Shown here in pieces: positions 1 through 64,000 of a stretch of 64,000 bases of DNA. The position numbers were made by a program, and so were the translations under genes. The notes under the pieces are model-generated. The model searched no databases. It saw only the letters and a program-made list of their open reading frames with translations, and was not told the origin of the DNA. Within the stretch, counting starts at the first letter, position 1; each line of letters starts with the position of its first letter. Origin of the DNA: Armatimonadota bacterium (GTDB lineage: Bacteria; Armatimonadota; Fimbriimonadia; Fimbriimonadales; Fimbriimonadaceae); the NCBI GenBank assembly GCA_037138755.1, contig JBAXHT010000003.1, positions 310,001 through 374,000 of the forward strand, written 5' to 3'.

Positions 1-61
1 TGCACCTACATTTTAGCGTTAATTTGTCCGAATTAACAATAATCTCAAAAACATAAACAAT

Positions 62-95
62 AAACCCGTACATCACTGATGCGACGCACGGGTTT
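62..95 (-). terminator. Terminator-like hairpin after pdhB
   Basis: An 8-bp perfect stem (AAACCCGT at 62-69 with ACGGGTTT at 88-95) lies about 20 bases beyond the pdhB stop codon. On the minus strand it is followed by an AT-rich stretch with short T runs, which suits a rho-independent terminator. Positions 1-61 are AT-rich and I see no gene in them. Confidence 0.6.
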
Positions 96-114
96 TCAAT
101 CCAAGATCGCGGAG

Positions 115-1110
115 TTACCGAATCTTGTGAACCGCTGCGATCACGTCTTCTTCTGACGGGATGCAGAGCAGCTCAAGGTTCCGAGCATACGGCATCGGAA
201 CGTTGAGTCCACCAACTCGGATAACTGGGGCATCAAGGTCATCGAAGCAATCCTCTTGGATTCGCGAAACAATTTCGCCACCGAAGCCACCGCTTCGCCA
301 GTCTTCGTAAGTCACAACCGCACGATGGGTCTTTCGAACAGATTTATAGATCGTCTCAGTGTCCAATGGCAACAACGAACGCACGTCGACGACTTCGCAG
401 TCGATTCCGTCTTTCGCCAGCATCTCCGCCGCCGCAAGGTGAACCTGGGTCATTCGCGAGTAGCCGATGAGGGAGATGTCCTTTCCTTCTCGGAGGATTT
501 GCCCCTTTCCGATTGGGACCGAATAGTTGATGTCCTCCGGAATCTCACCTTTGACGGTGTAGAGACCTGGGTTCTCGTAGAAGATGACCGGGTTGTCGTC
601 GGCGATGGCCGACTTCATCATTCCGTAGGCATCCGCAACCGTCGCCGGGCAAACGACCTTGAGACCTGGAACGTGGGCGTACCATCCGTCCATGCTGTGG
701 GAGTGTTGCGCCGAAAGCTGCTTCGCCGCGCCACCCGGGCCTCGGAAGACGATCGGACACTTTACTTCGCCGTTGGTCATGTAATGAACCTTCGCGGCGT
801 GGTTGATGATCTGGTCAAGAGCAAGAATCGAGAACGACATGGTCATGAACTCGACGATTGGTCGAAGTCCAGCCATCGCTGCGCCGATTCCGATTCCGGT
901 GAAACCGCACTCGGTGATCGGAGTATCGAGGATTCGATAGTTATAGTTTGCGGATCGCGAACCGAACTTCTCGACGAATCCACGGGTGACTTTAAAGGTT
1001 CCCTGGTACCGTCCTATGTCCTCACCCATGATGAAGACCTCGGGGTTCTTCTGCATTTCCTCTTCGATGCTCTTTGCCAGAGCCTCTCGGTAGGTCATTT
1101 CAAGTGCCAT
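115..1110 (-). CDS. pdhB: Pyruvate dehydrogenase E1 component, beta subunit
   Basis: This 331-residue protein is the beta subunit of a heterotetrameric 2-oxo acid dehydrogenase E1, which decarboxylates pyruvate (or a branched-chain oxo acid) with thiamine diphosphate in the cytoplasm. The N-terminus carries the typical MGEDIGRYQGTFKVT stretch, followed by the pyrimidine-binding fold and a C-terminal transketolase-like domain (residues about 205-325) with EDWRSGGFGGE. The length is normal for the family. Its start codon overlaps the pdhA stop (TAATG), so the two subunits are translationally coupled. No E2 or E3 gene is adjacent. Pyruvate is the likeliest substrate, but a branched-chain or acetoin substrate cannot be excluded by eye. 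Confidence 0.93.
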   Translation of the reverse strand: MALEMTYREALAKSIEEEMQKNPEVFIMGEDIGRYQGTFKVTRGFVEKFGSRSANYNYRILDTPITECGFTGIGIGAAMAGLRPIVEFMTMSFSILALDQIINHAAKVHYMTNGEVKCPIVFRGPGGAAKQLSAQHSHSMDGWYAHVPGLKVVCPATVADAYGMMKSAIADDNPVIFYENPGLYTVKGEIPEDINYSVPIGKGQILREGKDISLIGYSRMTQVHLAAAEMLAKDGIDCEVVDVRSLLPLDTETIYKSVRKTHRAVVTYEDWRSGGFGGEIVSRIQEDCFDDLDAPVIRVGGLNVPMPYARNLELLCIPSEEDVIAAVHKIR

Positions 1111-2126
1111 TAGTGTCCCTTCTCCGGCGTCATATCGCTGTAAATGTTGTCGTAGACCTCATCGGGGTCTGGGAATGGCGAGGCATCGCAGATTTCGTAG
1201 ATGCGCTCGACCTCGTTATTGAGTTCTTCCTCAATTGCCTCGTACTTCTCATCGGTCATGTAGCCGAGAGCAGTCATCTGCTTTCGCAGTCGAGCGATTG
1301 GGTCGCGGGTCCAAGCCAGTTCTTCCTCTTCCTTGGTTCGGTAAAGCTGGCGATCGTTATCGGCAGCACCGTGTCCCGAATATCGGTAGGTCATGATCTC
1401 GATCCAGGCTGGGCGCTGTTCCTTACGGCACCACTCGACGATTTCGGTCGCCTGTCGCTTCATCTGAATCACGTCCATTCCGTCAAGCCGCTCCGAGCGG
1501 ATGTCGAACGGCAGTCCGCGCTTCCACAACTCCTTGTCAGCAGCGTGGTACTCAAGCCGAGTTCCCATTGCGAACTCGTTGTTCTCGATGACGAACACGC
1601 ATGGCAGGTCGTAAAGTGACGCCATGTTCAGGGTCTCGAAGACGACGCCCTGGTTGGCGGCGCCGTCGCCCATGAAGTTGATACAAACTTTGTCTTCGCC
1701 TCGATAGCGAGCGGCGAAGGCCAGACCTGCTCCGAGCGGGATGTGCCCACCGACGATTCCCCAGCCTCCGTAGAAGCCGTTCTTCGGATCGTAGATGTGC
1801 ATCGAACCGCCTTTTCCTCCGGCAGTTCCGATCTTGCGACCCATCACTTCGCCGAGGACAGCCTCGGGCGGAGTTCCTAGTAGGAGGGCGTGTGCGTGGT
1901 CTCGATAGGCGGTGATGACATAGTCCTCACCCTTGCGAATGGCCTTCATCCATCCGACCGCGAGGGCCTCCATGCCGATGTAAACGTGCATGTAACCACC
2001 CGCTTTGCCCTCTCGGTAAACGCGGTTGCACTTCTCTTCGAAGAGCCTGATGAAAAGCATATCACGCAGGTGCTCTTCGAGCTCGGCTGCGCTTTCGGTG
2101 ATCTTGTATTCGGCCTGTTTTGCCAC
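1110..2126 (-). CDS. pdhA: Pyruvate dehydrogenase E1 component, alpha subunit
   Basis: This 338-residue protein is the thiamine-diphosphate-binding alpha subunit of the E1 enzyme. The cofactor motif is visible as GDGAANQGVVFE followed by ENNEFAMGT, and the phosphorylation-loop region YRYSGHGAADNDRQ is present. The length is typical of bacterial PdhA. Translation begins at a GTG preceded by an AGAGG Shine-Dalgarno sequence. It is the first gene of a two-gene operon with pdhB and is divergent from the secreted protein gene at 2315, with about 190 bases of shared upstream DNA. Confidence 0.93.
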   Translation of the reverse strand: MAKQAEYKITESAAELEEHLRDMLFIRLFEEKCNRVYREGKAGGYMHVYIGMEALAVGWMKAIRKGEDYVITAYRDHAHALLLGTPPEAVLGEVMGRKIGTAGGKGGSMHIYDPKNGFYGGWGIVGGHIPLGAGLAFAARYRGEDKVCINFMGDGAANQGVVFETLNMASLYDLPCVFVIENNEFAMGTRLEYHAADKELWKRGLPFDIRSERLDGMDVIQMKRQATEIVEWCRKEQRPAWIEIMTYRYSGHGAADNDRQLYRTKEEEELAWTRDPIARLRKQMTALGYMTDEKYEAIEEELNNEVERIYEICDASPFPDPDEVYDNIYSDMTPEKGH

Positions 2127-2314
2127 TGGTGATCCTCTGGTTGTCCCGCGTGTTCTACGAGGGCGTTTGCTCGGACATCAGCGTCCGCGACCGGGAAGAG
2201 GATACCAGAAGGCAGGGTGGTTGATCTTGATTGCAAACCCGAGGTGGATTTCGATCACGTTTATCGCTGAATGTACCAACGGTACTTGGAAAGTCCTACG
2301 TAGCATGATGTGAT

Positions 2315-2944
2315 ATGACGCTAAGGTTCTTCACCCCGGCCGCCTTAACACTCCTGTCCACTTGCGCTCTCGCTCAGTTTGGGGCGCCTTCACGCTTGGA
2401 AATGATCTCCAAGAACGACAAAGAACGCGGACTTTTCGTGAGTCTCAATCTTGGATCAAGCTCGTTCTCGTCAACAAGCTTTGGCTCAACCTCTACGGTA
2501 AGCCAACCGACGAACGGACTTGGAGCGGAGTTCGTCCTCAACCGGGGCTCGCAAAACCCAATCGCCATCGGATACGGGACGTTTCAATTCCAGTCGACGA
2601 ACAACTTGAACAGTTCAAACATGCGCGATCTCTACGCAAAGGGCTACTTCTCCAACATCTGGGGAGCCAGTTTTGGTGAACTCAACTTAGATGGCAATCG
2701 AGCTACCTATTTCACTCTCTTTGCCGATCTTTGGCCACGGGGTGACAACAACTGGAGCACTCAGATAGGCTTCGGAAGTTACTCAGGCTCAGGTGATCGC
2801 GGAAGCGTCGCAACCACGCGAATCTCATTCCGGCTGAATGAAGGGCTCTTTTTGGACCTCACGACGAGATCAATGATGAGTTCCGACTCTGGATCGAATC
2901 TAGATTTCACGACATCGTTCTTCGGCATTACAAAGCGATTCTGA
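2315..2944 (+). CDS. Secreted protein, probable small outer-membrane beta-barrel
   Basis: I do not recognise the family. The 209-residue product starts with a clear Sec signal peptide (LRFFTPAALTLLSTCALA, cleavage probably after ALA near residue 20). The mature part is rich in Ser, Gly, Asn and aromatic residues in alternating patterns such as RATYFTLFADLWP and TRISFRLNEGLFLDLTTR. It ends in a phenylalanine (GITKRF), the usual last residue of outer-membrane beta-barrels. I infer an outer-membrane or surface protein. It is convergent with the next gene, only 7 bases away, so the two probably share a terminator region. Confidence 0.6.
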   Translation: MTLRFFTPAALTLLSTCALAQFGAPSRLEMISKNDKERGLFVSLNLGSSSFSSTSFGSTSTVSQPTNGLGAEFVLNRGSQNPIAIGYGTFQFQSTNNLNSSNMRDLYAKGYFSNIWGASFGELNLDGNRATYFTLFADLWPRGDNNWSTQIGFGSYSGSGDRGSVATTRISFRLNEGLFLDLTTRSMMSSDSGSNLDFTTSFFGITKRF

Positions 2945-2951
2945 AAACGAG

Positions 2952-4010
2952 TTAACCCAATGCCCGGCGAACCAACTCATGAATCTGCTCGCCGGGTAGT
3001 CGAGGTTCGTCCAGAGACCTTTCGTCCAACGGAAAAACTGACTCGGTAGGGGTTGCCGAGAAAGTCGTCCCGAGGCCGGCGGAGCCACCCAGCAGCACGA
3101 GCCGAAGTTCGAGTCTGTTCTCCAGAACGTGGTCAAGCAGGCGACCGATCAAGTGCTTTCCGCACTTCGCGGCAAGATACTCCGCTTCCTCAAACTCTTC
3201 CCTCTCGCGCATCTTCAACCAAGGGTCAAGGTGGACGATTGTCCCCGAGTCATACGGAATTCTCTGGAAGTCAGTTTGGAGCCCCGTCCCGAATCGACCA
3301 ATTTCGCTGTGCTTGAACCCGGCCAGGCGAACCAGACCCGCAAGGCGGAACGAAGACGACTCATAGCGATAGGGGTAGCCGTAGCGGAGCGCAAGGTTTG
3401 GCACGGATAGGCGATAGCCGTGCCCCCAGGGCCACACAAGATTGATCGGATCAACACCATTATCGATTCGCCGAAGATTGAACTCTTCGTCATGCAAGAT
3501 GTTGACGGAATCGTCGATAAATCGTCGAAGCTCGTTGTCACCGTCTCCTTCAGGAAGGCTCTCATTCAACGAAACAATCTCAGCTGGAGCCAAGGTTTTG
3601 ATCTCTGCCATTCGCTCCCACACCAGGCCGTGGTCAAACTGTTGTCCCACGAGAGTGGTCAATCTCTTCGTGTTGAGTACCGCTAGCTTTGATTTAACAA
3701 TTGTGAACTCATCGGTGGTGAGCAGCTGTTTCGGAACCCGCACGGAGTCTGTCAAAGAGAGCAGCGACAGGTGGAAATGGAGTGATCTCTCCGGCGGATC
3801 CCAGCCAAGTGCAGACACTGTCAACGGGCCTTGCCTCAATTGCCCTTCCTCCGGTGCTAGGCCAATGAGCATTGCTTCTGGCGTTTCACATTCGGGAATC
3901 GTTAGCCGAGTGAGCGAGGAAACCTCGCCGAGACGCTGAAAACCTTCGACCTTCCGAACTAGAGAATCGGATTCTGGTGAGCCGAGAATTCCGTCGAGGA
4001 TGATGAGCAT
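2952..4010 (-). CDS. Divergent archaeal-type phosphoglycerate mutase-like protein, active site altered
   Basis: The 352-residue protein resembles cofactor-independent phosphoglycerate mutase of the archaeal type (ApgM, alkaline phosphatase superfamily). The matches are the N-terminal LIILDG, the block ending QGPLTVSALGWDP, and the central VWPWGHGYRLSVPNLALRYG followed by RLAGLVRLAG and FGTGLQTD. Key positions are changed. Where ApgM has its nucleophile serine (GSDTAHLALLG) this protein reads ECETPEAMLIG, placing Cys41 at the serine position, and the metal-binding GDHSTP loop is replaced by LGGSAGLGTTFSATP. It starts 3 bases after purF and is probably co-transcribed. It may be catalytically dead or have a new activity; the fold assignment is more secure than the function. 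Confidence 0.6.
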   Translation of the reverse strand: MLIILDGILGSPESDSLVRKVEGFQRLGEVSSLTRLTIPECETPEAMLIGLAPEEGQLRQGPLTVSALGWDPPERSLHFHLSLLSLTDSVRVPKQLLTTDEFTIVKSKLAVLNTKRLTTLVGQQFDHGLVWERMAEIKTLAPAEIVSLNESLPEGDGDNELRRFIDDSVNILHDEEFNLRRIDNGVDPINLVWPWGHGYRLSVPNLALRYGYPYRYESSSFRLAGLVRLAGFKHSEIGRFGTGLQTDFQRIPYDSGTIVHLDPWLKMREREEFEEAEYLAAKCGKHLIGRLLDHVLENRLELRLVLLGGSAGLGTTFSATPTESVFPLDERSLDEPRLPGEQIHELVRRALG

Positions 4011-4013
4011 GCT

Positions 4014-5483
4014 CTAGTCCGCAATCAGAACGCCCTGGCCGGAAGACACGGTTTCGAGTTCTCCGACGGGGTCACCAAAGGCGTTTTTTTGGAGTCCTTC
4101 CGGAATCTCCAGTGGATACTCTCCTGTAAAACAGGCCGTACAGAACCCTTCTGTTGAGTCATTCACGGCCAGTCTCGCGCCATCAACGCTGAGGTAACCC
4201 AATGACGTCGCCCCAATATGCTCCTTTAGCTCATCAAGGGTCATGACCGCCGCCGCAAGCTCGCTCTTACTTGCCATGTCGATGCCATAGAAGCACGGAT
4301 GCTTGATCGGGGGCGCCGTTATTCGCACATGAACCTCGGTCGCACCTGAGTCGAACATCATCTTGACAAGCTGTTTCGTGGTCGTTCCTCGAACGATGGA
4401 ATCATCGACCAAAACAACCCGCTTACCCCTGAGGTGATCTTCCAAAGGCGTCAGCTTCATCCGAACACCGATCTCGCGCATTCGCTGGTCAGGCTGAATA
4501 AACGTTCGGTGGATGTACCGACTCTTCATCATGCCTTCACGGAACGGAATTCCTGACGCTTTGCTAAATCCCAGGGCCGCGGGGATTCCGCTATCGGGAA
4601 CGGGAACAATAATGTCGGCTTCGACCGGATGCTCTTCGCTCAGCCGTTCGCCCATCCTCACTCGGGCCGAATAGAGCCCGGTTCCAAACATTCTCGAATC
4701 AGGACGCGCGAAGTAAATGAACTCGAACAAGCACATCGCTTCTTTGGGCGACTCGACACCTTGGACAATTCGCAAACCATCCTTGTCGATCACGGCAATC
4801 TCCGCCGGCTTCAATTCGCGCTCAACGGTTCCGCCAATCGGACCAAATGCACAGCTTTCGGACGCCATCATGAAGCCACACTCTCCGAGCCGGCCGACCG
4901 AGAGCGGACGAATCCCATACGGATCGCGGAACCCGATGATCGTGGTCGGAGTTTGGACAACCACCGAGAAGGCACCTTTGCAAAGCCGCATCACTTCCCG
5001 AACCGCTTCTTCCACTCCGTTTTTCAGGTTGCGAACGATGATTCGAGCCATCACCTCGGTATCGGAGGTCGACGCAAAAACTTCCCCTTCCGCCTCCATC
5101 TCAGTGCGTAGTTGGACGGCATTGATCAGGTTCCCGTTGTGAGCAACCGCAAGCTCACCAATTTGGGTCTGGCAAAATATCGGCTGTGCATTTCGCAGGG
5201 CACTGGCCCCGGTCGTCGAATACCGGGTGTGTCCAACCGCCATTGATCCCGGAAGCGTATCGAGGATTTCGGGAACGAAAACCTGGTTGACCAAGCCCAT
5301 GCCCTTGTGCATCCGAACCCGCTTCCCGTCCGAAACCGCCATTCCCGCCGACTCTTGTCCTCGGTGTTGCAGGGCAAAAAGTCCGAAAAAGCAAGTGCTC
5401 GCGACATCCTCGCCCGGCAGATAAACCCCGATGACCCCACACTCTTCCTTCAGAGTTTCGCCATCAACCTCGGGAATGAACAT
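4014..5483 (-). CDS. purF: Amidophosphoribosyltransferase
   Basis: This enzyme catalyses the first committed step of purine synthesis, making phosphoribosylamine from PRPP and glutamine in the cytoplasm. After a 14-residue propeptide comes ECGVIGVY, whose cysteine (Cys15) becomes the N-terminal nucleophile of the glutaminase domain. The PRPP-binding loop is VVLVDDSIVRGTTT. Cysteines in MCLFEFIYFARPDS, HPCFYGIDMAS and GFCTACFTGEYP match the Bacillus-type enzyme that carries a 4Fe-4S cluster. At 489 residues the length is normal. It is divergent from the cyclase gene with only about 26-50 bases between them, so the promoters must be very compact or overlap the coding regions. Confidence 0.96.
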   Translation of the reverse strand: MFIPEVDGETLKEECGVIGVYLPGEDVASTCFFGLFALQHRGQESAGMAVSDGKRVRMHKGMGLVNQVFVPEILDTLPGSMAVGHTRYSTTGASALRNAQPIFCQTQIGELAVAHNGNLINAVQLRTEMEAEGEVFASTSDTEVMARIIVRNLKNGVEEAVREVMRLCKGAFSVVVQTPTTIIGFRDPYGIRPLSVGRLGECGFMMASESCAFGPIGGTVERELKPAEIAVIDKDGLRIVQGVESPKEAMCLFEFIYFARPDSRMFGTGLYSARVRMGERLSEEHPVEADIIVPVPDSGIPAALGFSKASGIPFREGMMKSRYIHRTFIQPDQRMREIGVRMKLTPLEDHLRGKRVVLVDDSIVRGTTTKQLVKMMFDSGATEVHVRITAPPIKHPCFYGIDMASKSELAAAVMTLDELKEHIGATSLGYLSVDGARLAVNDSTEGFCTACFTGEYPLEIPEGLQKNAFGDPVGELETVSSGQGVLIAD

Positions 5484-5509
5484 TAACTATGAGGATACCG
5501 ATTTGAGGC

Positions 5510-8020
5510 GTGGAAACGAATACAATCGAAGGAATGAGATTGCCCGAAGGAGAAGTCGTTTTTCTGATGACCGATATCGTGGGCAGCTCGGCTTTAGCGG
5601 AGCAGGATCCGAGTCTCTACATCGAAACTCTGGGAACGCACGACGAAGTTGTCAACAGCGCGGTGAAGGAGTGCGACGGACATCTTTTGAAGCATCGCGG
5701 CGAAGGAGATTCGACGTTCAGCGTTTTTCGCTCGGCGGACGCCGCGCTTGACTGCGCGAAGCGAATCCATCGCGAGCTTTCGGCGCGAAACACGATTGTT
5801 CGATCTGGTCTGAACCGGGGGATTGCTCACTTCGCAGAAAATGACTACTTGGGCGACGTCGTCAACCGTTGCGCGCGCATTCGTGGTCTTGCGAATCCCG
5901 GCCAAATTCTGTTGAGCGAAACAGTCAAAAACGCAGCTGAACGCGAACATGACCTGATCTATCACGGACTTCAAACGTTGAGGGGCATGATCAACGGCGC
6001 GCAAATCTATGAGTTGCGAGTAGATGAATCAGCGACAAGCCCGGACTTGACCACAGATAGCCGTCGTCCGCTGCCAAAGCTTTACGATCGCTTCGTCGGA
6101 CGGGATGCCGATTTGGCGCTCGCGAAACAAAAGCTCGGCTCGTACCGAGTGTTGACTCTACATGGCCCCGGCGGCGTTGGCAAAACTCGACTTTCAATAG
6201 AAGTAGCTAGCCAAATGGCCGGACAGTTCCCAGGCGGTATCGAGTTTTTTGACCTCTCCCAATCAGACTCCGCTAGCTTTTTGTCAGTGCTACCTTCAAT
6301 CGAAGCCATTTCAAAGCCGAACGCTCAATGCCAACTGTTGGTTCTTGATAACTGCGAACAGATCGTCGAGCAAGTCGCAGCCTGGATCTCCCAAGTAGTT
6401 CAGGCATCTTCGACCGTAAAGGTTCTTGCTACGAGTCAAATCGCCCTCGAAGTCGTGGGAGAGTATGTTCAACGCTTAGAGCCTTTGAATGCTAGTACAG
6501 CAACATCTCATGCAACGGAGCTATTGATTTGCCGGGCCATGGAAAAAGGCACGCCGGCTTCGGTCATCGAACCCCAGCGATCCGTGATCGCCGAGATCGC
6601 CTCTCGATTGGGTGGCATGCCTTTGGCGATTGAATTGGTGGCCGGAAAACTCAAGTCGGTTCCTGCCAGCCGAATCTTGTCATCGCTAGATGGCCTCCTC
6701 GCCAGGGACTTCGGGGAGAATTCAACGTCTCGATGGGGCAGCCTTTCTGAGCTTTGCCGCTACAGCCTCAGCTTGCTAAGCCCTGCCGACTACCGCCTTG
6801 CTCAAGCGGCAAGCGTTCTTGGAACGACGTTTTGCTACGACGCCATCTCATCGCTTCCAACTGAGTTCGTTAAAGACGAATTTGAAGCGAGCGAATCTCT
6901 CGATCGTCTGGTAAGACACTCAATCATCTCGGCAGTCTGGGCGCGCGCGGGAGTTGTTTACAAAATGTCCGACCTGTTTCGCAAGGAGCTTTCGCAGACC
7001 GTAGCTCCTGAACAGCAGGCGGAAATCGTGGAGGCTCATGCAGAATGGGCACTTTTAACTGCGGGGACTGCACTCGAGTCCGAAGTCGCTTACCATGAGA
7101 TCCGGCCCTTCCTTGACGATATGGTGTTCGCTATCAACAAATCGCTTGAGATTGGAAACCGATCGAGAGCCTTTGAGCTGTTTCGCGCCGCTCGAAAAAG
7201 CTGGATCGCGGACGAGGTTTCGGCACCAGCTGCAAAAATGACGGATCAGTTGCTGCTTCTGTATCCGGAACTCTGTGAAGAGCGCGCAGAGTTGCTAAAT
7301 GTCAAAGGCATCTTCCTAATCCATCAGGATGCTACAGCGCAGGGCAAGCTTGCGTACCAGGAATCCATGGACGCCTATGCGAGTCTCGGGAACCGATACA
7401 GAGTGGCGGTCATTAGGCATAACCTGGGAATCCTTCACTACTATGCGGACGAGTTTGCCCTCGCCGAGCAGATGCTGTCTGCATGCCTCCTAGAAGCAAA
7501 TGCTTTGGAGGATGAGGGACTCGCTGTATCCTCACTTGTCCACCTGATCTTTGTTCGCTACGGTGCTGGTGATGAGGCGACTGCGATCCAATATGAAGAC
7601 AACCTCAAAGAGCTGGCACCAAAGCTTACACCTCTGCTGAATGGGGTCTGGATGAACGCTAAAATTCACTTCTTACTGATCAACAGGAGGGTCGACGAAG
7701 CCATTCCGGTCTTGCGTCGCATGATCGTTGAAGGAGCTGGACTAAAGGATATCGCAATGCTCGCGCGAGCAATCCTGTTCCTTAGCGCTGTCCATGACGC
7801 GAAAGGCGGAAAAGACGAGGCTACCGAGCTCTTATCCCTGTGTAGGGCATTTATCCGAGATCGATCCGTCCATTTCTTCATCCAGGATCACTCCCTGATG
7901 CAGATGCTGATCCAGTCACTCGGAGAGAGCCAAACGACCGGTTCGGTGTTACCAGGACTCGAAGAAGTGATTTACCAAAAACTCTCTCAGTGGGCCGTAG
8001 AAAATGCCGTGAAAGTCTGA
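5510..8020 (+). CDS. Class III nucleotide cyclase fused to STAND-type NTPase and TPR-like region
   Basis: This 836-residue protein looks like a cytoplasmic signalling regulator. The N-terminus (about residues 10-175) is an adenylate/guanylate cyclase catalytic domain: VVFLMTDIVGSSAL holds the first metal aspartate and KHRGEGDSTFSVF the second. Next is a NB-ARC-like NTPase with Walker A LHGPGGVGKTRLS (about 222-234) and Walker B QLLVLDNCEQI (about 279-289). The C-terminal third is helical and repeat-like (GNRYRVAVIRHNLGILHYYADEFALAEQML), consistent with TPRs. I see no C-terminal DNA-binding domain. The GTG at 5510 gives the longest form; an ATG at 5534 (MRLPEGEVV) is equally possible. Whether it makes cAMP cannot be told from sequence. 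Confidence 0.82.
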   Translation: METNTIEGMRLPEGEVVFLMTDIVGSSALAEQDPSLYIETLGTHDEVVNSAVKECDGHLLKHRGEGDSTFSVFRSADAALDCAKRIHRELSARNTIVRSGLNRGIAHFAENDYLGDVVNRCARIRGLANPGQILLSETVKNAAEREHDLIYHGLQTLRGMINGAQIYELRVDESATSPDLTTDSRRPLPKLYDRFVGRDADLALAKQKLGSYRVLTLHGPGGVGKTRLSIEVASQMAGQFPGGIEFFDLSQSDSASFLSVLPSIEAISKPNAQCQLLVLDNCEQIVEQVAAWISQVVQASSTVKVLATSQIALEVVGEYVQRLEPLNASTATSHATELLICRAMEKGTPASVIEPQRSVIAEIASRLGGMPLAIELVAGKLKSVPASRILSSLDGLLARDFGENSTSRWGSLSELCRYSLSLLSPADYRLAQAASVLGTTFCYDAISSLPTEFVKDEFEASESLDRLVRHSIISAVWARAGVVYKMSDLFRKELSQTVAPEQQAEIVEAHAEWALLTAGTALESEVAYHEIRPFLDDMVFAINKSLEIGNRSRAFELFRAARKSWIADEVSAPAAKMTDQLLLLYPELCEERAELLNVKGIFLIHQDATAQGKLAYQESMDAYASLGNRYRVAVIRHNLGILHYYADEFALAEQMLSACLLEANALEDEGLAVSSLVHLIFVRYGAGDEATAIQYEDNLKELAPKLTPLLNGVWMNAKIHFLLINRRVDEAIPVLRRMIVEGAGLKDIAMLARAILFLSAVHDAKGGKDEATELLSLCRAFIRDRSVHFFIQDHSLMQMLIQSLGESQTTGSVLPGLEEVIYQKLSQWAVENAVKV

Positions 8021-8035
8021 TAGTATTCAGGCTTG

Positions 8036-9382
8036 ATGCAAACACGTCGCTTTAATTCGAGCTTAGTTTTCGCTCTCACGATCCTGGGGGCGAGTGCGTT
8101 TGCTAATCCCTTCCTCCAAGGAGCCCGGCCCATTGACGGAGAGCTAGGCATCAATAACGAAGGCAAGGTAACCGGTTTACTCAGAGCGGAATCAGAAGCG
8201 AATACCGGGCTGAGAGTGAGTATTGCGATCGCAATCGGTAGCTACGCGACGGAAGCTGAAGAAGATGCTGCCATCGCTCAAGGAACAAATGGCAGCCGAG
8301 GCTTTAAAGTCATCTCTCTGCCTGGTACGCAGGTTATCACTGACTTGTCTGCGCCATGGGAAGCCGGCGTTTCGCTCCCCTTGTGTGACAAGGCGACGTT
8401 AGTCGTGAGATCTGTCGAGCTGAGAACCAATACGGTGAGAATTACTCGAAATATGATGCAAAAGGGGATGACGACCGTTCTTCAAGCTAAGGTGCGGCTC
8501 CCAGATATAATGAAGAATGATCCTCAGCCTACATTTGCTTCGGAGCGTCCAGTACTGATTCCCAAAAGTCGCTCTCTACCGATTGATGGCTTGGTCGGAA
8601 TGGATGCAGCCGGACGTCTTACAGGATACGTTGCGCCCCGAGGTGATCATTTCAGCTTGGCAGTAGCTTTCGTTCCAGGGAACGGACTCACCCTGGACGA
8701 AGGACTCCGATTGCTTTCCAACAGCTCGACCCCGGATGCAATTCCGTTCACCGGCTTTGAAGCTTCGACAAATCTGCGTGACTTGACGCCAAACGGGTCA
8801 AGTGCGGGTGGTGTCATCCAGCAACTTGCTGGCTTGATCATCGTCCGGGAGACCGAGGCGGGTAGCACAACGGCTAACTATAGCTTCGTCCAAGTCTCAG
8901 CTGGGGCGCCCACGAAATGGGTCCCAACTAGAAATCCACAGGTGAGAGCTTCGGCTAACAAAGCCATTGGGATTTCCTTAACAGATATCCTTTCCCGTTC
9001 ACTCCCAATCGACGGCAACGTCACCCTCTCACCTGGCTCCGGAACCGTCGAAGGCAACATTATCGTTGGTCCTCCAGTCGGCTTAAGAAGCTACTCAACT
9101 ATTGACATTGCTTCCGTCGGGCTGAACATGGGGAACAGCCAGGACTCAGCAGAAGAGTTGCTAAAGCAGCTGAAACGCAAAGATCCCGACTTGAAGGAAT
9201 CGTTCAAGACCATTAAATTTGGGACTTCCTACGAGCTTGTTCGCAACAAGCCGGTTGGCAATCAATTACAACTTGCCAAAGGGGCCAAGGTAGCGATGCT
9301 TTTCCGATTTGATGGACCTTACGGTCGAGAGTATTCTGTTTCGGTCATCGAACGAAACGGCAAACCTCCCCATGGGCGCTGA
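8036..9382 (+). CDS. Secreted protein with three internal repeats, unknown function
   Basis: I do not recognise the family. The product begins with a signal peptide (SLVFALTILGASAFA). The mature part contains three related units that each open with a PIDG motif: RPIDGELGINNEGKVTG near residue 32, LPIDGLVGMDAAGRLTG near 180 and LPIDGNVTLSPGSGTVEG near 323. Spacing of about 145 residues suggests a triplicated domain. I chose the ATG at 8036; a TTG codon directly before it could also be used. It follows the cyclase gene by about 15 bases on the same strand and may be co-transcribed with it. Confidence 0.6.
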   Translation: MQTRRFNSSLVFALTILGASAFANPFLQGARPIDGELGINNEGKVTGLLRAESEANTGLRVSIAIAIGSYATEAEEDAAIAQGTNGSRGFKVISLPGTQVITDLSAPWEAGVSLPLCDKATLVVRSVELRTNTVRITRNMMQKGMTTVLQAKVRLPDIMKNDPQPTFASERPVLIPKSRSLPIDGLVGMDAAGRLTGYVAPRGDHFSLAVAFVPGNGLTLDEGLRLLSNSSTPDAIPFTGFEASTNLRDLTPNGSSAGGVIQQLAGLIIVRETEAGSTTANYSFVQVSAGAPTKWVPTRNPQVRASANKAIGISLTDILSRSLPIDGNVTLSPGSGTVEGNIIVGPPVGLRSYSTIDIASVGLNMGNSQDSAEELLKQLKRKDPDLKESFKTIKFGTSYELVRNKPVGNQLQLAKGAKVAMLFRFDGPYGREYSVSVIERNGKPPHGR

Positions 9383-9419
9383 AACTGATCCCGTTTAGGC
9401 AAGTTCGGTTTTCTGACAC

Positions 9420-9450
9420 CCTTACCAGGAGTTCTGACCCTCTGGTAAGG
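9420..9450 (+). other. Hairpin downstream of the repeat-protein gene
   Basis: A 9-bp perfect inverted repeat (CCTTACCAG at 9420-9428 with CTGGTAAGG at 9442-9450) encloses a 13-base loop about 40 bases after the preceding stop codon. No T run follows, so it is a weak candidate for an intrinsic terminator. It could instead stabilise the 3' end of the mRNA or bind a protein. Confidence 0.4.
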
Positions 9451-9462
9451 AAAAGTGTTTGC

Positions 9463-9684
9463 GTGAAGGTAACGAGTAGCAGTATCCTCCCAACCACCAA
9501 CGGGGCCAGTCAGCCGATTGGCATCACGCCTCCTCCAGGGGCGGGTACCCAACCTATCGGTGGAACTCAACCCATCGGACGAAAAGGAAACGGAAACGCG
9601 AACGGCGCCGACAATGGCAACGTGGACGGAAACGGAAACGCCAATGGGAATGGGAAAGGCGGAAGCCTAGACATCAGCGCTTAA
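9463..9684 (+). CDS. Possible short low-complexity protein, doubtful
   Basis: A GTG-initiated frame of 73 residues lies in the otherwise empty 430-base stretch between the repeat-protein gene and rpmB. Its product has three QPIG motifs (SQPIGITPP, TQPIGGTQPIG) and then a Gly/Asn-rich tail (GNGNANGADNGNVDGNG), ending in SLDISA. There is no signal peptide or recognisable domain. The tail could be a disordered linker or merely a simple-sequence expansion. It might be a detached C-terminal remnant of the upstream secreted protein. I list it because nothing else explains the stretch, with low confidence that it is translated. Confidence 0.3.
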   Translation: MKVTSSSILPTTNGASQPIGITPPPGAGTQPIGGTQPIGRKGNGNANGADNGNVDGNGNANGNGKGGSLDISA

Positions 9685-9763
9685 CTACTCCAAACCTTAG
9701 GGCTTGGCAAAGTAGGAATTGCGAACGACCGTCCCGACCTCCTCAGGTCGGGGCACAACAAAA

Positions 9764-9794
9764 AACGAGCAGAGGCAATGGCACCCTGCTCGTT
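9764..9794. terminator. Bidirectional terminator between convergent genes
   Basis: A 9-bp perfect stem (AACGAGCAG at 9764-9772 with CTGCTCGTT at 9786-9794) has T-rich sequence after it on both strands: TGTTGTTTA on the plus strand and TTTTTGTTGTG on the minus strand. It sits just past the rpmB stop codon and can end transcription from both sides. A second stem (CCCGACCT at 9733-9740 with AGGTCGGG at 9745-9752) lies next to it. Confidence 0.7.
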
Positions 9795-9815
9795 GTTGTT
9801 TATGAAGGTCGGGGT

Positions 9816-10088
9816 TTAGACGTTGTAAGAAGGCTTTTTCAGCCAAGCCTTTGGAATTGGCTTGAGGCCGCATGCCACTTCGGCGAACATCGGCGACTTG
9901 AGAACGTCGGTTGCAACCACGAGCTTCACCATGGTGCCGCCGTTCTTGAGGTGAACAACCTGGAGGTTCGGGTGCTGGGTGCGCTGCTTGTGCGGTGCTT
10001 TATACTTCCAACCCTGCGAGTGAGTGTTGCGGATGTACTTCGCAGTCGTGTTTCCTTTCTTACCGCTAACCTGACAAATCTTGGCCAT
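9816..10088 (-). CDS. rpmB: 50S ribosomal protein L28
   Basis: The 90-residue product is a divergent bacterial L28, a structural protein of the large ribosomal subunit. The N-terminus MAKICQVSGKKGNTT matches the L28 signature (MAK-C-TGK), and the basic stretch KYKAPHKQRTQHPNLQ and the later VKLVVATDVLKSPMF fit the family fold. It is somewhat longer than the usual 60-80 residues because of a C-terminal tail (GLKPIPKAWLKKPSYNV). It stands alone, with its own promoter in the end of the neighbouring gene and a strong terminator. Confidence 0.8.
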   Translation of the reverse strand: MAKICQVSGKKGNTTAKYIRNTHSQGWKYKAPHKQRTQHPNLQVVHLKNGGTMVKLVVATDVLKSPMFAEVACGLKPIPKAWLKKPSYNV

Positions 10089-10126
10089 TGCTCAAATCCT
10101 TTGGCGTCGCAAAGACGCGAATAGAC

Positions 10127-10156
10127 ACTATACCTCAGGAGTCTCGGCCTGGGCAA
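10127..10156 (-). promoter_or_regulatory. Probable sigma-70-type promoter for rpmB
   Basis: On the minus strand TTGCCC (10151-10156) is followed after 18 bases by TATAGT (10127-10132), about 40 bases before the rpmB start. The -35 element lies inside the end of the adjacent membrane-protein gene. A small hairpin (GCGTC at 10104-10108 with GACGC at 10114-10118) occurs in the predicted leader. Confidence 0.5.
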
Positions 10157-11003
10157 CCATGGCTCGTGATCTTTGCAACTGCCGCATCCCCCCGACCGCC
10201 ACCCACAACAGAAACAGCCCACCCAGACTCGCAACCCAACCGGCCACACTCCCTCGCGGCGGCGCCAAGAAATTCTGAACAGCAAGCCAGAAAAACATCG
10301 CGCTGGCAACTCGGATGTCCGACCGCGACCAAAGCATCAACAACAGCATTCGGGCCGAGAGGAGCACAGCCGAGAGCAGTGAGGTCAACAACGGATAACG
10401 AAAAAGTTGGGTTAACATCGAGTTCTCCCAAAGAGGATCATCGCGCACCAGCCAACTACAAAGGGCCGAAACCAAGTCCGAGCCAGCCTGAAACAGAATG
10501 AAAAGCCCCACGAACCACTTCCAATTTGCCTGGTCGCTGAGCCACTTTGCCTGAGCCGGATGTAAGCAAATCGCCGTTAGGATCGACATTCCAAGAGCCG
10601 CCAGTGAGAAGCCGCTGAACCCAAGTGTATGCATTTGGTGAAACAGCAGTTTGTATCCCTGCGGATATTCAATCGCAGACACAATTCCGGAAACCAGAGC
10701 CGGGATCATCGGCACTGCCCACCAACGGTAATCACTGATCCGCCGTTCCTGCTTCAAGGCGTCGAAAAACGAGAACTCGCCCTTCCAAATCAGAACGCAA
10801 AATAGGGGCACAAAGCCCACAGCAAACCCAAGAAACTGCCCTCCTTGGTAGCGGCGATGCTCCGGGTGAACCATTGAATACAGATCATAGAAGCTGATCA
10901 CCGCCCCCAAACTGATCGTCAACAGCATAAACCCAAGCCGCAGCCACCCCCGCCTACTGAAATCCGGAAACTCGATCACTTCTGACCATTGTACGACGCC
11001 CAC
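10128..11003 (-). CDS. Multi-pass membrane protein, unknown function
   Basis: I do not recognise this 291-residue protein. It has about seven or eight hydrophobic segments, including LRLGFMLLTISLGAVISFY, FLGFAVGFVPLFCVLIW, WAVPMIPALVSGIVSAI, WFVGLFILFQAGSDLVSAL and VASLGGLFLLWVAVGGM, and therefore sits in the inner membrane. The short loops hold few charged residues and no motif I can name. It is divergent from dxr; its start codon lies about 30 bases from the preferred dxr start. Its 3' end contains the rpmB promoter elements. Confidence 0.6.
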   Translation of the reverse strand: MGVVQWSEVIEFPDFSRRGWLRLGFMLLTISLGAVISFYDLYSMVHPEHRRYQGGQFLGFAVGFVPLFCVLIWKGEFSFFDALKQERRISDYRWWAVPMIPALVSGIVSAIEYPQGYKLLFHQMHTLGFSGFSLAALGMSILTAICLHPAQAKWLSDQANWKWFVGLFILFQAGSDLVSALCSWLVRDDPLWENSMLTQLFRYPLLTSLLSAVLLSARMLLLMLWSRSDIRVASAMFFWLAVQNFLAPPRGSVAGWVASLGGLFLLWVAVGGMRQLQRSRAMVAQAETPEV

Positions 11004-11030
11004 CCAGGATCGGTGTCACAATTTCTACAG

Positions 11031-12125
11031 ATGAAGCGAGTCGTTGTCTTAGGTTCAACCGGGAGCATTGGCACCCAAACCCTCGACATCATCCGGCAGT
11101 TCCCCAACGACCTCAAAGTCATCGGTCTCGCCGCCGCCCGAAACGCTTCCCTTCTCGCCGAGCAAGCCGGTTTATTTGGAGTCAAGGAAACCGTCATCTA
11201 CGAGCGCGACGGAATGGACGCCCTTGTCCGCCTCGCCACACTCGAAGAAGCCGACATCGTCGTCGTCAGCGTCGCTGGAGTCATTGGCCTGCTCCCCACC
11301 TTCGAAGCCATCAAAGCCGGAAAGCAGATCGCCCTTGCCTCTAAAGAAGTCCTTGTCGCCGCCGGAGAAATCGTGATGCCGCTCTGCCAAAAGCACGGAG
11401 TCACCATGACCCCCATCGACAGCGAGCACAGCGCGATTTTTCAGTGTCTCCAAGGCTATCGGTCTGACCAGGTCAGTGAGCTTATCCTCACCGCCAGCGG
11501 CGGCCCGTTCCGAGGTCGTAACCGCGATGATCTGCAACAAATCACCGTCGAACAAGCCCTCAATCACCCAACCTGGAACATGGGCGGAAAGATCACCATC
11601 GACTCTGCCACCCTCATGAACAAGGGGCTTGAAATGATCGAGGCCAAGTGGCTCTTTGGAGTCGAAATCGACCAGGTGAAGGTCTGCGTTCACCCCCAAT
11701 CGATCATCCACAGCATGGTCAAATTCACTGACGGCTCCGTACTTGGCCAACTCGGCTGGCCGAATATGCGGCTTCCGATCGCCTACGCCCTACTCTATCC
11801 CGAAAGGCCACCCAACGATCTCAAAAACTGGGATCCGACCGATTCACCGCAGCTCACATTTGAGAAACCTGACGAAGAAACTTTCCGCTGCCTCGCCCTT
11901 GCCCGCGAAGCAGCACGAATCGGAGGCACAATGCCCGCCGCAATGAACGCCGCTAACGAGGCCGTCGTGGCTGCATTCCTCGATGGAAAATGCGGATTCC
12001 TACAGATTGCCGATCACGTCGAAGCCGCAATGCAGGAACATCACAGCAAGGCAGCGACGTTAGAAGATATATTGGAAGCAGACACATCTGCCCGACATTT
12101 CATTAGCGCGCGTTTGAACTCATGA
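11031..12125 (+). CDS. dxr: 1-deoxy-D-xylulose 5-phosphate reductoisomerase
   Basis: This enzyme converts DXP to 2-C-methyl-D-erythritol 4-phosphate with NADPH, the second step of the MEP isoprenoid pathway. The NADPH-binding N-terminus is GSTGSIGTQTLDII. Active-site stretches SKEVLVAAGE, IDSEHSAIFQCL and ASGGPFRG are intact, as is MNKGLEMIEAKWLF. I chose the ATG at 11031 (MKRVVVLG) because the longer frame from 10989 would run into the divergent gene and adds residues unlike the family. The stop codon overlaps the rseP start (ATGA), so dxr, rseP and probably ispH form one unit. The length of 364 residues is a little short but complete. Confidence 0.95.
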   Translation: MKRVVVLGSTGSIGTQTLDIIRQFPNDLKVIGLAAARNASLLAEQAGLFGVKETVIYERDGMDALVRLATLEEADIVVVSVAGVIGLLPTFEAIKAGKQIALASKEVLVAAGEIVMPLCQKHGVTMTPIDSEHSAIFQCLQGYRSDQVSELILTASGGPFRGRNRDDLQQITVEQALNHPTWNMGGKITIDSATLMNKGLEMIEAKWLFGVEIDQVKVCVHPQSIIHSMVKFTDGSVLGQLGWPNMRLPIAYALLYPERPPNDLKNWDPTDSPQLTFEKPDEETFRCLALAREAARIGGTMPAAMNAANEAVVAAFLDGKCGFLQIADHVEAAMQEHHSKAATLEDILEADTSARHFISARLNS

Positions 12126-13240
12126 CAATCCTCCTTTCCATCTTCACCTTTATTGTCATGTTCGCGATCCTGGTCGCGGTTCATGAGTGGGGGCATTATC
12201 TCGCCGCTCGCCACTTCCGAATGGCGGTTTCTGAGTTTTCGATTGGATTTGGCCCCAAGGTGAAGACGTGGCGCCAAAAGCTTACGCGCATGCCGAACGA
12301 GGATCAAATCACTACGGACTTCAACGTGCGCTCGGTACCGCTTGGCGGTTTCGTGAAAATCGAAGGTATGGAACCACAGCCGGACGGTAGCGAAACCAAG
12401 ATCATGCATGGCTTCTACAGCAAGCCGCCGACTCAGCGCATCGCCGTTTTGTTCGCCGGACCGCTATTCAGCATCATCTTTGGCGTACTCGTGATCTTCT
12501 TCACCGTTGTGGCCTTTGGAATCGACAAACCGTCCAACTTGGTCGAGCAGCTGAAGCTGAAGTATCCCGCTGTAGAAGCTGGAATTAAGCCCGGAGATCG
12601 CATTCTCAAAGTCAACGGCGAGCCAACTACCGAGCCCTTCGCCGCCACTGTAGCGATTCGAAAATCGACAAGTGGATCGGTTCAGCTTGAGGTAGATCGG
12701 TCAGGCACTGCCATGAAGTTCAGTGTCCCAACAAAGCTGAGTGAAGAGGCCGTGGACCTACTTGATGCCGACGGACTTCCGACCGGGGTAAAGGCGAAGG
12801 TGCCCCAGCTCGGGATCGTGTTTGGCGCAGAAAAGGTTCGGATGCCAGTTGGAGAGGCTCTCTCAACCGCCGTCGAGATCCCCATCATTTCAGTTCAACG
12901 ACTTCTATACCGTCTCACTCAACCTGCAAAGATTATCGAAGAAACCACCGGCGTTGTGGGGATGGCTGCCGTGACAAACAAGGCGGTAGAAAGCGGTCTT
13001 GACAGCGTGCTAACCATTTGCGGCATGATTTCAATCTCGCTCGGGATTACCAATCTTCTGCCGATCGGAATGCTTGACGGTGGGCAAATTCTTCTCGCAA
13101 TCGTAGAGCTCTTCAACCGTGGAAAGAGACTGAGCTACAAACTTCAGACGACCTTCCTCACCGCTGGAATGGCCTTCATGCTCGTCCTGTTCCTGCTGAT
13201 CACTAGGCAAGACATCATCCGCTGGGTTCTGCCTAAGTGA
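12122..13240 (+). CDS. rseP: RseP-type site-2 (intramembrane) zinc metalloprotease
   Basis: This 372-residue inner-membrane protease cleaves transmembrane substrates, in model bacteria anti-sigma factors or signal-peptide remnants. The zinc motif HEWGH is in the first transmembrane segment (VAVHEWGHYLAARHF), the third ligand is in NLLPIGMLDGGQI, and GGFVKIEGME is the usual membrane-associated loop. A PDZ domain follows (PAVEAGIKPGDRILKVNGEP, about residues 138-220). The C-terminus is a final membrane helix (TTFLTAGMAFMLVLFLLI). Coupling with dxr by a 4-base overlap is common in bacteria. No anti-sigma factor is nearby. Confidence 0.93.
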   Translation: MTILLSIFTFIVMFAILVAVHEWGHYLAARHFRMAVSEFSIGFGPKVKTWRQKLTRMPNEDQITTDFNVRSVPLGGFVKIEGMEPQPDGSETKIMHGFYSKPPTQRIAVLFAGPLFSIIFGVLVIFFTVVAFGIDKPSNLVEQLKLKYPAVEAGIKPGDRILKVNGEPTTEPFAATVAIRKSTSGSVQLEVDRSGTAMKFSVPTKLSEEAVDLLDADGLPTGVKAKVPQLGIVFGAEKVRMPVGEALSTAVEIPIISVQRLLYRLTQPAKIIEETTGVVGMAAVTNKAVESGLDSVLTICGMISISLGITNLLPIGMLDGGQILLAIVELFNRGKRLSYKLQTTFLTAGMAFMLVLFLLITRQDIIRWVLPK

Positions 13241-13269
13241 TTTGAGGTTTCAGTTTCGTTCCGCGAAAT

Positions 13270-13297
13270 GCTAACTGCCAACTGCTGACTGTAAACT
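13270..13297 (+). repeat. Four-unit 7-bp repeat array upstream of ispH
   Basis: Four consecutive heptamers, GCTAACT, GCCAACT, GCTGACT and GTAAACT, fill the short gap between rseP and ispH and end 6 bases before the ispH start codon. They have the same unit length and a similar GC-led pattern to the arrays around the four-helix-bundle gene at 45.7-46.1 kb. I read them as a related or relict copy. Confidence 0.7.
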
Positions 13298-13303
13298 ATC
13301 ATC

Positions 13304-14245
13304 GTGGAGAAAATTCTTCTCGCCGCCCCACGAGGCTTCTGTGCCGGAGTCGCGTTTGCCATCGAGGTCGTCGATCTCGCGCTCAAGGCATACGGTGCGC
13401 CACTGTATGTGCGGCACGCCATCGTGCACAACGAATGGGTCGTCAAGTCGTTCGAGGCACGCGGAGTGATCTTCGTGGAAGATGTTAATGAGATCCCAGA
13501 CGGAATGCCCGTCGTCTTCTCTGCCCATGGCGTCTCGCCGGAGGTAAGGCGTGTCGCCGCCGAGCGAAACCTGACCATTGTCGATGCAACTTGCCCACTG
13601 GTCACCAAGGTCCACAACGAGGCGAAGCACTACGCCAAGAAGGACTTCTTCATGATCTACATCGGTCACGAAGGCCACGTCGAAGCCGAAGGCACAATGG
13701 GCGAGGCCCCCGACCGAATGGTCTTGGTCGAGACTCCGGAAGACGCCGAAAAACTTGAGCTTCCCCATTATGAGAATCTCGCGGTTCTATCTCAAACCAC
13801 GCTCAGCGTTGACGAAGTGTTGGCAACGATGGCCGTCCTCGAGCGCCGCTTCCCGCACATCCAGAGTCCTCCCAAAGGCGACATCTGCTACGCGACAACC
13901 AACCGCCAAGCCGCAATCCGAGCCATGGCCGCCGAGTGCGATCTCTTCCTGGTCGTCGGCTCAGTCACGTCCTCCAACTCCAACCGCCTGCGCGAAGTTG
14001 CCGAGCAATTCGGAGCCGAAGCCCACCTCCTGATGTCACCCGACCAGATCAAGCCCGAGTGGAGAACAGACTACAAATGCGTCGGGATCTCTAGCGGTGC
14101 CTCAACCCCAGAAGTTCTGGTCGAAGACATCATTGGTTCACTGCTAGACGGCAGAGCCATTCCCGTAGAAGTTGTCGAAACGGTCAAAGAAGACATCAAC
14201 TTTAAGCCGAACCGAGACCTGATCGAGTTAGCGCAAGCGCGCTAA
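13304..14245 (+). CDS. ispH: 4-hydroxy-3-methylbut-2-enyl diphosphate reductase
   Basis: IspH is the last enzyme of the MEP pathway and makes IPP and DMAPP using an iron-sulfur cluster. The three cluster cysteines are visible in PRGFCAGVAFAIE, DATCPLVTKVH and KGDICYATTNRQ. Also present are the histidines of RHAIVHNEWVV and SAHGVSPEV, and the SSNSNRLREV motif. At 313 residues it is full length. The start is GTG (MEKILLAAPRG). It lies downstream of dxr-rseP on the same strand, so two MEP enzymes cluster here, separated from rseP by the heptamer array. Its stop codon touches the stop codon of ftsZ on the other strand. Confidence 0.95.
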   Translation: MEKILLAAPRGFCAGVAFAIEVVDLALKAYGAPLYVRHAIVHNEWVVKSFEARGVIFVEDVNEIPDGMPVVFSAHGVSPEVRRVAAERNLTIVDATCPLVTKVHNEAKHYAKKDFFMIYIGHEGHVEAEGTMGEAPDRMVLVETPEDAEKLELPHYENLAVLSQTTLSVDEVLATMAVLERRFPHIQSPPKGDICYATTNRQAAIRAMAAECDLFLVVGSVTSSNSNRLREVAEQFGAEAHLLMSPDQIKPEWRTDYKCVGISSGASTPEVLVEDIIGSLLDGRAIPVEVVETVKEDINFKPNRDLIELAQAR

Positions 14246-14246
14246 C
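14227..14246. other. Hairpin spanning the ispH 3' end
   Basis: A perfect 8-bp stem with a four-base loop (GTTAGCGC at 14227-14234, AAGC, GCGCTAAC at 14239-14246) covers the last ispH codons and its stop and reaches the first base of the abutting ftsZ stop. No T tract follows on either strand. It could mark the 3' end of both convergent transcripts. Confidence 0.45.
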
Positions 14247-15412
14247 TAACCACCGCTCTGCCGATTCCGGTGCTCACGGATGAAAGCCGGAATATCCAGA
14301 TCGGATTCTTCGATGAGGTCAGGAGTTTCTTCGATCTTCTTGTCGAACATCTTCGCTCGTGCCTCAGCGACGACATCTGCGCTGGTGACCGAAGGAATCA
14401 CAGGGTTAACCGTATGCCGCACTTGAGCGACTGGCTGAGCGGATGACTCGATGCGGGCACGGCTGGAAACTGCGGAGATCGGATCGAACCCAGTCGCAAG
14501 AACCGAGATTCGGACAGTGCCTTCCATGGAAGGATCGATCACGGAGCCGAAGATGATGTTGACCTCGTCCTGGTCGCACAGCGACTGGATGTAGATCATT
14601 GCCTCACTCGTCTCGGCCAAGGTCAGATCGTCGCCGCTCGTGATGTTGACGAGAACGCCTTTCGCGCCGTCAATCCGTTGCTCTAACAATGCGGAAGAGG
14701 TCGCCGCCTGAGCAGCTTGAACAGCGCGGTTATCGCCCACGCCGTAGCCGATTCCCATAATCGCTGGGCCAGCATCCTTCATGATCGTGCGAACGTCAGC
14801 GAAGTCGACGTTGATCTGCCCAGGGATCGTAATGATGTCGGAAATCCCCTGAACCCCTTGGCGAAGAACATCATCGGCGACACGGAAAGCGTCGTGGAAA
14901 GTCGTCTTCTTCTCGACCACGCCAAGGAGCTTTTCGTTGGGGATCGTAATGATGGTGTCTACCTTTCCGGTGAGACCCAGCACGCCCTCGTCGGCGAGGC
15001 GCTCACGCTTCGGACCTTCGAATCGGAATGGCCGGGTAACAACGGCGACAGTTAGCGCGCCCATTTCTTGCGCGACATCGGCGACGACTTGCGCGGCTCC
15101 GGTGCCGGTTCCGCCGCCCATACCGGCGGTGATGAAGACCATGTCGGCGCCCTCAAGGACTTTTCGGATATCGGCTTTGCTTTCTTCGGCAGCGTTGCGC
15201 CCGACTTCCGGGTTTCCGCCAGCACCGAGTCCTCGAGTGAGGTTAACGCCAAGTTGAACCTTTTTGGTTGCCGGTGAAAGATCAAGAACTTGGACGTCGG
15301 TGTTCATTGCAATGAACTCGACGCCTTTGATTCCGCTTTCGATCATGCGTTGGACTGCGTTACTTCCGCCTCCGCCAACACCGACTACCTTGATTACCGC
15401 TGTATTCGCCAC
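14246..15412 (-). CDS. ftsZ: Cell division protein FtsZ
   Basis: FtsZ is the tubulin-like GTPase that forms the division ring. The N-terminal [16 protein letters not shown], the tubulin signature GGGTGTGAA and the T7 loop [11 protein letters not shown] are intact. The conserved C-terminal peptide that binds FtsA and other partners reads [15 protein letters not shown], after a variable linker of about 50 residues. The length of 388 residues is typical. Translation starts at GTG (MANTAVIKV). It is the last gene of the dcw cluster, separated from ftsA by 73 bases that hold three DnaA-box-like sequences, so it may have its own promoter there. Confidence 0.97.
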
Positions 15413-15452
15413 CAGAAAAACCCCTAAGCTACGAAGTTTATCACTCCTGTGA

Positions 15453-15482
15453 TGGGGATAAGGTGTGGATAAGTGGGGATAA
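15453..15482 (-). promoter_or_regulatory. Three DnaA-box-like sequences between ftsA and ftsZ
   Basis: Read on the minus strand, TTATCCCCA (15474-15482), TTATCCACA (15464-15472) and TTATCCCCA (15453-15461) lie in a row at 10- and 11-base spacing. The middle one matches the consensus DnaA box exactly and the outer two differ at one position. They fill the leader or promoter region of ftsZ. I infer possible control of ftsZ by DnaA. Confidence 0.55.
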
Positions 15483-15485
15483 GTC

Positions 15486-16697
15486 CTACTTACCGCTTAG
15501 AATCGACCAAAACCCACGCACTTTATCCTGCCAGCTCTCGCCGCCGCTGATTGTGCTGAGGTCATCGTGAGCTTGCAGAATGAACTGTGCCGCACCAAGC
15601 GAGGCCGCCATTCCGCTCGCATCTTTGCCTCCGAGCAGCCGAGGTTCAGCCGCCCTAACTGGAAGCTCTTGGAAGATCTGACCAAAGAGCTCTTCAATGC
15701 CTTTGAGCTTCGCCCCGCCGCCGGTGAGCACGACTCCGCCGGGAACTGACTTGAGATAACCGGCCTTTTCGACGTGTACTTTGGCAATCCGCCCGATTTC
15801 TCGCATCCGGCTCTCGATGATCTCGCAGAGTACGCGGCGTTGCATTGGGCGTGGATTGGGTTGACCTTGCTGCTGAACTTCGATCGCATCGCGCTCTGAG
15901 ATTGGAGCGGCAAGGGCTTGGCCCTCTTGGACCTTGAGCCTCTCGGATTCTTCTAACGAAGCGTTCAGTAGTTGGCTGAGATCGCTCGTGACATTGTCTC
16001 CTCCGGCGGGAATGCTACAGGCGAATGCGAGCGAGCCGCCGGCAAAGATGGCGAGGTCAGTCTTGGTTGCACCGATGTCGATGCAGATGGCCCCTTTTGC
16101 GATTTCATCAGCGGTGAGAATCCCTAAACCAGATGCGAGAGGTCCAAAGATGAATTGATCAACCTTTCGGTGATTCAATGTGAGTGCCCGCTCGAAGAGC
16201 TGGACATGCGCACCTTGACCGGTGATGAGGTAGCTATTTACTTCAAGTTTTGAACCTGGAAGCCCAACGGGATCCATCACCATCTTTCCGTCATCAACAC
16301 GGAAACCACGCGGGACGGTCTGAACCTGCAGCCGTTCCGAAGGAAGGAAGCCCGCTTTGGAGTGGTTCACAACTTCCATCACGTCTTGCGAGGTTATCGT
16401 ACGGTTACGCGGGATGATTGGCTTGAAGCCTTGTACTGTCACTCCTTCGACCTGGGCACCAGAGATGGTCACAACGGCGGCATCAATGGACTCGCGTCCG
16501 AGGTCGTTTGCCAAGTGCCGCAGTGCAGTATCGACAGTCCGTGCGACTCCGTCGAGATCGACGATTCCGCCTTTTTTCATCCCCCGGCTATCTACCCGAA
16601 TCATGCCGCTGATCTCCAGCTTTCCTTCGCCCGACGATTTCGCCGCGAGGGCAACAGTTTTTGATCCTCCGAGATCAATGACGACACATTCTTTCAT
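15486..16697 (-). CDS. ftsA: Cell division protein FtsA
   Basis: FtsA is the actin-like ATPase that anchors FtsZ to the membrane. The 403-residue protein begins with the phosphate-1 loop [13 protein letters not shown], has the SHS2 (1C) insertion ([11 protein letters not shown] to [13 protein letters not shown] region, about 45-150), phosphate-2 [17 protein letters not shown] and the adenosine motif [18 protein letters not shown]. The C-terminal segment [17 protein letters not shown] is a plausible amphipathic membrane-targeting helix. It overlaps sbp by 4 bases upstream and is followed by ftsZ after 73 bases. Confidence 0.94.
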
Positions 16698-17101
16698 TCA
16701 GTCACACCTTCCATGGATTGTTCAAGTTGCTTTTCGCGCTCCTTCTTCCGCTTTGCGATCCAGTCCGTGGCCCGCACCAACAGGTAGCGACGAAGGAGGC
16801 TCAAATTGGTGAAAATCCTCATTCCCATCACTAGTGCAACCACCATATAGAGGTTGATACCGATCTTGTCGCCCAACCAGGCAATAAAGAAGGCGATGAG
16901 GACGTTAGCGAAAAAACCGCTGAGGAAAACGTCGGTTTGAAACTTGCTCTCGTAGGCAGAGCGCATTCCACCCAGAACAGTATCCAATCCGGCTAGACAC
17001 GCGACCGCAAGATACTGGGCTGTACTATCACCAACGCGCACCTTGAGTGCCAGTGCCAGAGTGGCACCAAGCAGAAGGGCGATGATGGGGACGAGAATCA
17101 C
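16694..17101 (-). CDS. sbp: Small basic protein (Sbp, DUF1290 family)
   Basis: This 135-residue membrane protein matches the DUF1290 family (B. subtilis Sbp/YlxX) found in division clusters next to DUF881 genes. Family-typical stretches are AQYLAVACLAGLDTVLGGMRS, split here as AQYLAVACLAGLD and TVLGGMRSAYE, then FLSGFFANVLIAFFIAWLGD and MRIFTNLSLLRRYLL. Three hydrophobic helices are followed by a basic C-terminal tail (AKRKKEREKQ). The molecular role is unknown. It overlaps both neighbours by 4 bases, so expression is tightly linked to ftsA. Confidence 0.85.
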   Translation of the reverse strand: MILVPIIALLLGATLALALKVRVGDSTAQYLAVACLAGLDTVLGGMRSAYESKFQTDVFLSGFFANVLIAFFIAWLGDKIGINLYMVVALVMGMRIFTNLSLLRRYLLVRATDWIAKRKKEREKQLEQSMEGVTE

Positions 17102-17844
17102 TTCGTAGCCTTTGGAACAGATGCGTGTTTCAGCGCAGTTGCACCCAAGTATGCCGGAATTCGGATCGACTTTTCACGCTGAATCTGGATCATCGTTGGG
17201 CTGGCCCCCGTGATCTCGGTCATGATTCCCCCCGAAATGGTGAACCCGTTGTATAGTGTGTCGACCTCGCCGATGGCGAGAATCGTATAGGGAGCTGCCA
17301 GCGGCACCCAGTTCACGAGGATGGTTGTACCTGCGCACCGAATCGGAGAAGTGCTCACCAATCTCTGTCCGTTGACAGAGACGGCCTCAGCCCCGGAAGC
17401 AAAAAGCTCATTTGTCACCCTAAGAACGTCTATGTCGTGAATCAAATCCTGCTCGCCTGGTAAACCTCCCGCCCTAGCGTTGTCTTTCAATGTCACTTTG
17501 ACGCCAGCACCTTCGACTTCGGTTACTCCGGCAAACAACTTGCTTGACTGAAGCTGATCATTCAAAGTCGCCGATCCACGCCCATTTTCTGAAAGAGCCT
17601 TTTCCAACGATGTCGCCCGTTTCTGAAGCCTTTCAACTTCTTCTTTCATCCCGACGTAGCTGGCGAATCCGACTTCGTTAATGAAGCCGCGCTGGTTCTG
17701 ATCCGGCGTGAGAAACCTTGATCTACCCATCCTGTTGCCTTCATTCAGCCAAGAAACCACCAACATGAACCCAAGTAGCGCACTCAGGCCACTGACGGGG
17801 ATCACCCACTTTTCGTTATGGATTCGGCTGAAAGGGTTTGTCAT
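17098..17844 (-). CDS. DUF881 family protein
   Basis: The product has an N-terminal membrane anchor (WVIPVSGLSALLGFMLVVSWL), a coiled-coil segment (VGMKEEVERLQKRATSLEKAL) and the DUF881 domain, with GAGVKVTLKDNA, DIDVLRVTNELFASGAEAVS and TTILVNWVPLAAPYTILAIG typical of the family. DUF881 proteins such as B. subtilis YlxW sit in dcw clusters beside sbp, and their role is unsettled. I chose the ATG at 17844 (MTNPFSRIH): a longer frame from 17913 would overlap ftsQ by nearly 100 bases and puts extra residues before the anchor. It still overlaps ftsQ by 29 bases. Confidence 0.85.
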   Translation of the reverse strand: MTNPFSRIHNEKWVIPVSGLSALLGFMLVVSWLNEGNRMGRSRFLTPDQNQRGFINEVGFASYVGMKEEVERLQKRATSLEKALSENGRGSATLNDQLQSSKLFAGVTEVEGAGVKVTLKDNARAGGLPGEQDLIHDIDVLRVTNELFASGAEAVSVNGQRLVSTSPIRCAGTTILVNWVPLAAPYTILAIGEVDTLYNGFTISGGIMTEITGASPTMIQIQREKSIRIPAYLGATALKHASVPKATK

Positions 17845-18556
17845 CTTGATTCGGAGTTTTGATAGGTCGTACAGAAGGATGATCGGGAACCATGAGGTTG
17901 AGTTCATGGACACTCTTTAACAACGTCGGGCGATCGCGCAGGAGTCCCAGAAGAATATCGATTTTCTCCGGTAACTTGTCTGGCTTTCCAAGGACGACTT
18001 TTCCGCCTTCAATATCCAACCGGACGGTTCCCGTTTCCAAAACTTCCACTTTGGCGTTCGGAAGTTTCTCACCAACGATTTCGCACGCTCCTGCGATGCT
18101 CCGGAAGTCCGTAACCCCCATGAGCGTAGCGGAAGTGACCTTGAGCAGCGGAGCCAACGTGAGTGAAACGAGCTTTTCGCCCTGCTCTGGATCCGAGAAG
18201 AACTCGCCGTCAGCATCTAGCAATGCCCCGCCACCCACTGACGCGACAGCCTTTCGGTAAGTCAGTTCAAGCCTCGCACTACCGAAGATGTTTCGGCTAA
18301 ACTGACACTTCTTAATCCTGGACTGCCCGAGAAAAATTTGCTCGACTTCCGCAGTTTCGAGTTGCATCGCGGGAATTCCCTTCACAAGCTCTTGGACTCT
18401 TTGCAGCCTCAATCGCTCGCTTTTACGCACGCCGCTCAGATTGATATTTCTCACTGCAGTTAATGGGCTCTTGTAGCTCGCAACAACCAGATTCACAAGC
18501 AATGCCGTGATCAGGATCGCGGCCCAGTTGATAACGGTTTTACGCCGTTTTCGCAT
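17816..18556 (-). CDS. ftsQ: FtsQ/DivIB-like cell division protein
   Basis: This 246-residue bitopic protein has a short basic cytoplasmic start (MRKRRKT), one membrane helix (VINWAAILITALLVNLVVA) and a periplasmic POTRA-like domain (TAVRNINLSGVRKSERLRLQ, then IKKCQFSRNIFGSARLELTYRKAVA). That is the FtsQ layout: position between murC-ddl and ftsA is also where ftsQ lies in most dcw clusters. FtsQ links FtsL/FtsB and the septal synthase in the divisome. The sequence itself is poorly conserved, as usual for FtsQ. It overlaps murC-ddl by 17 bases. Confidence 0.78.
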   Translation of the reverse strand: MRKRRKTVINWAAILITALLVNLVVASYKSPLTAVRNINLSGVRKSERLRLQRVQELVKGIPAMQLETAEVEQIFLGQSRIKKCQFSRNIFGSARLELTYRKAVASVGGGALLDADGEFFSDPEQGEKLVSLTLAPLLKVTSATLMGVTDFRSIAGACEIVGEKLPNAKVEVLETGTVRLDIEGGKVVLGKPDKLPEKIDILLGLLRDRPTLLKSVHELNLMVPDHPSVRPIKTPNQDDKPFQPNP

Positions 18557-20894
18557 GGCGGTTTAGAGCATCCTCCACGATGCGTGTGCAAAGTTCCTCA
18601 AAGGTAATCCCCGCGGCTCGGGCAGAATTCGGGAGAAGTGAGGTCGCGGTCATCCCGGGCAGTGTATTAACTTCAAGGACGAAGATGTCGTTCCCCCGAA
18701 CGATCATGTCGGTTCGGGTAGCCCCTTCGCACCCAAGGGTTGTATGGGCTAAGACGGCGATTCGTTGGGCTTCTGCCAATAACCCGTCCGAAAGTCTGGC
18801 AGGGACAATCTCTTCGGTGGCACCAGGCGTGTACTTGTTGGCGAAGTCATAACCGCCGCTTGCTGGGCAGATTTCGACCGGCGGAAGTGGGACACCACAG
18901 AGCACGGGAACCGAAATCTCCATCCCGCGAATCCACTCTTCGACCAAACAGCCTCCTGGGTATTGGAGGGCCATCCGGACTCCTTCAGAAATCTGATCCG
19001 ATGTGTCTGCAAACGTCAGTCCAACCGTCGAACCCTCCCGATTGGGCTTCACGATAGCTGGAGCTTGGACGGTAATCGTTTCGCTTAGATCGTTGATCCA
19101 TTGGCCCTGTGGGCACCTGATGCCAACGGTGGCGAGAATCTGCTTAGTGCGGTTTTTGTCCATCGCAACCGCACTGGAGTAGATTCCGGAACCCGTGTAA
19201 GGCACGTGCATCAGCTCAAAAAAGCCTTGTATCGCGCCGTCTTCGGCGTGGTTACCGTGGACCGCCAGAAACGCAACATCCGGGCGAATTGAGCCAGTAA
19301 AGTCGATGACATTCCCTTTTCGCAAAAGGCACTCGGTGACGTCGATTAGTTCTGCATCGAATCCTGCGGCATTCAAAGCTTTCGCAATTGCGTTGCCCGA
19401 GAGAATCGAGACTTCCCTTTCCGAGCTATCCCCACCGTACACAACGGCGACCTTTCTGCTAGGATTTGCTTCGCGCTCGATCTCGCGAATGAGGTCTGGA
19501 GCGAACTCGCCAATCGTTCCGGCACCCATTCCAACCACCACATCACCTGGTTCCAGAATCCGCTTAACTTGCCTCGGCAGCAGGTGGCGCGACGGAATGT
19601 AGCGCATGGGTTTTGTAACCCCCTCTGCGATTCTCGCACTCGAAACGCCGGGTATCGGTGCTTCCCGAGCCGGGTAGATATCGGTGAGGACGACAAAGTC
19701 GGCGGCGTTGAGCGCAGATGGGAAATCCGCGATGTGCTCAAGCGTTCGGGAGTACATGTGCGGTTGGTAAACAACGACGAGCCTACGTCCTGGATAGCGT
19801 TGCCGGACGGCCTGGATTGAGGCTGCGATCTCGCTTGGGTGGTGAGCATAGTCATCGATCACCGTAATTGGACCCTCGAGCAGAACCTGCAACCGCCGCT
19901 CTGCGCCGCCGAACCGGGCGATTCCCATTTCGACGGCGTCTAGGTCAACAACCGTCTCTTCATCGTTGAGCAAGCTAGCGGCCGCCAGTGCTCCGGTTGC
20001 ATTCATCCGGTTGTGGTCACCCGGCAAGTTGAGCTTTAGAAGCTTGCCAGCATCGCTCTCGCTGGCGTTGATACCGAACCCAAATTTGTTAAAAGTCTGC
20101 TGGAGCCACGCTTCGGAAAGGCCATAGGCGAGGCACTTCACGTCGGTCAGTTCGGCAATCTCGGACGCTCCTCGATCATCGGCGCAGTAGACCAGTCCTC
20201 CGCTTGGCGGAATCTTGGAGACGAACTTCACCATGCTGTCCCGCAAGTTTTCATACGAACCGTGGTAGTCGAGATGATCCGGCTCCAAGTTGGTCAGCAG
20301 AACGATGTGGGGGTTGATATCCGCGTAGGCTTCGTAGGCTTCGCAAGCCTCAACAACCGCGTACTCACCTTTTCCTTCCCGAATCGGCCCTTCCCAATCC
20401 AGAATCGCGGCCCCAACGACGACGAGCGGGTCAAGTCCAGCGGCGATCAGACCAGCTCCCAGGAGTCCGGTAGTGGTGGTTTTTCCGTGAGTTCCGGTGA
20501 CGGCAATGACTTTGTACGGCCGAAGTAGCCAGCCCAAAGCTTGTGAACGACGCACGATTGGCAATCCCTTTTTGCGAGCTTCCGTAACTTCGGGAGACTT
20601 GTTAAGGTCAACCGCATCGGTGACAATCAAGGCACAGTCATGGTAGCCGCTGACAAACTCCCGCAGAGCGGTTGCGGAGTGACCGACATGAACCTCGATT
20701 CCTTCGTCCCGGAGTCTTTCGACTTCTATTGATGCTGCCGCATCTGAACCGGCGACGCCAAACTTTCTATGCTTGAGCATCCTTGCAAGAGCCGACATGC
20801 CCGCGCCGCCGATTCCGACCATGTAGAACGAGCGACAAGCATTGAGCGCATCAGTCGGTGCGAACTCAGCTTCAATCTCCGTTCTTTTTCTCAT
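18540..20894 (-). CDS. murC: UDP-N-acetylmuramate-L-alanine ligase fused to D-alanine-D-alanine ligase
   Basis: One 784-residue polypeptide holds two peptidoglycan enzymes. Residues 1-475 are MurC, which adds L-Ala to UDP-MurNAc: dinucleotide-like MVGIGGAGMSALARML, P-loop AVTGTHGKTTTTG (about 131-143) and VIDDYAHHPSEI. From about residue 480 the protein is Ddl, which makes D-Ala-D-Ala: RKVAVVYGGDSSEREVS, the ATP-grasp IVKPNREGSTVGLT, VLEVNTLPGMT and the C-terminal SLLPNSARAAGITFEEL. Both halves keep their catalytic motifs. MurC-Ddl fusions are known in Chlamydiae. No murB lies in this cluster. It overlaps murG by 4 bases and ftsQ by 17. Confidence 0.95.
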   Translation of the reverse strand: MRKRTEIEAEFAPTDALNACRSFYMVGIGGAGMSALARMLKHRKFGVAGSDAAASIEVERLRDEGIEVHVGHSATALREFVSGYHDCALIVTDAVDLNKSPEVTEARKKGLPIVRRSQALGWLLRPYKVIAVTGTHGKTTTTGLLGAGLIAAGLDPLVVVGAAILDWEGPIREGKGEYAVVEACEAYEAYADINPHIVLLTNLEPDHLDYHGSYENLRDSMVKFVSKIPPSGGLVYCADDRGASEIAELTDVKCLAYGLSEAWLQQTFNKFGFGINASESDAGKLLKLNLPGDHNRMNATGALAAASLLNDEETVVDLDAVEMGIARFGGAERRLQVLLEGPITVIDDYAHHPSEIAASIQAVRQRYPGRRLVVVYQPHMYSRTLEHIADFPSALNAADFVVLTDIYPAREAPIPGVSSARIAEGVTKPMRYIPSRHLLPRQVKRILEPGDVVVGMGAGTIGEFAPDLIREIEREANPSRKVAVVYGGDSSEREVSILSGNAIAKALNAAGFDAELIDVTECLLRKGNVIDFTGSIRPDVAFLAVHGNHAEDGAIQGFFELMHVPYTGSGIYSSAVAMDKNRTKQILATVGIRCPQGQWINDLSETITVQAPAIVKPNREGSTVGLTFADTSDQISEGVRMALQYPGGCLVEEWIRGMEISVPVLCGVPLPPVEICPASGGYDFANKYTPGATEEIVPARLSDGLLAEAQRIAVLAHTTLGCEGATRTDMIVRGNDIFVLEVNTLPGMTATSLLPNSARAAGITFEELCTRIVEDALNRHAKTA

Positions 20895-21955
20895 CTCGTC
20901 GCCGCGCGTTTGATTTCATCCCAAATCTGAACCGTCGCACCAGGAACATCCCATTCAGCAAGTACCCGCTCGGCATCCCCGGGTTCATCAGCAAACCACT
21001 TCAGAATTTCTCTCGCGATGGTGTCCGGAGTGGCTTGAATTTCGCCTACCCGCTCATCCTGGGTCAGCACGGATGCTCCCCCAAACGATTCAAACTCCTT
21101 TGCATTATGGAACTGATGATCGTCGGCTGACGACGGTAGCGGGACCAAAATCGAAGGAATTCGCGCCATGGCGTATTCGCTGATACCGCTTCCGCTCCGC
21201 GCAATAATGAGCGAAGCCCGGCGATAAGCGTCAGCGAGGACGTCCGCCTCGAGGTACGGGCGCATATCGTAACCGGCGATTCCTTCGGCAAGATGCTTGA
21301 ACTGGTCGTACTGAGTCTTGCCAGCCGAGTGAATGATCTTTGCTCCGTCAAGTTTCGGTGCAACCAACGGCATCACCTCGTTCAGAAACTTCGCGCCACC
21401 TGAGCCCCCAAGGACCAAGACATACTTTTCTTCCGGCTGTCGTTTTGCGACAGCCTCCCTCAGCTCTTGGCGGATCGGGTGGCCGGTTCGTACGACTTTG
21501 CAGCCAGGAAGAGCTCCCGAAGTCCAATGAAAGGTACTCGTAACCACCCGAGCGTCCTTCGCAAACATCCGAAGCGACCGCCCTGGAATCGTATCGCATG
21601 CATGGATGGCAAGAGGAATCCCGAGTTGCTTGGACGCCCGCATCACGGGCGCACTTGAGTATCCACCTGTCGAGAAAACCACATCCGGCTTCCACTGTTG
21701 TAGCTTCTTCTTAGCCACGAGTGATGCCCGAAACAGACCGATAAGCGCCTTGATCCCGGCAGAAGAAAAAGGAGAATACACGGGGCCAGAATCTAACCCG
21801 ACGAACTGAATTCCCCGCTCTTCGCAGGCCCTGCCTTCCATGCCCCGGTTAGAGCCAATATAGAGGAGATCGGCTTCTTCTTGGGCAATCCGGCAGACCT
21901 CAAGTGCTGGATAAACGTGTCCGCCGGTTCCCCCGCCGGTTACGACGACGCGCAT
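20891..21955 (-). CDS. murG: Lipid II synthase (UDP-GlcNAc transferase) MurG
   Basis: MurG transfers GlcNAc to lipid I on the inner face of the membrane to make lipid II. The 354-residue protein starts with the hallmark loop VVVTGGGTGGHVYPALEV, has the second glycine loop LGGSGGAKFLNEV and the UDP-GlcNAc-binding segment ARSGSGISEYAMARIPSILV followed by DHQFHNAKEF. The glutamine pair usual in the last motif (DQ-N) is HQFHN here. The gene overlaps the end of ftsW by 56 bases, an unusually long overlap for this cluster, and murC-ddl by 4. Confidence 0.95.
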   Translation of the reverse strand: MRVVVTGGGTGGHVYPALEVCRIAQEEADLLYIGSNRGMEGRACEERGIQFVGLDSGPVYSPFSSAGIKALIGLFRASLVAKKKLQQWKPDVVFSTGGYSSAPVMRASKQLGIPLAIHACDTIPGRSLRMFAKDARVVTSTFHWTSGALPGCKVVRTGHPIRQELREAVAKRQPEEKYVLVLGGSGGAKFLNEVMPLVAPKLDGAKIIHSAGKTQYDQFKHLAEGIAGYDMRPYLEADVLADAYRRASLIIARSGSGISEYAMARIPSILVPLPSSADDHQFHNAKEFESFGGASVLTQDERVGEIQATPDTIAREILKWFADEPGDAERVLAEWDVPGATVQIWDEIKRAATR

Positions 21956-23129
21956 TGGCGACCTCCTTTTCTGCTGCTTCAGCGGCGGTTGACCAGCTCA
22001 GTCGATCGCTGATCGCGATCGCAATCCACAGCGCGAGCAAACTCGACCCGCCCGCGCTAACGAATGGGAACGGAATTCCAATTGCCGGAATCGTAGCGTT
22101 TGCCATCAACATGTTCGTACATGCTTGCACACCGATCCACCACGCGACTCCGCTCATAAACAACTTTTTGAACTTGTCCTCCGTCTTCTGAGCAAGTTGA
22201 AGCAGGCGCATACTGATTGCGCCAACTATTCCGAGGCAGAGCCAAGGACCCCAGACGCCGCACTCTTCGGCGACGGTTGCCATAATGAAGTCGCTAGTCG
22301 TCGCGGGAATCAAATGCTTCGCTCGTCCAGTCCCGATTCCAGTCCCAACGATGCCCCCGCTCGCCATCGCGAGTTCGGAGTGAATGGTTTGGAAGCTCTC
22401 ATCATTAATGTGCTCGCGCAGCCAGCGATTGGGGTGAACCATGAAGCGAGAAACTCGGTACGGCTCCTTCACAACCGCGCCGAGCAGACAAACGCCGAGG
22501 AGGGCTGGAACGATGACTTTGGATTTAGTCGTCATTGGTGCCGAGAAGAACATAGCCATTGCCGTAACCAGCACAATACAGGCAGTTCCAATATCCTTTT
22601 CGTGCTCGATCATTGCGACTGCCAAGAGGATGAGGAAACCGGGCAGTAGTCGTCTGATCTTAGGGATCACGACTGCCGCCTCCAGAGTCTTCTCTTTCTT
22701 ACGTTGCTCCCATGTCTCGTCCCATTCCTTCTTCTTGGCCAAGACGCCTGCCAGGTATAGCACGGAGGCTACCTTCATGAACTCGGCGGGCTGAATTTGA
22801 AGTGGACCGATACGGAGCCAGCGAGTTGCCTCGTTGGTGGTTGTTCCCATTTTCTCAACCAGGATGAGGAGGAAGAAAGCGGTTCCGATTCCCCACGGGG
22901 CAAACTTTTTCCAGCCCCCTGGAGAGACATTTCGGAGCACGAAAAACGCTCCAACGGAAGCGATAAGGGCGAAGATTTGCTGGATAAATGGCTTAGGCAG
23001 TATCCCGGCTCCAATGCGCATGCTTTGGGCGTAACCAGCATCGAGAATGTAAAAGAGCCCGATGACACTGATGGTCATCGCCAACCAGAAAAGGGTGGTG
23101 TCGCCTCGTTTTGCAGTCCTTGCTCTCAT
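21900..23129 (-). CDS. ftsW: SEDS peptidoglycan glycosyltransferase FtsW
   Basis: FtsW polymerises lipid II into septal glycan together with a class B PBP. The protein has about ten membrane helices, with family motifs RWLRIGPLQIQPAEFMKVA, ERDIGTA-type EHEKDIGTACIVLV, HSELAMASGGIVGTGIGTG and the C-terminal GIPFPFVSAGGSSLLALW. I chose the ATG at 23129 (MRARTAKRGD): it overlaps the murD stop by 4 bases, whereas the longer frame from 23207 lies deep inside murD and adds Pro/Arg-rich residues. The basic C-terminal tail (RRRNRRGNRRTR) is encoded in the stretch shared with murG. Confidence 0.93.
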   Translation of the reverse strand: MRARTAKRGDTTLFWLAMTISVIGLFYILDAGYAQSMRIGAGILPKPFIQQIFALIASVGAFFVLRNVSPGGWKKFAPWGIGTAFFLLILVEKMGTTTNEATRWLRIGPLQIQPAEFMKVASVLYLAGVLAKKKEWDETWEQRKKEKTLEAAVVIPKIRRLLPGFLILLAVAMIEHEKDIGTACIVLVTAMAMFFSAPMTTKSKVIVPALLGVCLLGAVVKEPYRVSRFMVHPNRWLREHINDESFQTIHSELAMASGGIVGTGIGTGRAKHLIPATTSDFIMATVAEECGVWGPWLCLGIVGAISMRLLQLAQKTEDKFKKLFMSGVAWWIGVQACTNMLMANATIPAIGIPFPFVSAGGSSLLALWIAIAISDRLSWSTAAEAAEKEVANARRRNRRGNRRTRLSST

Positions 23130-24460
23130 TGCGTCAAATCCCTGACGTCCTGGCAAAAAACGTCGCCTCGGTGGCGGAAATCTCGGAACTGATCCATGCT
23201 CGCACATCCTGGTGCAAGCATCACGATCTCACCATCCTTGGCTTCCTTCGCGGCGGCGTCAAACGCCTCCTTCATTGTATCGTAAACCTGCCACTTTTGC
23301 GAGAGTTCTTGGTTGATTTGGCTTGCATCTCTCCCGAAGAGATAGATTTGGTGCGGCTTATCTTGGAGGTAGTCATTCAGCGGGGCGAATGGGAGGTCTT
23401 TGTTGACTCCGCCGACGAGGACATGGACTCGCTCGGTTCCCAGACTTTCGATCGAGGCGACCACTGCAGCCGGGTTCGTGCACATCGAGTTATTGATGTA
23501 CTTCACCTTTTTTACCTCCTCGACAAATTGCATCCGATGCGCCAGTCCGGGAAACTCTCGGAGAGCTTCGAGCGCCTCTTTGGGGAGGACGGGCTGGTTT
23601 CTATTTGCTTCCCTCTCCGTTCGGTACACCCGAATCGCGTCCGAATCAGGTCGATTGGTGCTGAGCCATTCCAGAGCGGCGATCGTGAGTGCGGCGGCGG
23701 TTTCGGCGTTTCGGAGGTTATGCGTGCCGATCACCCGGAATCCAGCAGGATTTCCCCAGTCTTGATTCAATGGTCCTGCAATCAGCTGACCTTCGATGCG
23801 ACCATCGACTTTGACGTTTGCATGTTCAAAAATTCGCTCCTTCGTTGCGGCGTAGTCGTCGAACGAGTCGTACCGATCCAGGTGGTCGGGAGTGATCGTC
23901 GTGATCGCCGCCGCAATCGGTGCGAAGTCTCGCACCCATTCAAGCTGGAACGATGAGATTTCGGCAACGAGCACCTGATCGGGAGTTGATTGATCGGCAG
24001 CATCGGTGAGGGGCATCTCTGCGAGACCGGAGCCAAAGATGTTTCCGCAAAGCACGGCTGCAACTCCTGCTGCCCGGAGCGCGACAACCGTCATTGCCGT
24101 CGTCGTGCTCTTGCCGTTGGTGCCAGTGATGGCAATGATCGGGGCCTTGGAAATTCGATAAGCGAACTCGACCTCACCGATCACTTTCTCCTTTTGAGAT
24201 TGGAGGGCGGCGTGGCGGTGGTCGATAGCGGGGTTGACAACGATGAGGCTCTCGGGAGTTAAAGTCGGAAATGGAGCACCGAGGCTGAGGGCCGCGCCGA
24301 GGGTTTCCGCCTCCTCGGCAAGCTCGGGTTTGCCAAGCTTCTCGCGAGGAGTTTCGTCGTATACGGTAACTCTTGCCCCCCGCGAGATCGCCGCCCGGGC
24401 GACGGCGAGTCCACTTCGACCCAGCCCGAAAACCGCGATGGATTTGCCCTTGAACATCAC
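23126..24460 (-). CDS. murD: UDP-N-acetylmuramoylalanine-D-glutamate ligase
   Basis: MurD adds D-glutamate to UDP-MurNAc-L-Ala in the cytoplasm. The 444-residue protein starts with the substrate-binding SIAVFGLGRSGLAVARA, has the ATP loop ITGTNGKSTTTAM, the central TPDHLDRYDSFDDYAATK and the C-terminal VHVLVGGVNKDLPF and MLAPGCASMDQFRDFRHRGD, which is diagnostic of MurD. Four-base overlaps join it to mraY upstream and ftsW downstream. Confidence 0.96.
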   Translation of the reverse strand: MMFKGKSIAVFGLGRSGLAVARAAISRGARVTVYDETPREKLGKPELAEEAETLGAALSLGAPFPTLTPESLIVVNPAIDHRHAALQSQKEKVIGEVEFAYRISKAPIIAITGTNGKSTTTAMTVVALRAAGVAAVLCGNIFGSGLAEMPLTDAADQSTPDQVLVAEISSFQLEWVRDFAPIAAAITTITPDHLDRYDSFDDYAATKERIFEHANVKVDGRIEGQLIAGPLNQDWGNPAGFRVIGTHNLRNAETAAALTIAALEWLSTNRPDSDAIRVYRTEREANRNQPVLPKEALEALREFPGLAHRMQFVEEVKKVKYINNSMCTNPAAVVASIESLGTERVHVLVGGVNKDLPFAPLNDYLQDKPHQIYLFGRDASQINQELSQKWQVYDTMKEAFDAAAKEAKDGEIVMLAPGCASMDQFRDFRHRGDVFCQDVRDLTQ

Positions 24461-25503
24461 TTATTGACACTGAAGTAGGCAACCGTGATCGCCAGCATCG
24501 AGCACAGAAGCTGGAAAATGGCGAAGGTGAAAACAATCCGAGTCTCAGGCCAATGCGCCCAGCGCGGACTGGTTCGCTTGCGCACGATGTAGCTTTCAGA
24601 CCCCTCGGTTTCGCCCGCCTTCAACTTGATCTCCTCGAAGGCGTGGTGGATAGGCGTGAATGGGAAGAGCTTCTTCTTGAAGACCTTGACCGAGAAGACT
24701 TGGAGCGGAACCGGAACGAGCTCGCAAATCATAGGGATCGACCAAATCAGTACGGGGACAACCAAACGCAAAGGCTCATACGGGCCAGAACCATCCCTGA
24801 CTCGTACTGACGTGAATAGGAACCAAACTGCTCCAAGCATGGCACCAATCGGCAAGGATCCGACGTCACCCATGAACACTCTTGCTTTCGGGGCGTTCCA
24901 GTAGAGAAAAACAAGTAGCCCGCCTAGCATTCCGAAAAACGGGACGAGGGGAAAACTCGCCCTCATCCCTTGGACACTAGTAATGCCTATCAACCCAATC
25001 AACTGTCCGAGCAAGATCGTGCCAGCCAGCCCGTCCAGCCCGTCCGTAAAGTTGAAAGCATTCGCACAGAAAAGAATCCAAAAGATAGACAGCCCCAGTA
25101 TCAGAGGATCCGCCCCGGCAAGAGCCATCGGGACTCCTGCGGCCAAAAGCTGCATAGCAATTTTCTGTTTCCAGCCGAGTCCTCGTTTCCCGGGCATCAT
25201 TCTCGGCACGACATAGTCATCAAAGAATCCAATCAAGGCGAAAAGTGCCCCGATAAGCAGCAGCAAACCGTACATGAACGGGGCCTCTCCGAAAAGAGAA
25301 GCGATGAACATCCCTACCAGGATGATAAACCCGCCCATTGTCGGTGTTCCCTGCTTGGTCGCGTGACCTTCGAGGTGGCTAGAAACCGTCTGGCGAGACT
25401 TGGCTTTGATGAGCAGATTCAGTATCGGTTTGCTGAGAAGTGCGCTGACGACGAAGGCGATCCAGAATGCTTTGAGGTCTTCAGGGTGGATTGGGATGTT
25501 CAT
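24457..25503 (-). CDS. mraY: Phospho-N-acetylmuramoyl-pentapeptide transferase
   Basis: MraY moves phospho-MurNAc-pentapeptide from UDP to undecaprenyl phosphate, forming lipid I in the inner membrane. The 348-residue polytopic protein carries family motifs HATKQGTPTMGGFIIL, FALIGFFDDYV (the Asp pair), ANAFNFTDGLDGLAGT, FMGDVGSLPIGAMLG and the histidine motif FTPIHHAFE. Its start ATG follows a 114-base gap after murF that looks like an intergenic repeat; the AAGGTG Shine-Dalgarno sequence lies at the end of that element. Confidence 0.96.
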   Translation of the reverse strand: MNIPIHPEDLKAFWIAFVVSALLSKPILNLLIKAKSRQTVSSHLEGHATKQGTPTMGGFIILVGMFIASLFGEAPFMYGLLLLIGALFALIGFFDDYVVPRMMPGKRGLGWKQKIAMQLLAAGVPMALAGADPLILGLSIFWILFCANAFNFTDGLDGLAGTILLGQLIGLIGITSVQGMRASFPLVPFFGMLGGLLVFLYWNAPKARVFMGDVGSLPIGAMLGAVWFLFTSVRVRDGSGPYEPLRLVVPVLIWSIPMICELVPVPLQVFSVKVFKKKLFPFTPIHHAFEEIKLKAGETEGSESYIVRKRTSPRWAHWPETRIVFTFAIFQLLCSMLAITVAYFSVNK

Positions 25504-25617
25504 GCGTGGGCACCTTGCTGGAATCGCACGAGTCCCGCTGGCGAGGAGTTTTTCGGTTCCGCCGGAAGTTTGTTTTGTCGGAAAGCTAAAGCGCGGCTTG
25601 CACCTCGCACTCCAAAA
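25504..25617. repeat. Repeat-like element filling the murF-mraY gap
   Basis: This is the only sizeable gap in the upstream part of the dcw cluster. On the minus strand it begins directly after the murF stop with TTTTGGAGTGCGAGG, then GCAAGCCGCGCTTTAGC and later AGCGGGACTCGTGCG. The layout (GGAGTGCG, short GC-rich arm pair, GCTTT) resembles widespread extragenic palindromic repeats. A 63-codon open frame crosses it but is probably spurious. That it is repetitive in this genome is inference. Confidence 0.4.
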
Positions 25618-26982
25618 CTACTCGAACACTCGTTCGAGTTCGAGTGCCCTACTTCCCTTAACCAAAATCGTATCGCCTTCTCCAAAACCACTCAGTTCCC
25701 CACGAACCGCGCCGAGCGATTCAACCTTTACAAGACGATCCGAGGCCCCGCCACGGCGCAGGAATTCTTCTTGGATCAGTTCGGTTTCGTCGCCGAAGAC
25801 GATTATCCGGTCGATCTTTGCCTTCGAAAGCCGTCGACCGATTGAGCGATGCGACTCCTCGCTCTCCTCGCCGAGTTCGCGCATGGTACCGATTACCGCC
25901 ACTCGGCGACCGGCGCACGGGACTTCTTCGAGCGTCTGCAAAGCTCCCAAGACGGCGGGGGGATTTGAGTTGTAGTTGTCCATCACCAAGGTTGCGCCTT
26001 GGAAGCCCTTAATCTCCATCCGCAGAGGCGGAAGGACGGCGTTTGCGAGTCCGTTGCAGGCATCCGTCAAAGATGCGCCGGCTTCGGTCGCCGCCAGAAT
26101 TGCTGCAGCCGCATTGTTAGCAAGGTGTCGACCAACGGTCGGCATCACGGCTTCCCATTTGGCTCCATCCAAGACCCCGCCGATCCGCGCTGAAGTCCAG
26201 TTTAGGGCCTGATATTCTGTGACTTGGCAGTCGGCGTTTCCGCCTTGTCCGAAGAGCCGAATCCGTCGATCTCCGGCAAGTGCGATCAAGTTCCCGAGAT
26301 ACTCGTCTTCTGAATACAGAATCGCAGTTCCATCCTCCGGAAGGGCTTCGATGAGCTCGCCTTTTGCTTTTGCAATTCCCTCACGAGATCCGACCATTTC
26401 GAGGTGCGCGTAGCCGATGTTGGTGATCACCGCGATGTTTGGAAGATTGAACGACGCGAGATGGGCGATTTGACCGAACCCGCGCATGCCCATCTCGGTA
26501 ATCGCGACCTTAGTCATTGGGGTCATTTCTGGCCAAAGCAGTGGTCCGGTGAACTCGCTATTTCGGTTGCCTTGGGTTTTTAGGACTTCACCAAGTGAGG
26601 CGCAGGCGGCGGCGCAGAATTCTTTGGTCGTGGTCTTTCCCGCGCTTCCAGTGATGCCAATGACCGGTCCGGCGAACTCTTGGCGAAAAGAGCGAGCCAT
26701 ATTGGCGAGGGCTTCGACAACATTGGGAACCGCAATGGTAGCCCCGGCATCCAGGCGGGGCTCCCAAGAATCTTCGACCAGGGCAGCAACGGCACCCCGC
26801 GAAAATGCGTCCTCGACGTATGCGTGTCCGTCAACCCGCTCTCCCTTGATCGCAATGAAGAGATCGCCTGGTTTGACTTCACGGTTGTCTGTGGCGAACC
26901 CTGTAATTAGAGGCTCGGAATCCGCCTGGAAGGCGGGGTTACCTTGAAAGCGCAGGGCCAGATCACTTAGCGAGTAGTTCAC
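25618..26982 (-). CDS. murF: UDP-MurNAc-tripeptide-D-alanyl-D-alanine ligase
   Basis: MurF adds the D-Ala-D-Ala dipeptide, made by the Ddl half of the MurC-Ddl fusion, to the UDP-MurNAc-tripeptide. The 454-residue protein has the N-terminal substrate domain (TDNREVKPGDLFIAIKGERV), the ATP loop GITGSAGKTTTKEF, the family motif TEMGMRGFGQIAHL and the central DNYNSNPPAVLGAL. The last motif, VAVIGTMRELGEESEESH, is typical of MurF. The start overlaps the murE end by 20 bases. Confidence 0.96.
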   Translation of the reverse strand: MNYSLSDLALRFQGNPAFQADSEPLITGFATDNREVKPGDLFIAIKGERVDGHAYVEDAFSRGAVAALVEDSWEPRLDAGATIAVPNVVEALANMARSFRQEFAGPVIGITGSAGKTTTKEFCAAACASLGEVLKTQGNRNSEFTGPLLWPEMTPMTKVAITEMGMRGFGQIAHLASFNLPNIAVITNIGYAHLEMVGSREGIAKAKGELIEALPEDGTAILYSEDEYLGNLIALAGDRRIRLFGQGGNADCQVTEYQALNWTSARIGGVLDGAKWEAVMPTVGRHLANNAAAAILAATEAGASLTDACNGLANAVLPPLRMEIKGFQGATLVMDNYNSNPPAVLGALQTLEEVPCAGRRVAVIGTMRELGEESEESHRSIGRRLSKAKIDRIIVFGDETELIQEEFLRRGGASDRLVKVESLGAVRGELSGFGEGDTILVKGSRALELERVFE

Positions 26983-28435
26983 TCAGAGCCTCCCGAGCGA
27001 GTTCGCGGTCGTCCATGTGAATCTTTTCGTGCCCAATGATCTGATAATCCTCATGTCCTTTTCCGGCGATCGCGACGGTATCGCCGCGTTTTGCGCTCTG
27101 AATCGCTCGTTTGATCGCGGCTGGCCGATCAGCAATTCGCTCATAAGTAAACCCGTCTGGTAGCCCGTTACAGACTTGATCCAGGATGGAATCTGGCTCC
27201 TCGGTGCGCGGATTGTCGCTGGTAACGATTACAACGTCTGAGTTTAGGGCAGCGGCAGCGGCCATGAGCGGACGTTTTGTAGCGTCCCGGTCTCCGCCGC
27301 AACCGAATACCGTAATCAGCCGTCCCGTCGTTACTTCCCGGGCGGCCGAAAGTAGCTTTTCTATGGCATCTGGAGTGTGGGCATAATCGACGATGACGCC
27401 GATTCCATGAGGGTTCTTGATCCCCTCAAACCGTCCGGGAACGGGGGTGACGGACGGGATGCACGCGGCAATCTCACTCACCGAATATCCGAGTGCGAGC
27501 ACAGCTGAGATTGCGGAAAGAAGGTTTTCTACGTTGTACGACCCGCCAAGTTGGCTGTGGATCAGCACAGAGTCTCCTCGGAAACGGAGTTCCATCTCAA
27601 TCCCGTCTACCCGAACCTCAATCGGAACTCCGACCAGATCGGTTTCGAGTCCAAAGTGAGTTCGGTAGCCAATTTTTGGCTCAGGAAGCTTCCTTGCCCA
27701 CTCCGACCCGGTTTGATCGTCCAGATTGAGGCACTTGGTCAATGATTTGGTTGAAGGTAAATCCCCAAATAGCCGAAACTTTGCTCTCTCATACTCTTCC
27801 ATCGAGCCATGAAAGTCGAGGTGATCTTGCGTCAGGTTTGTAAAGACCGCCACATCAAACTCAAACCCCTCAACTCGCTTTTGGGCGAGCGCGTGAGATG
27901 AGACTTCCATCACGGCCGCCTCGCACCCCGCGATCTGAGCGTCAATCAGCAGGTTGTAGGACTCAATCACAAAGGGCGTCGTGTTCGCCAACGGGCGAAG
28001 CTCGGAGCCAATTTTGAACCCGAGTGTGCCGATATAGGCACTAGGAAGACCAAGGGAATCGAGGAGTTGCTGAACGATCCATGCCGTCGTCGTCTTACCG
28101 TTCGTTCCAGTGATCCCGACCATTTTGAGGTCGCGAGTCGGGTGCCCGTAGAGGACATCGCAAAGTCGCCAGAGCGAATCCTCATAGTCTCTAAGCAGTA
28201 CCGAGCAGGGCGCCAAATCGAGCCCCGTATCGGAAAAGACAACCACCCCTGTGGCCCCTGCCGCCAGAACATCCGCGATGAACTGGTAGGTGTCCGTTCG
28301 ATCAGAAGGCATGGCTACGAAGAGATCACCCGGACGGATTTTGCGAGAATCCATGCTGAGTCTCGCAACGTCAGCGTCGCCTCGAAGCTCGTAGCCTTGG
28401 ATCCCCGCAAGCGAAAGAAGCTCCGAAACAAGCAT
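26963..28435 (-). CDS. murE: UDP-MurNAc-L-Ala-D-Glu-meso-diaminopimelate ligase
   Basis: MurE adds the third amino acid of the stem peptide. The 490-residue protein carries DSRKIRPGDLFVAM, the ATP loop VGITGTNGKTTTAW, the motif NLTQDHLDFHGSMEEY and VIVDYAHTPDAIEKLL. The substrate-selecting motif is DNPR (VTSDNPRTEEPDSIL), which marks enzymes that add meso-diaminopimelate rather than lysine. This agrees with dapF elsewhere in the window. It ends 20 bases inside murF and starts 3 bases after the PBP gene. Confidence 0.96.
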   Translation of the reverse strand: MLVSELLSLAGIQGYELRGDADVARLSMDSRKIRPGDLFVAMPSDRTDTYQFIADVLAAGATGVVVFSDTGLDLAPCSVLLRDYEDSLWRLCDVLYGHPTRDLKMVGITGTNGKTTTAWIVQQLLDSLGLPSAYIGTLGFKIGSELRPLANTTPFVIESYNLLIDAQIAGCEAAVMEVSSHALAQKRVEGFEFDVAVFTNLTQDHLDFHGSMEEYERAKFRLFGDLPSTKSLTKCLNLDDQTGSEWARKLPEPKIGYRTHFGLETDLVGVPIEVRVDGIEMELRFRGDSVLIHSQLGGSYNVENLLSAISAVLALGYSVSEIAACIPSVTPVPGRFEGIKNPHGIGVIVDYAHTPDAIEKLLSAAREVTTGRLITVFGCGGDRDATKRPLMAAAAALNSDVVIVTSDNPRTEEPDSILDQVCNGLPDGFTYERIADRPAAIKRAIQSAKRGDTVAIAGKGHEDYQIIGHEKIHMDDRELAREALSELLAK

Positions 28436-28438
28436 GGC

Positions 28439-30136
28439 TTACTGCTCTCGCGGGATGTTGAGGCGAGTGATGACTGACTTCGCAACATCCTTAAACACCG
28501 GACCCGCGACATCCGCCCCGTAAATCTTGCCCGCTTTCGGGTCGTCGATCATAACCAGAATCACTGCCTGGGGATTTCGTGCGGGAATCATGCCGACGAA
28601 GTTCGAGACATAACCCCGATTCTGACCCTTGGAGAACTTTTGTGCCGTACCTGTCTTGCCTCCGAGGCGATAGCCAGGAATCCGAAGGGTCGAACCGGTC
28701 CCAACGGAGGACATCACTCGCTCCATGCACTCCAGGGTGTAATCACATGACTGCTTCGAGAGAATCTGCTTGCCGCCGCGGATGGGTCGTTCGATACCAT
28801 TCACACTTTTCACAAGGCGCAGAGGAACACGATTCCCATCGTTTCCGATTGCTCCGAACGCACCAGCGAGGGCAATCGGGGTGACACTCATCGCCTGACC
28901 GAATCCGAGGTTTGCAAGCTGAAGCGCCGGGTTGCCTTTGTCTCGATTGGCTCGAGACCGAATTTCGCCTTGAAGATCAAGACCCGTAGGGCTCTGAAGG
29001 CCCAGCTCCTGAATGTACTCAAAGAATCCGTCAACACCGATGGACTGCGACCAAGTCGCTGCGGCGACGTTACAGCTCTTTGCAATTGCCAAGGCGGGAT
29101 CAACCGTTCCATGAGCTCGATTGCCGTGGTGCTCATCGCACCGAATTCGCGCTCTTGAGCCGATCATCAGTTGGCCGGAACAGTTCACCAGTTGTCCTTC
29201 CGAAATTGTTCCGTCGCTCACCGCTTTCGTCAAGGTGAGGATTTTGAAGGTTGAACCTGGCTCCAGAAGGTTTGTATAAGCGGGGTTCTTGCCATCAATC
29301 GGCGATAACCCCTGCTCGTTGGGATCCACGGCCGGCCACGACGCCACCGCCAGCACATCTCCGGTCTTGGGATCGGTTACGACCGCAACGCCGCTCGTCG
29401 CACGGTTTCTCTCCACAGCTCGCCGAACCGATAGCGAAGCGGCAGCTTGAATCTCACTGTCGATCGTAGTCACGACCTTCGCTCCGTCCTGTTTCACCAC
29501 TTCCGGGGATTCGGAGCGCATTGGCAAAAACTCCCCGTTCTTATCTTGCAAGCCGGTCTGCTTGCCGTCGCGGCCGCCAAGAATGTTATTCAAAGAGGCT
29601 TCCAACCCGAAGCGCTGAACATTTTCACCTTCCTTGCCGCTGACGTGCTGCCGACCGACAAGGCCACTGGCCAACGCGCTAAGTGGATAGTTTCTGGCAG
29701 CAAGCTCGGTCAGAGTGATTCCAGCTGCGTCGAAGTCCTTTTTGACTTGTGCGACCTTCGACATTTGGAACTCGCTAAGCGTAATCGACCAGTCGCGTCC
29801 ACCTTTCTGTTGATCTGCGAATTCGTGGGCGGGGATTCCGGATGCTTCCGAGAGGGCAATTGCGAAGCCAGGGGTATGAGGCACCTTCCCAAGGTCAACC
29901 TGGAGTCGCCACTGTTTCCAGTCTTGGGCCAGAGGCTTCCCGTCCGCCGTTTGGATCGTCCCTCGTTTCGCACGTGTTGTCTTCGTGACTTCGTATTTGC
30001 GAACGTCATTTGCCAGGTCTATCGTCTTCTGCTTCTCGAAAACTTGAAGTTTGACCTGCGACAGCGCAGTTCCCCCGAATAGGATCAGCATCCCGACGGG
30101 GGCGATATTGACTTTTTTCTTAGCGGCTCGCGACAT
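28439..30136 (-). CDS. ftsI: Class B penicillin-binding protein (FtsI/PBP3-type transpeptidase)
   Basis: This is the septal D,D-transpeptidase that cross-links glycan made by FtsW. The 565-residue bitopic protein has an N-terminal membrane segment (APVGMLILFGGTALSQV), the PBP dimerisation domain (residues about 50-230) and a transpeptidase domain with active-site serine motif EPGSTFK, the SxN motif SCN (AIAKSCNVAAA) and KTG (GGKTGTAQKFSKGQ). There are no C-terminal PASTA domains, which distinguishes it from SpoVD/PBP2x types. It overlaps ftsL by 17 bases. Confidence 0.94.
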   Translation of the reverse strand: MSRAAKKKVNIAPVGMLILFGGTALSQVKLQVFEKQKTIDLANDVRKYEVTKTTRAKRGTIQTADGKPLAQDWKQWRLQVDLGKVPHTPGFAIALSEASGIPAHEFADQQKGGRDWSITLSEFQMSKVAQVKKDFDAAGITLTELAARNYPLSALASGLVGRQHVSGKEGENVQRFGLEASLNNILGGRDGKQTGLQDKNGEFLPMRSESPEVVKQDGAKVVTTIDSEIQAAASLSVRRAVERNRATSGVAVVTDPKTGDVLAVASWPAVDPNEQGLSPIDGKNPAYTNLLEPGSTFKILTLTKAVSDGTISEGQLVNCSGQLMIGSRARIRCDEHHGNRAHGTVDPALAIAKSCNVAAATWSQSIGVDGFFEYIQELGLQSPTGLDLQGEIRSRANRDKGNPALQLANLGFGQAMSVTPIALAGAFGAIGNDGNRVPLRLVKSVNGIERPIRGGKQILSKQSCDYTLECMERVMSSVGTGSTLRIPGYRLGGKTGTAQKFSKGQNRGYVSNFVGMIPARNPQAVILVMIDDPKAGKIYGADVAGPVFKDVAKSVITRLNIPREQ

Positions 30137-30494
30137 AGGTCTTCTTCAAATCGAGTTGAGACCAGCCTCGTGATCGCGCCCAGTCCATCACGTTTTTCAT
30201 CGATCCATCAACCGCGCTGGCGGTTCGATGCTCAAGCTCGCTCTCTCGCACCTGAGTAAGGACGGGTGAGAGCGCCTTGACGGATGCTCTTTGTGACTCC
30301 ATCATCACGTGACCCGAGATCGCTCCAATGACGTAGGTGGCGACGAAGACCAAACCGAATACCCATGAACCTTGAACAGTCATGTTAAGAATCCGGTTCT
30401 GCGTTCTTGCCGAGACCTGTACTTTCGACTTTGCGATAGATTTTGCTCGTGGGCTAACTTCCTGTCGGCCCCTTGCGATTGTTGTTGCACTCAT
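30120..30494 (-). CDS. ftsL: FtsL-like cell division protein
   Basis: The 124-residue product has a basic, disordered cytoplasmic N-terminus (about residues 1-38), one membrane helix (SWVFGLVFVATYVIGAISG) and a periplasmic helical tail with a short coiled-coil tendency ending in DWARSRGWSQLDLKKTY. Sequence conservation is low, as for most FtsL proteins, so the name rests on topology and on position between rsmH and the class B PBP. It overlaps rsmH by 4 and the PBP gene by 17 bases. Confidence 0.75.
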   Translation of the reverse strand: MSATTIARGRQEVSPRAKSIAKSKVQVSARTQNRILNMTVQGSWVFGLVFVATYVIGAISGHVMMESQRASVKALSPVLTQVRESELEHRTASAVDGSMKNVMDWARSRGWSQLDLKKTYVASR

Positions 30495-31393
30495 GATTTC
30501 ACTTCCCTGCGAATCACTCGGAGCTTGGCGGACCTACTCCGGGCGTTACGACCAATTTCTGCCTCGGATGGAATCCTTGGCTTTTTGTCCACTAGGACAA
30601 AACCTTCTTGCGCGAGCTCCTGATAGGCTCGCTTGACGATGCGACCTTCGCCACTGTGGTAGCTCAAGATCGCTAGATTTCCGTTTTCGGCAAGCATCGA
30701 AGCCGCGTCCAAAATAGCTTCGCGCAGCCCGTCGAACTCGGCATTTGTCAGAATCCTGATCGCCTGAAAAGTTCTCGTCGCCGGGTGAATCCGCTTTTCT
30801 CTGGCGTTCACTGGGATGGCGGCCAGCACACACTCAATCAGGTCGTTTGTCGTGCGGAGTGGCTGCTCTTTCCTTCTCAGCAAAATTTTCTGCGCGATTC
30901 GGTGCGCCCACTTCTCATCCCCAAAGTCTTCCAAGGCATCTTGGATAGCTTGCGGCGACATCCGGTTGAGTAGCGCCGCAGCCGGCTCGCCTTTGGAGCG
31001 ATCCATTCTCATGTCAAGCGGACCATCTTCCTTAAAAGTGATCCCTCTCGCAGGATCTTCGATCTGCGCAGAGTTCAAACCGAGATCAAGAAGGATTCCG
31101 TTTGGCCGAATTCCGTATTCGATCAACACTTCCTTCATGTCCCGAAAATCTGAGTGAACCAGGTGAACAGTGACCCCTTCTGGCTTGCCTACCCGCTGCT
31201 TCGCAATCGCGAGCATCGACTCATCCCAATCCAGACCGACCAAGATTCCGCCAGGGCGGATCGCATCGATAAATCGCATCGAGTGACCAGCGAGCCCAAG
31301 TGTTCCGTCGACCACGACATCGCCCGATTTGAGCGCGAGGGCAGCAAGAATCTCGTCGACCATCACGGGATCGTGAGCATAGGTGGCGGTCAT
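30491..31393 (-). CDS. rsmH: 16S rRNA (cytosine1402-N4)-methyltransferase
   Basis: RsmH (MraW) methylates C1402 in the ribosomal decoding centre using SAM. The 300-residue protein begins with HDPVMVDEILAAL, has the SAM site VVDGTLGLAGHSMRF, then LLDLGLNSAQIEDPARGITF and LDMRMDRSKG. The C-terminus ILSYHSGEGRIVKRAY replaces the more usual HSLEDR with HSGEGR. It overlaps mraZ and ftsL by 4 bases on each side. Confidence 0.96.
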   Translation of the reverse strand: MTATYAHDPVMVDEILAALALKSGDVVVDGTLGLAGHSMRFIDAIRPGGILVGLDWDESMLAIAKQRVGKPEGVTVHLVHSDFRDMKEVLIEYGIRPNGILLDLGLNSAQIEDPARGITFKEDGPLDMRMDRSKGEPAAALLNRMSPQAIQDALEDFGDEKWAHRIAQKILLRRKEQPLRTTNDLIECVLAAIPVNAREKRIHPATRTFQAIRILTNAEFDGLREAILDAASMLAENGNLAILSYHSGEGRIVKRAYQELAQEGFVLVDKKPRIPSEAEIGRNARSRSAKLRVIRREVKS

Positions 31394-31908
31394 CGCGTCA
31401 CCCCGCTCTTGAGATCACGAATTGTCCGCTCCTCGTCGTAAGCGTCTTTTCTGAGCGAGTTCAGTTCAGCAGCCTCTTCGGCCCGGAACTTTGAAGGAGA
31501 CTTCTGCCAAAGCTCGTAGTCGCTAGGCGACATGATCAAGAACTCTTCGCCGTTCGCGATCATCACGCACTTCCCGACGATTCCGCTCCATGAGCGAAAG
31601 TCAGCAGGGATCAGCAATCGACCAGCAGCGTCAACTTTTGCATCTCTCGCGTTCGACAAAAACGCCATTCGATACTTGGAAGCAGAGCGATTCCCTCGCG
31701 AGAAAGTCTGGCGAATGTCCGCCTCTTCCTCTTCAAATACTTCCTTGGTATAGACCCGGATGAACTTTTGGATATCTTGAACCAGCTTCACTTCGCCAGT
31801 GAATGCTTCCTTGAGTTCCTTCGTGAGGAGAACTCGACCTTTGGTGTCGACACTGCAGGGTTCGTTAAGGTTGATTGATGAGCGCAAGGGCGCAGGTTTT
31901 TTGCTCAT
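31390..31908 (-). CDS. mraZ: Transcriptional regulator MraZ
   Basis: MraZ is the DNA-binding repressor that opens most dcw clusters and controls them, including itself. Two tandem AbrB-like half-domains are visible: SVDTKGRVLLTKELK and KVDAAGRLLIPADFR. I chose the ATG at 31908 (MSKKPAPLRSS), giving 172 residues; the frame is open up to 32022, but that would read through a leader hairpin and add 38 unrelated residues. A C-terminal extension (LNSLRKDAYDEERTIRDL) goes beyond the usual 140-150 residues. Confidence 0.9.
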   Translation of the reverse strand: MSKKPAPLRSSINLNEPCSVDTKGRVLLTKELKEAFTGEVKLVQDIQKFIRVYTKEVFEEEEADIRQTFSRGNRSASKYRMAFLSNARDAKVDAAGRLLIPADFRSWSGIVGKCVMIANGEEFLIMSPSDYELWQKSPSKFRAEEAAELNSLRKDAYDEERTIRDLKSGVTR

Positions 31909-31946
31909 CGTGTCTCCCTTCACATCGAGTTTCTTGGGGATAAGGA

Positions 31947-31978
31947 AGAGCCGCTCTGCATCCATGCATCGCGGCTCT
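31947..31978 (-). promoter_or_regulatory. Hairpin in the mraZ leader
   Basis: A perfect 8-bp inverted repeat (AGAGCCGC at 31947-31954 with GCGGCTCT at 31971-31978) with a 16-base loop lies about 40 bases before the mraZ start. The loop itself contains ATGCAT-type palindromic sequence. No T run follows, so it is more likely an operator or mRNA structure than a terminator. Confidence 0.4.
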
Positions 31979-32042
31979 AATTCTTCAGATTGGCACCCCA
32001 GCCTTTCCTGCCCCTGCGCCATTCCTTGGCTTCGGTGTGAAT

Positions 32043-32071
32043 AGTATAGACACTACCTCTCCACTTTGCAA
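32043..32071 (-). promoter_or_regulatory. Sigma-70-type promoter of the dcw cluster
   Basis: On the minus strand TTGCAA (32066-32071) is followed after exactly 17 bases by TATACT (32043-32048), about 135 bases before mraZ. The leader downstream is G-rich (GCAGGGGCAGG, GCTGGGG) and may include MraZ operator repeats, although their spacing is not the classic one. Positions 31909-32305 otherwise hold no gene that I can see. Confidence 0.65.
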
Positions 32072-32138
32072 CCACTTTTAACCACATTTTTTTAAAAGTT
32101 TTCCACACGTTATCCAATAAGTCGAAATGAGGGTATTT

Positions 32139-32169
32139 GTCTACTCTTAAATAGGAAGTTTAAGTAGAC
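32139..32169. repeat. Inverted repeat upstream of the dcw promoter
   Basis: GTCTAC (32139-32144) pairs with GTAGAC (32164-32169), and the inner TTAAA pairs with TTTAA, in an AT-rich stretch. It lies about 70 bases upstream of the dcw -35 element and could be an operator. Two weak DnaA-box-like sequences lie close by (TTTTCCACA near 32099 and TTATCCAAT near 32110). Confidence 0.35.
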
Positions 32170-32305
32170 ATATGTGCATCTTAATTGAAATCTTCTTTCA
32201 AAACCGCTGTCCTTAGAAACGACGATGGGCACCATTGTGAGTTCAATGATGCCGCATTTTGAGTTCTGATTTCGTATGGGTGGGAGAATTTCCCAAAAAC
32301 ACTCT

Positions 32306-32416
32306 CTAGACGAGGTGTTTTCGCTCTCGGAGGTGTTGATTGACCAAAATCGCGACGGACCAAACTCCAGCCGAGATGATGGCTAATGTTGCAAGGAGGG
32401 TCACAATCGTAGGCAT
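32306..32416 (-). CDS. Small single-pass membrane peptide (36 residues)
   Basis: This short frame reads MPTIVTLLATLAIISAGVWS followed by VAILVNQHLRERKHLV and a stop. The first 25 residues form one hydrophobic helix and the tail is strongly basic, the usual look of a small inner-membrane protein with an inside C-terminus. A good Shine-Dalgarno sequence (GTGGAGCTTGAT before the ATG) supports translation. It sits alone between the dcw promoter region and the divergent metH-like gene. I do not know a family for it. It could be chance, but ribosome site, helix and charge pattern agree. Confidence 0.5.
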   Translation of the reverse strand: MPTIVTLLATLAIISAGVWSVAILVNQHLRERKHLV

Positions 32417-32453
32417 ATCAAGCTCCACTCTGGTCATTCCTTTGGGTCACGCC

Positions 32454-32474
32454 GGGGAACCTGGTAGCTTCCCC
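32454..32474 (+). promoter_or_regulatory. Hairpin in the leader of the metH-like gene
   Basis: GGGGAA (32454-32459) pairs with TTCCCC (32469-32474) around a nine-base loop, 23 bases before the GTG start. There is no T run. I looked for cobalamin and SAM riboswitch cores here and did not find one; the leader is too short for either. Confidence 0.3.
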
Positions 32475-32496
32475 AGAAATCCGCCACAATAGAGAT

Positions 32497-34440
32497 GTGA
32501 AGTCATTGCTACTCGACTGTCTTGCCGATCGCGTTCTCGTCTATGACGGAGCGATGGGTACGCAGTTGCAAGCAGCCGGGCTGTCGCCCGACGATTTCGT
32601 CCTGAATCCAGCCTTGTTGGGCACGAGTTCTGAGACAATAAAGGCGGTCGCCGCTCGACTCAACGGAGCTTCTCTCGACGGATGCAATGAGCTCCTCAAC
32701 CTCACCCGGCCCGAAGTTGTTGCCGGCGTTCATGCCTCGTACTTAGAAGCCGGTGCTGACCTTATCGAGACCAACGCTTTCGGCACCATCAGTTACGTGT
32801 TAGGTGAGTACGACATTTCAGAACTGGTCTACGACCTCGCACTAGCCTCAGCAAGAATCGCACGCGAGCAAGCCGACCTCTTTTCAACTTCGGCAAAACC
32901 ACGTTTCGTCGTCGGCGGTATTGGACCTGGTACGAGGCTTGTCTCGCTCGGCCAAGCATCGTTCCAGGATGTTGAGACCAGCTTCTTCGACGGCTTCCGA
33001 GGGATGATCGAGGGGGGAGCCGACGCTTTACTTGTCGAGACCACGCAAGACCTCTTGATGGTCAAAGCTTCAATCGTTGCTGCCGAGCGAGCGCTTGCGG
33101 CCTGCGAAAAGCGACTACCCGTCTTTGTTCAGGTCACCATGGAGCAGACCGGAACCATGCTCCTTGGGTCAGAAATCGGGGCTGCGCTTAACATGATCGA
33201 AGCATTCTCCTCAGTGACCGCCTTTGGGCTCAACTGTGCGACCGGCCCCGTCGAAATGACGCCCCACGTTCGGTTCCTTGGCCAAAACTCAACACGGCCG
33301 ATTGCCGTTCAGCCCAACGCGGGACTACCAATCATGGAGAAAGGGCAAGCGGTTTACAAACTATCACCTGAGGAGCTCGGTCAACACCATCTGGAGTTCG
33401 TTGAGAAACATGGCGTCGCTCTTTGCGGCGGATGTTGCGGAACCACTCCAGCGCACATCAAAGCGATTGCGGAAGCGGTTGGTGGTCACAAACACACTGC
33501 GGATGCCCATTGGATTAAGGTTCGGAGCAGTTATCCGGGATTCGACTTCTCGACGCCAGACCCCAAACTTCCGACAGCTAACTCGCTCGTCGGGATTTCT
33601 TCGCTCTACCAGTTCCAACCTTACGATCAAGACACGAGTTTCTTGATCATTGGTGAGAAGACGAATGCGAACGGCTCGAAGGCTTTTCGAGAAATGCTGG
33701 CCGCCGAGAACTGGGAAGGTCTGACGGAGCTCGCTAGGGAACTTGAGGGCGAAGGTTCGCACGTTCTCGATGTGTGTACTGCCTACGTCGGGCGTAACGA
33801 GGAGCGCGACATGCGAACGTTGTTGAGCTATTACAACCGACATATCCAAGTTCCTTTGATGATCGACTCGACTGAAGTGAACGTGATTGAAGCAGCTCTT
33901 CAGACCGTCGCCGGGAAGCCGATTGTCAACTCGATCAACTTTGAGGACGGTGAGGAACGAACCAGGAAGGTGCTTGGACTTTGCCGCAAGTATGGCGCCG
34001 CGGTGGTTGGGTTAACCATCGACGAGAAAGGAATGGCAAAGTCGGCAGAGGACAAGTTTGCGGTAGCCGAGCGGCTAATCGCTAGGACTCGAGAGTTTGG
34101 ACTGCCGGACCACGACCTCTTTATCGACACCCTAACGTTTACTTTGGGTTCGGGAGACGAAGAGTTCCGCGCCTCGGCGATGGCAACCATCGATGCGATC
34201 GCGATGTTGAAAGAGCACTATCCCGAAGTCAACACCGTCCTCGGAGTCAGCAACGTCAGCTTTGGTCTCAAGCCGGCACTGCGCCAGGTCCTGAACAGCA
34301 CATTCCTCCACTTCGCCCGCGAAGCTGGCTTGACGTCGGCGATCGTCCATGCGAGCAAGATTCTGCCGGAGAACAAGATTGAGACAGACGTTTGGAAACT
34401 GGCTAGCGATCTCGTTTACGATCGTCGGGTGTTTGCCTAG
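32497..34440 (+). CDS. metH: Methionine synthase, homocysteine- and folate-binding half only
   Basis: The 647-residue protein corresponds to the first two modules of cobalamin-dependent methionine synthase. Residues 1-325 are the homocysteine domain, with zinc ligands Cys247 (GLNCATGP) and Cys313/Cys314 (CGGCCGTTP). Residues about 365-645 are the methyltetrahydrofolate (pterin) domain (FLIIGEKTNANGSKAF, DSTEVNVIEAALQ, GVSNVSFGLKPALRQ). It stops at DLVYDRRVFA, exactly where a full MetH of about 1200 residues continues into the cobalamin cap, B12-binding and reactivation domains. The reading frame is clean and the next gene is convergent, so the missing half is not adjacent. Start is GTG. Confidence 0.85.
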   Translation: MKSLLLDCLADRVLVYDGAMGTQLQAAGLSPDDFVLNPALLGTSSETIKAVAARLNGASLDGCNELLNLTRPEVVAGVHASYLEAGADLIETNAFGTISYVLGEYDISELVYDLALASARIAREQADLFSTSAKPRFVVGGIGPGTRLVSLGQASFQDVETSFFDGFRGMIEGGADALLVETTQDLLMVKASIVAAERALAACEKRLPVFVQVTMEQTGTMLLGSEIGAALNMIEAFSSVTAFGLNCATGPVEMTPHVRFLGQNSTRPIAVQPNAGLPIMEKGQAVYKLSPEELGQHHLEFVEKHGVALCGGCCGTTPAHIKAIAEAVGGHKHTADAHWIKVRSSYPGFDFSTPDPKLPTANSLVGISSLYQFQPYDQDTSFLIIGEKTNANGSKAFREMLAAENWEGLTELARELEGEGSHVLDVCTAYVGRNEERDMRTLLSYYNRHIQVPLMIDSTEVNVIEAALQTVAGKPIVNSINFEDGEERTRKVLGLCRKYGAAVVGLTIDEKGMAKSAEDKFAVAERLIARTREFGLPDHDLFIDTLTFTLGSGDEEFRASAMATIDAIAMLKEHYPEVNTVLGVSNVSFGLKPALRQVLNSTFLHFAREAGLTSAIVHASKILPENKIETDVWKLASDLVYDRRVFA

Positions 34441-34457
34441 GAACAAAAGACTCTCAA

Positions 34458-35483
34458 CTACAGCTTGGGTCGGAGAGGGATATTTATCCACACGATAGAC
34501 TGCCTCTCTTCGAACACCAGGCGCAAAAATCGGATCTCCTCAAGACCTTGTAGATCTAGAGCCATTAGAGCTCCATCCGGTCGCATCCAGCGGCCTTGGA
34601 CATCACCATTTTTTTCAGTGCATGCTTCAAGCATTCCTGAGCCACTCATGCTCGGAGAAACTTCAAAGTACATTCTTCTCCACGGCACTGCAGGCACGCT
34701 TTTCGGAGCATCAACACGCTTGATCGTGTACTTTCCCACTTTGTTCTCGCGCCCAAGAGTAGTTTCAAACCATTCCGATTTTTGCCCCGTTTTCTTTGAT
34801 ACAGTAGTCACAAAAGGCATAGCAATTACCTGAGGATCAATCGAAAGCGCAGACACATTTAAGTCTCCTCCCCAAATCATCTCGTGTTTGTTCCAGTCCA
34901 ACCCAATCTCTTGAATGGACTCTGACCATGAGGTGACAAACGAGTCCTTTTTGAGCACGAGGATTCGATTCAGCTTCTTGGCTTTCACCCGTGCGTTGTT
35001 TGGATCTGCCAATATCTTTCGGATCCGGTCCGTCAAGTTACTGTCTAGACGTCCACTCGCTTCCCAACACGAAGCTTCTTCGGTGATATCGCAAGCTCCG
35101 ACAACCTTCATCCAAGCAGACTTCTGGTCTGCATTGTTTGAAAGATCAATGCGAAGATCTGATTTGGGAAGCTGAACCGTGTAAATCTCCTCCCACTTCT
35201 TCGCAGGTGGAGCTATAACTGGCTTGATTGGAGCTTCGCCCAGCGGGGTGCTGTTTGTCACCACTGCCGGTGGAACTACAGACTTCACGCGAATCTTGTA
35301 GTGATACTTCGCGTCTTTCGACGAGACGACAGAAGGCTGTTCAACTGTAGCAACAACGGCAGTATCGGACTCAATGTCAAACGCTATATTGCTTGGAGGT
35401 TGAGGGACTGAACTGCGGTTGTCAGAGCATCCAAACCCTGGTCCACATAACAGAATTGAATACACGAGGTACTTTCGCTCCAT
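34458..35483 (-). CDS. Uncharacterised secreted or lipoprotein
   Basis: I do not recognise the family. The 341-residue product starts with a short hydrophobic leader YLVYSILLCGPGFGCSDN; the cysteine at the end could be lipidated, but GFGC is a poor lipobox. The mature part is polar, with a proline-rich stretch (PIKPVIAPPAKKWEEI) and no enzymatic motif that I can see. It is convergent with the metH-like gene (17-base gap) and divergent from etfB. Codon use looks like that of its neighbours. Confidence 0.55.
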   Translation of the reverse strand: MERKYLVYSILLCGPGFGCSDNRSSVPQPPSNIAFDIESDTAVVATVEQPSVVSSKDAKYHYKIRVKSVVPPAVVTNSTPLGEAPIKPVIAPPAKKWEEIYTVQLPKSDLRIDLSNNADQKSAWMKVVGACDITEEASCWEASGRLDSNLTDRIRKILADPNNARVKAKKLNRILVLKKDSFVTSWSESIQEIGLDWNKHEMIWGGDLNVSALSIDPQVIAMPFVTTVSKKTGQKSEWFETTLGRENKVGKYTIKRVDAPKSVPAVPWRRMYFEVSPSMSGSGMLEACTEKNGDVQGRWMRPDGALMALDLQGLEEIRFLRLVFEERQSIVWINIPLRPKL

Positions 35484-35620
35484 TTCTCCATTCTACACGA
35501 GCCTCAACTATCGGGTCTCAAGTCAACAGTTGGCTCTTTGGACGCAGAGCTAGCTTCATGGTTGAACGACATCCACCGGGTCCGTCAACAAGTTCACCCG
35601 GTAAACTCTTAGATACATTT

Positions 35621-36355
35621 ATGAAGGTGTTAGTCCCCATCAAGCGCGTTGTGGACCCGTACGCAAAGGTGCGTCCCCTTGCCGATGGCAGCGGAGTCGA
35701 TACAACGGGTGCTAAGTTCGAGATCAATCCTTTTGACGAGATTGCGGTTGAGGAGGCCGTTCGGCAGAAAGAGAAAGGCGCGGTGACGGAGATTGTGGTG
35801 GTTTCCATCGGAACCTCGGCGTCCGAAGAGCAGCTCCGAAAGGCGCTCGCGATTGGCGCGGATCGAGCGATTTTGGTCGAAACCGACGCAGTTCTGGATT
35901 CTCCGGGGATCGCTTCCCTTCTCAAGGAAGTCGTGGAGGCGGAGCAACCACAACTCGTCATGATGGGCAAGCAAGCAACGGATGATGATAACAACCAGGC
36001 CGGACAGATGCTCGCAGCGAAGCTAGGTTGGGGACAGGCGACCTTCGCGGCCAAAGTTGAGCTAGGCGCAAACGCGACAGTCACCAGAGAGACCGACACC
36101 GGGGAGCAAACTCTCCAACTTGCTTACCCATGCCTGATCACCACTGATCTGCGGCTCAACGAGCCGAGGTACGTCGCACTTCCGGGAATCATCAAGGCGC
36201 GGTCCAAGCCTCTCGAGAAGCGAGCGCCAGGATCCGTTCCAAGCTTAAAGACAAAAACGATTGGAGTTGAACTTCCTGCGGCAAGACCGCCCGGACGAAA
36301 GGTCGACTCCGTTGAAGAGCTCGCTTCGGCCATCAAAGAGCGAGGTGGACTCTAA
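35621..36355 (+). CDS. etfB: Electron transfer flavoprotein, beta subunit
   Basis: EtfB forms a soluble heterodimer with EtfA and carries electrons from acyl-CoA or other dehydrogenases to the quinone pool. The 244-residue protein begins MKVLVPIKRVVDPYAKVR, with the AMP-binding region GADRAILVETD and MMGKQATDDDNNQAGQML. The signature VALPGIIKARSKPLEK is near the C-terminus. I use the ATG at 35621; a longer open frame reaches back to 35393 but has no family similarity. etfA starts on the next base after the stop codon. Confidence 0.95.
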   Translation: MKVLVPIKRVVDPYAKVRPLADGSGVDTTGAKFEINPFDEIAVEEAVRQKEKGAVTEIVVVSIGTSASEEQLRKALAIGADRAILVETDAVLDSPGIASLLKEVVEAEQPQLVMMGKQATDDDNNQAGQMLAAKLGWGQATFAAKVELGANATVTRETDTGEQTLQLAYPCLITTDLRLNEPRYVALPGIIKARSKPLEKRAPGSVPSLKTKTIGVELPAARPPGRKVDSVEELASAIKERGGL

Positions 36356-37177
36356 ATGAAACTACTTCTAATCGCCTTTTCGGAGTCAGACGCCGCCCAA
36401 AGCGGCGGGTTCGTACATGCACTTGGACTCGAAGCTGACACCATTCTGGTGACTAGCCAACCCGCCGACTCATTCGCGGCGTCGCTTGCGGAGAAGGCGA
36501 AGGGGTACACCCACATCGCCGCAGTTTCGTCCATGCAAAGCAAGGACGCGCTGGCTTATCTCGCCGGACTGCTCGACTGCGCGATGGTGACCGACGTGAT
36601 CGGCATTCACTCGCCAGCAAGCTTTAAGCGACCGATTTTTGCGGGTTCAATGATCGCAACTGTTGAGACAGAGGGACAAGTCGTCATCACGTTCCGGCCC
36701 AGCGGATTTGAAAAGCTCGGAGGACCTAGCGCGGCCGCGTTCGACGCAACAAGCGCGAGCAAAGCGACTGTTCTGAACGAGGCCAAGCGCGGAACCGGCC
36801 GACCTGACCTTAGCTCCGCCAAAATCGTCGTTTCGGGAGGGCGTCCTCTGAAGACTGCCGAGCAATTCGAAGCCGTTATCGGCGGCTTTGCCGACGCTCT
36901 CGGAGCCTCGGTAGGTGCGACTCGTGCGGCCGTAGACAGCGGAATCGCACCCAATGAACTCCAGGTCGGTCAGACCGGAAAGGTCGTCGCTCCAGACCTC
37001 TACATTGCCGCCGGAATCAGCGGGTCGACTCAGCACATGGCAGGAATCAAGGACTCCAAGCTGATCGTCGCGATCAACACGGACGCCAATGCCCCGATCT
37101 TCGAAGCCGCCGACCTCGGGTTGGTCGGGGATCTTTATCAAGTGCTTCCGGAACTTCAAAACCTGCTGAAGCAGTAA
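36356..37177 (+). CDS. etfA: Electron transfer flavoprotein, alpha subunit
   Basis: The 273-residue protein is the FAD-binding partner of EtfB. The diagnostic C-terminal region is complete: ASVGATRAAVDSGIAPNE, then QVGQTGKVVAPDLYIAAGIS, GSTQHMAGIKDSKLIVAINT and DANAPIFEAADLGLVGD. The N-terminal domain is shorter than in typical EtfA (about 310-330 residues), which accounts for the low total. No acyl-CoA dehydrogenase or ETF-quinone oxidoreductase gene is adjacent, so the electron donor is unknown. Confidence 0.95.
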   Translation: MKLLLIAFSESDAAQSGGFVHALGLEADTILVTSQPADSFAASLAEKAKGYTHIAAVSSMQSKDALAYLAGLLDCAMVTDVIGIHSPASFKRPIFAGSMIATVETEGQVVITFRPSGFEKLGGPSAAAFDATSASKATVLNEAKRGTGRPDLSSAKIVVSGGRPLKTAEQFEAVIGGFADALGASVGATRAAVDSGIAPNELQVGQTGKVVAPDLYIAAGISGSTQHMAGIKDSKLIVAINTDANAPIFEAADLGLVGDLYQVLPELQNLLKQ

Positions 37178-37192
37178 CCGTCAAAACTAAGC

Positions 37193-38137
37193 ATGAAAGC
37201 AATTCTTCTCGCCGCCACACTATTCGCCACAACCCTTGGACATGCGCAAAGTGAAACGATGATCGAAATCAATGGCGAGAAGGTCTCCCGCTCTGAGTAT
37301 GTTCGCCGGATGGAGTACCTCCCGGGAATTGGGAAAGCCACACGGGACGGGAACTTTGTCGAGGTCTTCCCTGGTCTCGCTGCCGTTGACTTCATCATCA
37401 ATGAGCGACTGACCTTGCAGCTCGCCAAAGAGCGAGGTGTGGAACCGACGCCTGCCGAAGTGGATGCAGAGCTGGCGATGATCCAACGCCGCGAGCCTGG
37501 GCTTCTGGAGAGATTCATGAGTACGGGTCGAACCAAAGACGAGTACCGCGCAGTTGTCAAGTTCAATCTTGCCCAGTTCAGACTTCAAACTGAAGGCGTT
37601 CTTGTTACCGACACTGAGGTGAAGAACCTGTACGATTTGGCAAAAGACGTCCGATTCACCCGGCCCCCAATGGTTCGGCTGCGGGTGATTGCAGTGAATA
37701 CGGAGGCAGAATCGAAGGAAGTTGACGCTGAGTTGAAGGCAGGAAAGACCTTTGCCGCAACCGCAACTTTGTTTAGCAAAGATGTTTCGAGCCGGGCAGG
37801 TGGAATGTACGGCGATATTCCGCTGGAGCAGCTCAGCGCAAACGTCAAGGACGCGGTCACCAAGCTGAAAAAGGGTGATATGACCGCTTGGCTCAAAAGT
37901 AGCGACACGCTTCTCGCGAAGTTCTTTGTGGAGGAAGTGTTTGCCCGCACCACCCGGCCGCTCGATGCGGATTTGAAGGAAGACCTTCGGCGAGAACTCC
38001 TCGTTCGCAAGGGGACTGGTAAGAACGACGTTTCCAAGCTTTTGAAAGAAGCTCGCCAAAAAGCAGACATCAAGATTGCTTCGCCTGAGTTCGAAAAAGC
38101 TTACAAGGATTCAATTCTTGATAAGAAACCTGGCTAG
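37193..38137 (+). CDS. Periplasmic parvulin-type peptidyl-prolyl isomerase (SurA/PrsA-like)
   Basis: The 314-residue product has a signal peptide (AILLAATLFATTLGHAQ) and a SurA_N-like helical region beginning MIEINGEKVSRSEYVRRM. A parvulin domain follows (about residues 155-245), with ARFSKD-type ATLFSKDVSSRAGGMYGD and the later VKDAVTKLKKGDMTAWLKSS. I infer a chaperone or isomerase for exported proteins. It follows etfA by 15 bases on the same strand. The C-terminus is helical and lysine-rich without a membrane anchor. Confidence 0.75.
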   Translation: MKAILLAATLFATTLGHAQSETMIEINGEKVSRSEYVRRMEYLPGIGKATRDGNFVEVFPGLAAVDFIINERLTLQLAKERGVEPTPAEVDAELAMIQRREPGLLERFMSTGRTKDEYRAVVKFNLAQFRLQTEGVLVTDTEVKNLYDLAKDVRFTRPPMVRLRVIAVNTEAESKEVDAELKAGKTFAATATLFSKDVSSRAGGMYGDIPLEQLSANVKDAVTKLKKGDMTAWLKSSDTLLAKFFVEEVFARTTRPLDADLKEDLRRELLVRKGTGKNDVSKLLKEARQKADIKIASPEFEKAYKDSILDKKPG

Positions 38138-38158
38138 TGACTCGAAGGGCTAAACTGG

Positions 38159-39067
38159 TTGCCGATGCTCGTCCTTGATTGGCCTACTTCTGAACCGATT
38201 CCGTACGGCGCTTTCGGCGTAGGAATTGCAGAGTTACCGGAGTATCCAGGCTCGGATCACATCTCTAAAGACGCTATCATCTTTGTCCCGGCGAATCAGC
38301 CGTTCGTAAAGCTCAGCATCATCATGGACCTGCTTCTTGGTCCACACGGATGCCCCTGGGACCGCGAGCAGACCCACTCAACTCTTAAGAATTATCTCCT
38401 CGAAGAAGCCTACGAGACGATCGAAGCTATCGATCAGAACGACCCGGAAGCGCTCGCCGAGGAGCTAGGAGACCTGATTCTCCAGCCGGTTTTCCATATG
38501 CGTCTAGCCGAGCGAGCTGGCTCGTTCAGGTTCGATGAACCCCTCAAACGCATCAGCGACAAGCTGATCCGCCGTCACCCCCATGTCTTCGGAGAAACTC
38601 TGGTGGCCGACTCTGATGAGGTTCTGAAGAACTGGGACAAGATCAAACAAACCGAGAAATCTCAGTCCATTCTTGCTGGAGTCCCCCAAGCGCTACCAGC
38701 GTTAGCCCGAGCTCACGAAGTGAGCAAACGAGCTGCTCGTGCCGGGTTTGAATGGCCCGATTTTGAAGGTGTTCTCGAAAAAGTCCACGAAGAAGTCGCC
38801 GAACTCAAAGAAGCAGTGACGAGTGGCAACAATGAGGATATCCGTGACGAGATCGGAGACTTGCTCTTCACGATTGTGAATATCGCTCGATGGCAGAAAG
38901 TCGACGCCGAAGATGCCCTGCGCGTCATGCTGAACCGCTTCCAGTCCCGATTCCAGTCGATGGAAGAAGCGTCTTCAAAGCCCCTTCAGGACTTATCCGC
39001 GCAGGAGTGGGACGACCTTTGGAACCAGGCTAAAGAAAGCCAGAAACAAGCCGACTTATACCCTTGA
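38159..39067 (+). CDS. mazG: Nucleoside triphosphate pyrophosphohydrolase MazG, with extra N-terminal linker
   Basis: MazG hydrolyses non-canonical NTPs to NMPs. Two tandem MazG domains are present: LRGPHGCPWDREQT-like LLGPHGCPWDREQTHSTLKN with EEAYE and EELGDLILQ, then VHEEVAELKEAV and DEIGDLLFTIVN. The metal-binding EExxE and ExxD patterns are intact in both. Residues 1-55 are extra; SDHISKDAIIFVPAN resembles the DHLTSLYVPP linker that joins the tetrapyrrole-methylase-like and MazG domains in YabN proteins, but no methylase domain is encoded upstream. The TTG at 38159 or the ATG at 38165 starts it. Confidence 0.9.
   Translation: MPMLVLDWPTSEPIPYGAFGVGIAELPEYPGSDHISKDAIIFVPANQPFVKLSIIMDLLLGPHGCPWDREQTHSTLKNYLLEEAYETIEAIDQNDPEALAEELGDLILQPVFHMRLAERAGSFRFDEPLKRISDKLIRRHPHVFGETLVADSDEVLKNWDKIKQTEKSQSILAGVPQALPALARAHEVSKRAARAGFEWPDFEGVLEKVHEEVAELKEAVTSGNNEDIRDEIGDLLFTIVNIARWQKVDAEDALRVMLNRFQSRFQSMEEASSKPLQDLSAQEWDDLWNQAKESQKQADLYP
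39031..39057 (+). promoter_or_regulatory. Sigma-28 (FliA)-type flagellar promoter
   Basis: TAAAGAAA (39031-39038), 11 bases, then GCCGACTT (39050-39057) follows the sigma-28 consensus TAAAGTTT-N11-GCCGATAA, with the core TAAA and GCCGA exact. It lies inside the last codons of mazG and about 40 bases before the flagellin start, exactly where a flagellin promoter belongs. A small CCGTA/TACGG hairpin (39071-39085 region) follows in the leader. Confidence 0.65.
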
Positions 39068-39095
39068 GGACCGTATTTTTACGGGGTCAAACCGC

Positions 39096-40565
39096 TTGAG
39101 TTTTCGCATCAATCACAACACCAACGCCCTTGGAGTCCAGGGACAACTCGATAAGGTCAACCAGAAACTAACCAACTCGACCAGCCGCCTGAGCTCGGGA
39201 CTCCGGATCAATCGCGTCGCCGATGACCCAGGCGTAGCAATCAGCGCGGACAACATACGCACCAAGCTCAAAGCCCTCGAAAACGTCAACCAGAACGCCC
39301 AGGACGCGATCAATATGTCCAAGTCGGTCGACGCAGCTCTTGGCGAAGTTAGCCGACTGCTCAACCAAGGCCGCTCGATTGCGGTTCAGGCTGGCAACAC
39401 TGCGGCTCTCAGCACCACTCAGCTTCAAGCGCTTAACGACGAAATCACCGCGATCATTGGAAGCATCGACCGGGTCGCGACGGGAACTAAATGGGGTTCC
39501 AAGAATATCCTGGATGGCACCGCTAGTGCCGATGTCGCGATCACGAGAGCGACTGCGACAACTGGAATCAACTTGCAGGGCAGACTTGCCAGCGTTCCCC
39601 TTGCTGCCGGGCTCATCACGCTGACGCAGACAGTCGTGGCGTACAACGAACGGATTGACAACGACGTGACTTATGCCTCGCCGAATTCACCGGTTCCTGG
39701 TGGAGCGATTAGCATCAACGGTGTCTCTTTCAGCGTCGATCCGGCCTCTGATACGATTCAGTCGGTTGTGGATCGCCTCAACGCAGCCGCGAGCCAGACC
39801 GGAGTTCAGGCAACGTTGGCCGGACCTGGTGGAGCACAATATGTCCGGCTAGACTCGATCCAACCCGGCTCTAGATTCCCGGTCAACCTCCTCGATTCGT
39901 CAGGCATCCTGAACACAGTTCCAAGCCCCGCTAAGACCGTCGTGGGGGCAGATGCGGTTGCGACTGCCCGGATTCCGGTGGAAGGCACCCCTGGGTATCA
40001 AGACGTTGAGTTTAAAGGCGGACGCCTTCAAGGACAAAGTGGCCTTTACTTGACGGATTCCGAAGGTAACTCGATCATGATGGGTGTCGAAAACGGGACA
40101 GCGGCTCTTCTTGGCGGAGTCTCGATTGCTCAAATTTCGCTTGGAAATCAGACGAGATTCCAAGTGGGAACTGACGCTGGAGACATGCTGGGAATGGTTC
40201 TCGGAGACACCAGAGCAAGCAAGCTCGCAGCCAGCACCATCGTCGGCAAGTCGCTCTCCTCAATCGACATCACATCGTCAGGAGGTCCGCAAGAAGCGAT
40301 GCAACTCTTCGATGCCGCCATGAGCGAGGTTAACTCGCTTCGAGGGCGCATCGGCGCGTTTCAGACGCACACCTTGGAATCACGAAGCCGTTCATTGGCA
40401 GTGTTGAACGAGACATTGAGTTCGGCGCAGAGCGACTTGATTGACACTGACGTGGCCACGGAGATGACTGAGTTCACGAAGAACCAGCTCATCCAGCAAA
40501 CCGGAATCGCAATTCTGAGTCAGGCGAATCAGATGCCTCAGCAGATTCTTAGATTGCTGGAGTAA
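39096..40565 (+). CDS. fliC: Flagellin
   Basis: This is the filament protein of the flagellum. The conserved N-terminal D0/D1 helices are clear (FRINHNTNALGVQGQ, LSSGLRINRVADDPGVAIS, NVNQNAQDAINMSK), as is the C-terminal partner (SLAVLNETLSSAQSDLIDTD, EMTEFTKNQLIQQTGIAIL, ANQMPQQILRLL). The central 250 residues form the variable surface domain. The start is a TTG codon (MSFRINHN). At 489 residues it is mid-sized. No other flagellar gene is in the window; control is probably through the sigma-28-type promoter inside mazG. Confidence 0.94.
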   Translation: MSFRINHNTNALGVQGQLDKVNQKLTNSTSRLSSGLRINRVADDPGVAISADNIRTKLKALENVNQNAQDAINMSKSVDAALGEVSRLLNQGRSIAVQAGNTAALSTTQLQALNDEITAIIGSIDRVATGTKWGSKNILDGTASADVAITRATATTGINLQGRLASVPLAAGLITLTQTVVAYNERIDNDVTYASPNSPVPGGAISINGVSFSVDPASDTIQSVVDRLNAAASQTGVQATLAGPGGAQYVRLDSIQPGSRFPVNLLDSSGILNTVPSPAKTVVGADAVATARIPVEGTPGYQDVEFKGGRLQGQSGLYLTDSEGNSIMMGVENGTAALLGGVSIAQISLGNQTRFQVGTDAGDMLGMVLGDTRASKLAASTIVGKSLSSIDITSSGGPQEAMQLFDAAMSEVNSLRGRIGAFQTHTLESRSRSLAVLNETLSSAQSDLIDTDVATEMTEFTKNQLIQQTGIAILSQANQMPQQILRLLE

Positions 40566-40582
40566 TCTGCACCCAGATTCCA

Positions 40583-41212
40583 ATGCTCAGTTGTCTCGTC
40601 ATCGGTTCACTTCTCCTCGTAGATCAACAAATTTGGAAACCCTCTGAACACCTTGGGAAATCGCCAAGGCAAGTCGTTACTTTAGGGGTGGAAAGGTGGC
40701 TAGAATTGAGGGCAGAAAAGCGAGGAAACCTGCACTTTGGGGAAGAAATTGATGAGTATGCTTGGGCTCTCCGGCTCGACAATCATCAGATACTGAAGAC
40801 TTTCTCGAAAGACCGCAAAGTTTGGATTGAAAAAGGGGAAAAACTAGCCCACGACTTAGCTTCCGAATGCAATTCGATCGGTCCGTTGCTTTTTTCTGGG
40901 ACACGGTGGAGGACCGAAGTTTATTCTAATCACTACCACGCCGATCTCGCGGTTCGCCGGTGGATTAGTCAACGGCCTCCGATGAGTGAATTGGTCAAAT
41001 CTCCCAGCACCACTTTTGAACGAACCGCTAAAGAGGCCAAGACCATGTCGGCTGACGAGTTCACAACCTCGAACCCAAAGGAGGTAGCTGAAGCCAGAAA
41101 GGGCCTCATCAAGGCCCATCAGTGGCTTGTCAAACACACTAAAACAGGTTCTAAGATGGACGCACAGGTAACGGCGATCTTTTTGAACTCACTTGGAATT
41201 TTTGGGGAATGA
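40583..41212 (+). CDS. Uncharacterised protein with hydrophobic N-terminus
   Basis: I do not recognise this 209-residue protein. The first 13 residues (MLSCLVIGSLLLV) are hydrophobic and could be a short signal or anchor. The rest is hydrophilic, rich in Lys, Glu, Trp and His, e.g. VERWLELRAEKRGNLHFGEE and RWRTEVYSNHYHADLAVRRW. It begins 18 bases after flagellin and could share its transcript, but nothing in it looks flagellar. It ends 52 bases before parB. Confidence 0.5.
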   Translation: MLSCLVIGSLLLVDQQIWKPSEHLGKSPRQVVTLGVERWLELRAEKRGNLHFGEEIDEYAWALRLDNHQILKTFSKDRKVWIEKGEKLAHDLASECNSIGPLLFSGTRWRTEVYSNHYHADLAVRRWISQRPPMSELVKSPSTTFERTAKEAKTMSADEFTTSNPKEVAEARKGLIKAHQWLVKHTKTGSKMDAQVTAIFLNSLGIFGE

Positions 41213-41263
41213 ATCATCCCGGCACTGTTCATCACTTCTGCGACATAATCTAGCTTCAACAAT

Positions 41264-42100
41264 ATGGCGAGAGGAGTTGGTAAGGGGTTGAGTCAGATGG
41301 TGTCAGGGGGCGATGATGTTCGCGTGACGGACCTGCTCGTCAGCCAAATCGTTCCAAACCAACGACAGCCGAGGCGATACTTCGACGAGGACGCGCTCGA
41401 AGAGCTCGCAGATTCGATCCGAGTGCACGGCGTACTCCAACCCATTTTGGTCCGGCCCCTCGGCAAAGACAAGTACGAGCTGATCGCTGGTGAGCGTCGG
41501 TGGCGTGCGTCCCAGCTCGCTGGGCTCAAGCAAGTTCCGGCGTTTATCAAGTCGGCGGCCGGGCAGGAGTCGCTAGAACTTGCGATTATCGAAAACGTCC
41601 AACGTGAAGACATTTCGGCGTTTGAGTCCGCTCTGGCTTACCGCGCGCTCAGCGACGAGTTTGGCCTGAATCAGGAAGAAATCGCGATTCGAGTTGGAAA
41701 GACTCGCTCGTCGATCAGCAACACTCTTCGCCTTCTCAAACTCCCCGAGGAGATTCTTCAAGGCCTCCAGGAAGCCGTCATCACCGAAGGGCACGCGCGG
41801 GCGCTTCTCGCCTTACCAACCGCAGAGAAACAGCTTGCAGTGTACGAGCTGATCCTCGTCAAAGGACTTAGCGTAAGGGATGTTGAGAGGCTGTGCAAGC
41901 AACCTGACGATGCTCCCAAGCCACCCAAAAAGGCGGAACAGAAGGACACGTATACGAAGCAGCTTGAATCTGCTCTGAGCGAGCGCACCGCGCTGCCGAC
42001 CAAACTCAGCCGCGACGGTGACAAAGGCAAACTCACTATTGAGTTCTTCTCGGACGATGATCTCCAGCGCATCCTCGACCTCCTCGGAATTCAGCTTTGA
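41264..42100 (+). CDS. parB: ParB-family DNA-binding protein
   Basis: The 278-residue protein has the ParB nuclease-like/CTPase N-terminal domain with NQRQPRRYFDEDALEELADS, GVLQPILVRPL and the CTP-binding GERRWRASQLAGL. The central helix-turn-helix that reads parS follows (NQEEIAIRVGKTRSSISNTL, LLKLPEEI, EGHARALLAL). A C-terminal dimerisation segment (residues about 235-278) ends it. Chromosomal ParB normally pairs with ParA in one operon, but no parA is adjacent and I found no parS site. It may be the chromosome-partitioning ParB or a Noc-like paralogue. Its stop overlaps the next start (TTGA). Confidence 0.9.
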   Translation: MARGVGKGLSQMVSGGDDVRVTDLLVSQIVPNQRQPRRYFDEDALEELADSIRVHGVLQPILVRPLGKDKYELIAGERRWRASQLAGLKQVPAFIKSAAGQESLELAIIENVQREDISAFESALAYRALSDEFGLNQEEIAIRVGKTRSSISNTLRLLKLPEEILQGLQEAVITEGHARALLALPTAEKQLAVYELILVKGLSVRDVERLCKQPDDAPKPPKKAEQKDTYTKQLESALSERTALPTKLSRDGDKGKLTIEFFSDDDLQRILDLLGIQL

Positions 42101-42702
42101 CCTGGCAAGTTGAACCCATGGAGCAACGGCACCTGGACGGAGTCGTGGAACTTCAAGCAAGTTGCTTTCCTCCCCCTTTTGATCCGGACCTGCTGTGGAA
42201 ACGGGAGCATGTGGAACGACACCTTGAGCTTTTCCCACAAGGGCAGTTCGTGGCGACGTCCCAGGGGAAGGTCATTGCGAGTTGCAGTAACACGCTAATA
42301 TCAGAGCAGAACTGGCTGGCCCATCGATCCTGGGATGAAACCGTGGGAGGCTACTTTCTTTCCAGTTTCGATCGAAGCGGGAACACCCTTTACGGCCTTG
42401 ATATCTCGGTCCACCCAGATTTCCGCCGCCAGGGGGTTGCTCGTGGGCTTTACAAAGCTCGTTTTGACTTGGTCAGAGGTCCTATTTTGCGATATGGCAC
42501 CGCCTGCCGCTTGCCCGATTTCAGCCATAATCACTTCCCTACTCCCGAACACTTCGCGATGGCCGTTGTGGCTGGAGAGGCACAGGACCGGACGCTCACT
42601 CCGCTTCTGAAGATAGGCATGACAATGACTGATGTGCTCACAAACTACATGGATGATCCTGAATCTGGCAACGCGGCTGCCCTTCTGGAGTGGCGACCTT
42701 GA
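42097..42702 (+). CDS. GNAT-family acetyltransferase
   Basis: The 201-residue product has the GNAT fold: N-terminal MEQRHLDGVVELQASCFPP, then the acetyl-CoA motif DISVHPDFRRQGVARGLYKA (Q/RxxGxG/A as RRQGVARG). It overlaps parB by 4 bases and the following nitrilase-like gene by 4 bases, both with TTGA junctions. In B. subtilis YhcX and relatives a GNAT domain with this look is fused to a carbon-nitrogen hydrolase. The present gene order is therefore a split version of that protein. The acceptor substrate is unknown. Confidence 0.85.
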   Translation: MTWQVEPMEQRHLDGVVELQASCFPPPFDPDLLWKREHVERHLELFPQGQFVATSQGKVIASCSNTLISEQNWLAHRSWDETVGGYFLSSFDRSGNTLYGLDISVHPDFRRQGVARGLYKARFDLVRGPILRYGTACRLPDFSHNHFPTPEHFAMAVVAGEAQDRTLTPLLKIGMTMTDVLTNYMDDPESGNAAALLEWRP

Positions 42703-43571
42703 CCGTTCGCGCAGCTGTCGCCAATTGGAAAATCCAGCCGTTGCGGAGTGACTCAGCGTTTTGGAATCACGGCCAGCAGTTCCTGATCGAGGCCGACGAC
42801 CGCAATGCCCAACTAGTTGTCCTTCCCGAGATGTTCTGCCTCGAGTTGCTGCAGCTAGCTCCCCAGGTACGCGCCGAGGACGCGCCGAAGTATCTCATCC
42901 AATATGCCGATGCCATCGAAGACTGGCTCAGCCGGATGTCCCAAAACTCGGGAATGGTGATTGTGGGCGGTTCCCACTTGCGCGAGCTGGATGGTGAGGT
43001 CCTCAATATCAGCGCGATCGCTTATCCCGACGGCTCACTCTTTTTTCAGCAAAAGAACAAACTGACGGTTTACGAGCGAAGCGACTGGAGAATCTCGGGT
43101 GGAACCGGTTTGCAACCACTTCCCGGGAATCTGGGAGTCAGTGTCTGTTACGACTCCGAGTTCCCGGAGGGACCGCGCAAGTTAGCCGAAGACGGCATGC
43201 TGATCCACGCCGTGCCTGCTTGGACGGAGACTCGGCGAGGCTTTCAAAGGGTCCGCTGGTCTTGCCAAGCGCGCGCGGTTGAGAACCAAGTGTTCGTTTT
43301 ACACTCCTCGCTTGTCGGCGACATCGGACGAGAACCCATTCCGGAAAGCTACGGATCAAGCGCGATCATCGCGCCGAGCATGGCACCGTTCCCGATGGAA
43401 GCCGTTCTCGCAGAAACTCCCTTGAACGAAGACGCCTTGGTCGTCGAAAACCTCGATATTGACGCACTTTTTGCCAGCCGGAACGAAGGCGAGGTCACGA
43501 ACTGGAAAGATCGTGACCCCGCTTGTTGGGTTCTGGGCGAACGACCGAAGGGTCGCGCACCCTGGCAGTAA
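42699..43571 (+). CDS. Carbon-nitrogen hydrolase (nitrilase superfamily)
   Basis: The 290-residue protein carries the superfamily triad: Glu in VVLPEMFCLELL, Lys in FFQQKNKLTVYERSDW and Cys in NLGVSVCYDSEFPEGPRKL. It would hydrolyse an amide or similar C-N bond in the cytoplasm. I prefer the TTG at 42699, which overlaps the GNAT stop as TTGA just as the GNAT gene overlaps parB; a GTG at 42690 in the same frame is the alternative. It probably works with the GNAT protein, as the two domains occur fused in YhcX-type proteins. Confidence 0.88.
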   Translation: MTVRAAVANWKIQPLRSDSAFWNHGQQFLIEADDRNAQLVVLPEMFCLELLQLAPQVRAEDAPKYLIQYADAIEDWLSRMSQNSGMVIVGGSHLRELDGEVLNISAIAYPDGSLFFQQKNKLTVYERSDWRISGGTGLQPLPGNLGVSVCYDSEFPEGPRKLAEDGMLIHAVPAWTETRRGFQRVRWSCQARAVENQVFVLHSSLVGDIGREPIPESYGSSAIIAPSMAPFPMEAVLAETPLNEDALVVENLDIDALFASRNEGEVTNWKDRDPACWVLGERPKGRAPWQ

Positions 43572-43690
43572 CTCCCTAGAATGCGGGGCTTCAGCGCCGC
43601 TCCTACCTCCGGGATTTAGTACAGAGAAGAGTCTCTTCGATTCAACGGCGGTGACAGCCACCTCACTAGAGCGGTGCTACAGCACACCGA
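43572..43690. repeat. Two hairpin-like repeat copies in an intergenic gap
   Basis: Two stretches share the pattern CTAGA..GCGG.GCT.CAGC: one reads CTAGAATGCGGGGCTTCAGC near 43577, the other CTAGAGCGGTGCTACAGC near 43665. Each can form a short GC-rich hairpin around TTCA or ACA. The pattern resembles extragenic palindromic repeats. The gap is otherwise without a gene. Confidence 0.4.
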
Positions 43691-43704
43691 ATCTATACTC
43701 GAAA

Positions 43705-44109
43705 TCAGTGTGTAACGATCCGCGGAAGGCTCTTAGCCTCTTCAACCCACTTTTCGACTTCCGATTCTGATGGAACTCGGTTTGCAAGATTCTTTTCGGC
43801 GTTTACTTCGGCCATCTTTGCGGCGAGGTTGGTCGCATTTCGCTGAGCAAGCTCAGGAACGGTATCAACTCCCGAAGCTTCGAGTAGCTCTGAGAACTGA
43901 CCTGCAACACCCTTGATGCGGAACAAGTCTGCGTGATTGACCCAGGTGAGAATCTTCCCGCCATCAATTCCGGTCTTCTCTTCAATCGCTTTTCGACCTG
44001 CAGCCGATGCGCCCTGCTCAAGAAGAGCCTCAACGGTCTTAATGCCAGCAGCTTCGAGCTTCTCGCCGAATGCCGGGCCGATGCCTTCGATATCTTGAAT
44101 GTTAGCCAT
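43705..44109 (-). CDS. DUF4332-type helix-hairpin-helix protein
   Basis: The 134-residue protein opens with a helix-hairpin-helix-like unit, IEGIGPAFGEKLEAAGIKTVEALLEQG, here noted as IEGIGPAFGEKLEAAGI and KTVEALLEQG. A second unit follows in FRIKGVAGQFSELLEASGV and DTVPELAQR. This doubled arrangement is typical of the DUF4332 family, which resembles DNA-binding HhH proteins but whose role is unknown. There is no signal peptide. It stands alone on the minus strand. Confidence 0.7.
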   Translation of the reverse strand: MANIQDIEGIGPAFGEKLEAAGIKTVEALLEQGASAAGRKAIEEKTGIDGGKILTWVNHADLFRIKGVAGQFSELLEASGVDTVPELAQRNATNLAAKMAEVNAEKNLANRVPSESEVEKWVEEAKSLPRIVTH

Positions 44110-44188
44110 GCGTTCCTAGTTTGTGGGCGGCATTCGCCGCACTTCACAAACATTCTAACCCCAAAACAGGCCGGGTGCAAGGGAGAGA

Positions 44189-44641
44189 CTAGGACTTCGT
44201 GTAGCTGATTAGCGTAACCTTGACTTTTGCCCCATTTCCTGCGGGTTCGGCAATCACGATGACGCTGCCATTGGCCTTGGTCATGCCCATGCTGGTTCCA
44301 ACCCCTTTGGCGTCGGTCTTACCGTCTCCAAGTTCCTTTTTGTAGAACTCGGTGACCTTCTTTGAATCATCTTTGGTGGTGAACTGCACAACAAATTTTG
44401 TTCCTCCGTCGCCACGCTTGAACACCTCGGCACTGGTTTCAGCGGCGCTAGGGTAGGTACGGAGTTGATGATTCGTTTCGAGGTCGGCCAGAGAAGTCTT
44501 GGAGTCGAGTTTTACTTCTTCCGGGCGATCCACCGTGGAGCTGAGCTCCGGGGGCTGGTTCATCGCCACTGCCTTCGGTTCCTCTTTTGAGCAACCTATG
44601 AGAGTGATCAAGACAACGAGAACGGCGAATCTTTGCAGCAC
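44189..44641 (-). CDS. Small lipoprotein, unknown function
   Basis: The 150-residue product has a lipoprotein signal (QRFAVLVVLITLIGCSKEE) with lipobox LIGC. After a flexible acidic stretch, the mature domain (about residues 60-148) contains KFVVQFTTKDDSKKVTEFYK and ANGSVIVIAEPAGNGAKVKV, an alpha/beta fold seen in many small exported proteins of unknown role. Gene order gives no clue; it is divergent from the SIS-domain gene. Confidence 0.65.
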   Translation of the reverse strand: MLQRFAVLVVLITLIGCSKEEPKAVAMNQPPELSSTVDRPEEVKLDSKTSLADLETNHQLRTYPSAAETSAEVFKRGDGGTKFVVQFTTKDDSKKVTEFYKKELGDGKTDAKGVGTSMGMTKANGSVIVIAEPAGNGAKVKVTLISYTKS

Positions 44642-44703
44642 TCTATAAGTTTGTCATACCTCTCAATCGATTGTCTGGTGAGCGGGTTTGGTAACCTCTC
44701 TGA

Positions 44704-45672
44704 GTGGGAAACGGGTTATTGAGTTTAGGCGCGCTGATGGAGCAAGAGATTCGAGAGCAGCCTGCTCTTCTATCAGAAAATTCCGAATCGTATCTGTCTC
44801 AATTCAAAACCATTTTTTCTGATTCAGCCCCTTATGACATGGTGTTGCTGGCGGCTCGCGGATCGTCTGACAACGCCGCACTCTACGCACGGTATCTCAT
44901 CGAAATTCATCTTGGAATTCCGGTGTCGCTCGCCGCTCCATCGGTCATTACTCGCTACAATTCCCAACTTCGATTTCCTGGGCGAACGCTTGCCATTGGG
45001 ATCAGTCAAAGCGGAGCAGCACCGGATGTTGCTGAGTTTCTTGCCTACATGAACGAGCAAGGCCATACGACTTTGGGAATCACCAACACGGCAGATTCTC
45101 GGCTGACTAGAACTGCGTCGTCTTCGGTTCTTTTGTCGGTAGCCAAGGAGAACTCGGTTGCAGCAACAAAGACCTACTCGGCAACGCTGTGCGCTCTGTA
45201 CCAAATGGTCCGGGCTTTGGGTGGGACTCTGGGCGAGCTTCCGATACCTGACGATACTTGGCTGGAGAAATGTCACGACGACGCTCTTATAGCCAGCGGC
45301 CCCGTCAACCGTTGCAACCCGGTCTTCGCGCTAGCGCGTGGCTATGGTTTCTGCACGGCGCTGGAGACGGCCCTAAAGCTGATGGAGTGTGCCCTTGTTG
45401 CCTGCAAAGCCTACTCTGCCGCCGACTTCGAGCACGGCCCGAAGGCCCTCGCTGGTCATGGCTCCACCGCGATCAGCTACTTTGGCTCAATGCCTGGACT
45501 TAGAGATCAAGGCTGCGAGATTATTGAAGTCGATGCGCCCGATGTCCCAGCCCCAGCGGCACCTATTTGGGACATCATTTTCGGCCAGTGGTTGGCATTG
45601 CATGTGGCTCGCTCGCGTGGGCTCAATCCGGATCAGGCACGCCACCTGAATAAGGTCACTGAAACTCTTTGA
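44704..45672 (+). CDS. Double SIS-domain sugar-phosphate isomerase/deaminase (GlmS C-terminal-like)
   Basis: The protein has two SIS domains, like the isomerase half of GlmS but without the glutaminase part. Motifs are EIREQPALL at the N-terminus, AARGSSDNAALYARYLIE, ISQSGAAPDVAEFLAY and ENSVAATKTYSATL, then LARGYGFCTALETALKLME and DFEHGPKAL. Such stand-alone proteins are often glucosamine-6-phosphate deaminases (NagB-II) or related deglycases. The GTG at 44704 gives 322 residues; the ATG at 44737 (MEQEIREQP) is an attractive alternative. The 7-bp repeat array starts 2 bases after its stop codon. Confidence 0.8.
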   Translation: MGNGLLSLGALMEQEIREQPALLSENSESYLSQFKTIFSDSAPYDMVLLAARGSSDNAALYARYLIEIHLGIPVSLAAPSVITRYNSQLRFPGRTLAIGISQSGAAPDVAEFLAYMNEQGHTTLGITNTADSRLTRTASSSVLLSVAKENSVAATKTYSATLCALYQMVRALGGTLGELPIPDDTWLEKCHDDALIASGPVNRCNPVFALARGYGFCTALETALKLMECALVACKAYSAADFEHGPKALAGHGSTAISYFGSMPGLRDQGCEIIEVDAPDVPAPAAPIWDIIFGQWLALHVARSRGLNPDQARHLNKVTETL

Positions 45673-45674
45673 GG

Positions 45675-45737
45675 GCTATTCGCTGTTGGCTATTGGCTAT
45701 TGGCTATTGGCTATTCGCTGTTCGCTGTTCGCAATTC
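45675..45737 (+). repeat. Left heptamer array (nine 7-bp units)
   Basis: Nine head-to-tail heptamers: GCTATTC, GCTGTTG, GCTATTG three times, GCTATTC, GCTGTTC twice and GCAATTC. The array starts 2 bases after the SIS-gene stop and ends 2 bases before the end of the four-helix-bundle gene. The right-hand array is in the opposite orientation. Confidence 0.9.
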
Positions 45738-45739
45738 GG

Positions 45740-46078
45740 TCAGTTTGGCTTCGCGTTTAGCTTTTGAATGAACCTGTACAGCATTTTCGAGACTCGATCC
45801 AGCAGTTCGTCTGCTTTCTCTGTTTCTGAAACCATTCCCAAGTACCGGGCAATCTCTAATAGGCTTTGACACTCTCGAGTGGAGCCTTGGGCGATTTTGA
45901 GGAATCTGGCAAAGTCAGGGTCTGATCCGCGCCCGTGGCCCTCGGCGATGTTCGATGAGATCGAGACTGCCGCCCGAGTTAGCTGAGAGCGGATGCCAAA
46001 TTTCTCGGTTTCCGGAAGCTCAGCGGCAACAAGATAAATCTCCCCGGCGGCATCCCTTGCCACCTTCCAAATCTCCAA
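45740..46078 (-). CDS. Four-helix-bundle protein (S23/Avd-like family)
   Basis: The 112-residue protein matches the family of small four-helix-bundle proteins encoded in 23S rRNA intervening sequences and related to Avd of diversity-generating retroelements. Family-typical blocks are MEIWKVARDAAGEIYLVA, FGIRSQLTRAAVSISSNIAE and GHGRGSDPDFARFLKIAQGS, then TRECQSLLEIARYLGM. It is not in an rRNA here; it stands between the SIS gene and an S9 peptidase gene, flanked on both sides by 7-bp repeat arrays in inverted orientation. I infer a mobile or once-mobile cassette. The molecular role is unknown. Confidence 0.85.
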   Translation of the reverse strand: MEIWKVARDAAGEIYLVAAELPETEKFGIRSQLTRAAVSISSNIAEGHGRGSDPDFARFLKIAQGSTRECQSLLEIARYLGMVSETEKADELLDRVSKMLYRFIQKLNAKPN

Positions 46079-46113
46079 CTCTCGAAAATCAGCCGTACTT
46101 CACCTCATAAAAC

Positions 46114-46148
46114 GAACAACGAACGACGAATAGCGAAAAGCCAACAGC
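46114..46148 (-). repeat. Right heptamer array (five 7-bp units, inverted)
   Basis: On the minus strand this reads GCTGTTG, GCTTTTC, GCTATTC, GTCGTTC, GTTGTTC, the same unit type as the left array but in opposite orientation. It ends one base before the stop codon of the S9 peptidase gene. Together the arrays form imperfect inverted repeats around the four-helix-bundle gene. Confidence 0.85.
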
Positions 46149-46149
46149 C

Positions 46150-48330
46150 CTACTCCGACAACTTTTCCCAAAGATATTTGGCAACCGTCGACATGACATG
46201 CGGTCGCGAGGTGTCCTTTGAGATCGAGTGGTCGTCTCGGGGATAGGTCATGAGGTCGAAGTGTGAGCCGGCATCGATGAGCTTTTGCTGGAGCCGAGCG
46301 GTGTCTTGGTACAGCACGTTGTCATCCAACATTCCGTGAACCAAGAGCAGGTTATCTTTGAGCCCGTTCTGCGCGTTGTACACCGGCGAGGTTTTCTCAA
46401 AGATCTTGTCTTTATCATCCTTCACTAGGCCGAGTCGGCGGCGCGTGTACCACTCGTTGTAGCTCTTCCAGTCGGTCACCGACGCCACTGCAACTCCGGT
46501 GTGGAATTCACCAGGCTTGGTCAGCAGGGTCATACAGGTGAGGAAGCCACCGTAGCTCCAGCCCCAGATTCCAACCCGATCTGGCTTGACGTAGCCGGTG
46601 GAAACGAGGAACTTCTTGGCGTCAACCGCTTCTTCCACGTCGATGATTCCCATTTTCTTGTAGTAACCACCATTGAAGTCGCCGTCGTAGCCCCAACTCG
46701 AACGGAAATCGACACAGAGCACGACGAAGTCCATGTTCATCGCCATGTAATTCTCCATCCACCCGCCCCAGCCACTTTTGGCGCTGTCTGCATAGATGTT
46801 GCTGAGCACTGCCGGATGCTTCTTGGTCAGATCCAGTCCTGGACGAGTAAACATCACCCCTCGAATCATGCGACCATCGGAAGTTGGGAAGGTCACCTCT
46901 TTGGTATCTGCCCACTGAATCTTCTTGAACTCAGAGAGCTGTGAGACGGTGATTCGCTTCTGAACTGGCTCAACTGCGTACAGTTCGTTGTTGAGGTTCC
47001 GCGCCGAAGCCATCGTCGCAATCCTCTTTCCGTCCTCACTTACGAATGGAAGCTCGGCCCAGTTGAAGCCCTTTTGGGTGGATTGTCCACCAGGAATCAC
47101 GACGTGCTCTTTGCGCTTTCCGTCCGGTTCCTGAACGACAATCTCTGTGGTCAGCGGGCTCTTTGAAGCGGTGACTAGAATCAGGCGGTCCGAGTTCTTA
47201 GGTCGCATCCAATTCCCTACGTCGTGGAGTTCAAAATAGACTGGTTTGATCTCCGATCCGTCAGGATTCATCTTGTAAACCGCACGGTTTGTCAGCTTTC
47301 CGTCACGAATATCGGTTCCGAAAAGAATCTGCTTCGAGTCCTTCGTCCAGGCAATATCCCGCCAGTCGTTGATCGTATTCGCCGGAGCTTCTTCTTTGTA
47401 GATGTCCTTCTTTTCCGCTGTCTCAGGGTCGATGACCGAGATGGTGTACTTCATGAAATCGTCGCTGATCCATGCCACAGCGAGCTTGGAACCGTCCGGC
47501 GACCATGAGAATCCTTTGACCCAGATGTACCGAGGGATGTCCTTGACGAACTTGATGACTCCGCCGTCTGCAGAGACCACACCGATCTGATTATCAACTG
47601 GAGTATCGCCGTTCCACATCCGGGTGATCGGGACAACCGTCGCCCGATCCTTCGAAAAGTCCATCATTTGATGACTACCCATCTTGCTGCTGTCACCCCA
47701 AACCACGCCTAGGTATTTGCCGTTCGAAGAAAACTCGAACTGGTCGATACTGGTTCGCGGCTTGCCGAGAAACGTCAGCTGCTTGGTGAAACCGGTCTTG
47801 CGGTCCATTCGGAAAACGTTCGTGCCATTGCTGTAAGCAAACGACTTACCGTCCTCGGTGTATTGGGGTCCGCCGACGCTACTGGATCCATCAACAAGTG
47901 GGCGAAGTTTAGAGCCGTCCGGCTCGCAGAGCCAGGTTCGGCCCTTGTATGAGAACATCAGCTCGCCGCTGTCCGGTGCCCACTGAGCTCCACTAATACC
48001 TCCATCGTAAAGTGCTGATTCAGACTTTTCTTGCTCCGTCCGAGTGTCGTCCTGCCGAGGAAGCTCCATGATCTTGGCGGCCTCTACGATCATCTTCGGC
48101 TTGCCATTCGGAAAGTCAACGACGTACAGATCCAGCTTCCGGATTCCTGTCTGGTTCCAGCCGAAGGCGATCTTGGAGCCATCGGGCGACATTGAGGGGG
48201 CCGCTGGCGAACGCCCATTGATCAGCGGATATTGATATAGGCGTTGCAACGAGATTTCCGTCGTAGGCAAGTCTTTGCCCAACGCGATCCCGCAAACCAT
48301 CAAACCTGCCAACCAAAGAACCTTACGCAT
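46150..48330 (-). CDS. S9-family prolyl oligopeptidase-like peptidase, secreted
   Basis: The 726-residue product has a signal peptide ([16 protein letters not shown]), a beta-propeller region built from WD40-like TolB repeats ([31 protein letters not shown]) and a C-terminal alpha/beta hydrolase. The catalytic triad is visible as Ser in [14 protein letters not shown], Asp in [13 protein letters not shown] and His in [12 protein letters not shown]. It resembles dipeptidyl-peptidase IV or acylaminoacyl peptidases and probably degrades peptides in the periplasm. It overlaps the transketolase gene by 8 bases, and the right heptamer array abuts its stop codon. Confidence 0.9.
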
Positions 48331-50302
48331 TCATCAACTCCTGTGCAACCTTTACAACATTCTTAACCGTGAACCCAAACTCCTCAAACAGGGCGGGAGC
48401 CGGACCACTTACGCCAAAGGTATCGATCGAAACCTGCGCGTCAGAATACTTTGCCCAGCCAAATGAAGTTCCTGCCTCAACGCTGACCGTCTTCACGCCC
48501 TTCGGCAAGACTTCCCGCTTGTAACTGCCCTCCTGTCGCTCGAACAAGAAGTGACTTGGCATACTCACAACCCTTGTCGGAATGCCTGCCGCCTCAAGCT
48601 CCTTCTGAGCACCGAGACAGAGCTGAACTTCGCTACCAGTTCCGACGAGAATCATCTTAACTTCACCACTTGCTTCGGAAAGAACGTAAGCGCCCTTTTC
48701 CGCCGGGTGGTTCTTGACGTCCGCCGGGGTTACAGCGGGAAGGTTTTGACGGGATAGAACCAGCAGAGTCGGAGTGTGTTGGCTCTCCATCGCAACCTTA
48801 TAGCCAGCCGAAGTTTCGTTGCCATCAGCCGGGCGAAAGGTGTTGAGATTCGGGATGGCGCGCATGGCGGCTAAGTGCTCAACTGGTTGGTGGGTTGGAC
48901 CGTCTTCCCCGAGGCCGATTGAATCGTGGGTGAAGACGAACAGCGATGGGCACTCCATCAGCGCGGCGAGCCGAATCGAAGGCCGGCAGTAGTCGGTGAA
49001 CTGCAAGAAAGAGCTGGAGATCGCCTTCAATCCATGAAGCTGCATCCCGTTCGAGGCCGCCGCCATTGCGTGCTCTCGCACGCCGAAACAGAAGTTTCGT
49101 CCAGTCAGATTGTTCTTCTGAAACGGAGTTTCGCCGTGGATGTGAGTGAAAGTCGATTCAGCAAGATCTGCTGAGCCTCCCATGAGTGAAGGGATGACCT
49201 TTCCGAGTGCGGCGAGAACCGCCTCGCCGTTCTTACGGGTCGCCATCGCGTCGGTGAACGATGGCAAAACATCCTCCCAGCCTGCCGGTAGCGAGCCGTC
49301 AATGATGTGGCGTAGCTCGGCAGCCTCTGCAGGGTATTCCGCGGTGTAAGCGAGGAACCTTGCCTCCCAGTCCGCAACTCTCACCTCGCCCGGAGCGGTC
49401 GCATCCATGGCAAGAGCAACGTCTGACGGAACGTAGAAATCAGGCTCAAGCGGAATTCCGAGGGCCTCCTTGGTGAGTTTAAGTTCGTCGGGACCCAGGG
49501 GCGAACCGTGTACTTTCGCTGAACCAGCTTTGTTGGGTGATCCGTAGCCAATTGTGGTCTTGACCATTATCAGGGAAGGGCGGTCACTGACGCGCCGAGC
49601 TTCGTCAATGCCTTCCGCAACAGAGTCCGCCTCGTGACCATCAACCTCAGTGACGTGCCAACCAAAAGCTTGGAACCGTTGCTCAACGTCCTCCGTGAAC
49701 GCCAACTTGGTCGAGCCATCAATGGAAATCATGTTGTCGTCATAGAGATAAATCAGCTTTCCGAGGCCGAGGTGACCAGCCATCGAACCCGCCTCGCTCG
49801 AGATCCCTTCCATCAGGTCACCGTCGGAGACAATCGCGTAGGTGTAGTGGTTGATGATGTCGTGCCCCGGCCGGTTGTACTTTGCGGCAAGGTGGGCTTC
49901 AGCGATTGCCATACCCACACCGTGTGCAAAACCTTGTCCGAGAGGACCAGTTGCCATCTCAACTCCGGGAGTCAAAGTGTTTTCCGGGTGTCCTGGGGTG
50001 CGGCTATGAGGTTGTCGGAATTGCTTCAGATCCTCGATGGTCAGGTCATAGCCGGTCAGGTGCAAAAGCGAGTAAATCAGCATCGAACCGTGGCCCGCGG
50101 AAAGGATGAATCGGTCTCGATCAAACCACTTAGGATGCTTCGGGCTGTGCTTCAGATACCTGTTCCAGAGGGTGAATGCCATGGGCGCCGCCCCCAGCGG
50201 GAGGCCCGGATGCCCAGAGTTGGCCTTTTGCACACCGTCGATGGAGAGCCCCCGAATGGTATTGATACACTTTTCGGTCAGCACAGGATCAGCAACTTTC
50301 AC
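48323..50302 (-). CDS. tkt: Transketolase
   Basis: Transketolase moves two-carbon units between sugar phosphates in the pentose phosphate pathway with thiamine diphosphate. The 659-residue protein starts with [20 protein letters not shown] and [14 protein letters not shown]. Other motifs are [18 protein letters not shown], the TPP motif [14 protein letters not shown] to [10 protein letters not shown], and the pyrimidine-domain motif [19 protein letters not shown]. It is full length. It is divergent from the large secreted-protein gene with 38 bases between start codons. Confidence 0.96.
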
Positions 50303-50340
50303 AGCGTAAAGGGTACCCAGACCTGCTGTACAATCAATTC

Positions 50341-52713
50341 ATGTTCTCGCTGGCATTGGCTTTCCAGATGGCAACCGCTCCTGCATGGACGGTCGGCCCG
50401 AACCTCCAGTACCAGTGGGGTGGCTCGGACTACCTTCCGATCGGTGTGCAATGTCCGTTTGATGTTGACCTCATCTCCAAGGCCAAAGCAGCTGGAGTTG
50501 AGGACTTCAACGTCGAAGTTCCGGCAACAGGTTCTTGGAAAGCGGTATCGGACGAACTCAGCGGTAAACGCTTCTTCATCACCTCGAACACCGCCATGCC
50601 TGCGGCTACCGGATTCACGGTACAGCCCCAGTCGTACCGAATCAATGGCATCAAGAACCCGCAGTCGATTACCGTCGCCCTCCCAGGAGCGACCAAAGCG
50701 TTTGTGGTAGTGGCACTCTCCCGGGACGCGTCCGTCATCAGCCAAAGAACATTTCCGGTCGTGAATGGAGTTTTGAAGGCCGACCTACGAGCCGCCCGAG
50801 ACTCGGATCAGGTTGCACTGGTCTACCCACTGGGCGAATCGATGGAAATTGAAGATTTGTGGGAGAAGCTGGATGATCGTCGTGATTCCGTTTTGCGGCA
50901 GATCCGCTCGATGGGAACCCAACCCGGTCTGCGGGGCATTATCAACCCGCTTGGGACAACCCCGTATCTTTCTGCGCAGGACAACGGATTTGTCCCGACT
51001 AGCCCAATGTTTCAGCGAGAGTTTGCCGACTACTTGGAGCAGAAGTATCGCAACTTAGCCACTTTGGTGAAGGCATGGCAGTTACGCGGAATCGACTCCG
51101 ACTTCACGGGCAAGATTGATGATCAGGGAAACATCGTCGACAGCGGAAATTCTGACCGGAACGCATTTATCTTCGCCGCTAAGCTGATTCCACTCTGGAA
51201 CGGAACACGGGGCGTCAACCTGATGCTCAATCCCGCCAAAGACTCCACGCTCATGGTCGAGCAGCGAAAGTCGAGCTACTGGCGCGACCTTGCCGAGTGC
51301 ATTTCCTCCGCCCGAGCCAGAAGGGTCCACAGGATCATGCGCTCGCTTCGCCGCGAATCAAGCGTTCCGATCCTTCAAGAATGGTCGGGATGGTCCTGGT
51401 TCTTCGAAGCTCCAGACTCGGAGTTATCAGGGCTGACCGTCAAGCTCTCCAAACTAAACCCATCGGCAATCCTCAGCAACGTTTCGGGAGTTCTCTCCTC
51501 TTCCCTTCGCACCAAGCGTCCTGCTCCGCTTCTCGTTACGGACATTGCACCGACCGCTGAAAACCTTCAGTCAACGGTTCTTGAAGAGCTGAGCGGCCTT
51601 GGAGTCCGCGGGGTCTTCCTCCGCGCGACCACCCCAGAACAATTCGGGCTGATCAAAGCGGCAACGCCGCTTACCGCCGAGAACCGTCCGATGGGCTTCT
51701 TCTTCCCCCAGAACGCGATGAACCCAGCAAGCCCTCGTAAGATTGCCGGGAACTACTGGTCGCTTCCGTCTCCTGCTGATGGTAACCGCATTGATCTGGG
51801 TCCAGAGATTCGTTGCTATGCGATCAACAACGGGGCGGGAAACGCCTTCGTGATGTGGAGCGAACGGACACCAGTTAGGCTGGAATACCGATTTCCAGAG
51901 GCAAAGTCGGCCCTGATTCGAGGCGTCAATAACTCCATTCCAGATATCGCTCCGACAAAAACTGGAATCTACATGACCCTCGACACCGTGCCGGTGGTCA
52001 TCTCCGGCGTGACCGAACCCCCTGTACCGGAGATTGAACTTGTAAGGATGGATCAGACAGTGACTCAGCTGCTGGAATGGGCCGAGTCGGAGCATAGGGA
52101 TACAACGACTGAAGTTTATGATTTTAGGCAATATCCCGAGTTGGCCAAAACCAGCCCGTACAAAGCCCTGCAGTCAGCGCAGAAAACTTTCCGGGCCCTT
52201 GCCTCTCCAGGTGTCGGCTTTACTTGGCTTGAGTGGGAACGTTCAACTGATAATACATTCAGCGAAGTTGTGGCGGATGCCGGCTGTAGCAACGGATCAT
52301 ATCTTTCGGTACGGACTCCGTTTGGTGAGCAGACTGGCCGAATCTACGCCGCTCTCGGTGTGACCCAGAGGTCTTCCGCGAACCTCGATGTTTGGGTGTC
52401 TGCAAGAATCCCGAATCCTTCGGATCGAGCCCGTATCCAATTCCGGGTCGGAGGTCAAATCCTGCGGCTCACTGGTGAGCCCGTAAACCAGTATGGGTCG
52501 GGTTTTGGTTGGTACAACATCGGTACGACCCGATTGCCATCAACGAAGGCAGATTTCCGAGTGGAGTTCACTGGAATCTCTTCTACCGATGTCGCGCTGG
52601 ATTCGATCCTGTTCACGCCGCAGCCTGTCACGCCAAACGGAACCTACTTACCACAGTTCGTCCTGCCCAAGGCGCCTAAGAAGGATCCAAAAAAGGGTTC
52701 GGACGGTCTCTGA
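50341..52713 (+). CDS. Large secreted protein, possibly glycoside-hydrolase-like
   Basis: The 790-residue product has a weak signal peptide (FSLALAFQMATAPAWT). The middle region, with FVPTSPMFQREFADYLEQKY, RNLATLVKAWQLRGIDSDF and SVPILQEWSGWSWFFEAP, recalls the TIM barrel of GH42-like beta-galactosidases, but I cannot assign catalytic acids. The C-terminal part (about 560-780) looks like a beta-sandwich carbohydrate-binding module (SVRTPFGEQTGRIYAALGV, ARIQFRVGGQILRLTGE). A lysine-rich end (KAPKKDPKKGSDGL) overlaps the convergent ddpX gene by 38 bases. Carbohydrate metabolism is an inference. Confidence 0.5.
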   Translation: MFSLALAFQMATAPAWTVGPNLQYQWGGSDYLPIGVQCPFDVDLISKAKAAGVEDFNVEVPATGSWKAVSDELSGKRFFITSNTAMPAATGFTVQPQSYRINGIKNPQSITVALPGATKAFVVVALSRDASVISQRTFPVVNGVLKADLRAARDSDQVALVYPLGESMEIEDLWEKLDDRRDSVLRQIRSMGTQPGLRGIINPLGTTPYLSAQDNGFVPTSPMFQREFADYLEQKYRNLATLVKAWQLRGIDSDFTGKIDDQGNIVDSGNSDRNAFIFAAKLIPLWNGTRGVNLMLNPAKDSTLMVEQRKSSYWRDLAECISSARARRVHRIMRSLRRESSVPILQEWSGWSWFFEAPDSELSGLTVKLSKLNPSAILSNVSGVLSSSLRTKRPAPLLVTDIAPTAENLQSTVLEELSGLGVRGVFLRATTPEQFGLIKAATPLTAENRPMGFFFPQNAMNPASPRKIAGNYWSLPSPADGNRIDLGPEIRCYAINNGAGNAFVMWSERTPVRLEYRFPEAKSALIRGVNNSIPDIAPTKTGIYMTLDTVPVVISGVTEPPVPEIELVRMDQTVTQLLEWAESEHRDTTTEVYDFRQYPELAKTSPYKALQSAQKTFRALASPGVGFTWLEWERSTDNTFSEVVADAGCSNGSYLSVRTPFGEQTGRIYAALGVTQRSSANLDVWVSARIPNPSDRARIQFRVGGQILRLTGEPVNQYGSGFGWYNIGTTRLPSTKADFRVEFTGISSTDVALDSILFTPQPVTPNGTYLPQFVLPKAPKKDPKKGSDGL

Positions 52714-53407
52714 ATCCGATTTTGTGAAGCTCCTCGGACTCGGCGTAGCTCGCCGGGTCCATTTTGGCTAATCCGTAAACGCAGCTCGTTTCCCCGGTTC
52801 GGACCGCCCACCCTGCGTCGCCCCAACTATAGTGCCACCACTCATCTCGGCAATTGCTAAACCCGGCTCCAAGCATCGCCTCGATAAGGATGTTGCGATT
52901 CTTGTGGGCTTCTTCGGTCAGGCCTAGCGAATAGGTTGGTGCCGCTCCAAACCGGCCGTAGGGCGAATGAACATCGTACTCCTCGCCATGCAGGTTGACG
53001 AGGAACACGTCCACCGCCGCTCCGGTGCAATGACCTGGAGGAGCCTTTTGGTTGGTTGGTGCGACCCAACGACAAACCGTTCGCCGTAACGAGTTTTCAT
53101 CTCTATCCGGGAAGGCATCCTTGCCGCACTTCCAGATGAAGTCGTAAATGCGCTGCTGTCTCTCAAAAGGCCGCCAGGCATCAATCGTGCCCAGAAAGTA
53201 GCCTTCGGGCAAGCTCACCGAGGCCTGATGAAGCATTTCGCAGACAGTCCGTCGCAGATACGGAATCACTGTCTCCCTTAGTATTTGCACTCGCGGACAC
53301 TCCTCGCGCAAGTCCAGAAGCGGTTCGCCGTTTTCGCGCTCCTCGATCAGGTTAAGGAGCCGGATGGGTTCAGGACGACCTTTGGTGCGATCCCACTTCA
53401 CTCTCAC
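52676..53407 (-). CDS. ddpX: D-Ala-D-Ala dipeptidase, VanX/DdpX type (peptidase M15D)
   Basis: The 243-residue protein has the M15D zinc site: GHCTGAAVDVFLV supplies His and Asp, and DEWWHYSWGD supplies the catalytic Glu and the last His; the arginine motif is IDAWRPFERQQRIYDF. It hydrolyses D-Ala-D-Ala or related dipeptides. No signal peptide is obvious, so it probably acts in the cytoplasm on recycled cell-wall dipeptide. There is no vanH/vanA-like partner, so a resistance role is unlikely. It overlaps the polysaccharide export gene by 4 bases. Confidence 0.9.
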   Translation of the reverse strand: MRVKWDRTKGRPEPIRLLNLIEERENGEPLLDLREECPRVQILRETVIPYLRRTVCEMLHQASVSLPEGYFLGTIDAWRPFERQQRIYDFIWKCGKDAFPDRDENSLRRTVCRWVAPTNQKAPPGHCTGAAVDVFLVNLHGEEYDVHSPYGRFGAAPTYSLGLTEEAHKNRNILIEAMLGAGFSNCRDEWWHYSWGDAGWAVRTGETSCVYGLAKMDPASYAESEELHKIGFRDRPNPFLDPS

Positions 53408-54369
53408 TTCGCCGACACTTCCACCACGTCACCTGGCTCTAAAGCAAAATCCTTCTGTTTGCCACTTTCGATATCCGTGTACTTAAACTGGAGTCGCTTT
53501 TTCGTTCGGTTAACGAGCGAATACACGCGAATCGTGACCCGCTTATCGAGAAGTCCTTTGACCTCTTCGATAGCCTTGAACAACGTCAGTTGATCTGTCC
53601 ATTCAATATTCTTCGGTTCCCTAACCAAACCGGTCACGGTCACTAGTGGTACTGAAGCCTTCAAGTCCACGCGGATCGTGTCTCCGGATCTGACCGGGAC
53701 CCCGCCATCTTTCGCTAAATCGAACGGGCCCAGAACGATGTCCCTTAGGATAAAAACTCGCTTGGCCTCTCCCTTGGCTGATACTCCGCCAACTCCGGCA
53801 ATGGCGTCTTTGAGGGTCATTCCGTCCACGATATCCAGCGCGCCGGATCGCAACACTCCACCGACGACATTAAGTGACCCCAGGCTCACCTTGATCGGAA
53901 TCGTGATCCGGTCTCCCGGTCGCACGGAGAATTTTGAAGAAGCTCCCCAGCCACGCACATCTGTGATCTGAGCTTTGCTCGGATCGGCAAAGTCTAGTAG
54001 CGGCAGGGTAGCCGCCAAATCTGCGACTGTCACTCCGGTCGCCCGGCGAAGAATGATTGGCTTAGCAACCGAGCCGCCAACGGCAATACCGGAGTGCTTG
54101 TCAGCAGAAATCTGAATCGTCACTTCATCGATTCGTCCCAGCCGCTCCCTCATGGCGTTCAGCAGGGCTTCTTGGATTTGGGCTGAGTTTCGTGTGATCA
54201 CGTTTACCGACCCGAGCCCAGGAACCAGAATCGAACCCGATTCACTGACGCGAAAACGGCCTGACAACTGACTCTCGGAGCTGAACGAGAGAACTATCAC
54301 ATCGCGTGCCTGGGCAACAACGGAGGATTGAGGGAAAGCGGAACTCGCTAGAAAAAACAGTGCGAGAAT
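53404..54369 (-). CDS. Polysaccharide export protein (Wza/SLBB type), start codon unclear
   Basis: The product has a hydrophobic leader (ILALFFLASSAFPQSSVVA), a poly-saccharide-export domain (QLSGRFRVSESGSILVPGLG) and two or three SLBB-like domains (LGSLNVVGGVLRSGALDIVD, VPLVTVTGLVREPKNIEW). It likely forms part of the outer-membrane exit of an exopolysaccharide exporter. The frame stays open upstream but there it only translates the two tRNA genes. No ATG or GTG lies between tRNA-Phe and the leader. The shown start is ATT at 54369, whose A is the last base of the tRNA CCA end; CTG at 54360 or TTG at 54429 inside the tRNA are alternatives. Confidence 0.75.
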   Translation of the reverse strand: MLALFFLASSAFPQSSVVAQARDVIVLSFSSESQLSGRFRVSESGSILVPGLGSVNVITRNSAQIQEALLNAMRERLGRIDEVTIQISADKHSGIAVGGSVAKPIILRRATGVTVADLAATLPLLDFADPSKAQITDVRGWGASSKFSVRPGDRITIPIKVSLGSLNVVGGVLRSGALDIVDGMTLKDAIAGVGGVSAKGEAKRVFILRDIVLGPFDLAKDGGVPVRSGDTIRVDLKASVPLVTVTGLVREPKNIEWTDQLTLFKAIEEVKGLLDKRVTIRVYSLVNRTKKRLQFKYTDIESGKQKDFALEPGDVVEVSAK

Positions 54370-54444
54370 GGTGCCGCAAGCCGGACTCGAACCGGCGACC
54401 CAAGGATTTTCAATCCTTTGCTCTACCAACTGAGCTACCGCGGC
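54369..54444 (-). tRNA. tRNA-Phe (GAA)
   Basis: A 76-base cloverleaf on the minus strand. The acceptor is GCCGCGG with TTGCGGC (two G-U pairs), the anticodon stem AAGGA/TCCTT holds loop TTGAAAA with anticodon GAA, and the T arm is GCCGG-TTCGAGT-CCGGC. CCA is encoded. It is 13 bases downstream of tRNA-Asp. Confidence 0.95.
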
Positions 54445-54457
54445 ACATATTGTACGT

Positions 54458-54533
<76 letters not shown>

Positions 54534-54545
54534 GAACGAAAGGAA

Positions 54546-54574
54546 AGTATGACAGATGCCTAATGTTAAGTCAA
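54546..54574 (-). promoter_or_regulatory. Sigma-70-type promoter for the tRNA pair
   Basis: On the minus strand TTGACT (54569-54574) is followed after 17 bases by CATACT (54546-54551), 12 bases before the tRNA-Asp 5' end. The spacing and the near-consensus -35 are as expected for a tRNA promoter. Transcripts would run on into the polysaccharide export gene. Confidence 0.6.
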
Positions 54575-54640
54575 CCCCTGCTGTGATTATTGGTCAGCAA
54601 CCTCGATACGTTAAGTATGCCCGCATTTTTGCCGGGCTAG

Positions 54641-55420
54641 TTATGCGAGCGACTGGCCACCATCAATGAATAGCTCCGTGCCGCTGATATGCTTAGCAAC
54701 GTCTGACGCGAGAAAGGCAATCGCCTCGGCTACGTCTTCGACGGTTCCCGGATCCCTTCCGGTGAGGGGATTGTCTCCTTCAGGGAATTTTTTGGGTCTC
54801 CCCACTGGCCACTCGCCTCGCCAATGGGTGGAATCAAGAATGTTGGTTTTGATGTACCCCGGACAGACGGTGTTGACCCGAATGCCTCTTGGACCAAGTT
54901 CAACCGCCAGGTTACGCCCCATTGCGACAATTGCGGCTTTCGTTGCAATGTAGGGCGACGCGCCAGCCCAAGAAAATTGTCTCGATCCGTTGATCGAACC
55001 GACAAGAATAATCGACCCATTGCTGTTTTCAAGGTGCGGGAGGGCGGGAATGATGTAGTTGTACACCCCGACAACATTGATTTCGAAGAGGCGGCGGATC
55101 TCATCGGGATGGATCAAATCAAGTTTCCCCATCGGTCCGTTTATTCCTGCCGCCAGCACCAAAACGTCAAGCTTCCCCGCCTTGGCAACGAAGTTCTTGA
55201 TCACTTCTGAAGCATCGTCGGTCCTGCAAACATCCGATTCAAACTTCAGTACAGATTCTCCCGCAAATGCCTCGGCGAGTCTCTGCTCAGAGAGATCAAC
55301 GGCTCCGACGTTGGCTCCGCTTGCTGCAAAACGATTTGCAGCAGCTAGTCCGATTCCACTCCCGGCGCCGGTGACAAGGACAGCTTTTCCGGTGAAATCT
55401 GAGTTATTGGGAGCGTTCAT
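54641..55420 (-). CDS. Short-chain dehydrogenase/reductase
   Basis: The 259-residue protein is a classical SDR. The NAD(P) loop is VTGAGSGIGLAAANRF, an NNAG-like motif reads LAAGINGP, the active-site tyrosine and lysine are in YIATKAAIVAMGR, and the proline motif is VNTVCPGYIKT. Asp42 (GAVDLSEQRL) after the second strand suggests NAD(H) rather than NADP(H). The substrate cannot be read from sequence. It is divergent from nusA, with about 120 bases between start codons. Confidence 0.9.
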   Translation of the reverse strand: MNAPNNSDFTGKAVLVTGAGSGIGLAAANRFAASGANVGAVDLSEQRLAEAFAGESVLKFESDVCRTDDASEVIKNFVAKAGKLDVLVLAAGINGPMGKLDLIHPDEIRRLFEINVVGVYNYIIPALPHLENSNGSIILVGSINGSRQFSWAGASPYIATKAAIVAMGRNLAVELGPRGIRVNTVCPGYIKTNILDSTHWRGEWPVGRPKKFPEGDNPLTGRDPGTVEDVAEAIAFLASDVAKHISGTELFIDGGQSLA

Positions 55421-55436
55421 TTGAGGTTAGGCGTTG

Positions 55437-55445
55437 TGATACAAT
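55437..55445 (+). promoter_or_regulatory. Extended -10 promoter element for nusA
   Basis: TGATACAAT (55437-55445) is an extended -10 element (TG-N-TACAAT). No good -35 hexamer stands at 17 bases, which is usual for extended -10 promoters. It would start a leader of about 85 bases that contains the attenuator-like hairpin. Confidence 0.45.
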
Positions 55446-55476
55446 AGAGAGACAAAATTTTGGGCACCGAAAGAGG

Positions 55477-55499
55477 GGTGGCTCTATGCCGCCTTTTTT
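55477..55499 (+). terminator. Attenuator-like terminator in the nusA leader
   Basis: GGTGGC (55477-55482) pairs with GCCGCC (55488-55493) around a 5-base loop and is followed at once by six Ts (55494-55499). This is a standard intrinsic terminator shape, located between the nusA promoter element and the nusA start, 40 bases upstream of the gene. I infer premature termination control of the nusA-ylxR-infB operon. Confidence 0.6.
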
Positions 55500-55538
55500 G
55501 TTAATCGGAGTCCATGAAATAAGGGGAACACGCAGATT

Positions 55539-56603
55539 ATGGACATCATGCAGCAGCTAAATCAAATCGCACAGGAGAGGGATATCCCGGTGGAAGACCT
55601 CGTCGTTGAGCTAGAAGAAGCGCTGGGTGCTGCCTACAAGAAGTATGTCGGAGCGCGAGGTGAAGTGAATGTTAAGCTTGACACCTCGAAGGGTTGGACC
55701 GCCCAGGTCGAAAAGGAAGTCGTTGCGGTTGTCGAAGAGCCGAGCTTCCAGATGAGCCTGACCGAAGCCCGCAAGCGGAACTCCGAAGCCGAAGTCGGCG
55801 ACTTCGTTCCTATGGAAGTCGACCCGAACCGCTTTGGCCGAATCGCAGCCCAAACCGCGAAGCAAGTTCTTTCGCAAAAGCTCCGCGAGGCTGAAACCCG
55901 CCGCATTCACGACGTCTTCGCCGAGAAGATGGGCGACATCGTCAGCGGAACCGTCAGTCGACGAGACGACCAAAATGTCTACATCCAGGTCAACCGCGTC
56001 GAAGCTGAGCTTCCCCGCCGCGAGCAAGTTCCTACCGAGCGCTATGCACCAAACAGCCGGATGAAGGTTTACGTTTACAAAGTAGACGACAGCCAACGCC
56101 GCCTCAAGGTCATCGTTAGCCGAACTCATCCAAATCTGCTTCGCAAGCTTTTCGAACTCGAAATCCCCGAGATTGCCAGCGGAATCGTCCAGATCAAGGC
56201 CATTAGCCGCGAGCCGGGACAGCGATCCAAGGTCGCCGTATTCAGCGAAGACGAGCGCGTTGATCCAATCGGAGCCTGTATTGGACCACGCGGCGCGCGG
56301 GTTCAGGCCATCGTGGACGAGCTGAACGATGAGAAGATCGACGTTGTTCCGTACAAGGAAGATCCAAAAGAATTCATCATCGAAGCCCTGTCTCCTGCCA
56401 AAGTTAACTCGATCAAGCTGACCGAGAAGCAGAATGATCGGGGAGATATGGAGAAGCACGCTTACGTTGTGGTTCCCGAGATGCAGCTCTCACTCGCCAT
56501 CGGCAAGGGCGGGCAGAACGTCCGACTTGCAGCCCGGCTCACCGGCTGGACTATCGACATCCGTAGCGAGGCTCAAGCCGCCGCCGAACGGGGAAAGGCG
56601 TGA
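55539..56603 (+). CDS. nusA: Transcription termination/antitermination factor NusA
   Basis: NusA binds RNA polymerase and controls pausing, termination and antitermination. The 354-residue protein has the N-terminal polymerase-binding domain (LVVELEEALGAAYKKYVGAR), an S1 domain (GDIVSGTVSRRDDQNVYIQV) and two KH domains (ERVDPIGACIGPRGARVQAI, then LSLAIGKGGQNVRLAARLTG). It lacks the C-terminal acidic repeats of E. coli NusA, as in most non-proteobacteria. rimP, which often precedes nusA, is absent. It is followed after 14 bases by ylxR. Confidence 0.95.
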   Translation: MDIMQQLNQIAQERDIPVEDLVVELEEALGAAYKKYVGARGEVNVKLDTSKGWTAQVEKEVVAVVEEPSFQMSLTEARKRNSEAEVGDFVPMEVDPNRFGRIAAQTAKQVLSQKLREAETRRIHDVFAEKMGDIVSGTVSRRDDQNVYIQVNRVEAELPRREQVPTERYAPNSRMKVYVYKVDDSQRRLKVIVSRTHPNLLRKLFELEIPEIASGIVQIKAISREPGQRSKVAVFSEDERVDPIGACIGPRGARVQAIVDELNDEKIDVVPYKEDPKEFIIEALSPAKVNSIKLTEKQNDRGDMEKHAYVVVPEMQLSLAIGKGGQNVRLAARLTGWTIDIRSEAQAAAERGKA

Positions 56604-56617
56604 GGTGATGGCACAGT

Positions 56618-56887
56618 ATGTCAACACACACGGTCACCAGAACCTGCGTTTCATGTCGAACTAAACGCAACCAAGCCAGCCTAGTACGGCTTGGCGTAAG
56701 CACAGCTGGTGATGTGCAACTATGGGGCGGAATTGGGCGAAGTGCCTACTTCTGCCCCTCAACAATTTGCCTTGAAGGGGCATTGAAACCCGGACGGCTT
56801 GCGAAAGCCCTTCGCCACGCCGTCTCTGCCACATCCCTGGCAACCATCAAAGAAGAATTAGTATGCAAACTGGAGTTAAGCCAATGA
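56618..56887 (+). CDS. ylxR: YlxR-family RNA-binding protein
   Basis: The 89-residue product matches the YlxR (DUF448) family located between nusA and infB in many bacteria. Family features are the N-terminal RTCVSCRTKRNQASLVRLG and the motif GIGRSAYFCPSTICLEGAL, corresponding to GRGAYLC. YlxR is reported as a nucleoid- or RNase P-associated protein in a few species, so its function is not settled. Its stop codon overlaps the infB start (ATGA). Confidence 0.85.
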   Translation: MSTHTVTRTCVSCRTKRNQASLVRLGVSTAGDVQLWGGIGRSAYFCPSTICLEGALKPGRLAKALRHAVSATSLATIKEELVCKLELSQ

Positions 56888-58800
56888 GTCACACCATCGC
56901 CGACATCGCGACCGAGTTCGAAATTCGACCCGGTCAGGTCTTTACCGTCCTCAACGACTTGGGGCTGGATCATGACGGTGCTTCGTTTGAGGGTGACAAC
57001 GACACCCTTGAAATGGTCAAAGAGTCCTGCCTTGAGCACATGGACTCCAAGGTCATCACCCTCAAGCCGAACTGCACTCCCCGCGATATCGCAAACGCCC
57101 TCGGCGTTCCCCAAGCCGAGATTCAAAAGAGCCTAATCTCCAAATTCAAGATTATGAAGGCGATCGCCAACCCGCTGACCGAAGAGGAAGCTGGGCGAAT
57201 CGTGACTTCGTACGGATTCGAACTCGCTCTTGCTGAGGGTCCAAAGCCAAAGCCGAAGGTTGACCCACGCGCCGCCATCAAAGTCGGCGGAGCTGTCAAG
57301 CGACCGCCGGTTGTGACTATCATGGGCCACGTTGACCATGGCAAGACTTCCCTACTAGACTACATCCGCAAGGCAAACGTCGCTGCAAAAGAAGCGGGCG
57401 GAATCACCCAACACATTGGTGCCTATCAGGTCATGCTCGAAGAAGGACTCATTACCTTCCTTGACACACCTGGTCACGCTGCTTTCACCAACATGCGCGC
57501 CCGAGGAGCCCAGGTCACCGACATCGCAATCCTCGTTGTCGCCGCTGACGACGGCATCATGCCGCAGACCCAAGAAGCGATTCAGCACATCCAAGCCGCA
57601 AACGTTCCGATGATCGTCGCCGTCAACAAGTGCGACAAGCCCGGTGCCAACCCGGATCGGGTTCTCCAGCAGCTCACTGAATACAACGTCATCCCCGAAG
57701 CCTTTGGCGGCCAAACGATCACCACCAATGTCTCCGCCCTCACCGGTGCTGGCGTCCCTGAACTTCTCGAACTGATCATCCTCCAGGCCGACATCATGGA
57801 CCTCAAGGCCGACCCGCGCGGCGAGCTCAAAGGCACCGTCGTTGAGGCCAAGCTTGAAAAGGGCCGTGGTCCGGTTGCCACCCTTCTTATCGAGGAAGGA
57901 ACCTTGAAAAGCGGCGACAACCTCGTCGTCGGACAAACGTTCGGACGAATCAAAGCGATGACCGACTTCCGTGGCGAAAAGATGGAGTTTGCCGGACCAT
58001 CGGCTCCGGTCGAGATTCTGGGACTCAGCGAAGTGCCTGCCGCCGGAGACAAGATCGAGTTCTTCCCCGACGAGCGATCAGCTCGAGTTGAGGCCGAAGG
58101 CCGAATCTCCAAAGCTCGCGCCAAGGAGTTCACCAATGGCGGACGCGGCATGACCCTTCGCGACCTGCGAAGCCGCATGCAGGACGACGGCATCAAGAAC
58201 CTTAATCTGATTATCAAGGCCGATGTTCACGGCTCCGTTGAAGCGGTCAAGGGCATGCTGGAGAAGGTCAAGAACGACGAAGTCGAGACCAAGATTATCC
58301 TCAGCGGTGTTGGGCAGATCACCAAGGCCGACATCGACCTTGCAGCTGCCTCAGACTCGATCGTCGTCGGCTTCAACGCGAAGCCAGACGGCGAATCGCG
58401 CAAGGAAGCCGAGAAGCGAAAGGTTGAAATCCGAACCTACTCAATCATTTACGAACTGATCGAAGACATCGAAGCGGCGGTGAAGGGAATGCTCGCTCCG
58501 AAGTTCGAGGAGCAAGAACTCGGCGAAGCAGAAATTCGAATGCGACTGCAATTCTCGAAGAAGGGTATCGTTGCTGGTTCGTACATCACCGAAGGAAAGA
58601 TCACGAGGAACGCCAAGGTTCGCATCTATCGTGGCAAGGACCTCATCCACGAAGGCGAAGTCGCCACCCTCAAGCACTTCAAGGACGACGTCCGCGAAAT
58701 GACGATGGGCCAAGAGTGCGGTATCACCTTCACTAACTGGGAAGACTTCCAGGAAGGCGACCGAGTCGAAGCCTTCGAGATGGTTCAGATCAACGCTTGA
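56884..58800 (+). CDS. infB: Translation initiation factor IF-2
   Basis: IF-2 is the GTPase that places initiator tRNA on the small ribosomal subunit. The G motifs are intact: [16 protein letters not shown] and NKCDKP. The protein then has domains II, III and IV, with the C-terminal YEVGLMLE-like TITEGKI region [20 protein letters not shown] chose the ATG at 56884 (MSHTIADIA) because it overlaps the ylxR stop and has GGAG upstream; it gives 638 residues. The N-terminal domain is short and lacks the long disordered linker found in many species. rbfA does not follow. Confidence 0.95.
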
Positions 58801-58812
58801 TAACACTGGATA

Positions 58813-58849
58813 AGAAATGCCGCCTTTTCTCTAGGTAGGCGGCATTTCT
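58813..58849. terminator. Bidirectional terminator after infB
   Basis: A perfect 12-bp stem (AGAAATGCCGCC at 58813-58824 with GGCGGCATTTCT at 58838-58849) lies between the convergent infB and PEP-CTERM genes, followed by TTTTG on the plus strand. It ends the nusA operon and probably also the opposing transcript. Confidence 0.8.
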
Positions 58850-58855
58850 TTTGCC

Positions 58856-59605
58856 TTAGTTCTGCTTGCGCTTTCGCTTCAGCAGCCCAAACAGTCCCAG
58901 GCCGAGAGTAGCCATTGTTGCAGGCTCCGGCACGGGCGCTACGGTAACCCTCGCAAGCTCTTGGTTCTGAGTCCAAGCTGGCAACTGTGCTTCGCTATCT
59001 CCCCGCCCGCTGATGATCCCTGCATGATGACGGATGAGTCCACCTTCGGTATCAACCGGGTTACCGGATCCACCCAAGAAGCCAAGATCCGCTGCATTCT
59101 GCGAGTTGTACTCGGTACCCGCGTCCCAGGCGTCAGATCCTAGCGCAAGGTAGGAACCACCAATTGCGGTTGACCCGCTAAAGAGGTTTAGGGCTTCATC
59201 GCCTTGGCCGATTCCTATCCAACCATCATTTGTCTTTCCAAGCATGGCCGCGAAGGAAAAGAATGGGTGCGAGGCATCCGTCGTAAACGAGAAAATCCGG
59301 GTTTCGCCCGGTGCAATCGGCCCACCAGCAACTTTTCCCCAGCCACCAATATCGCTACCGGCACCAGCAATAATTGACTCGAGAGCCGCAGTATTGCCGC
59401 CTTCGGCAATGCGCTTGATCCCGAGCGAAGCAGATGACCCCGACGTGAAAATATCGAAGCCAGCGTTGTGCGCGATTCCGATGAGTGGACTCAAAGGTTG
59501 AGGTCCGAGGTTCTCCACTTTGACCTGGAACGTTTGTGCGTAAGCACTTGGAATGACAGCTAACCCGACAATAGAAAGCGCGATTTGCGCTAGTTTTTTC
59601 TTCAT
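58856..59605 (-). CDS. PEP-CTERM-anchored surface protein with spondin-like domain
   Basis: The 249-residue product has a signal peptide (LAQIALSIVGLAVIPSAYA) and a C-terminal PEP-CTERM tag: VPEPATMATLGLGLFGLLKR followed by KRKQN. Such tags direct sorting by an exosortase in bacteria that make extracellular polymers. The middle part (VKVENLGPQPLSPLIGIAHN, ISGRGDSEAQLPAW) looks like a spondin-N-type adhesion domain. No exosortase gene is in the window. It fits with the polysaccharide export gene in suggesting a surface matrix. Confidence 0.85.
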   Translation of the reverse strand: MKKKLAQIALSIVGLAVIPSAYAQTFQVKVENLGPQPLSPLIGIAHNAGFDIFTSGSSASLGIKRIAEGGNTAALESIIAGAGSDIGGWGKVAGGPIAPGETRIFSFTTDASHPFFSFAAMLGKTNDGWIGIGQGDEALNLFSGSTAIGGSYLALGSDAWDAGTEYNSQNAADLGFLGGSGNPVDTEGGLIRHHAGIISGRGDSEAQLPAWTQNQELARVTVAPVPEPATMATLGLGLFGLLKRKRKQN

Positions 59606-59731
59606 AGGTTTCCCTCAAACTGTCGGCGGCCGCTGACTCTGGGCATATTCCCGCCAGTTCGATTGGTTCCCCTATCGCTGAAACCTTAACAGATACTCTT
59701 AGGGTTTATTCGGGCAACCCCAATCCACGAC

Positions 59732-60067
59732 CTACTTCTTGGTGAACTTCCAACTCGTATCGTCCTTGCCGTCTTTTTGTGGAACTAGGGCTGAACGGGT
59801 GTTTTTGTAGACCGTGGTAATGAGCCCTTGTCCGACTGAAAAAGTCACAATGTCACCTTCCTCCTTCTAGGTGGCTTTGAGCAGGCTGAACACGCCAGCT
59901 CCAAACTCGACGTTTCCATCCGACTTCACATCAAGGATCATCCTGTCGGCTCCGGGCAAAAGGTTTTTGTTTGCAGCGTCAAAATAGTATCTTCCAGTAG
60001 CGGTGGGTTTGGAGCAGCCCGCCAAGGTAAGCAGTGCTAGGACGAGTAGTGGAAAGCGTCTCATCAA
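59732..60067 (-). pseudogene. Small lipoprotein gene interrupted by one amber codon
   Basis: The 5' part encodes 66 residues: a lipoprotein signal (FPLLVLALLTLAGCSKP, lipobox LAGC), then TGRYYFDAANKNLLPGADRM and ILDVKSDGNVEFGAGVF. After LLKAT comes TAG (59867-59869), yet the same frame continues for 44 sense codons (KEEGDIVTFSVGQGLITT, VYKNTRSALVPQKDG, DDTSWKFTKK) to a second TAG at 59732. The join is what this protein type needs (a strand such as GxATWKEEGDIVTF). One base change would restore a 111-residue protein. It is either a recent pseudogene, a stop read-through, or a sequencing error. Confidence 0.75.
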
Positions 60068-60125
60068 AACATTCTAAGTGGCATCCGCTGAGCCCGTCAG
60101 GATGGAAGCTGAGTAAAATCGTGGT

Positions 60126-61472
60126 ATGTCGCTTGGACGAAAGTTCGCCGCAGATCATCTTCGAAACCTACTGCGAGACGAGCTTCGCCTCAAATCTGAA
60201 CAGGGGTTTTCCATCCCGCCTGGGCTAGCAGATCGAATGGCTCATTCCTCATTTAGTGAGTTACACGACATTGAAACTGAACTGGAGAGCCTTACAGAAC
60301 CTGATCACTTGGGGACGAACGAGCCGCTAGACTGGACGATACCAAGCCTGGCGCTTGAAAAATGGGTTCCGAACCAAAACGAACTAGACGATCGCATTCG
60401 TGGCGCTTGGTATGGGCGAATCGCCGGGTGCATCTTGGGCAAACCGTTGGAGATTCACCCGTTTATGCGTGAACCAAAGTTGCTAAGGCAATATCTGGAG
60501 CGAACGAATCAGTGGCCACTTTCCGACTTCGTAGATGCGAATGACGACGTGTGCGTCGAGATAACGGGACAGACGCTTGGTTCTCGCCCTTCGGTTCGTG
60601 GGAACATCAGGTACGCCCAAAGTGATGATGATCTACGATACACCCTCGCAGGCTTGCGCATTCTTGACAAGATTCCTAATCCTTCAACTCGCGATGTCTT
60701 CCAGTACTGGTCTAGCCACTGGCTTCCCGACCAGACGTTCACGGCTGAGCAAGCGGCGATTAGCAACAGCTACGCCTTTGGTCGTCCGCATCACTGGGAA
60801 CAACCCGAAGACGCTGAGTATCAGCAAGCAATGCGTCAATGGCGCAATCCCTATCGTGAATGGATTGGAGCGGCGATTCGCGCCGACGGCTGGGCTTATG
60901 GCTATGCGGGCAACCCTGAGCGAGCCGCCCAGGTTGCTCAGCAGGATGCTTTGATTTCTCACGAACGTAACGGTGAGTACAGCGAAATCTTCTTCGCAGC
61001 ATGGATATCGGCCTCCTTTCGTCTGCCGCTGCACGATTCTTTCAGAGTGGCACTCCAAACTGTTCCACAAAACAGCCGGCTAGCCACTGCAATGGTCGAG
61101 ACAAAGGCGCGATGTGACGCCGGAGGCACGATGGACGAGTTGCTGGACTACATTGAGGTAACCAGCGGTCACTATGATGGAGTCCACTCAATCAACAATG
61201 CTCTCGCTTGCGTAGCATCAGTATTCTTATCAAATGGCGATCTCGAACTGTCCATCACCCGGGCAGTCATGTTTGGTCTGGATACAGATTGCAACGGAGC
61301 TACCGTCGGAAGCATCGTCGGAGCAAGGGTCGGCGCGAGCGGGTTCCCAGTCGAAAAATGGATCAACCCTTTCGATGACACGATCGATTTTGAGTTTGTT
61401 GGAGAGGAACGGCAGTCTATTAACGGTCTTGCGAGTTGGACCGTGGAGCTTTGGAGAAGGCTCAACCAGTAA
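60126..61472 (+). CDS. ADP-ribosylglycohydrolase-family protein
   Basis: The 448-residue protein belongs to the ARH/DraG family, which removes ADP-ribose from proteins or small molecules using two magnesium ions. Motifs are DRIRGAWYGRIAGCILGKPLE, here in two parts DRIRGAWYGR and IAGCILGKPLE, then SDDDLRYTLAGL (first metal site), EWIGAAIRADGWAYGYAG and the C-terminal metal site FGLDTDCNGATVGSIVGAR. Residues 1-95 are an extra helical N-terminus. Many members of this type act in nucleoside or sugar metabolism. It is followed directly by miaA on the same strand. Confidence 0.85.
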   Translation: MSLGRKFAADHLRNLLRDELRLKSEQGFSIPPGLADRMAHSSFSELHDIETELESLTEPDHLGTNEPLDWTIPSLALEKWVPNQNELDDRIRGAWYGRIAGCILGKPLEIHPFMREPKLLRQYLERTNQWPLSDFVDANDDVCVEITGQTLGSRPSVRGNIRYAQSDDDLRYTLAGLRILDKIPNPSTRDVFQYWSSHWLPDQTFTAEQAAISNSYAFGRPHHWEQPEDAEYQQAMRQWRNPYREWIGAAIRADGWAYGYAGNPERAAQVAQQDALISHERNGEYSEIFFAAWISASFRLPLHDSFRVALQTVPQNSRLATAMVETKARCDAGGTMDELLDYIEVTSGHYDGVHSINNALACVASVFLSNGDLELSITRAVMFGLDTDCNGATVGSIVGARVGASGFPVEKWINPFDDTIDFEFVGEERQSINGLASWTVELWRRLNQ

Positions 61473-61481
61473 ACTGTTTCC

Positions 61482-62357
61482 ATCAAGCCCTTCCTTCTCA
61501 CCATCCTCGGCCCAACTGCCTCCGGAAAGTCTTCATTGGCCGAAGAACTTGCAGAGAAGCACGACGCCGTCATTCTGAACGGCGATGCCTTTCAGATGTA
61601 TCGAGGGATGGACATCGGAACCGCAAAGCCACGCGACAAAGCTCGTTACGAACTTCTTGACCTTAAGACCCCCGATGAGGAGTTTGGGGTCGGCGAATAT
61701 GTGTTGCTCGCAGCCAAGCGACTTAATGAGCACTTTAATAACAATGTTAACGTCATTCTTTGCGGAGGAACCGGGCTTTATATCCGCGCCCTCATCGAGG
61801 AATATCAAGATCTTTCACCGGCACCTTCGCCTGAACTGCGCCGAGAGCTGAACGAGCGACCAGAGGACGAACTGGTCGACCAACTCCGTTCGCAGTTCCC
61901 GGAGACGGCTTCCAAAACGGATCTCAAGAACCGAATACGAGTCACCAGGGCCCTCGAAAGATGCTTAGCACCCAAAGAGAAAATCCAGTTTTCGATCCCT
62001 CCGTTCACCAAAAAAAAGGTCGGGCTTGTGCCAGATGTCAAAAATACTGAACTAAACATCCAGCATCGAACGTCTGTTATGATGCAAAATGGCTGGGTAA
62101 ATGAAGTTAAGGAGCTCCTTAACAACGGCTACCGACCAGGAAACCCCGGTTTTCGCGCAATTGGATACTCGGCAATTGTCGATTTTCTCCACGGCGATCT
62201 CACCGAGGCAGAACTGATCGAGACCATCGAAGCAGAGACGAGGAACTACGCCAAGCGGCAACGCACGTGGCTACGTTCCGAGCCTGACTTGGAGGTTTTT
62301 AGCAACGGAATCGATGCCTTGGGCGCAACCCGGGCATGGATTCAGAGTATGCATTAA
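61482..62357 (+). CDS. miaA: tRNA dimethylallyltransferase, non-canonical start
   Basis: MiaA attaches the dimethylallyl group (from DMAPP, made by IspH) to A37 of tRNAs that read UNN codons. The P-loop is [16 protein letters not shown], followed by [31 protein letters not shown] and the C-terminal [14 protein letters not shown] and [12 protein letters not shown]. The P-loop lies upstream of the first ordinary start codon (TTG at 61536). Between the in-frame stop at 61470 and that TTG there is no ATG, GTG or TTG. By comparison with MiaA N-termini ([17 protein letters not shown]) translation should begin at ATC 61482, giving 291 residues. Confidence 0.88.
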
Positions 62358-62368
62358 AGGATAATTAC

Positions 62369-62635
62369 ATGGGTAAGGCAATCAACCTGCAAGATATGTT
62401 TCTGAACCAAGTCCGCAAGGAAGGGGTCAGCGTTACGGTCTATCTCACCAATAGCGTCCAGCTTCGTGGCAACGTACGCGGCTTCGACGCGTTCACGATT
62501 CTCTTGGATTCGCCCGGTAAGCCAACTCAGTTGGTCTATAAGCACGCAGTAGCTTCAATTGTTCCTGCCAAGACGGTCGGCACATACCGCGCCCCAGGCG
62601 AGCACGAAGAGCATCACCCAAGCGATTCCGAGTGA
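62369..62635 (+). CDS. hfq: RNA chaperone Hfq
   Basis: Hfq is the Sm-like hexameric RNA chaperone that pairs small RNAs with mRNAs. The 88-residue protein has the Sm1 motif ([20 protein letters not shown]) and the Sm2 motif YKHAVASI, with the usual [13 protein letters not shown]-terminal helix. The C-terminal tail is histidine- and acid-rich ([12 protein letters not shown]). I chose the ATG at 62369 (MGKAINLQD). The miaA-hfq order is conserved in many bacteria. Its stop overlaps the dapF GTG start. Confidence 0.95.
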
Positions 62636-63504
62636 GCATTCCCTTCACAAAAATGCAGGGCATCGGTAACGACTTCGTCGTCATCGACACCCTGCGCGAT
62701 TCCGTCGCCCTGTCGGGACTTCCCGCGTTGGCGCGTTCGGTCTGTGATCGCAAGTTTGGCGTCGGAGCCGACGGTCTCATCTTTGTCCTGCGGAAAGAAG
62801 GCAAGCTAGAAATGGCAATGCTCAACCCCGACGGCTCACTCAGCGAGATGTGCGGAAATGGGTTGCGTTGTTTCGGGAGGTTGGCGGTTGATCGTGGCTA
62901 CGCTGCGGGGACTTTTCCGGTTCTGACCGGGGCAGGGGAACTGACCGTGAGCGTCACCGGGATCGCGGGCGTCTCGCCTGCCCCGCGAGCCGAAGGGGAG
63001 GCCTCAGCTAACAATTCATCCGCAAAAGCAAACGAAAGCGCGTCTGGCACTGCACACTCCATAACCATCGATATGGGGGAGGGGACCTTCCCGCTTGGAA
63101 AGGCTCTAATCGATCTCAACGATGGCTTCAAGGCAATCCATGTGAGCATGGGCAACCCGCACATCGTAATTATCACTGACAACGTCGACGCAATCCCTCT
63201 CGAAGAAGTCGGTCCGCAATTGGAGCACCACCCACTGTTCCCTCAACGAACGAACGTCCACTTCGTCCAAGTCCTGAACCGAACTGAAATCAAACAGCGA
63301 ACCTGGGAAAGAGGTGCCGGAATCACCCTCGCCTGCGGCACCGGAGCCTGCGCCTGCGCAGTAGCAACCGCAACCCTCGGTCTGACCGAGAGAAAGCTAC
63401 TCAACCACCTGCCAGGTGGTGATTTGACTTTGGAATACCAAAACAACGGGCACGTCTTGATGAAGGGCGCCGCTGAATATGTTTTTGAGGGTGAACTCGC
63501 TTAA
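62632..63504 (+). CDS. dapF: Diaminopimelate epimerase with low-complexity insertion
   Basis: DapF converts LL- to meso-diaminopimelate for lysine and peptidoglycan (MurE here adds meso-DAP). The two catalytic cysteines are in [13 protein letters not shown] (Cys74) and [28 protein letters not shown] and MGNPHIVI are also family motifs. Residues about 110-142 ([15 protein letters not shown], then [17 protein letters not shown]) are an insertion between two strands that normal DapF joins by a short turn. The rest is complete, so the enzyme is probably active. The start is GTG, overlapping hfq by 4 bases. Confidence 0.94.
62959..63057 (+). repeat. In-frame inserted sequence within dapF
   Basis: The first half is GC-rich and partly palindromic (GCGGGCGTCTCGCCTGC, then CCCCGCGAGCCG), like intergenic palindromic repeats. 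The second half encodes Ser, Ala and Asn only. It adds about 33 residues to DapF without breaking the frame. That it derives from an interspersed repeat is inference. Confidence 0.5.
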
Positions 63505-64000
63505 GCCGCCTTGCTAGCCCGCTCGAGGAACTTGACAAACTTGTCTCGCGAGTCGCCGTAGAAATCGATGAATTCGAGGCCGTTTCCGCCTCGATTGGGG
63601 TTATCGTGAGCGACCATTGCCAGTGCGGACATGTCCTCGCCGTCCACTTTCATGTGAAATTCAACGATTGAACCCATCGTGACGACCGGTTGAACGTCAA
63701 CCCAAGCCCCACCTAAACTGACGTCCTTGGTCACACCCTGGCTCAGCGCAATGACTTGCGAACCCTTCATGTCGCAGACCGAGCGAATGCTTACCGCTGC
63801 CTCAACTGGGTACCGAGCGTAGACTCGTCGGTCGACTTCGGCGACATGGGTGCGCTCGATAGTGAGCAAGAACCCAGCCTTGTAAGCCTCAACGCTCACT
63901 GCGTCTGCCTCACCTTTCAGGACCGATTCTTCACGGTGCCAGACGAGGACGACCGATTGCGGATAGCTGATATCTTGAGTTCGCAGATCCTTGGTAAAGA
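63501..64000 (-). CDS. PilZ-domain protein, N-terminus beyond the window
   Basis: PilZ domains bind cyclic di-GMP. The motif arginines are in RRVYARYPVEAAV and the second motif is DVSLGGAWVDV (DxSxxG), both intact, with the C-terminal GLEFIDFYGDSRDKFVKFL. A GTG at 63899 could start a 132-residue form, but the frame stays open to the right edge and reads sensible sequence (SYPQSVVLVWHREESVLKG), so I treat the gene as partial with an upstream YcgR-like N-terminal domain. It is convergent with dapF, overlapping by 4 bases. A motility or matrix role is possible given the flagellin and export genes. Confidence 0.8.
   Translation of the reverse strand, partial: FTKDLRTQDISYPQSVVLVWHREESVLKGEADAVSVEAYKAGFLLTIERTHVAEVDRRVYARYPVEAAVSIRSVCDMKGSQVIALSQGVTKDVSLGGAWVDVQPVVTMGSIVEFHMKVDGEDMSALAMVAHDNPNRGGNGLEFIDFYGDSRDKFVKFLERASKAA

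Follow-up and report, generated by a model that had tools for sequence, protein, structure and literature searches.

A lipoprotein gene in a 64,000-nucleotide stretch of an Armatimonadota genome (hereafter the window) is interrupted by a single in-frame TAG codon, and the question is how this codon came to be there and whether it is read as a stop. The initial annotation had left three options, namely a fresh pseudogene, programmed read-through or a base-call error. Of these, the fresh pseudogene is the best supported and read-through is disfavoured, while a base-call or consensus error keeps some weight as the less likely account.

The interrupted gene and its neighbours

The frame had been described as 66 codons, a TAG, 44 further sense codons and a second TAG at positions 59732-60067; these coordinates and counts all hold on the minus strand, which had not been named, and the plus strand is not open over this interval. 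The count of 66 codons starts from a TTG at 60067, while an ATG at 60064, from which 65 codons precede the stop, is the more likely start (Table 1). That the gene encodes a lipoprotein is borne out by an N-terminal signal with a visible lipobox (LAGC), whose cysteine (Cys17) is invariant across seven aligned sequences (the window's frame and six full-length relatives), and by a sub-threshold match of the interrupted frame to Pfam LPAM_1 (E = 0.0039, 18 bits, just below the 20-bit cut-off).

The neighbouring gene (58856-59605, minus strand) encodes a PEP-CTERM protein that matches the Spondin_N domain, and the two genes lie between the end of infB (58800) and an ADP-ribosylglycohydrolase gene that starts at 60126 on the plus strand. 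Genes that we take to be miaA, hfq and dapF follow, and nusA presumably precedes infB; these names, including that of infB, were read off the translations and not obtained from a family search. A strong inverted repeat (AAATGCCGCC / GGCGGCATTT, 58815-58847), located where infB and the PEP-CTERM gene converge, is probably a two-way terminator.

Table 1. Position and strand of the features of the interrupted lipoprotein gene within the window
Feature	Position	Strand	Evidence or remark
Interrupted lipoprotein gene	59732..60064	-	Frame read from ATG 60064; alternative start TTG 60067; relatives align over full length
Premature TAG	59867..59869	-	Six full-length relatives have Trp (5) or Tyr (1) at the aligned position
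44 sense codons past the TAG	59735..59866	-	Homology with the family's C-terminal part
Terminal stop TAG at the family position	59732..59734	-	Same end point in the alignment for homologues L003 and L004, which use TAA
Lipoprotein signal peptide (residues 1-17; Cys17 closes the lipobox LAGC)	60014..60064	-	Sequence; Pfam LPAM_1; Cys17 invariant
Shine-Dalgarno-like AAGGAGG (59866-59860) and in-frame GTG (59848-59846)	59846..59866	-	Sequence
Two-gene block, PEP-CTERM/Spondin_N protein and broken lipoprotein	58856..60067	-	Between infB and the ADP-ribosylglycohydrolase gene; missing there in two relatives

Homology on both sides of the stop

The 44 codons past the TAG had been taken for the natural continuation of the gene, and they do match the relatives as well as the part before it. 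Termination of the orthologues at the first stop, named at the outset as the refuting case, is not what is seen: relatives within the genus and the family stay open across this position and terminate at the second TAG or close to it. In the alignment of the window's frame with six full-length relatives, the codon is TGG (Trp) in five and TAC (Tyr) in one, and a single substitution parts the TAG from the relatives' codon in an otherwise undamaged frame, in line with the initial remark that only one base was at issue. Identity before the stop amounts to 28/65 with L003 and 27/65 with L004 (43% and 42%), and after it to 18/44 with each of them (41% in both cases), the closest intact relative being ~43% identical. 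When scored by itself with BLOSUM62, the 44-residue segment reached 84 against L003 and 83 against L004, compared with 54 and 49 for the best shuffled sequences (0 of 2000 reached the real score); over the six relatives as a whole, it beat all 2000 shuffles against five, and two of 2000 shuffles reached its score against the sixth. Since homology extends past the stop, and L003 and L004 end at the place of the second TAG, the segment truly belongs to the protein as its C-terminal part.

With the read-through frame as query, matches were found in 9 of 61 genomes (the window's own genome, itself matching, together with 60 relatives), while the seven-row alignment returned 40 matches in 30 of the 113 genomes of the order, many of them weak, incomplete hits that may represent other lipocalin-like lipoproteins. 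An internal stop is present in one of these 40, the window's gene. A scan of codon usage along the entire 428-kb contig placed the stop 4th of 1957 for continuity of coding on either side of it, and 7th by margin among the 71 stops that also outscored the five other frames. No other stop of the 71 combined two scores of at least 0.2 with the absence of an ATG from the following 30 codons, a criterion that was chosen after the list had been seen.

A model of the fold, built for an intact relative from a three-row alignment (pLDDT 78.8, pTM 0.66), contains eight predicted strands, and the position of the stop corresponds to residue 69, inside the fourth strand (residues 62-72), with four more strands after it. 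Comparison of this model with known structures in VIA-align gave Z-scores of 9.2 for 3lhn (rmsd 3.1, 90 residues), 8.6 for 4u3q (rmsd 3.0, 85 residues), 8.4-8.1 for several Bacteroides lipocalin-like proteins and 7.8 for NlpE (2z4i; rmsd 2.9, 79 residues). Values for several lipocalin-like lipoprotein chains spanned 9.2-7.4, of which those below ~8 may reflect merely a common arrangement, and the best Foldseek E-value was 0.0069 (4zgf). A lipocalin-like eight-stranded barrel is thus suggested for the family by the model, rather than settled. Searches of Pfam and NCBIfam returned only weak matches for the family (the best being Lipocalin_4, PF13648, E = 0.0078, in one of seven members), and the window's protein matched LPAM_1 as its sole Pfam family, without a match to Lipocalin_4. 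A second, intact lipocalin-like lipoprotein of ~150 aa with a weak Lipocalin_4 match is encoded elsewhere on the contig (C3, 293531-293776, locus L087) and may be distantly paralogous to the broken gene.

Origin of the premature stop

The presence of the gene varies among relatives. A search for the ADP-ribosylglycohydrolase in 11 members of the genus found matches in four; in two of them, G016 (64% identity) and G001 (60%), the gene is located directly behind infB with ~50 bases between, and both the PEP-CTERM and the lipoprotein gene are missing from this interval in these two syntenic relatives. The remaining two matches were at 37-38% identity, and the synteny count covers G001 and G016 only. 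At L003 the lipoprotein gene stands beside an acyltransferase gene, and at L004 beside a homologous acyltransferase gene. The distribution of the lipoprotein gene is thus patchy, the outcome of more than one gain or loss, and this patchy presence in the genus argues that it is dispensable and makes a null allele plausible.

We regard it as probable that a dispensable lipoprotein gene has recently acquired a nonsense mutation. The gene shows a premature stop relative to intact homologues together with in-frame homology past it, as expected of a nonsense pseudogene. A gene for a lipid-anchored, lipocalin-like beta-barrel lipoprotein would have been hit by one change at a conserved aromatic position, recently enough for the remainder of the frame to have had no time to decay. 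Translation would end after residue 65, with the lipoprotein signal kept and the barrel lost from inside the fourth of its eight predicted strands onward; such a product should not fold and would probably be degraded. The dispensability of the patchy gene may be how the nonsense allele could persist.

A base-call error, or a minority allele in the consensus, would give the identical sequence, and the gene would then be intact in the living population. This is possible, if distinctly less likely. It is favoured by the single substitution that separates the TAG from the relatives' codon in a frame otherwise free of damage, by the origin of the two closest named relatives as metagenome-assembled genomes (the window's genome may be one too), and by a second gene of this genome in which, again, a single substitution accounts for the break. 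The assembly itself argues the other way, as it is of good quality, with 97.35% completeness, 0.01% contamination and 20 contigs, of which the largest seen measures 2.02 Mb, and frequent errors are made unlikely by the lack of internal stops in 49 matches to the ABC_tran domain and of any other clear case across the contig. An error-ridden assembly is accordingly unsupported: on contig C3, which makes up 13% of the genome, the scan yielded no other clear single-stop case. Its candidates, judged by eye and not each by homology, so that weak cases can be missed, included numerous shadow frames on the antisense strand and neighbouring genes in the same frame. In our judgement, a real recent mutation is to be preferred over an error.

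The second broken gene was met by chance among 59 N_methyl matches, as a match in an open frame of 40 aa. It is a pseudopilin-like gene with an N_methyl motif (genome G000, contig C1, 1475764-1476600; locus L086, 2765-3601, and L107), in which one TAA follows residue 31 and the frame runs on to about residue 279. The stop position is Lys in all five relatives fetched, and an 85%-identical intact copy exists in G001. Over the 245 codons beyond the stop, comparison with this copy gave a dN of 0.116 and a dS of 1.40 (dN/dS ~0.08, NG86), and such a low dN against dS implies that the stop is young or an error. Pseudopilins form a large family in this genome, where one of them drew 40 matches at E ≤ 1e-15, as in other members of the genus.

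A mutational hotspot was also considered for the lipoprotein TAG. The relatives' codon placed in the window's context would create CCWGG, and a C to T change at the second C would give this TAG; the same change at the second C of CCWGG is the amber hotspot of E. coli lacI. A Dcm hotspot origin was rejected, as neither the C5 methyltransferase family PF00145 (matched in 10 of 14 genomes as a control) nor Vsr (PF03852) had a match in the genome.

Translation at the TAG and comparison with known systems

If the TAG is real, the truncated 65-residue lipoprotein could in principle be a functional short form under selection, as its signal peptide and lipobox are intact. We consider this very unlikely, because none of the 40 family matches belongs to a relative that ends there, the second half of the predicted barrel would be gone, and in an old short form the abandoned 44 codons would have drifted, yet they are conserved like the rest.

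Hardly more is to be expected of a C-terminal part made by low-level read-through of the TAG or by a restart at GTG 59848 behind the AAGGAGG, which we rate as slightly less probable still. The downstream frame is intact, and the AAGGAGG lies directly past the TAG with the in-frame GTG 11 bases on; this motif is, however, probably a by-product of Lys-Glu-Glu codons and is absent from the relatives' DNA at the equivalent place, where the relatives also have a sense codon in place of the stop, and the product of a restart would be devoid of signal peptide and lipobox. A suppressor tRNA, proposed at the outset as worth looking for, was not found: a CUA (CTA) anticodon is absent from all 44 tRNA genes detected with the Rfam tRNA model in this 97.35% complete genome, with anticodons read by ARAGORN at all 44 places (30 loci and 14 further stretches). 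The gene for RF1 (prfA, TIGR00019) is present and intact, above the cut-off at 475 bits. TAG also terminates 11 of the 54 non-overlapping ORFs of at least 120 aa in the window, as well as the lipoprotein gene itself, whose own terminator a general suppressor would also read through. Together, the tRNA complement, the stop-free ABC_tran domains, the normal use of TAG as terminator and prfA led us to reject a genome-wide recoding of TAG; the two broken genes, moreover, use different stops (TAG and TAA), which fits sporadic nonsense changes or sporadic base errors better than recoding. The least probable reading of all is that the TAG and the AAGGAGG-GTG make up a two-cistron split lipoprotein, with an anchored N-terminal half pairing with a separately started C-terminal half, or that low-level read-through sets the dose of the full-length protein.

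The internal TAG is hence no sign of recoding in this lineage. The recent nonsense mutation that we favour would make the locus a clean example of a single-stop interruption of a patchy lipoprotein gene in an environmental bacterium, with little reach beyond the gene; in practice, where relatives encode a single barrel protein, gene callers will give a truncated protein of 65 residues or a pair of fragments. Systems in which UAG is read through by a suppressor or pyrrolysine tRNA have an in-frame TAG with an open frame past it, as does the lipoprotein gene, which differs from them in that no tRNA with a CUA anticodon was found among the 44 genes, the relatives carry a sense codon, and TAG is an ordinary terminator. 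To the small lipocalin-like or NlpE-like beta-barrel lipoproteins (3lhn, 4u3q, 2z4i; Lipocalin_4), the family is linked by the predicted barrel of its intact member, while it stands apart from them in having no Pfam or NCBIfam assignment. Whether fresh or apparent, the interruption of a dispensable lipocalin-like lipoprotein gene is of an ordinary kind. Seen here in one assembly, the gene resembles the recently formed bacterial pseudogenes that are treated in 'The Extinction Dynamics of Bacterial Pseudogenes' (PMC2916853) and in PMC13345370, in that one disabling change affects an otherwise intact, dispensable gene with intact homologues in related genomes.
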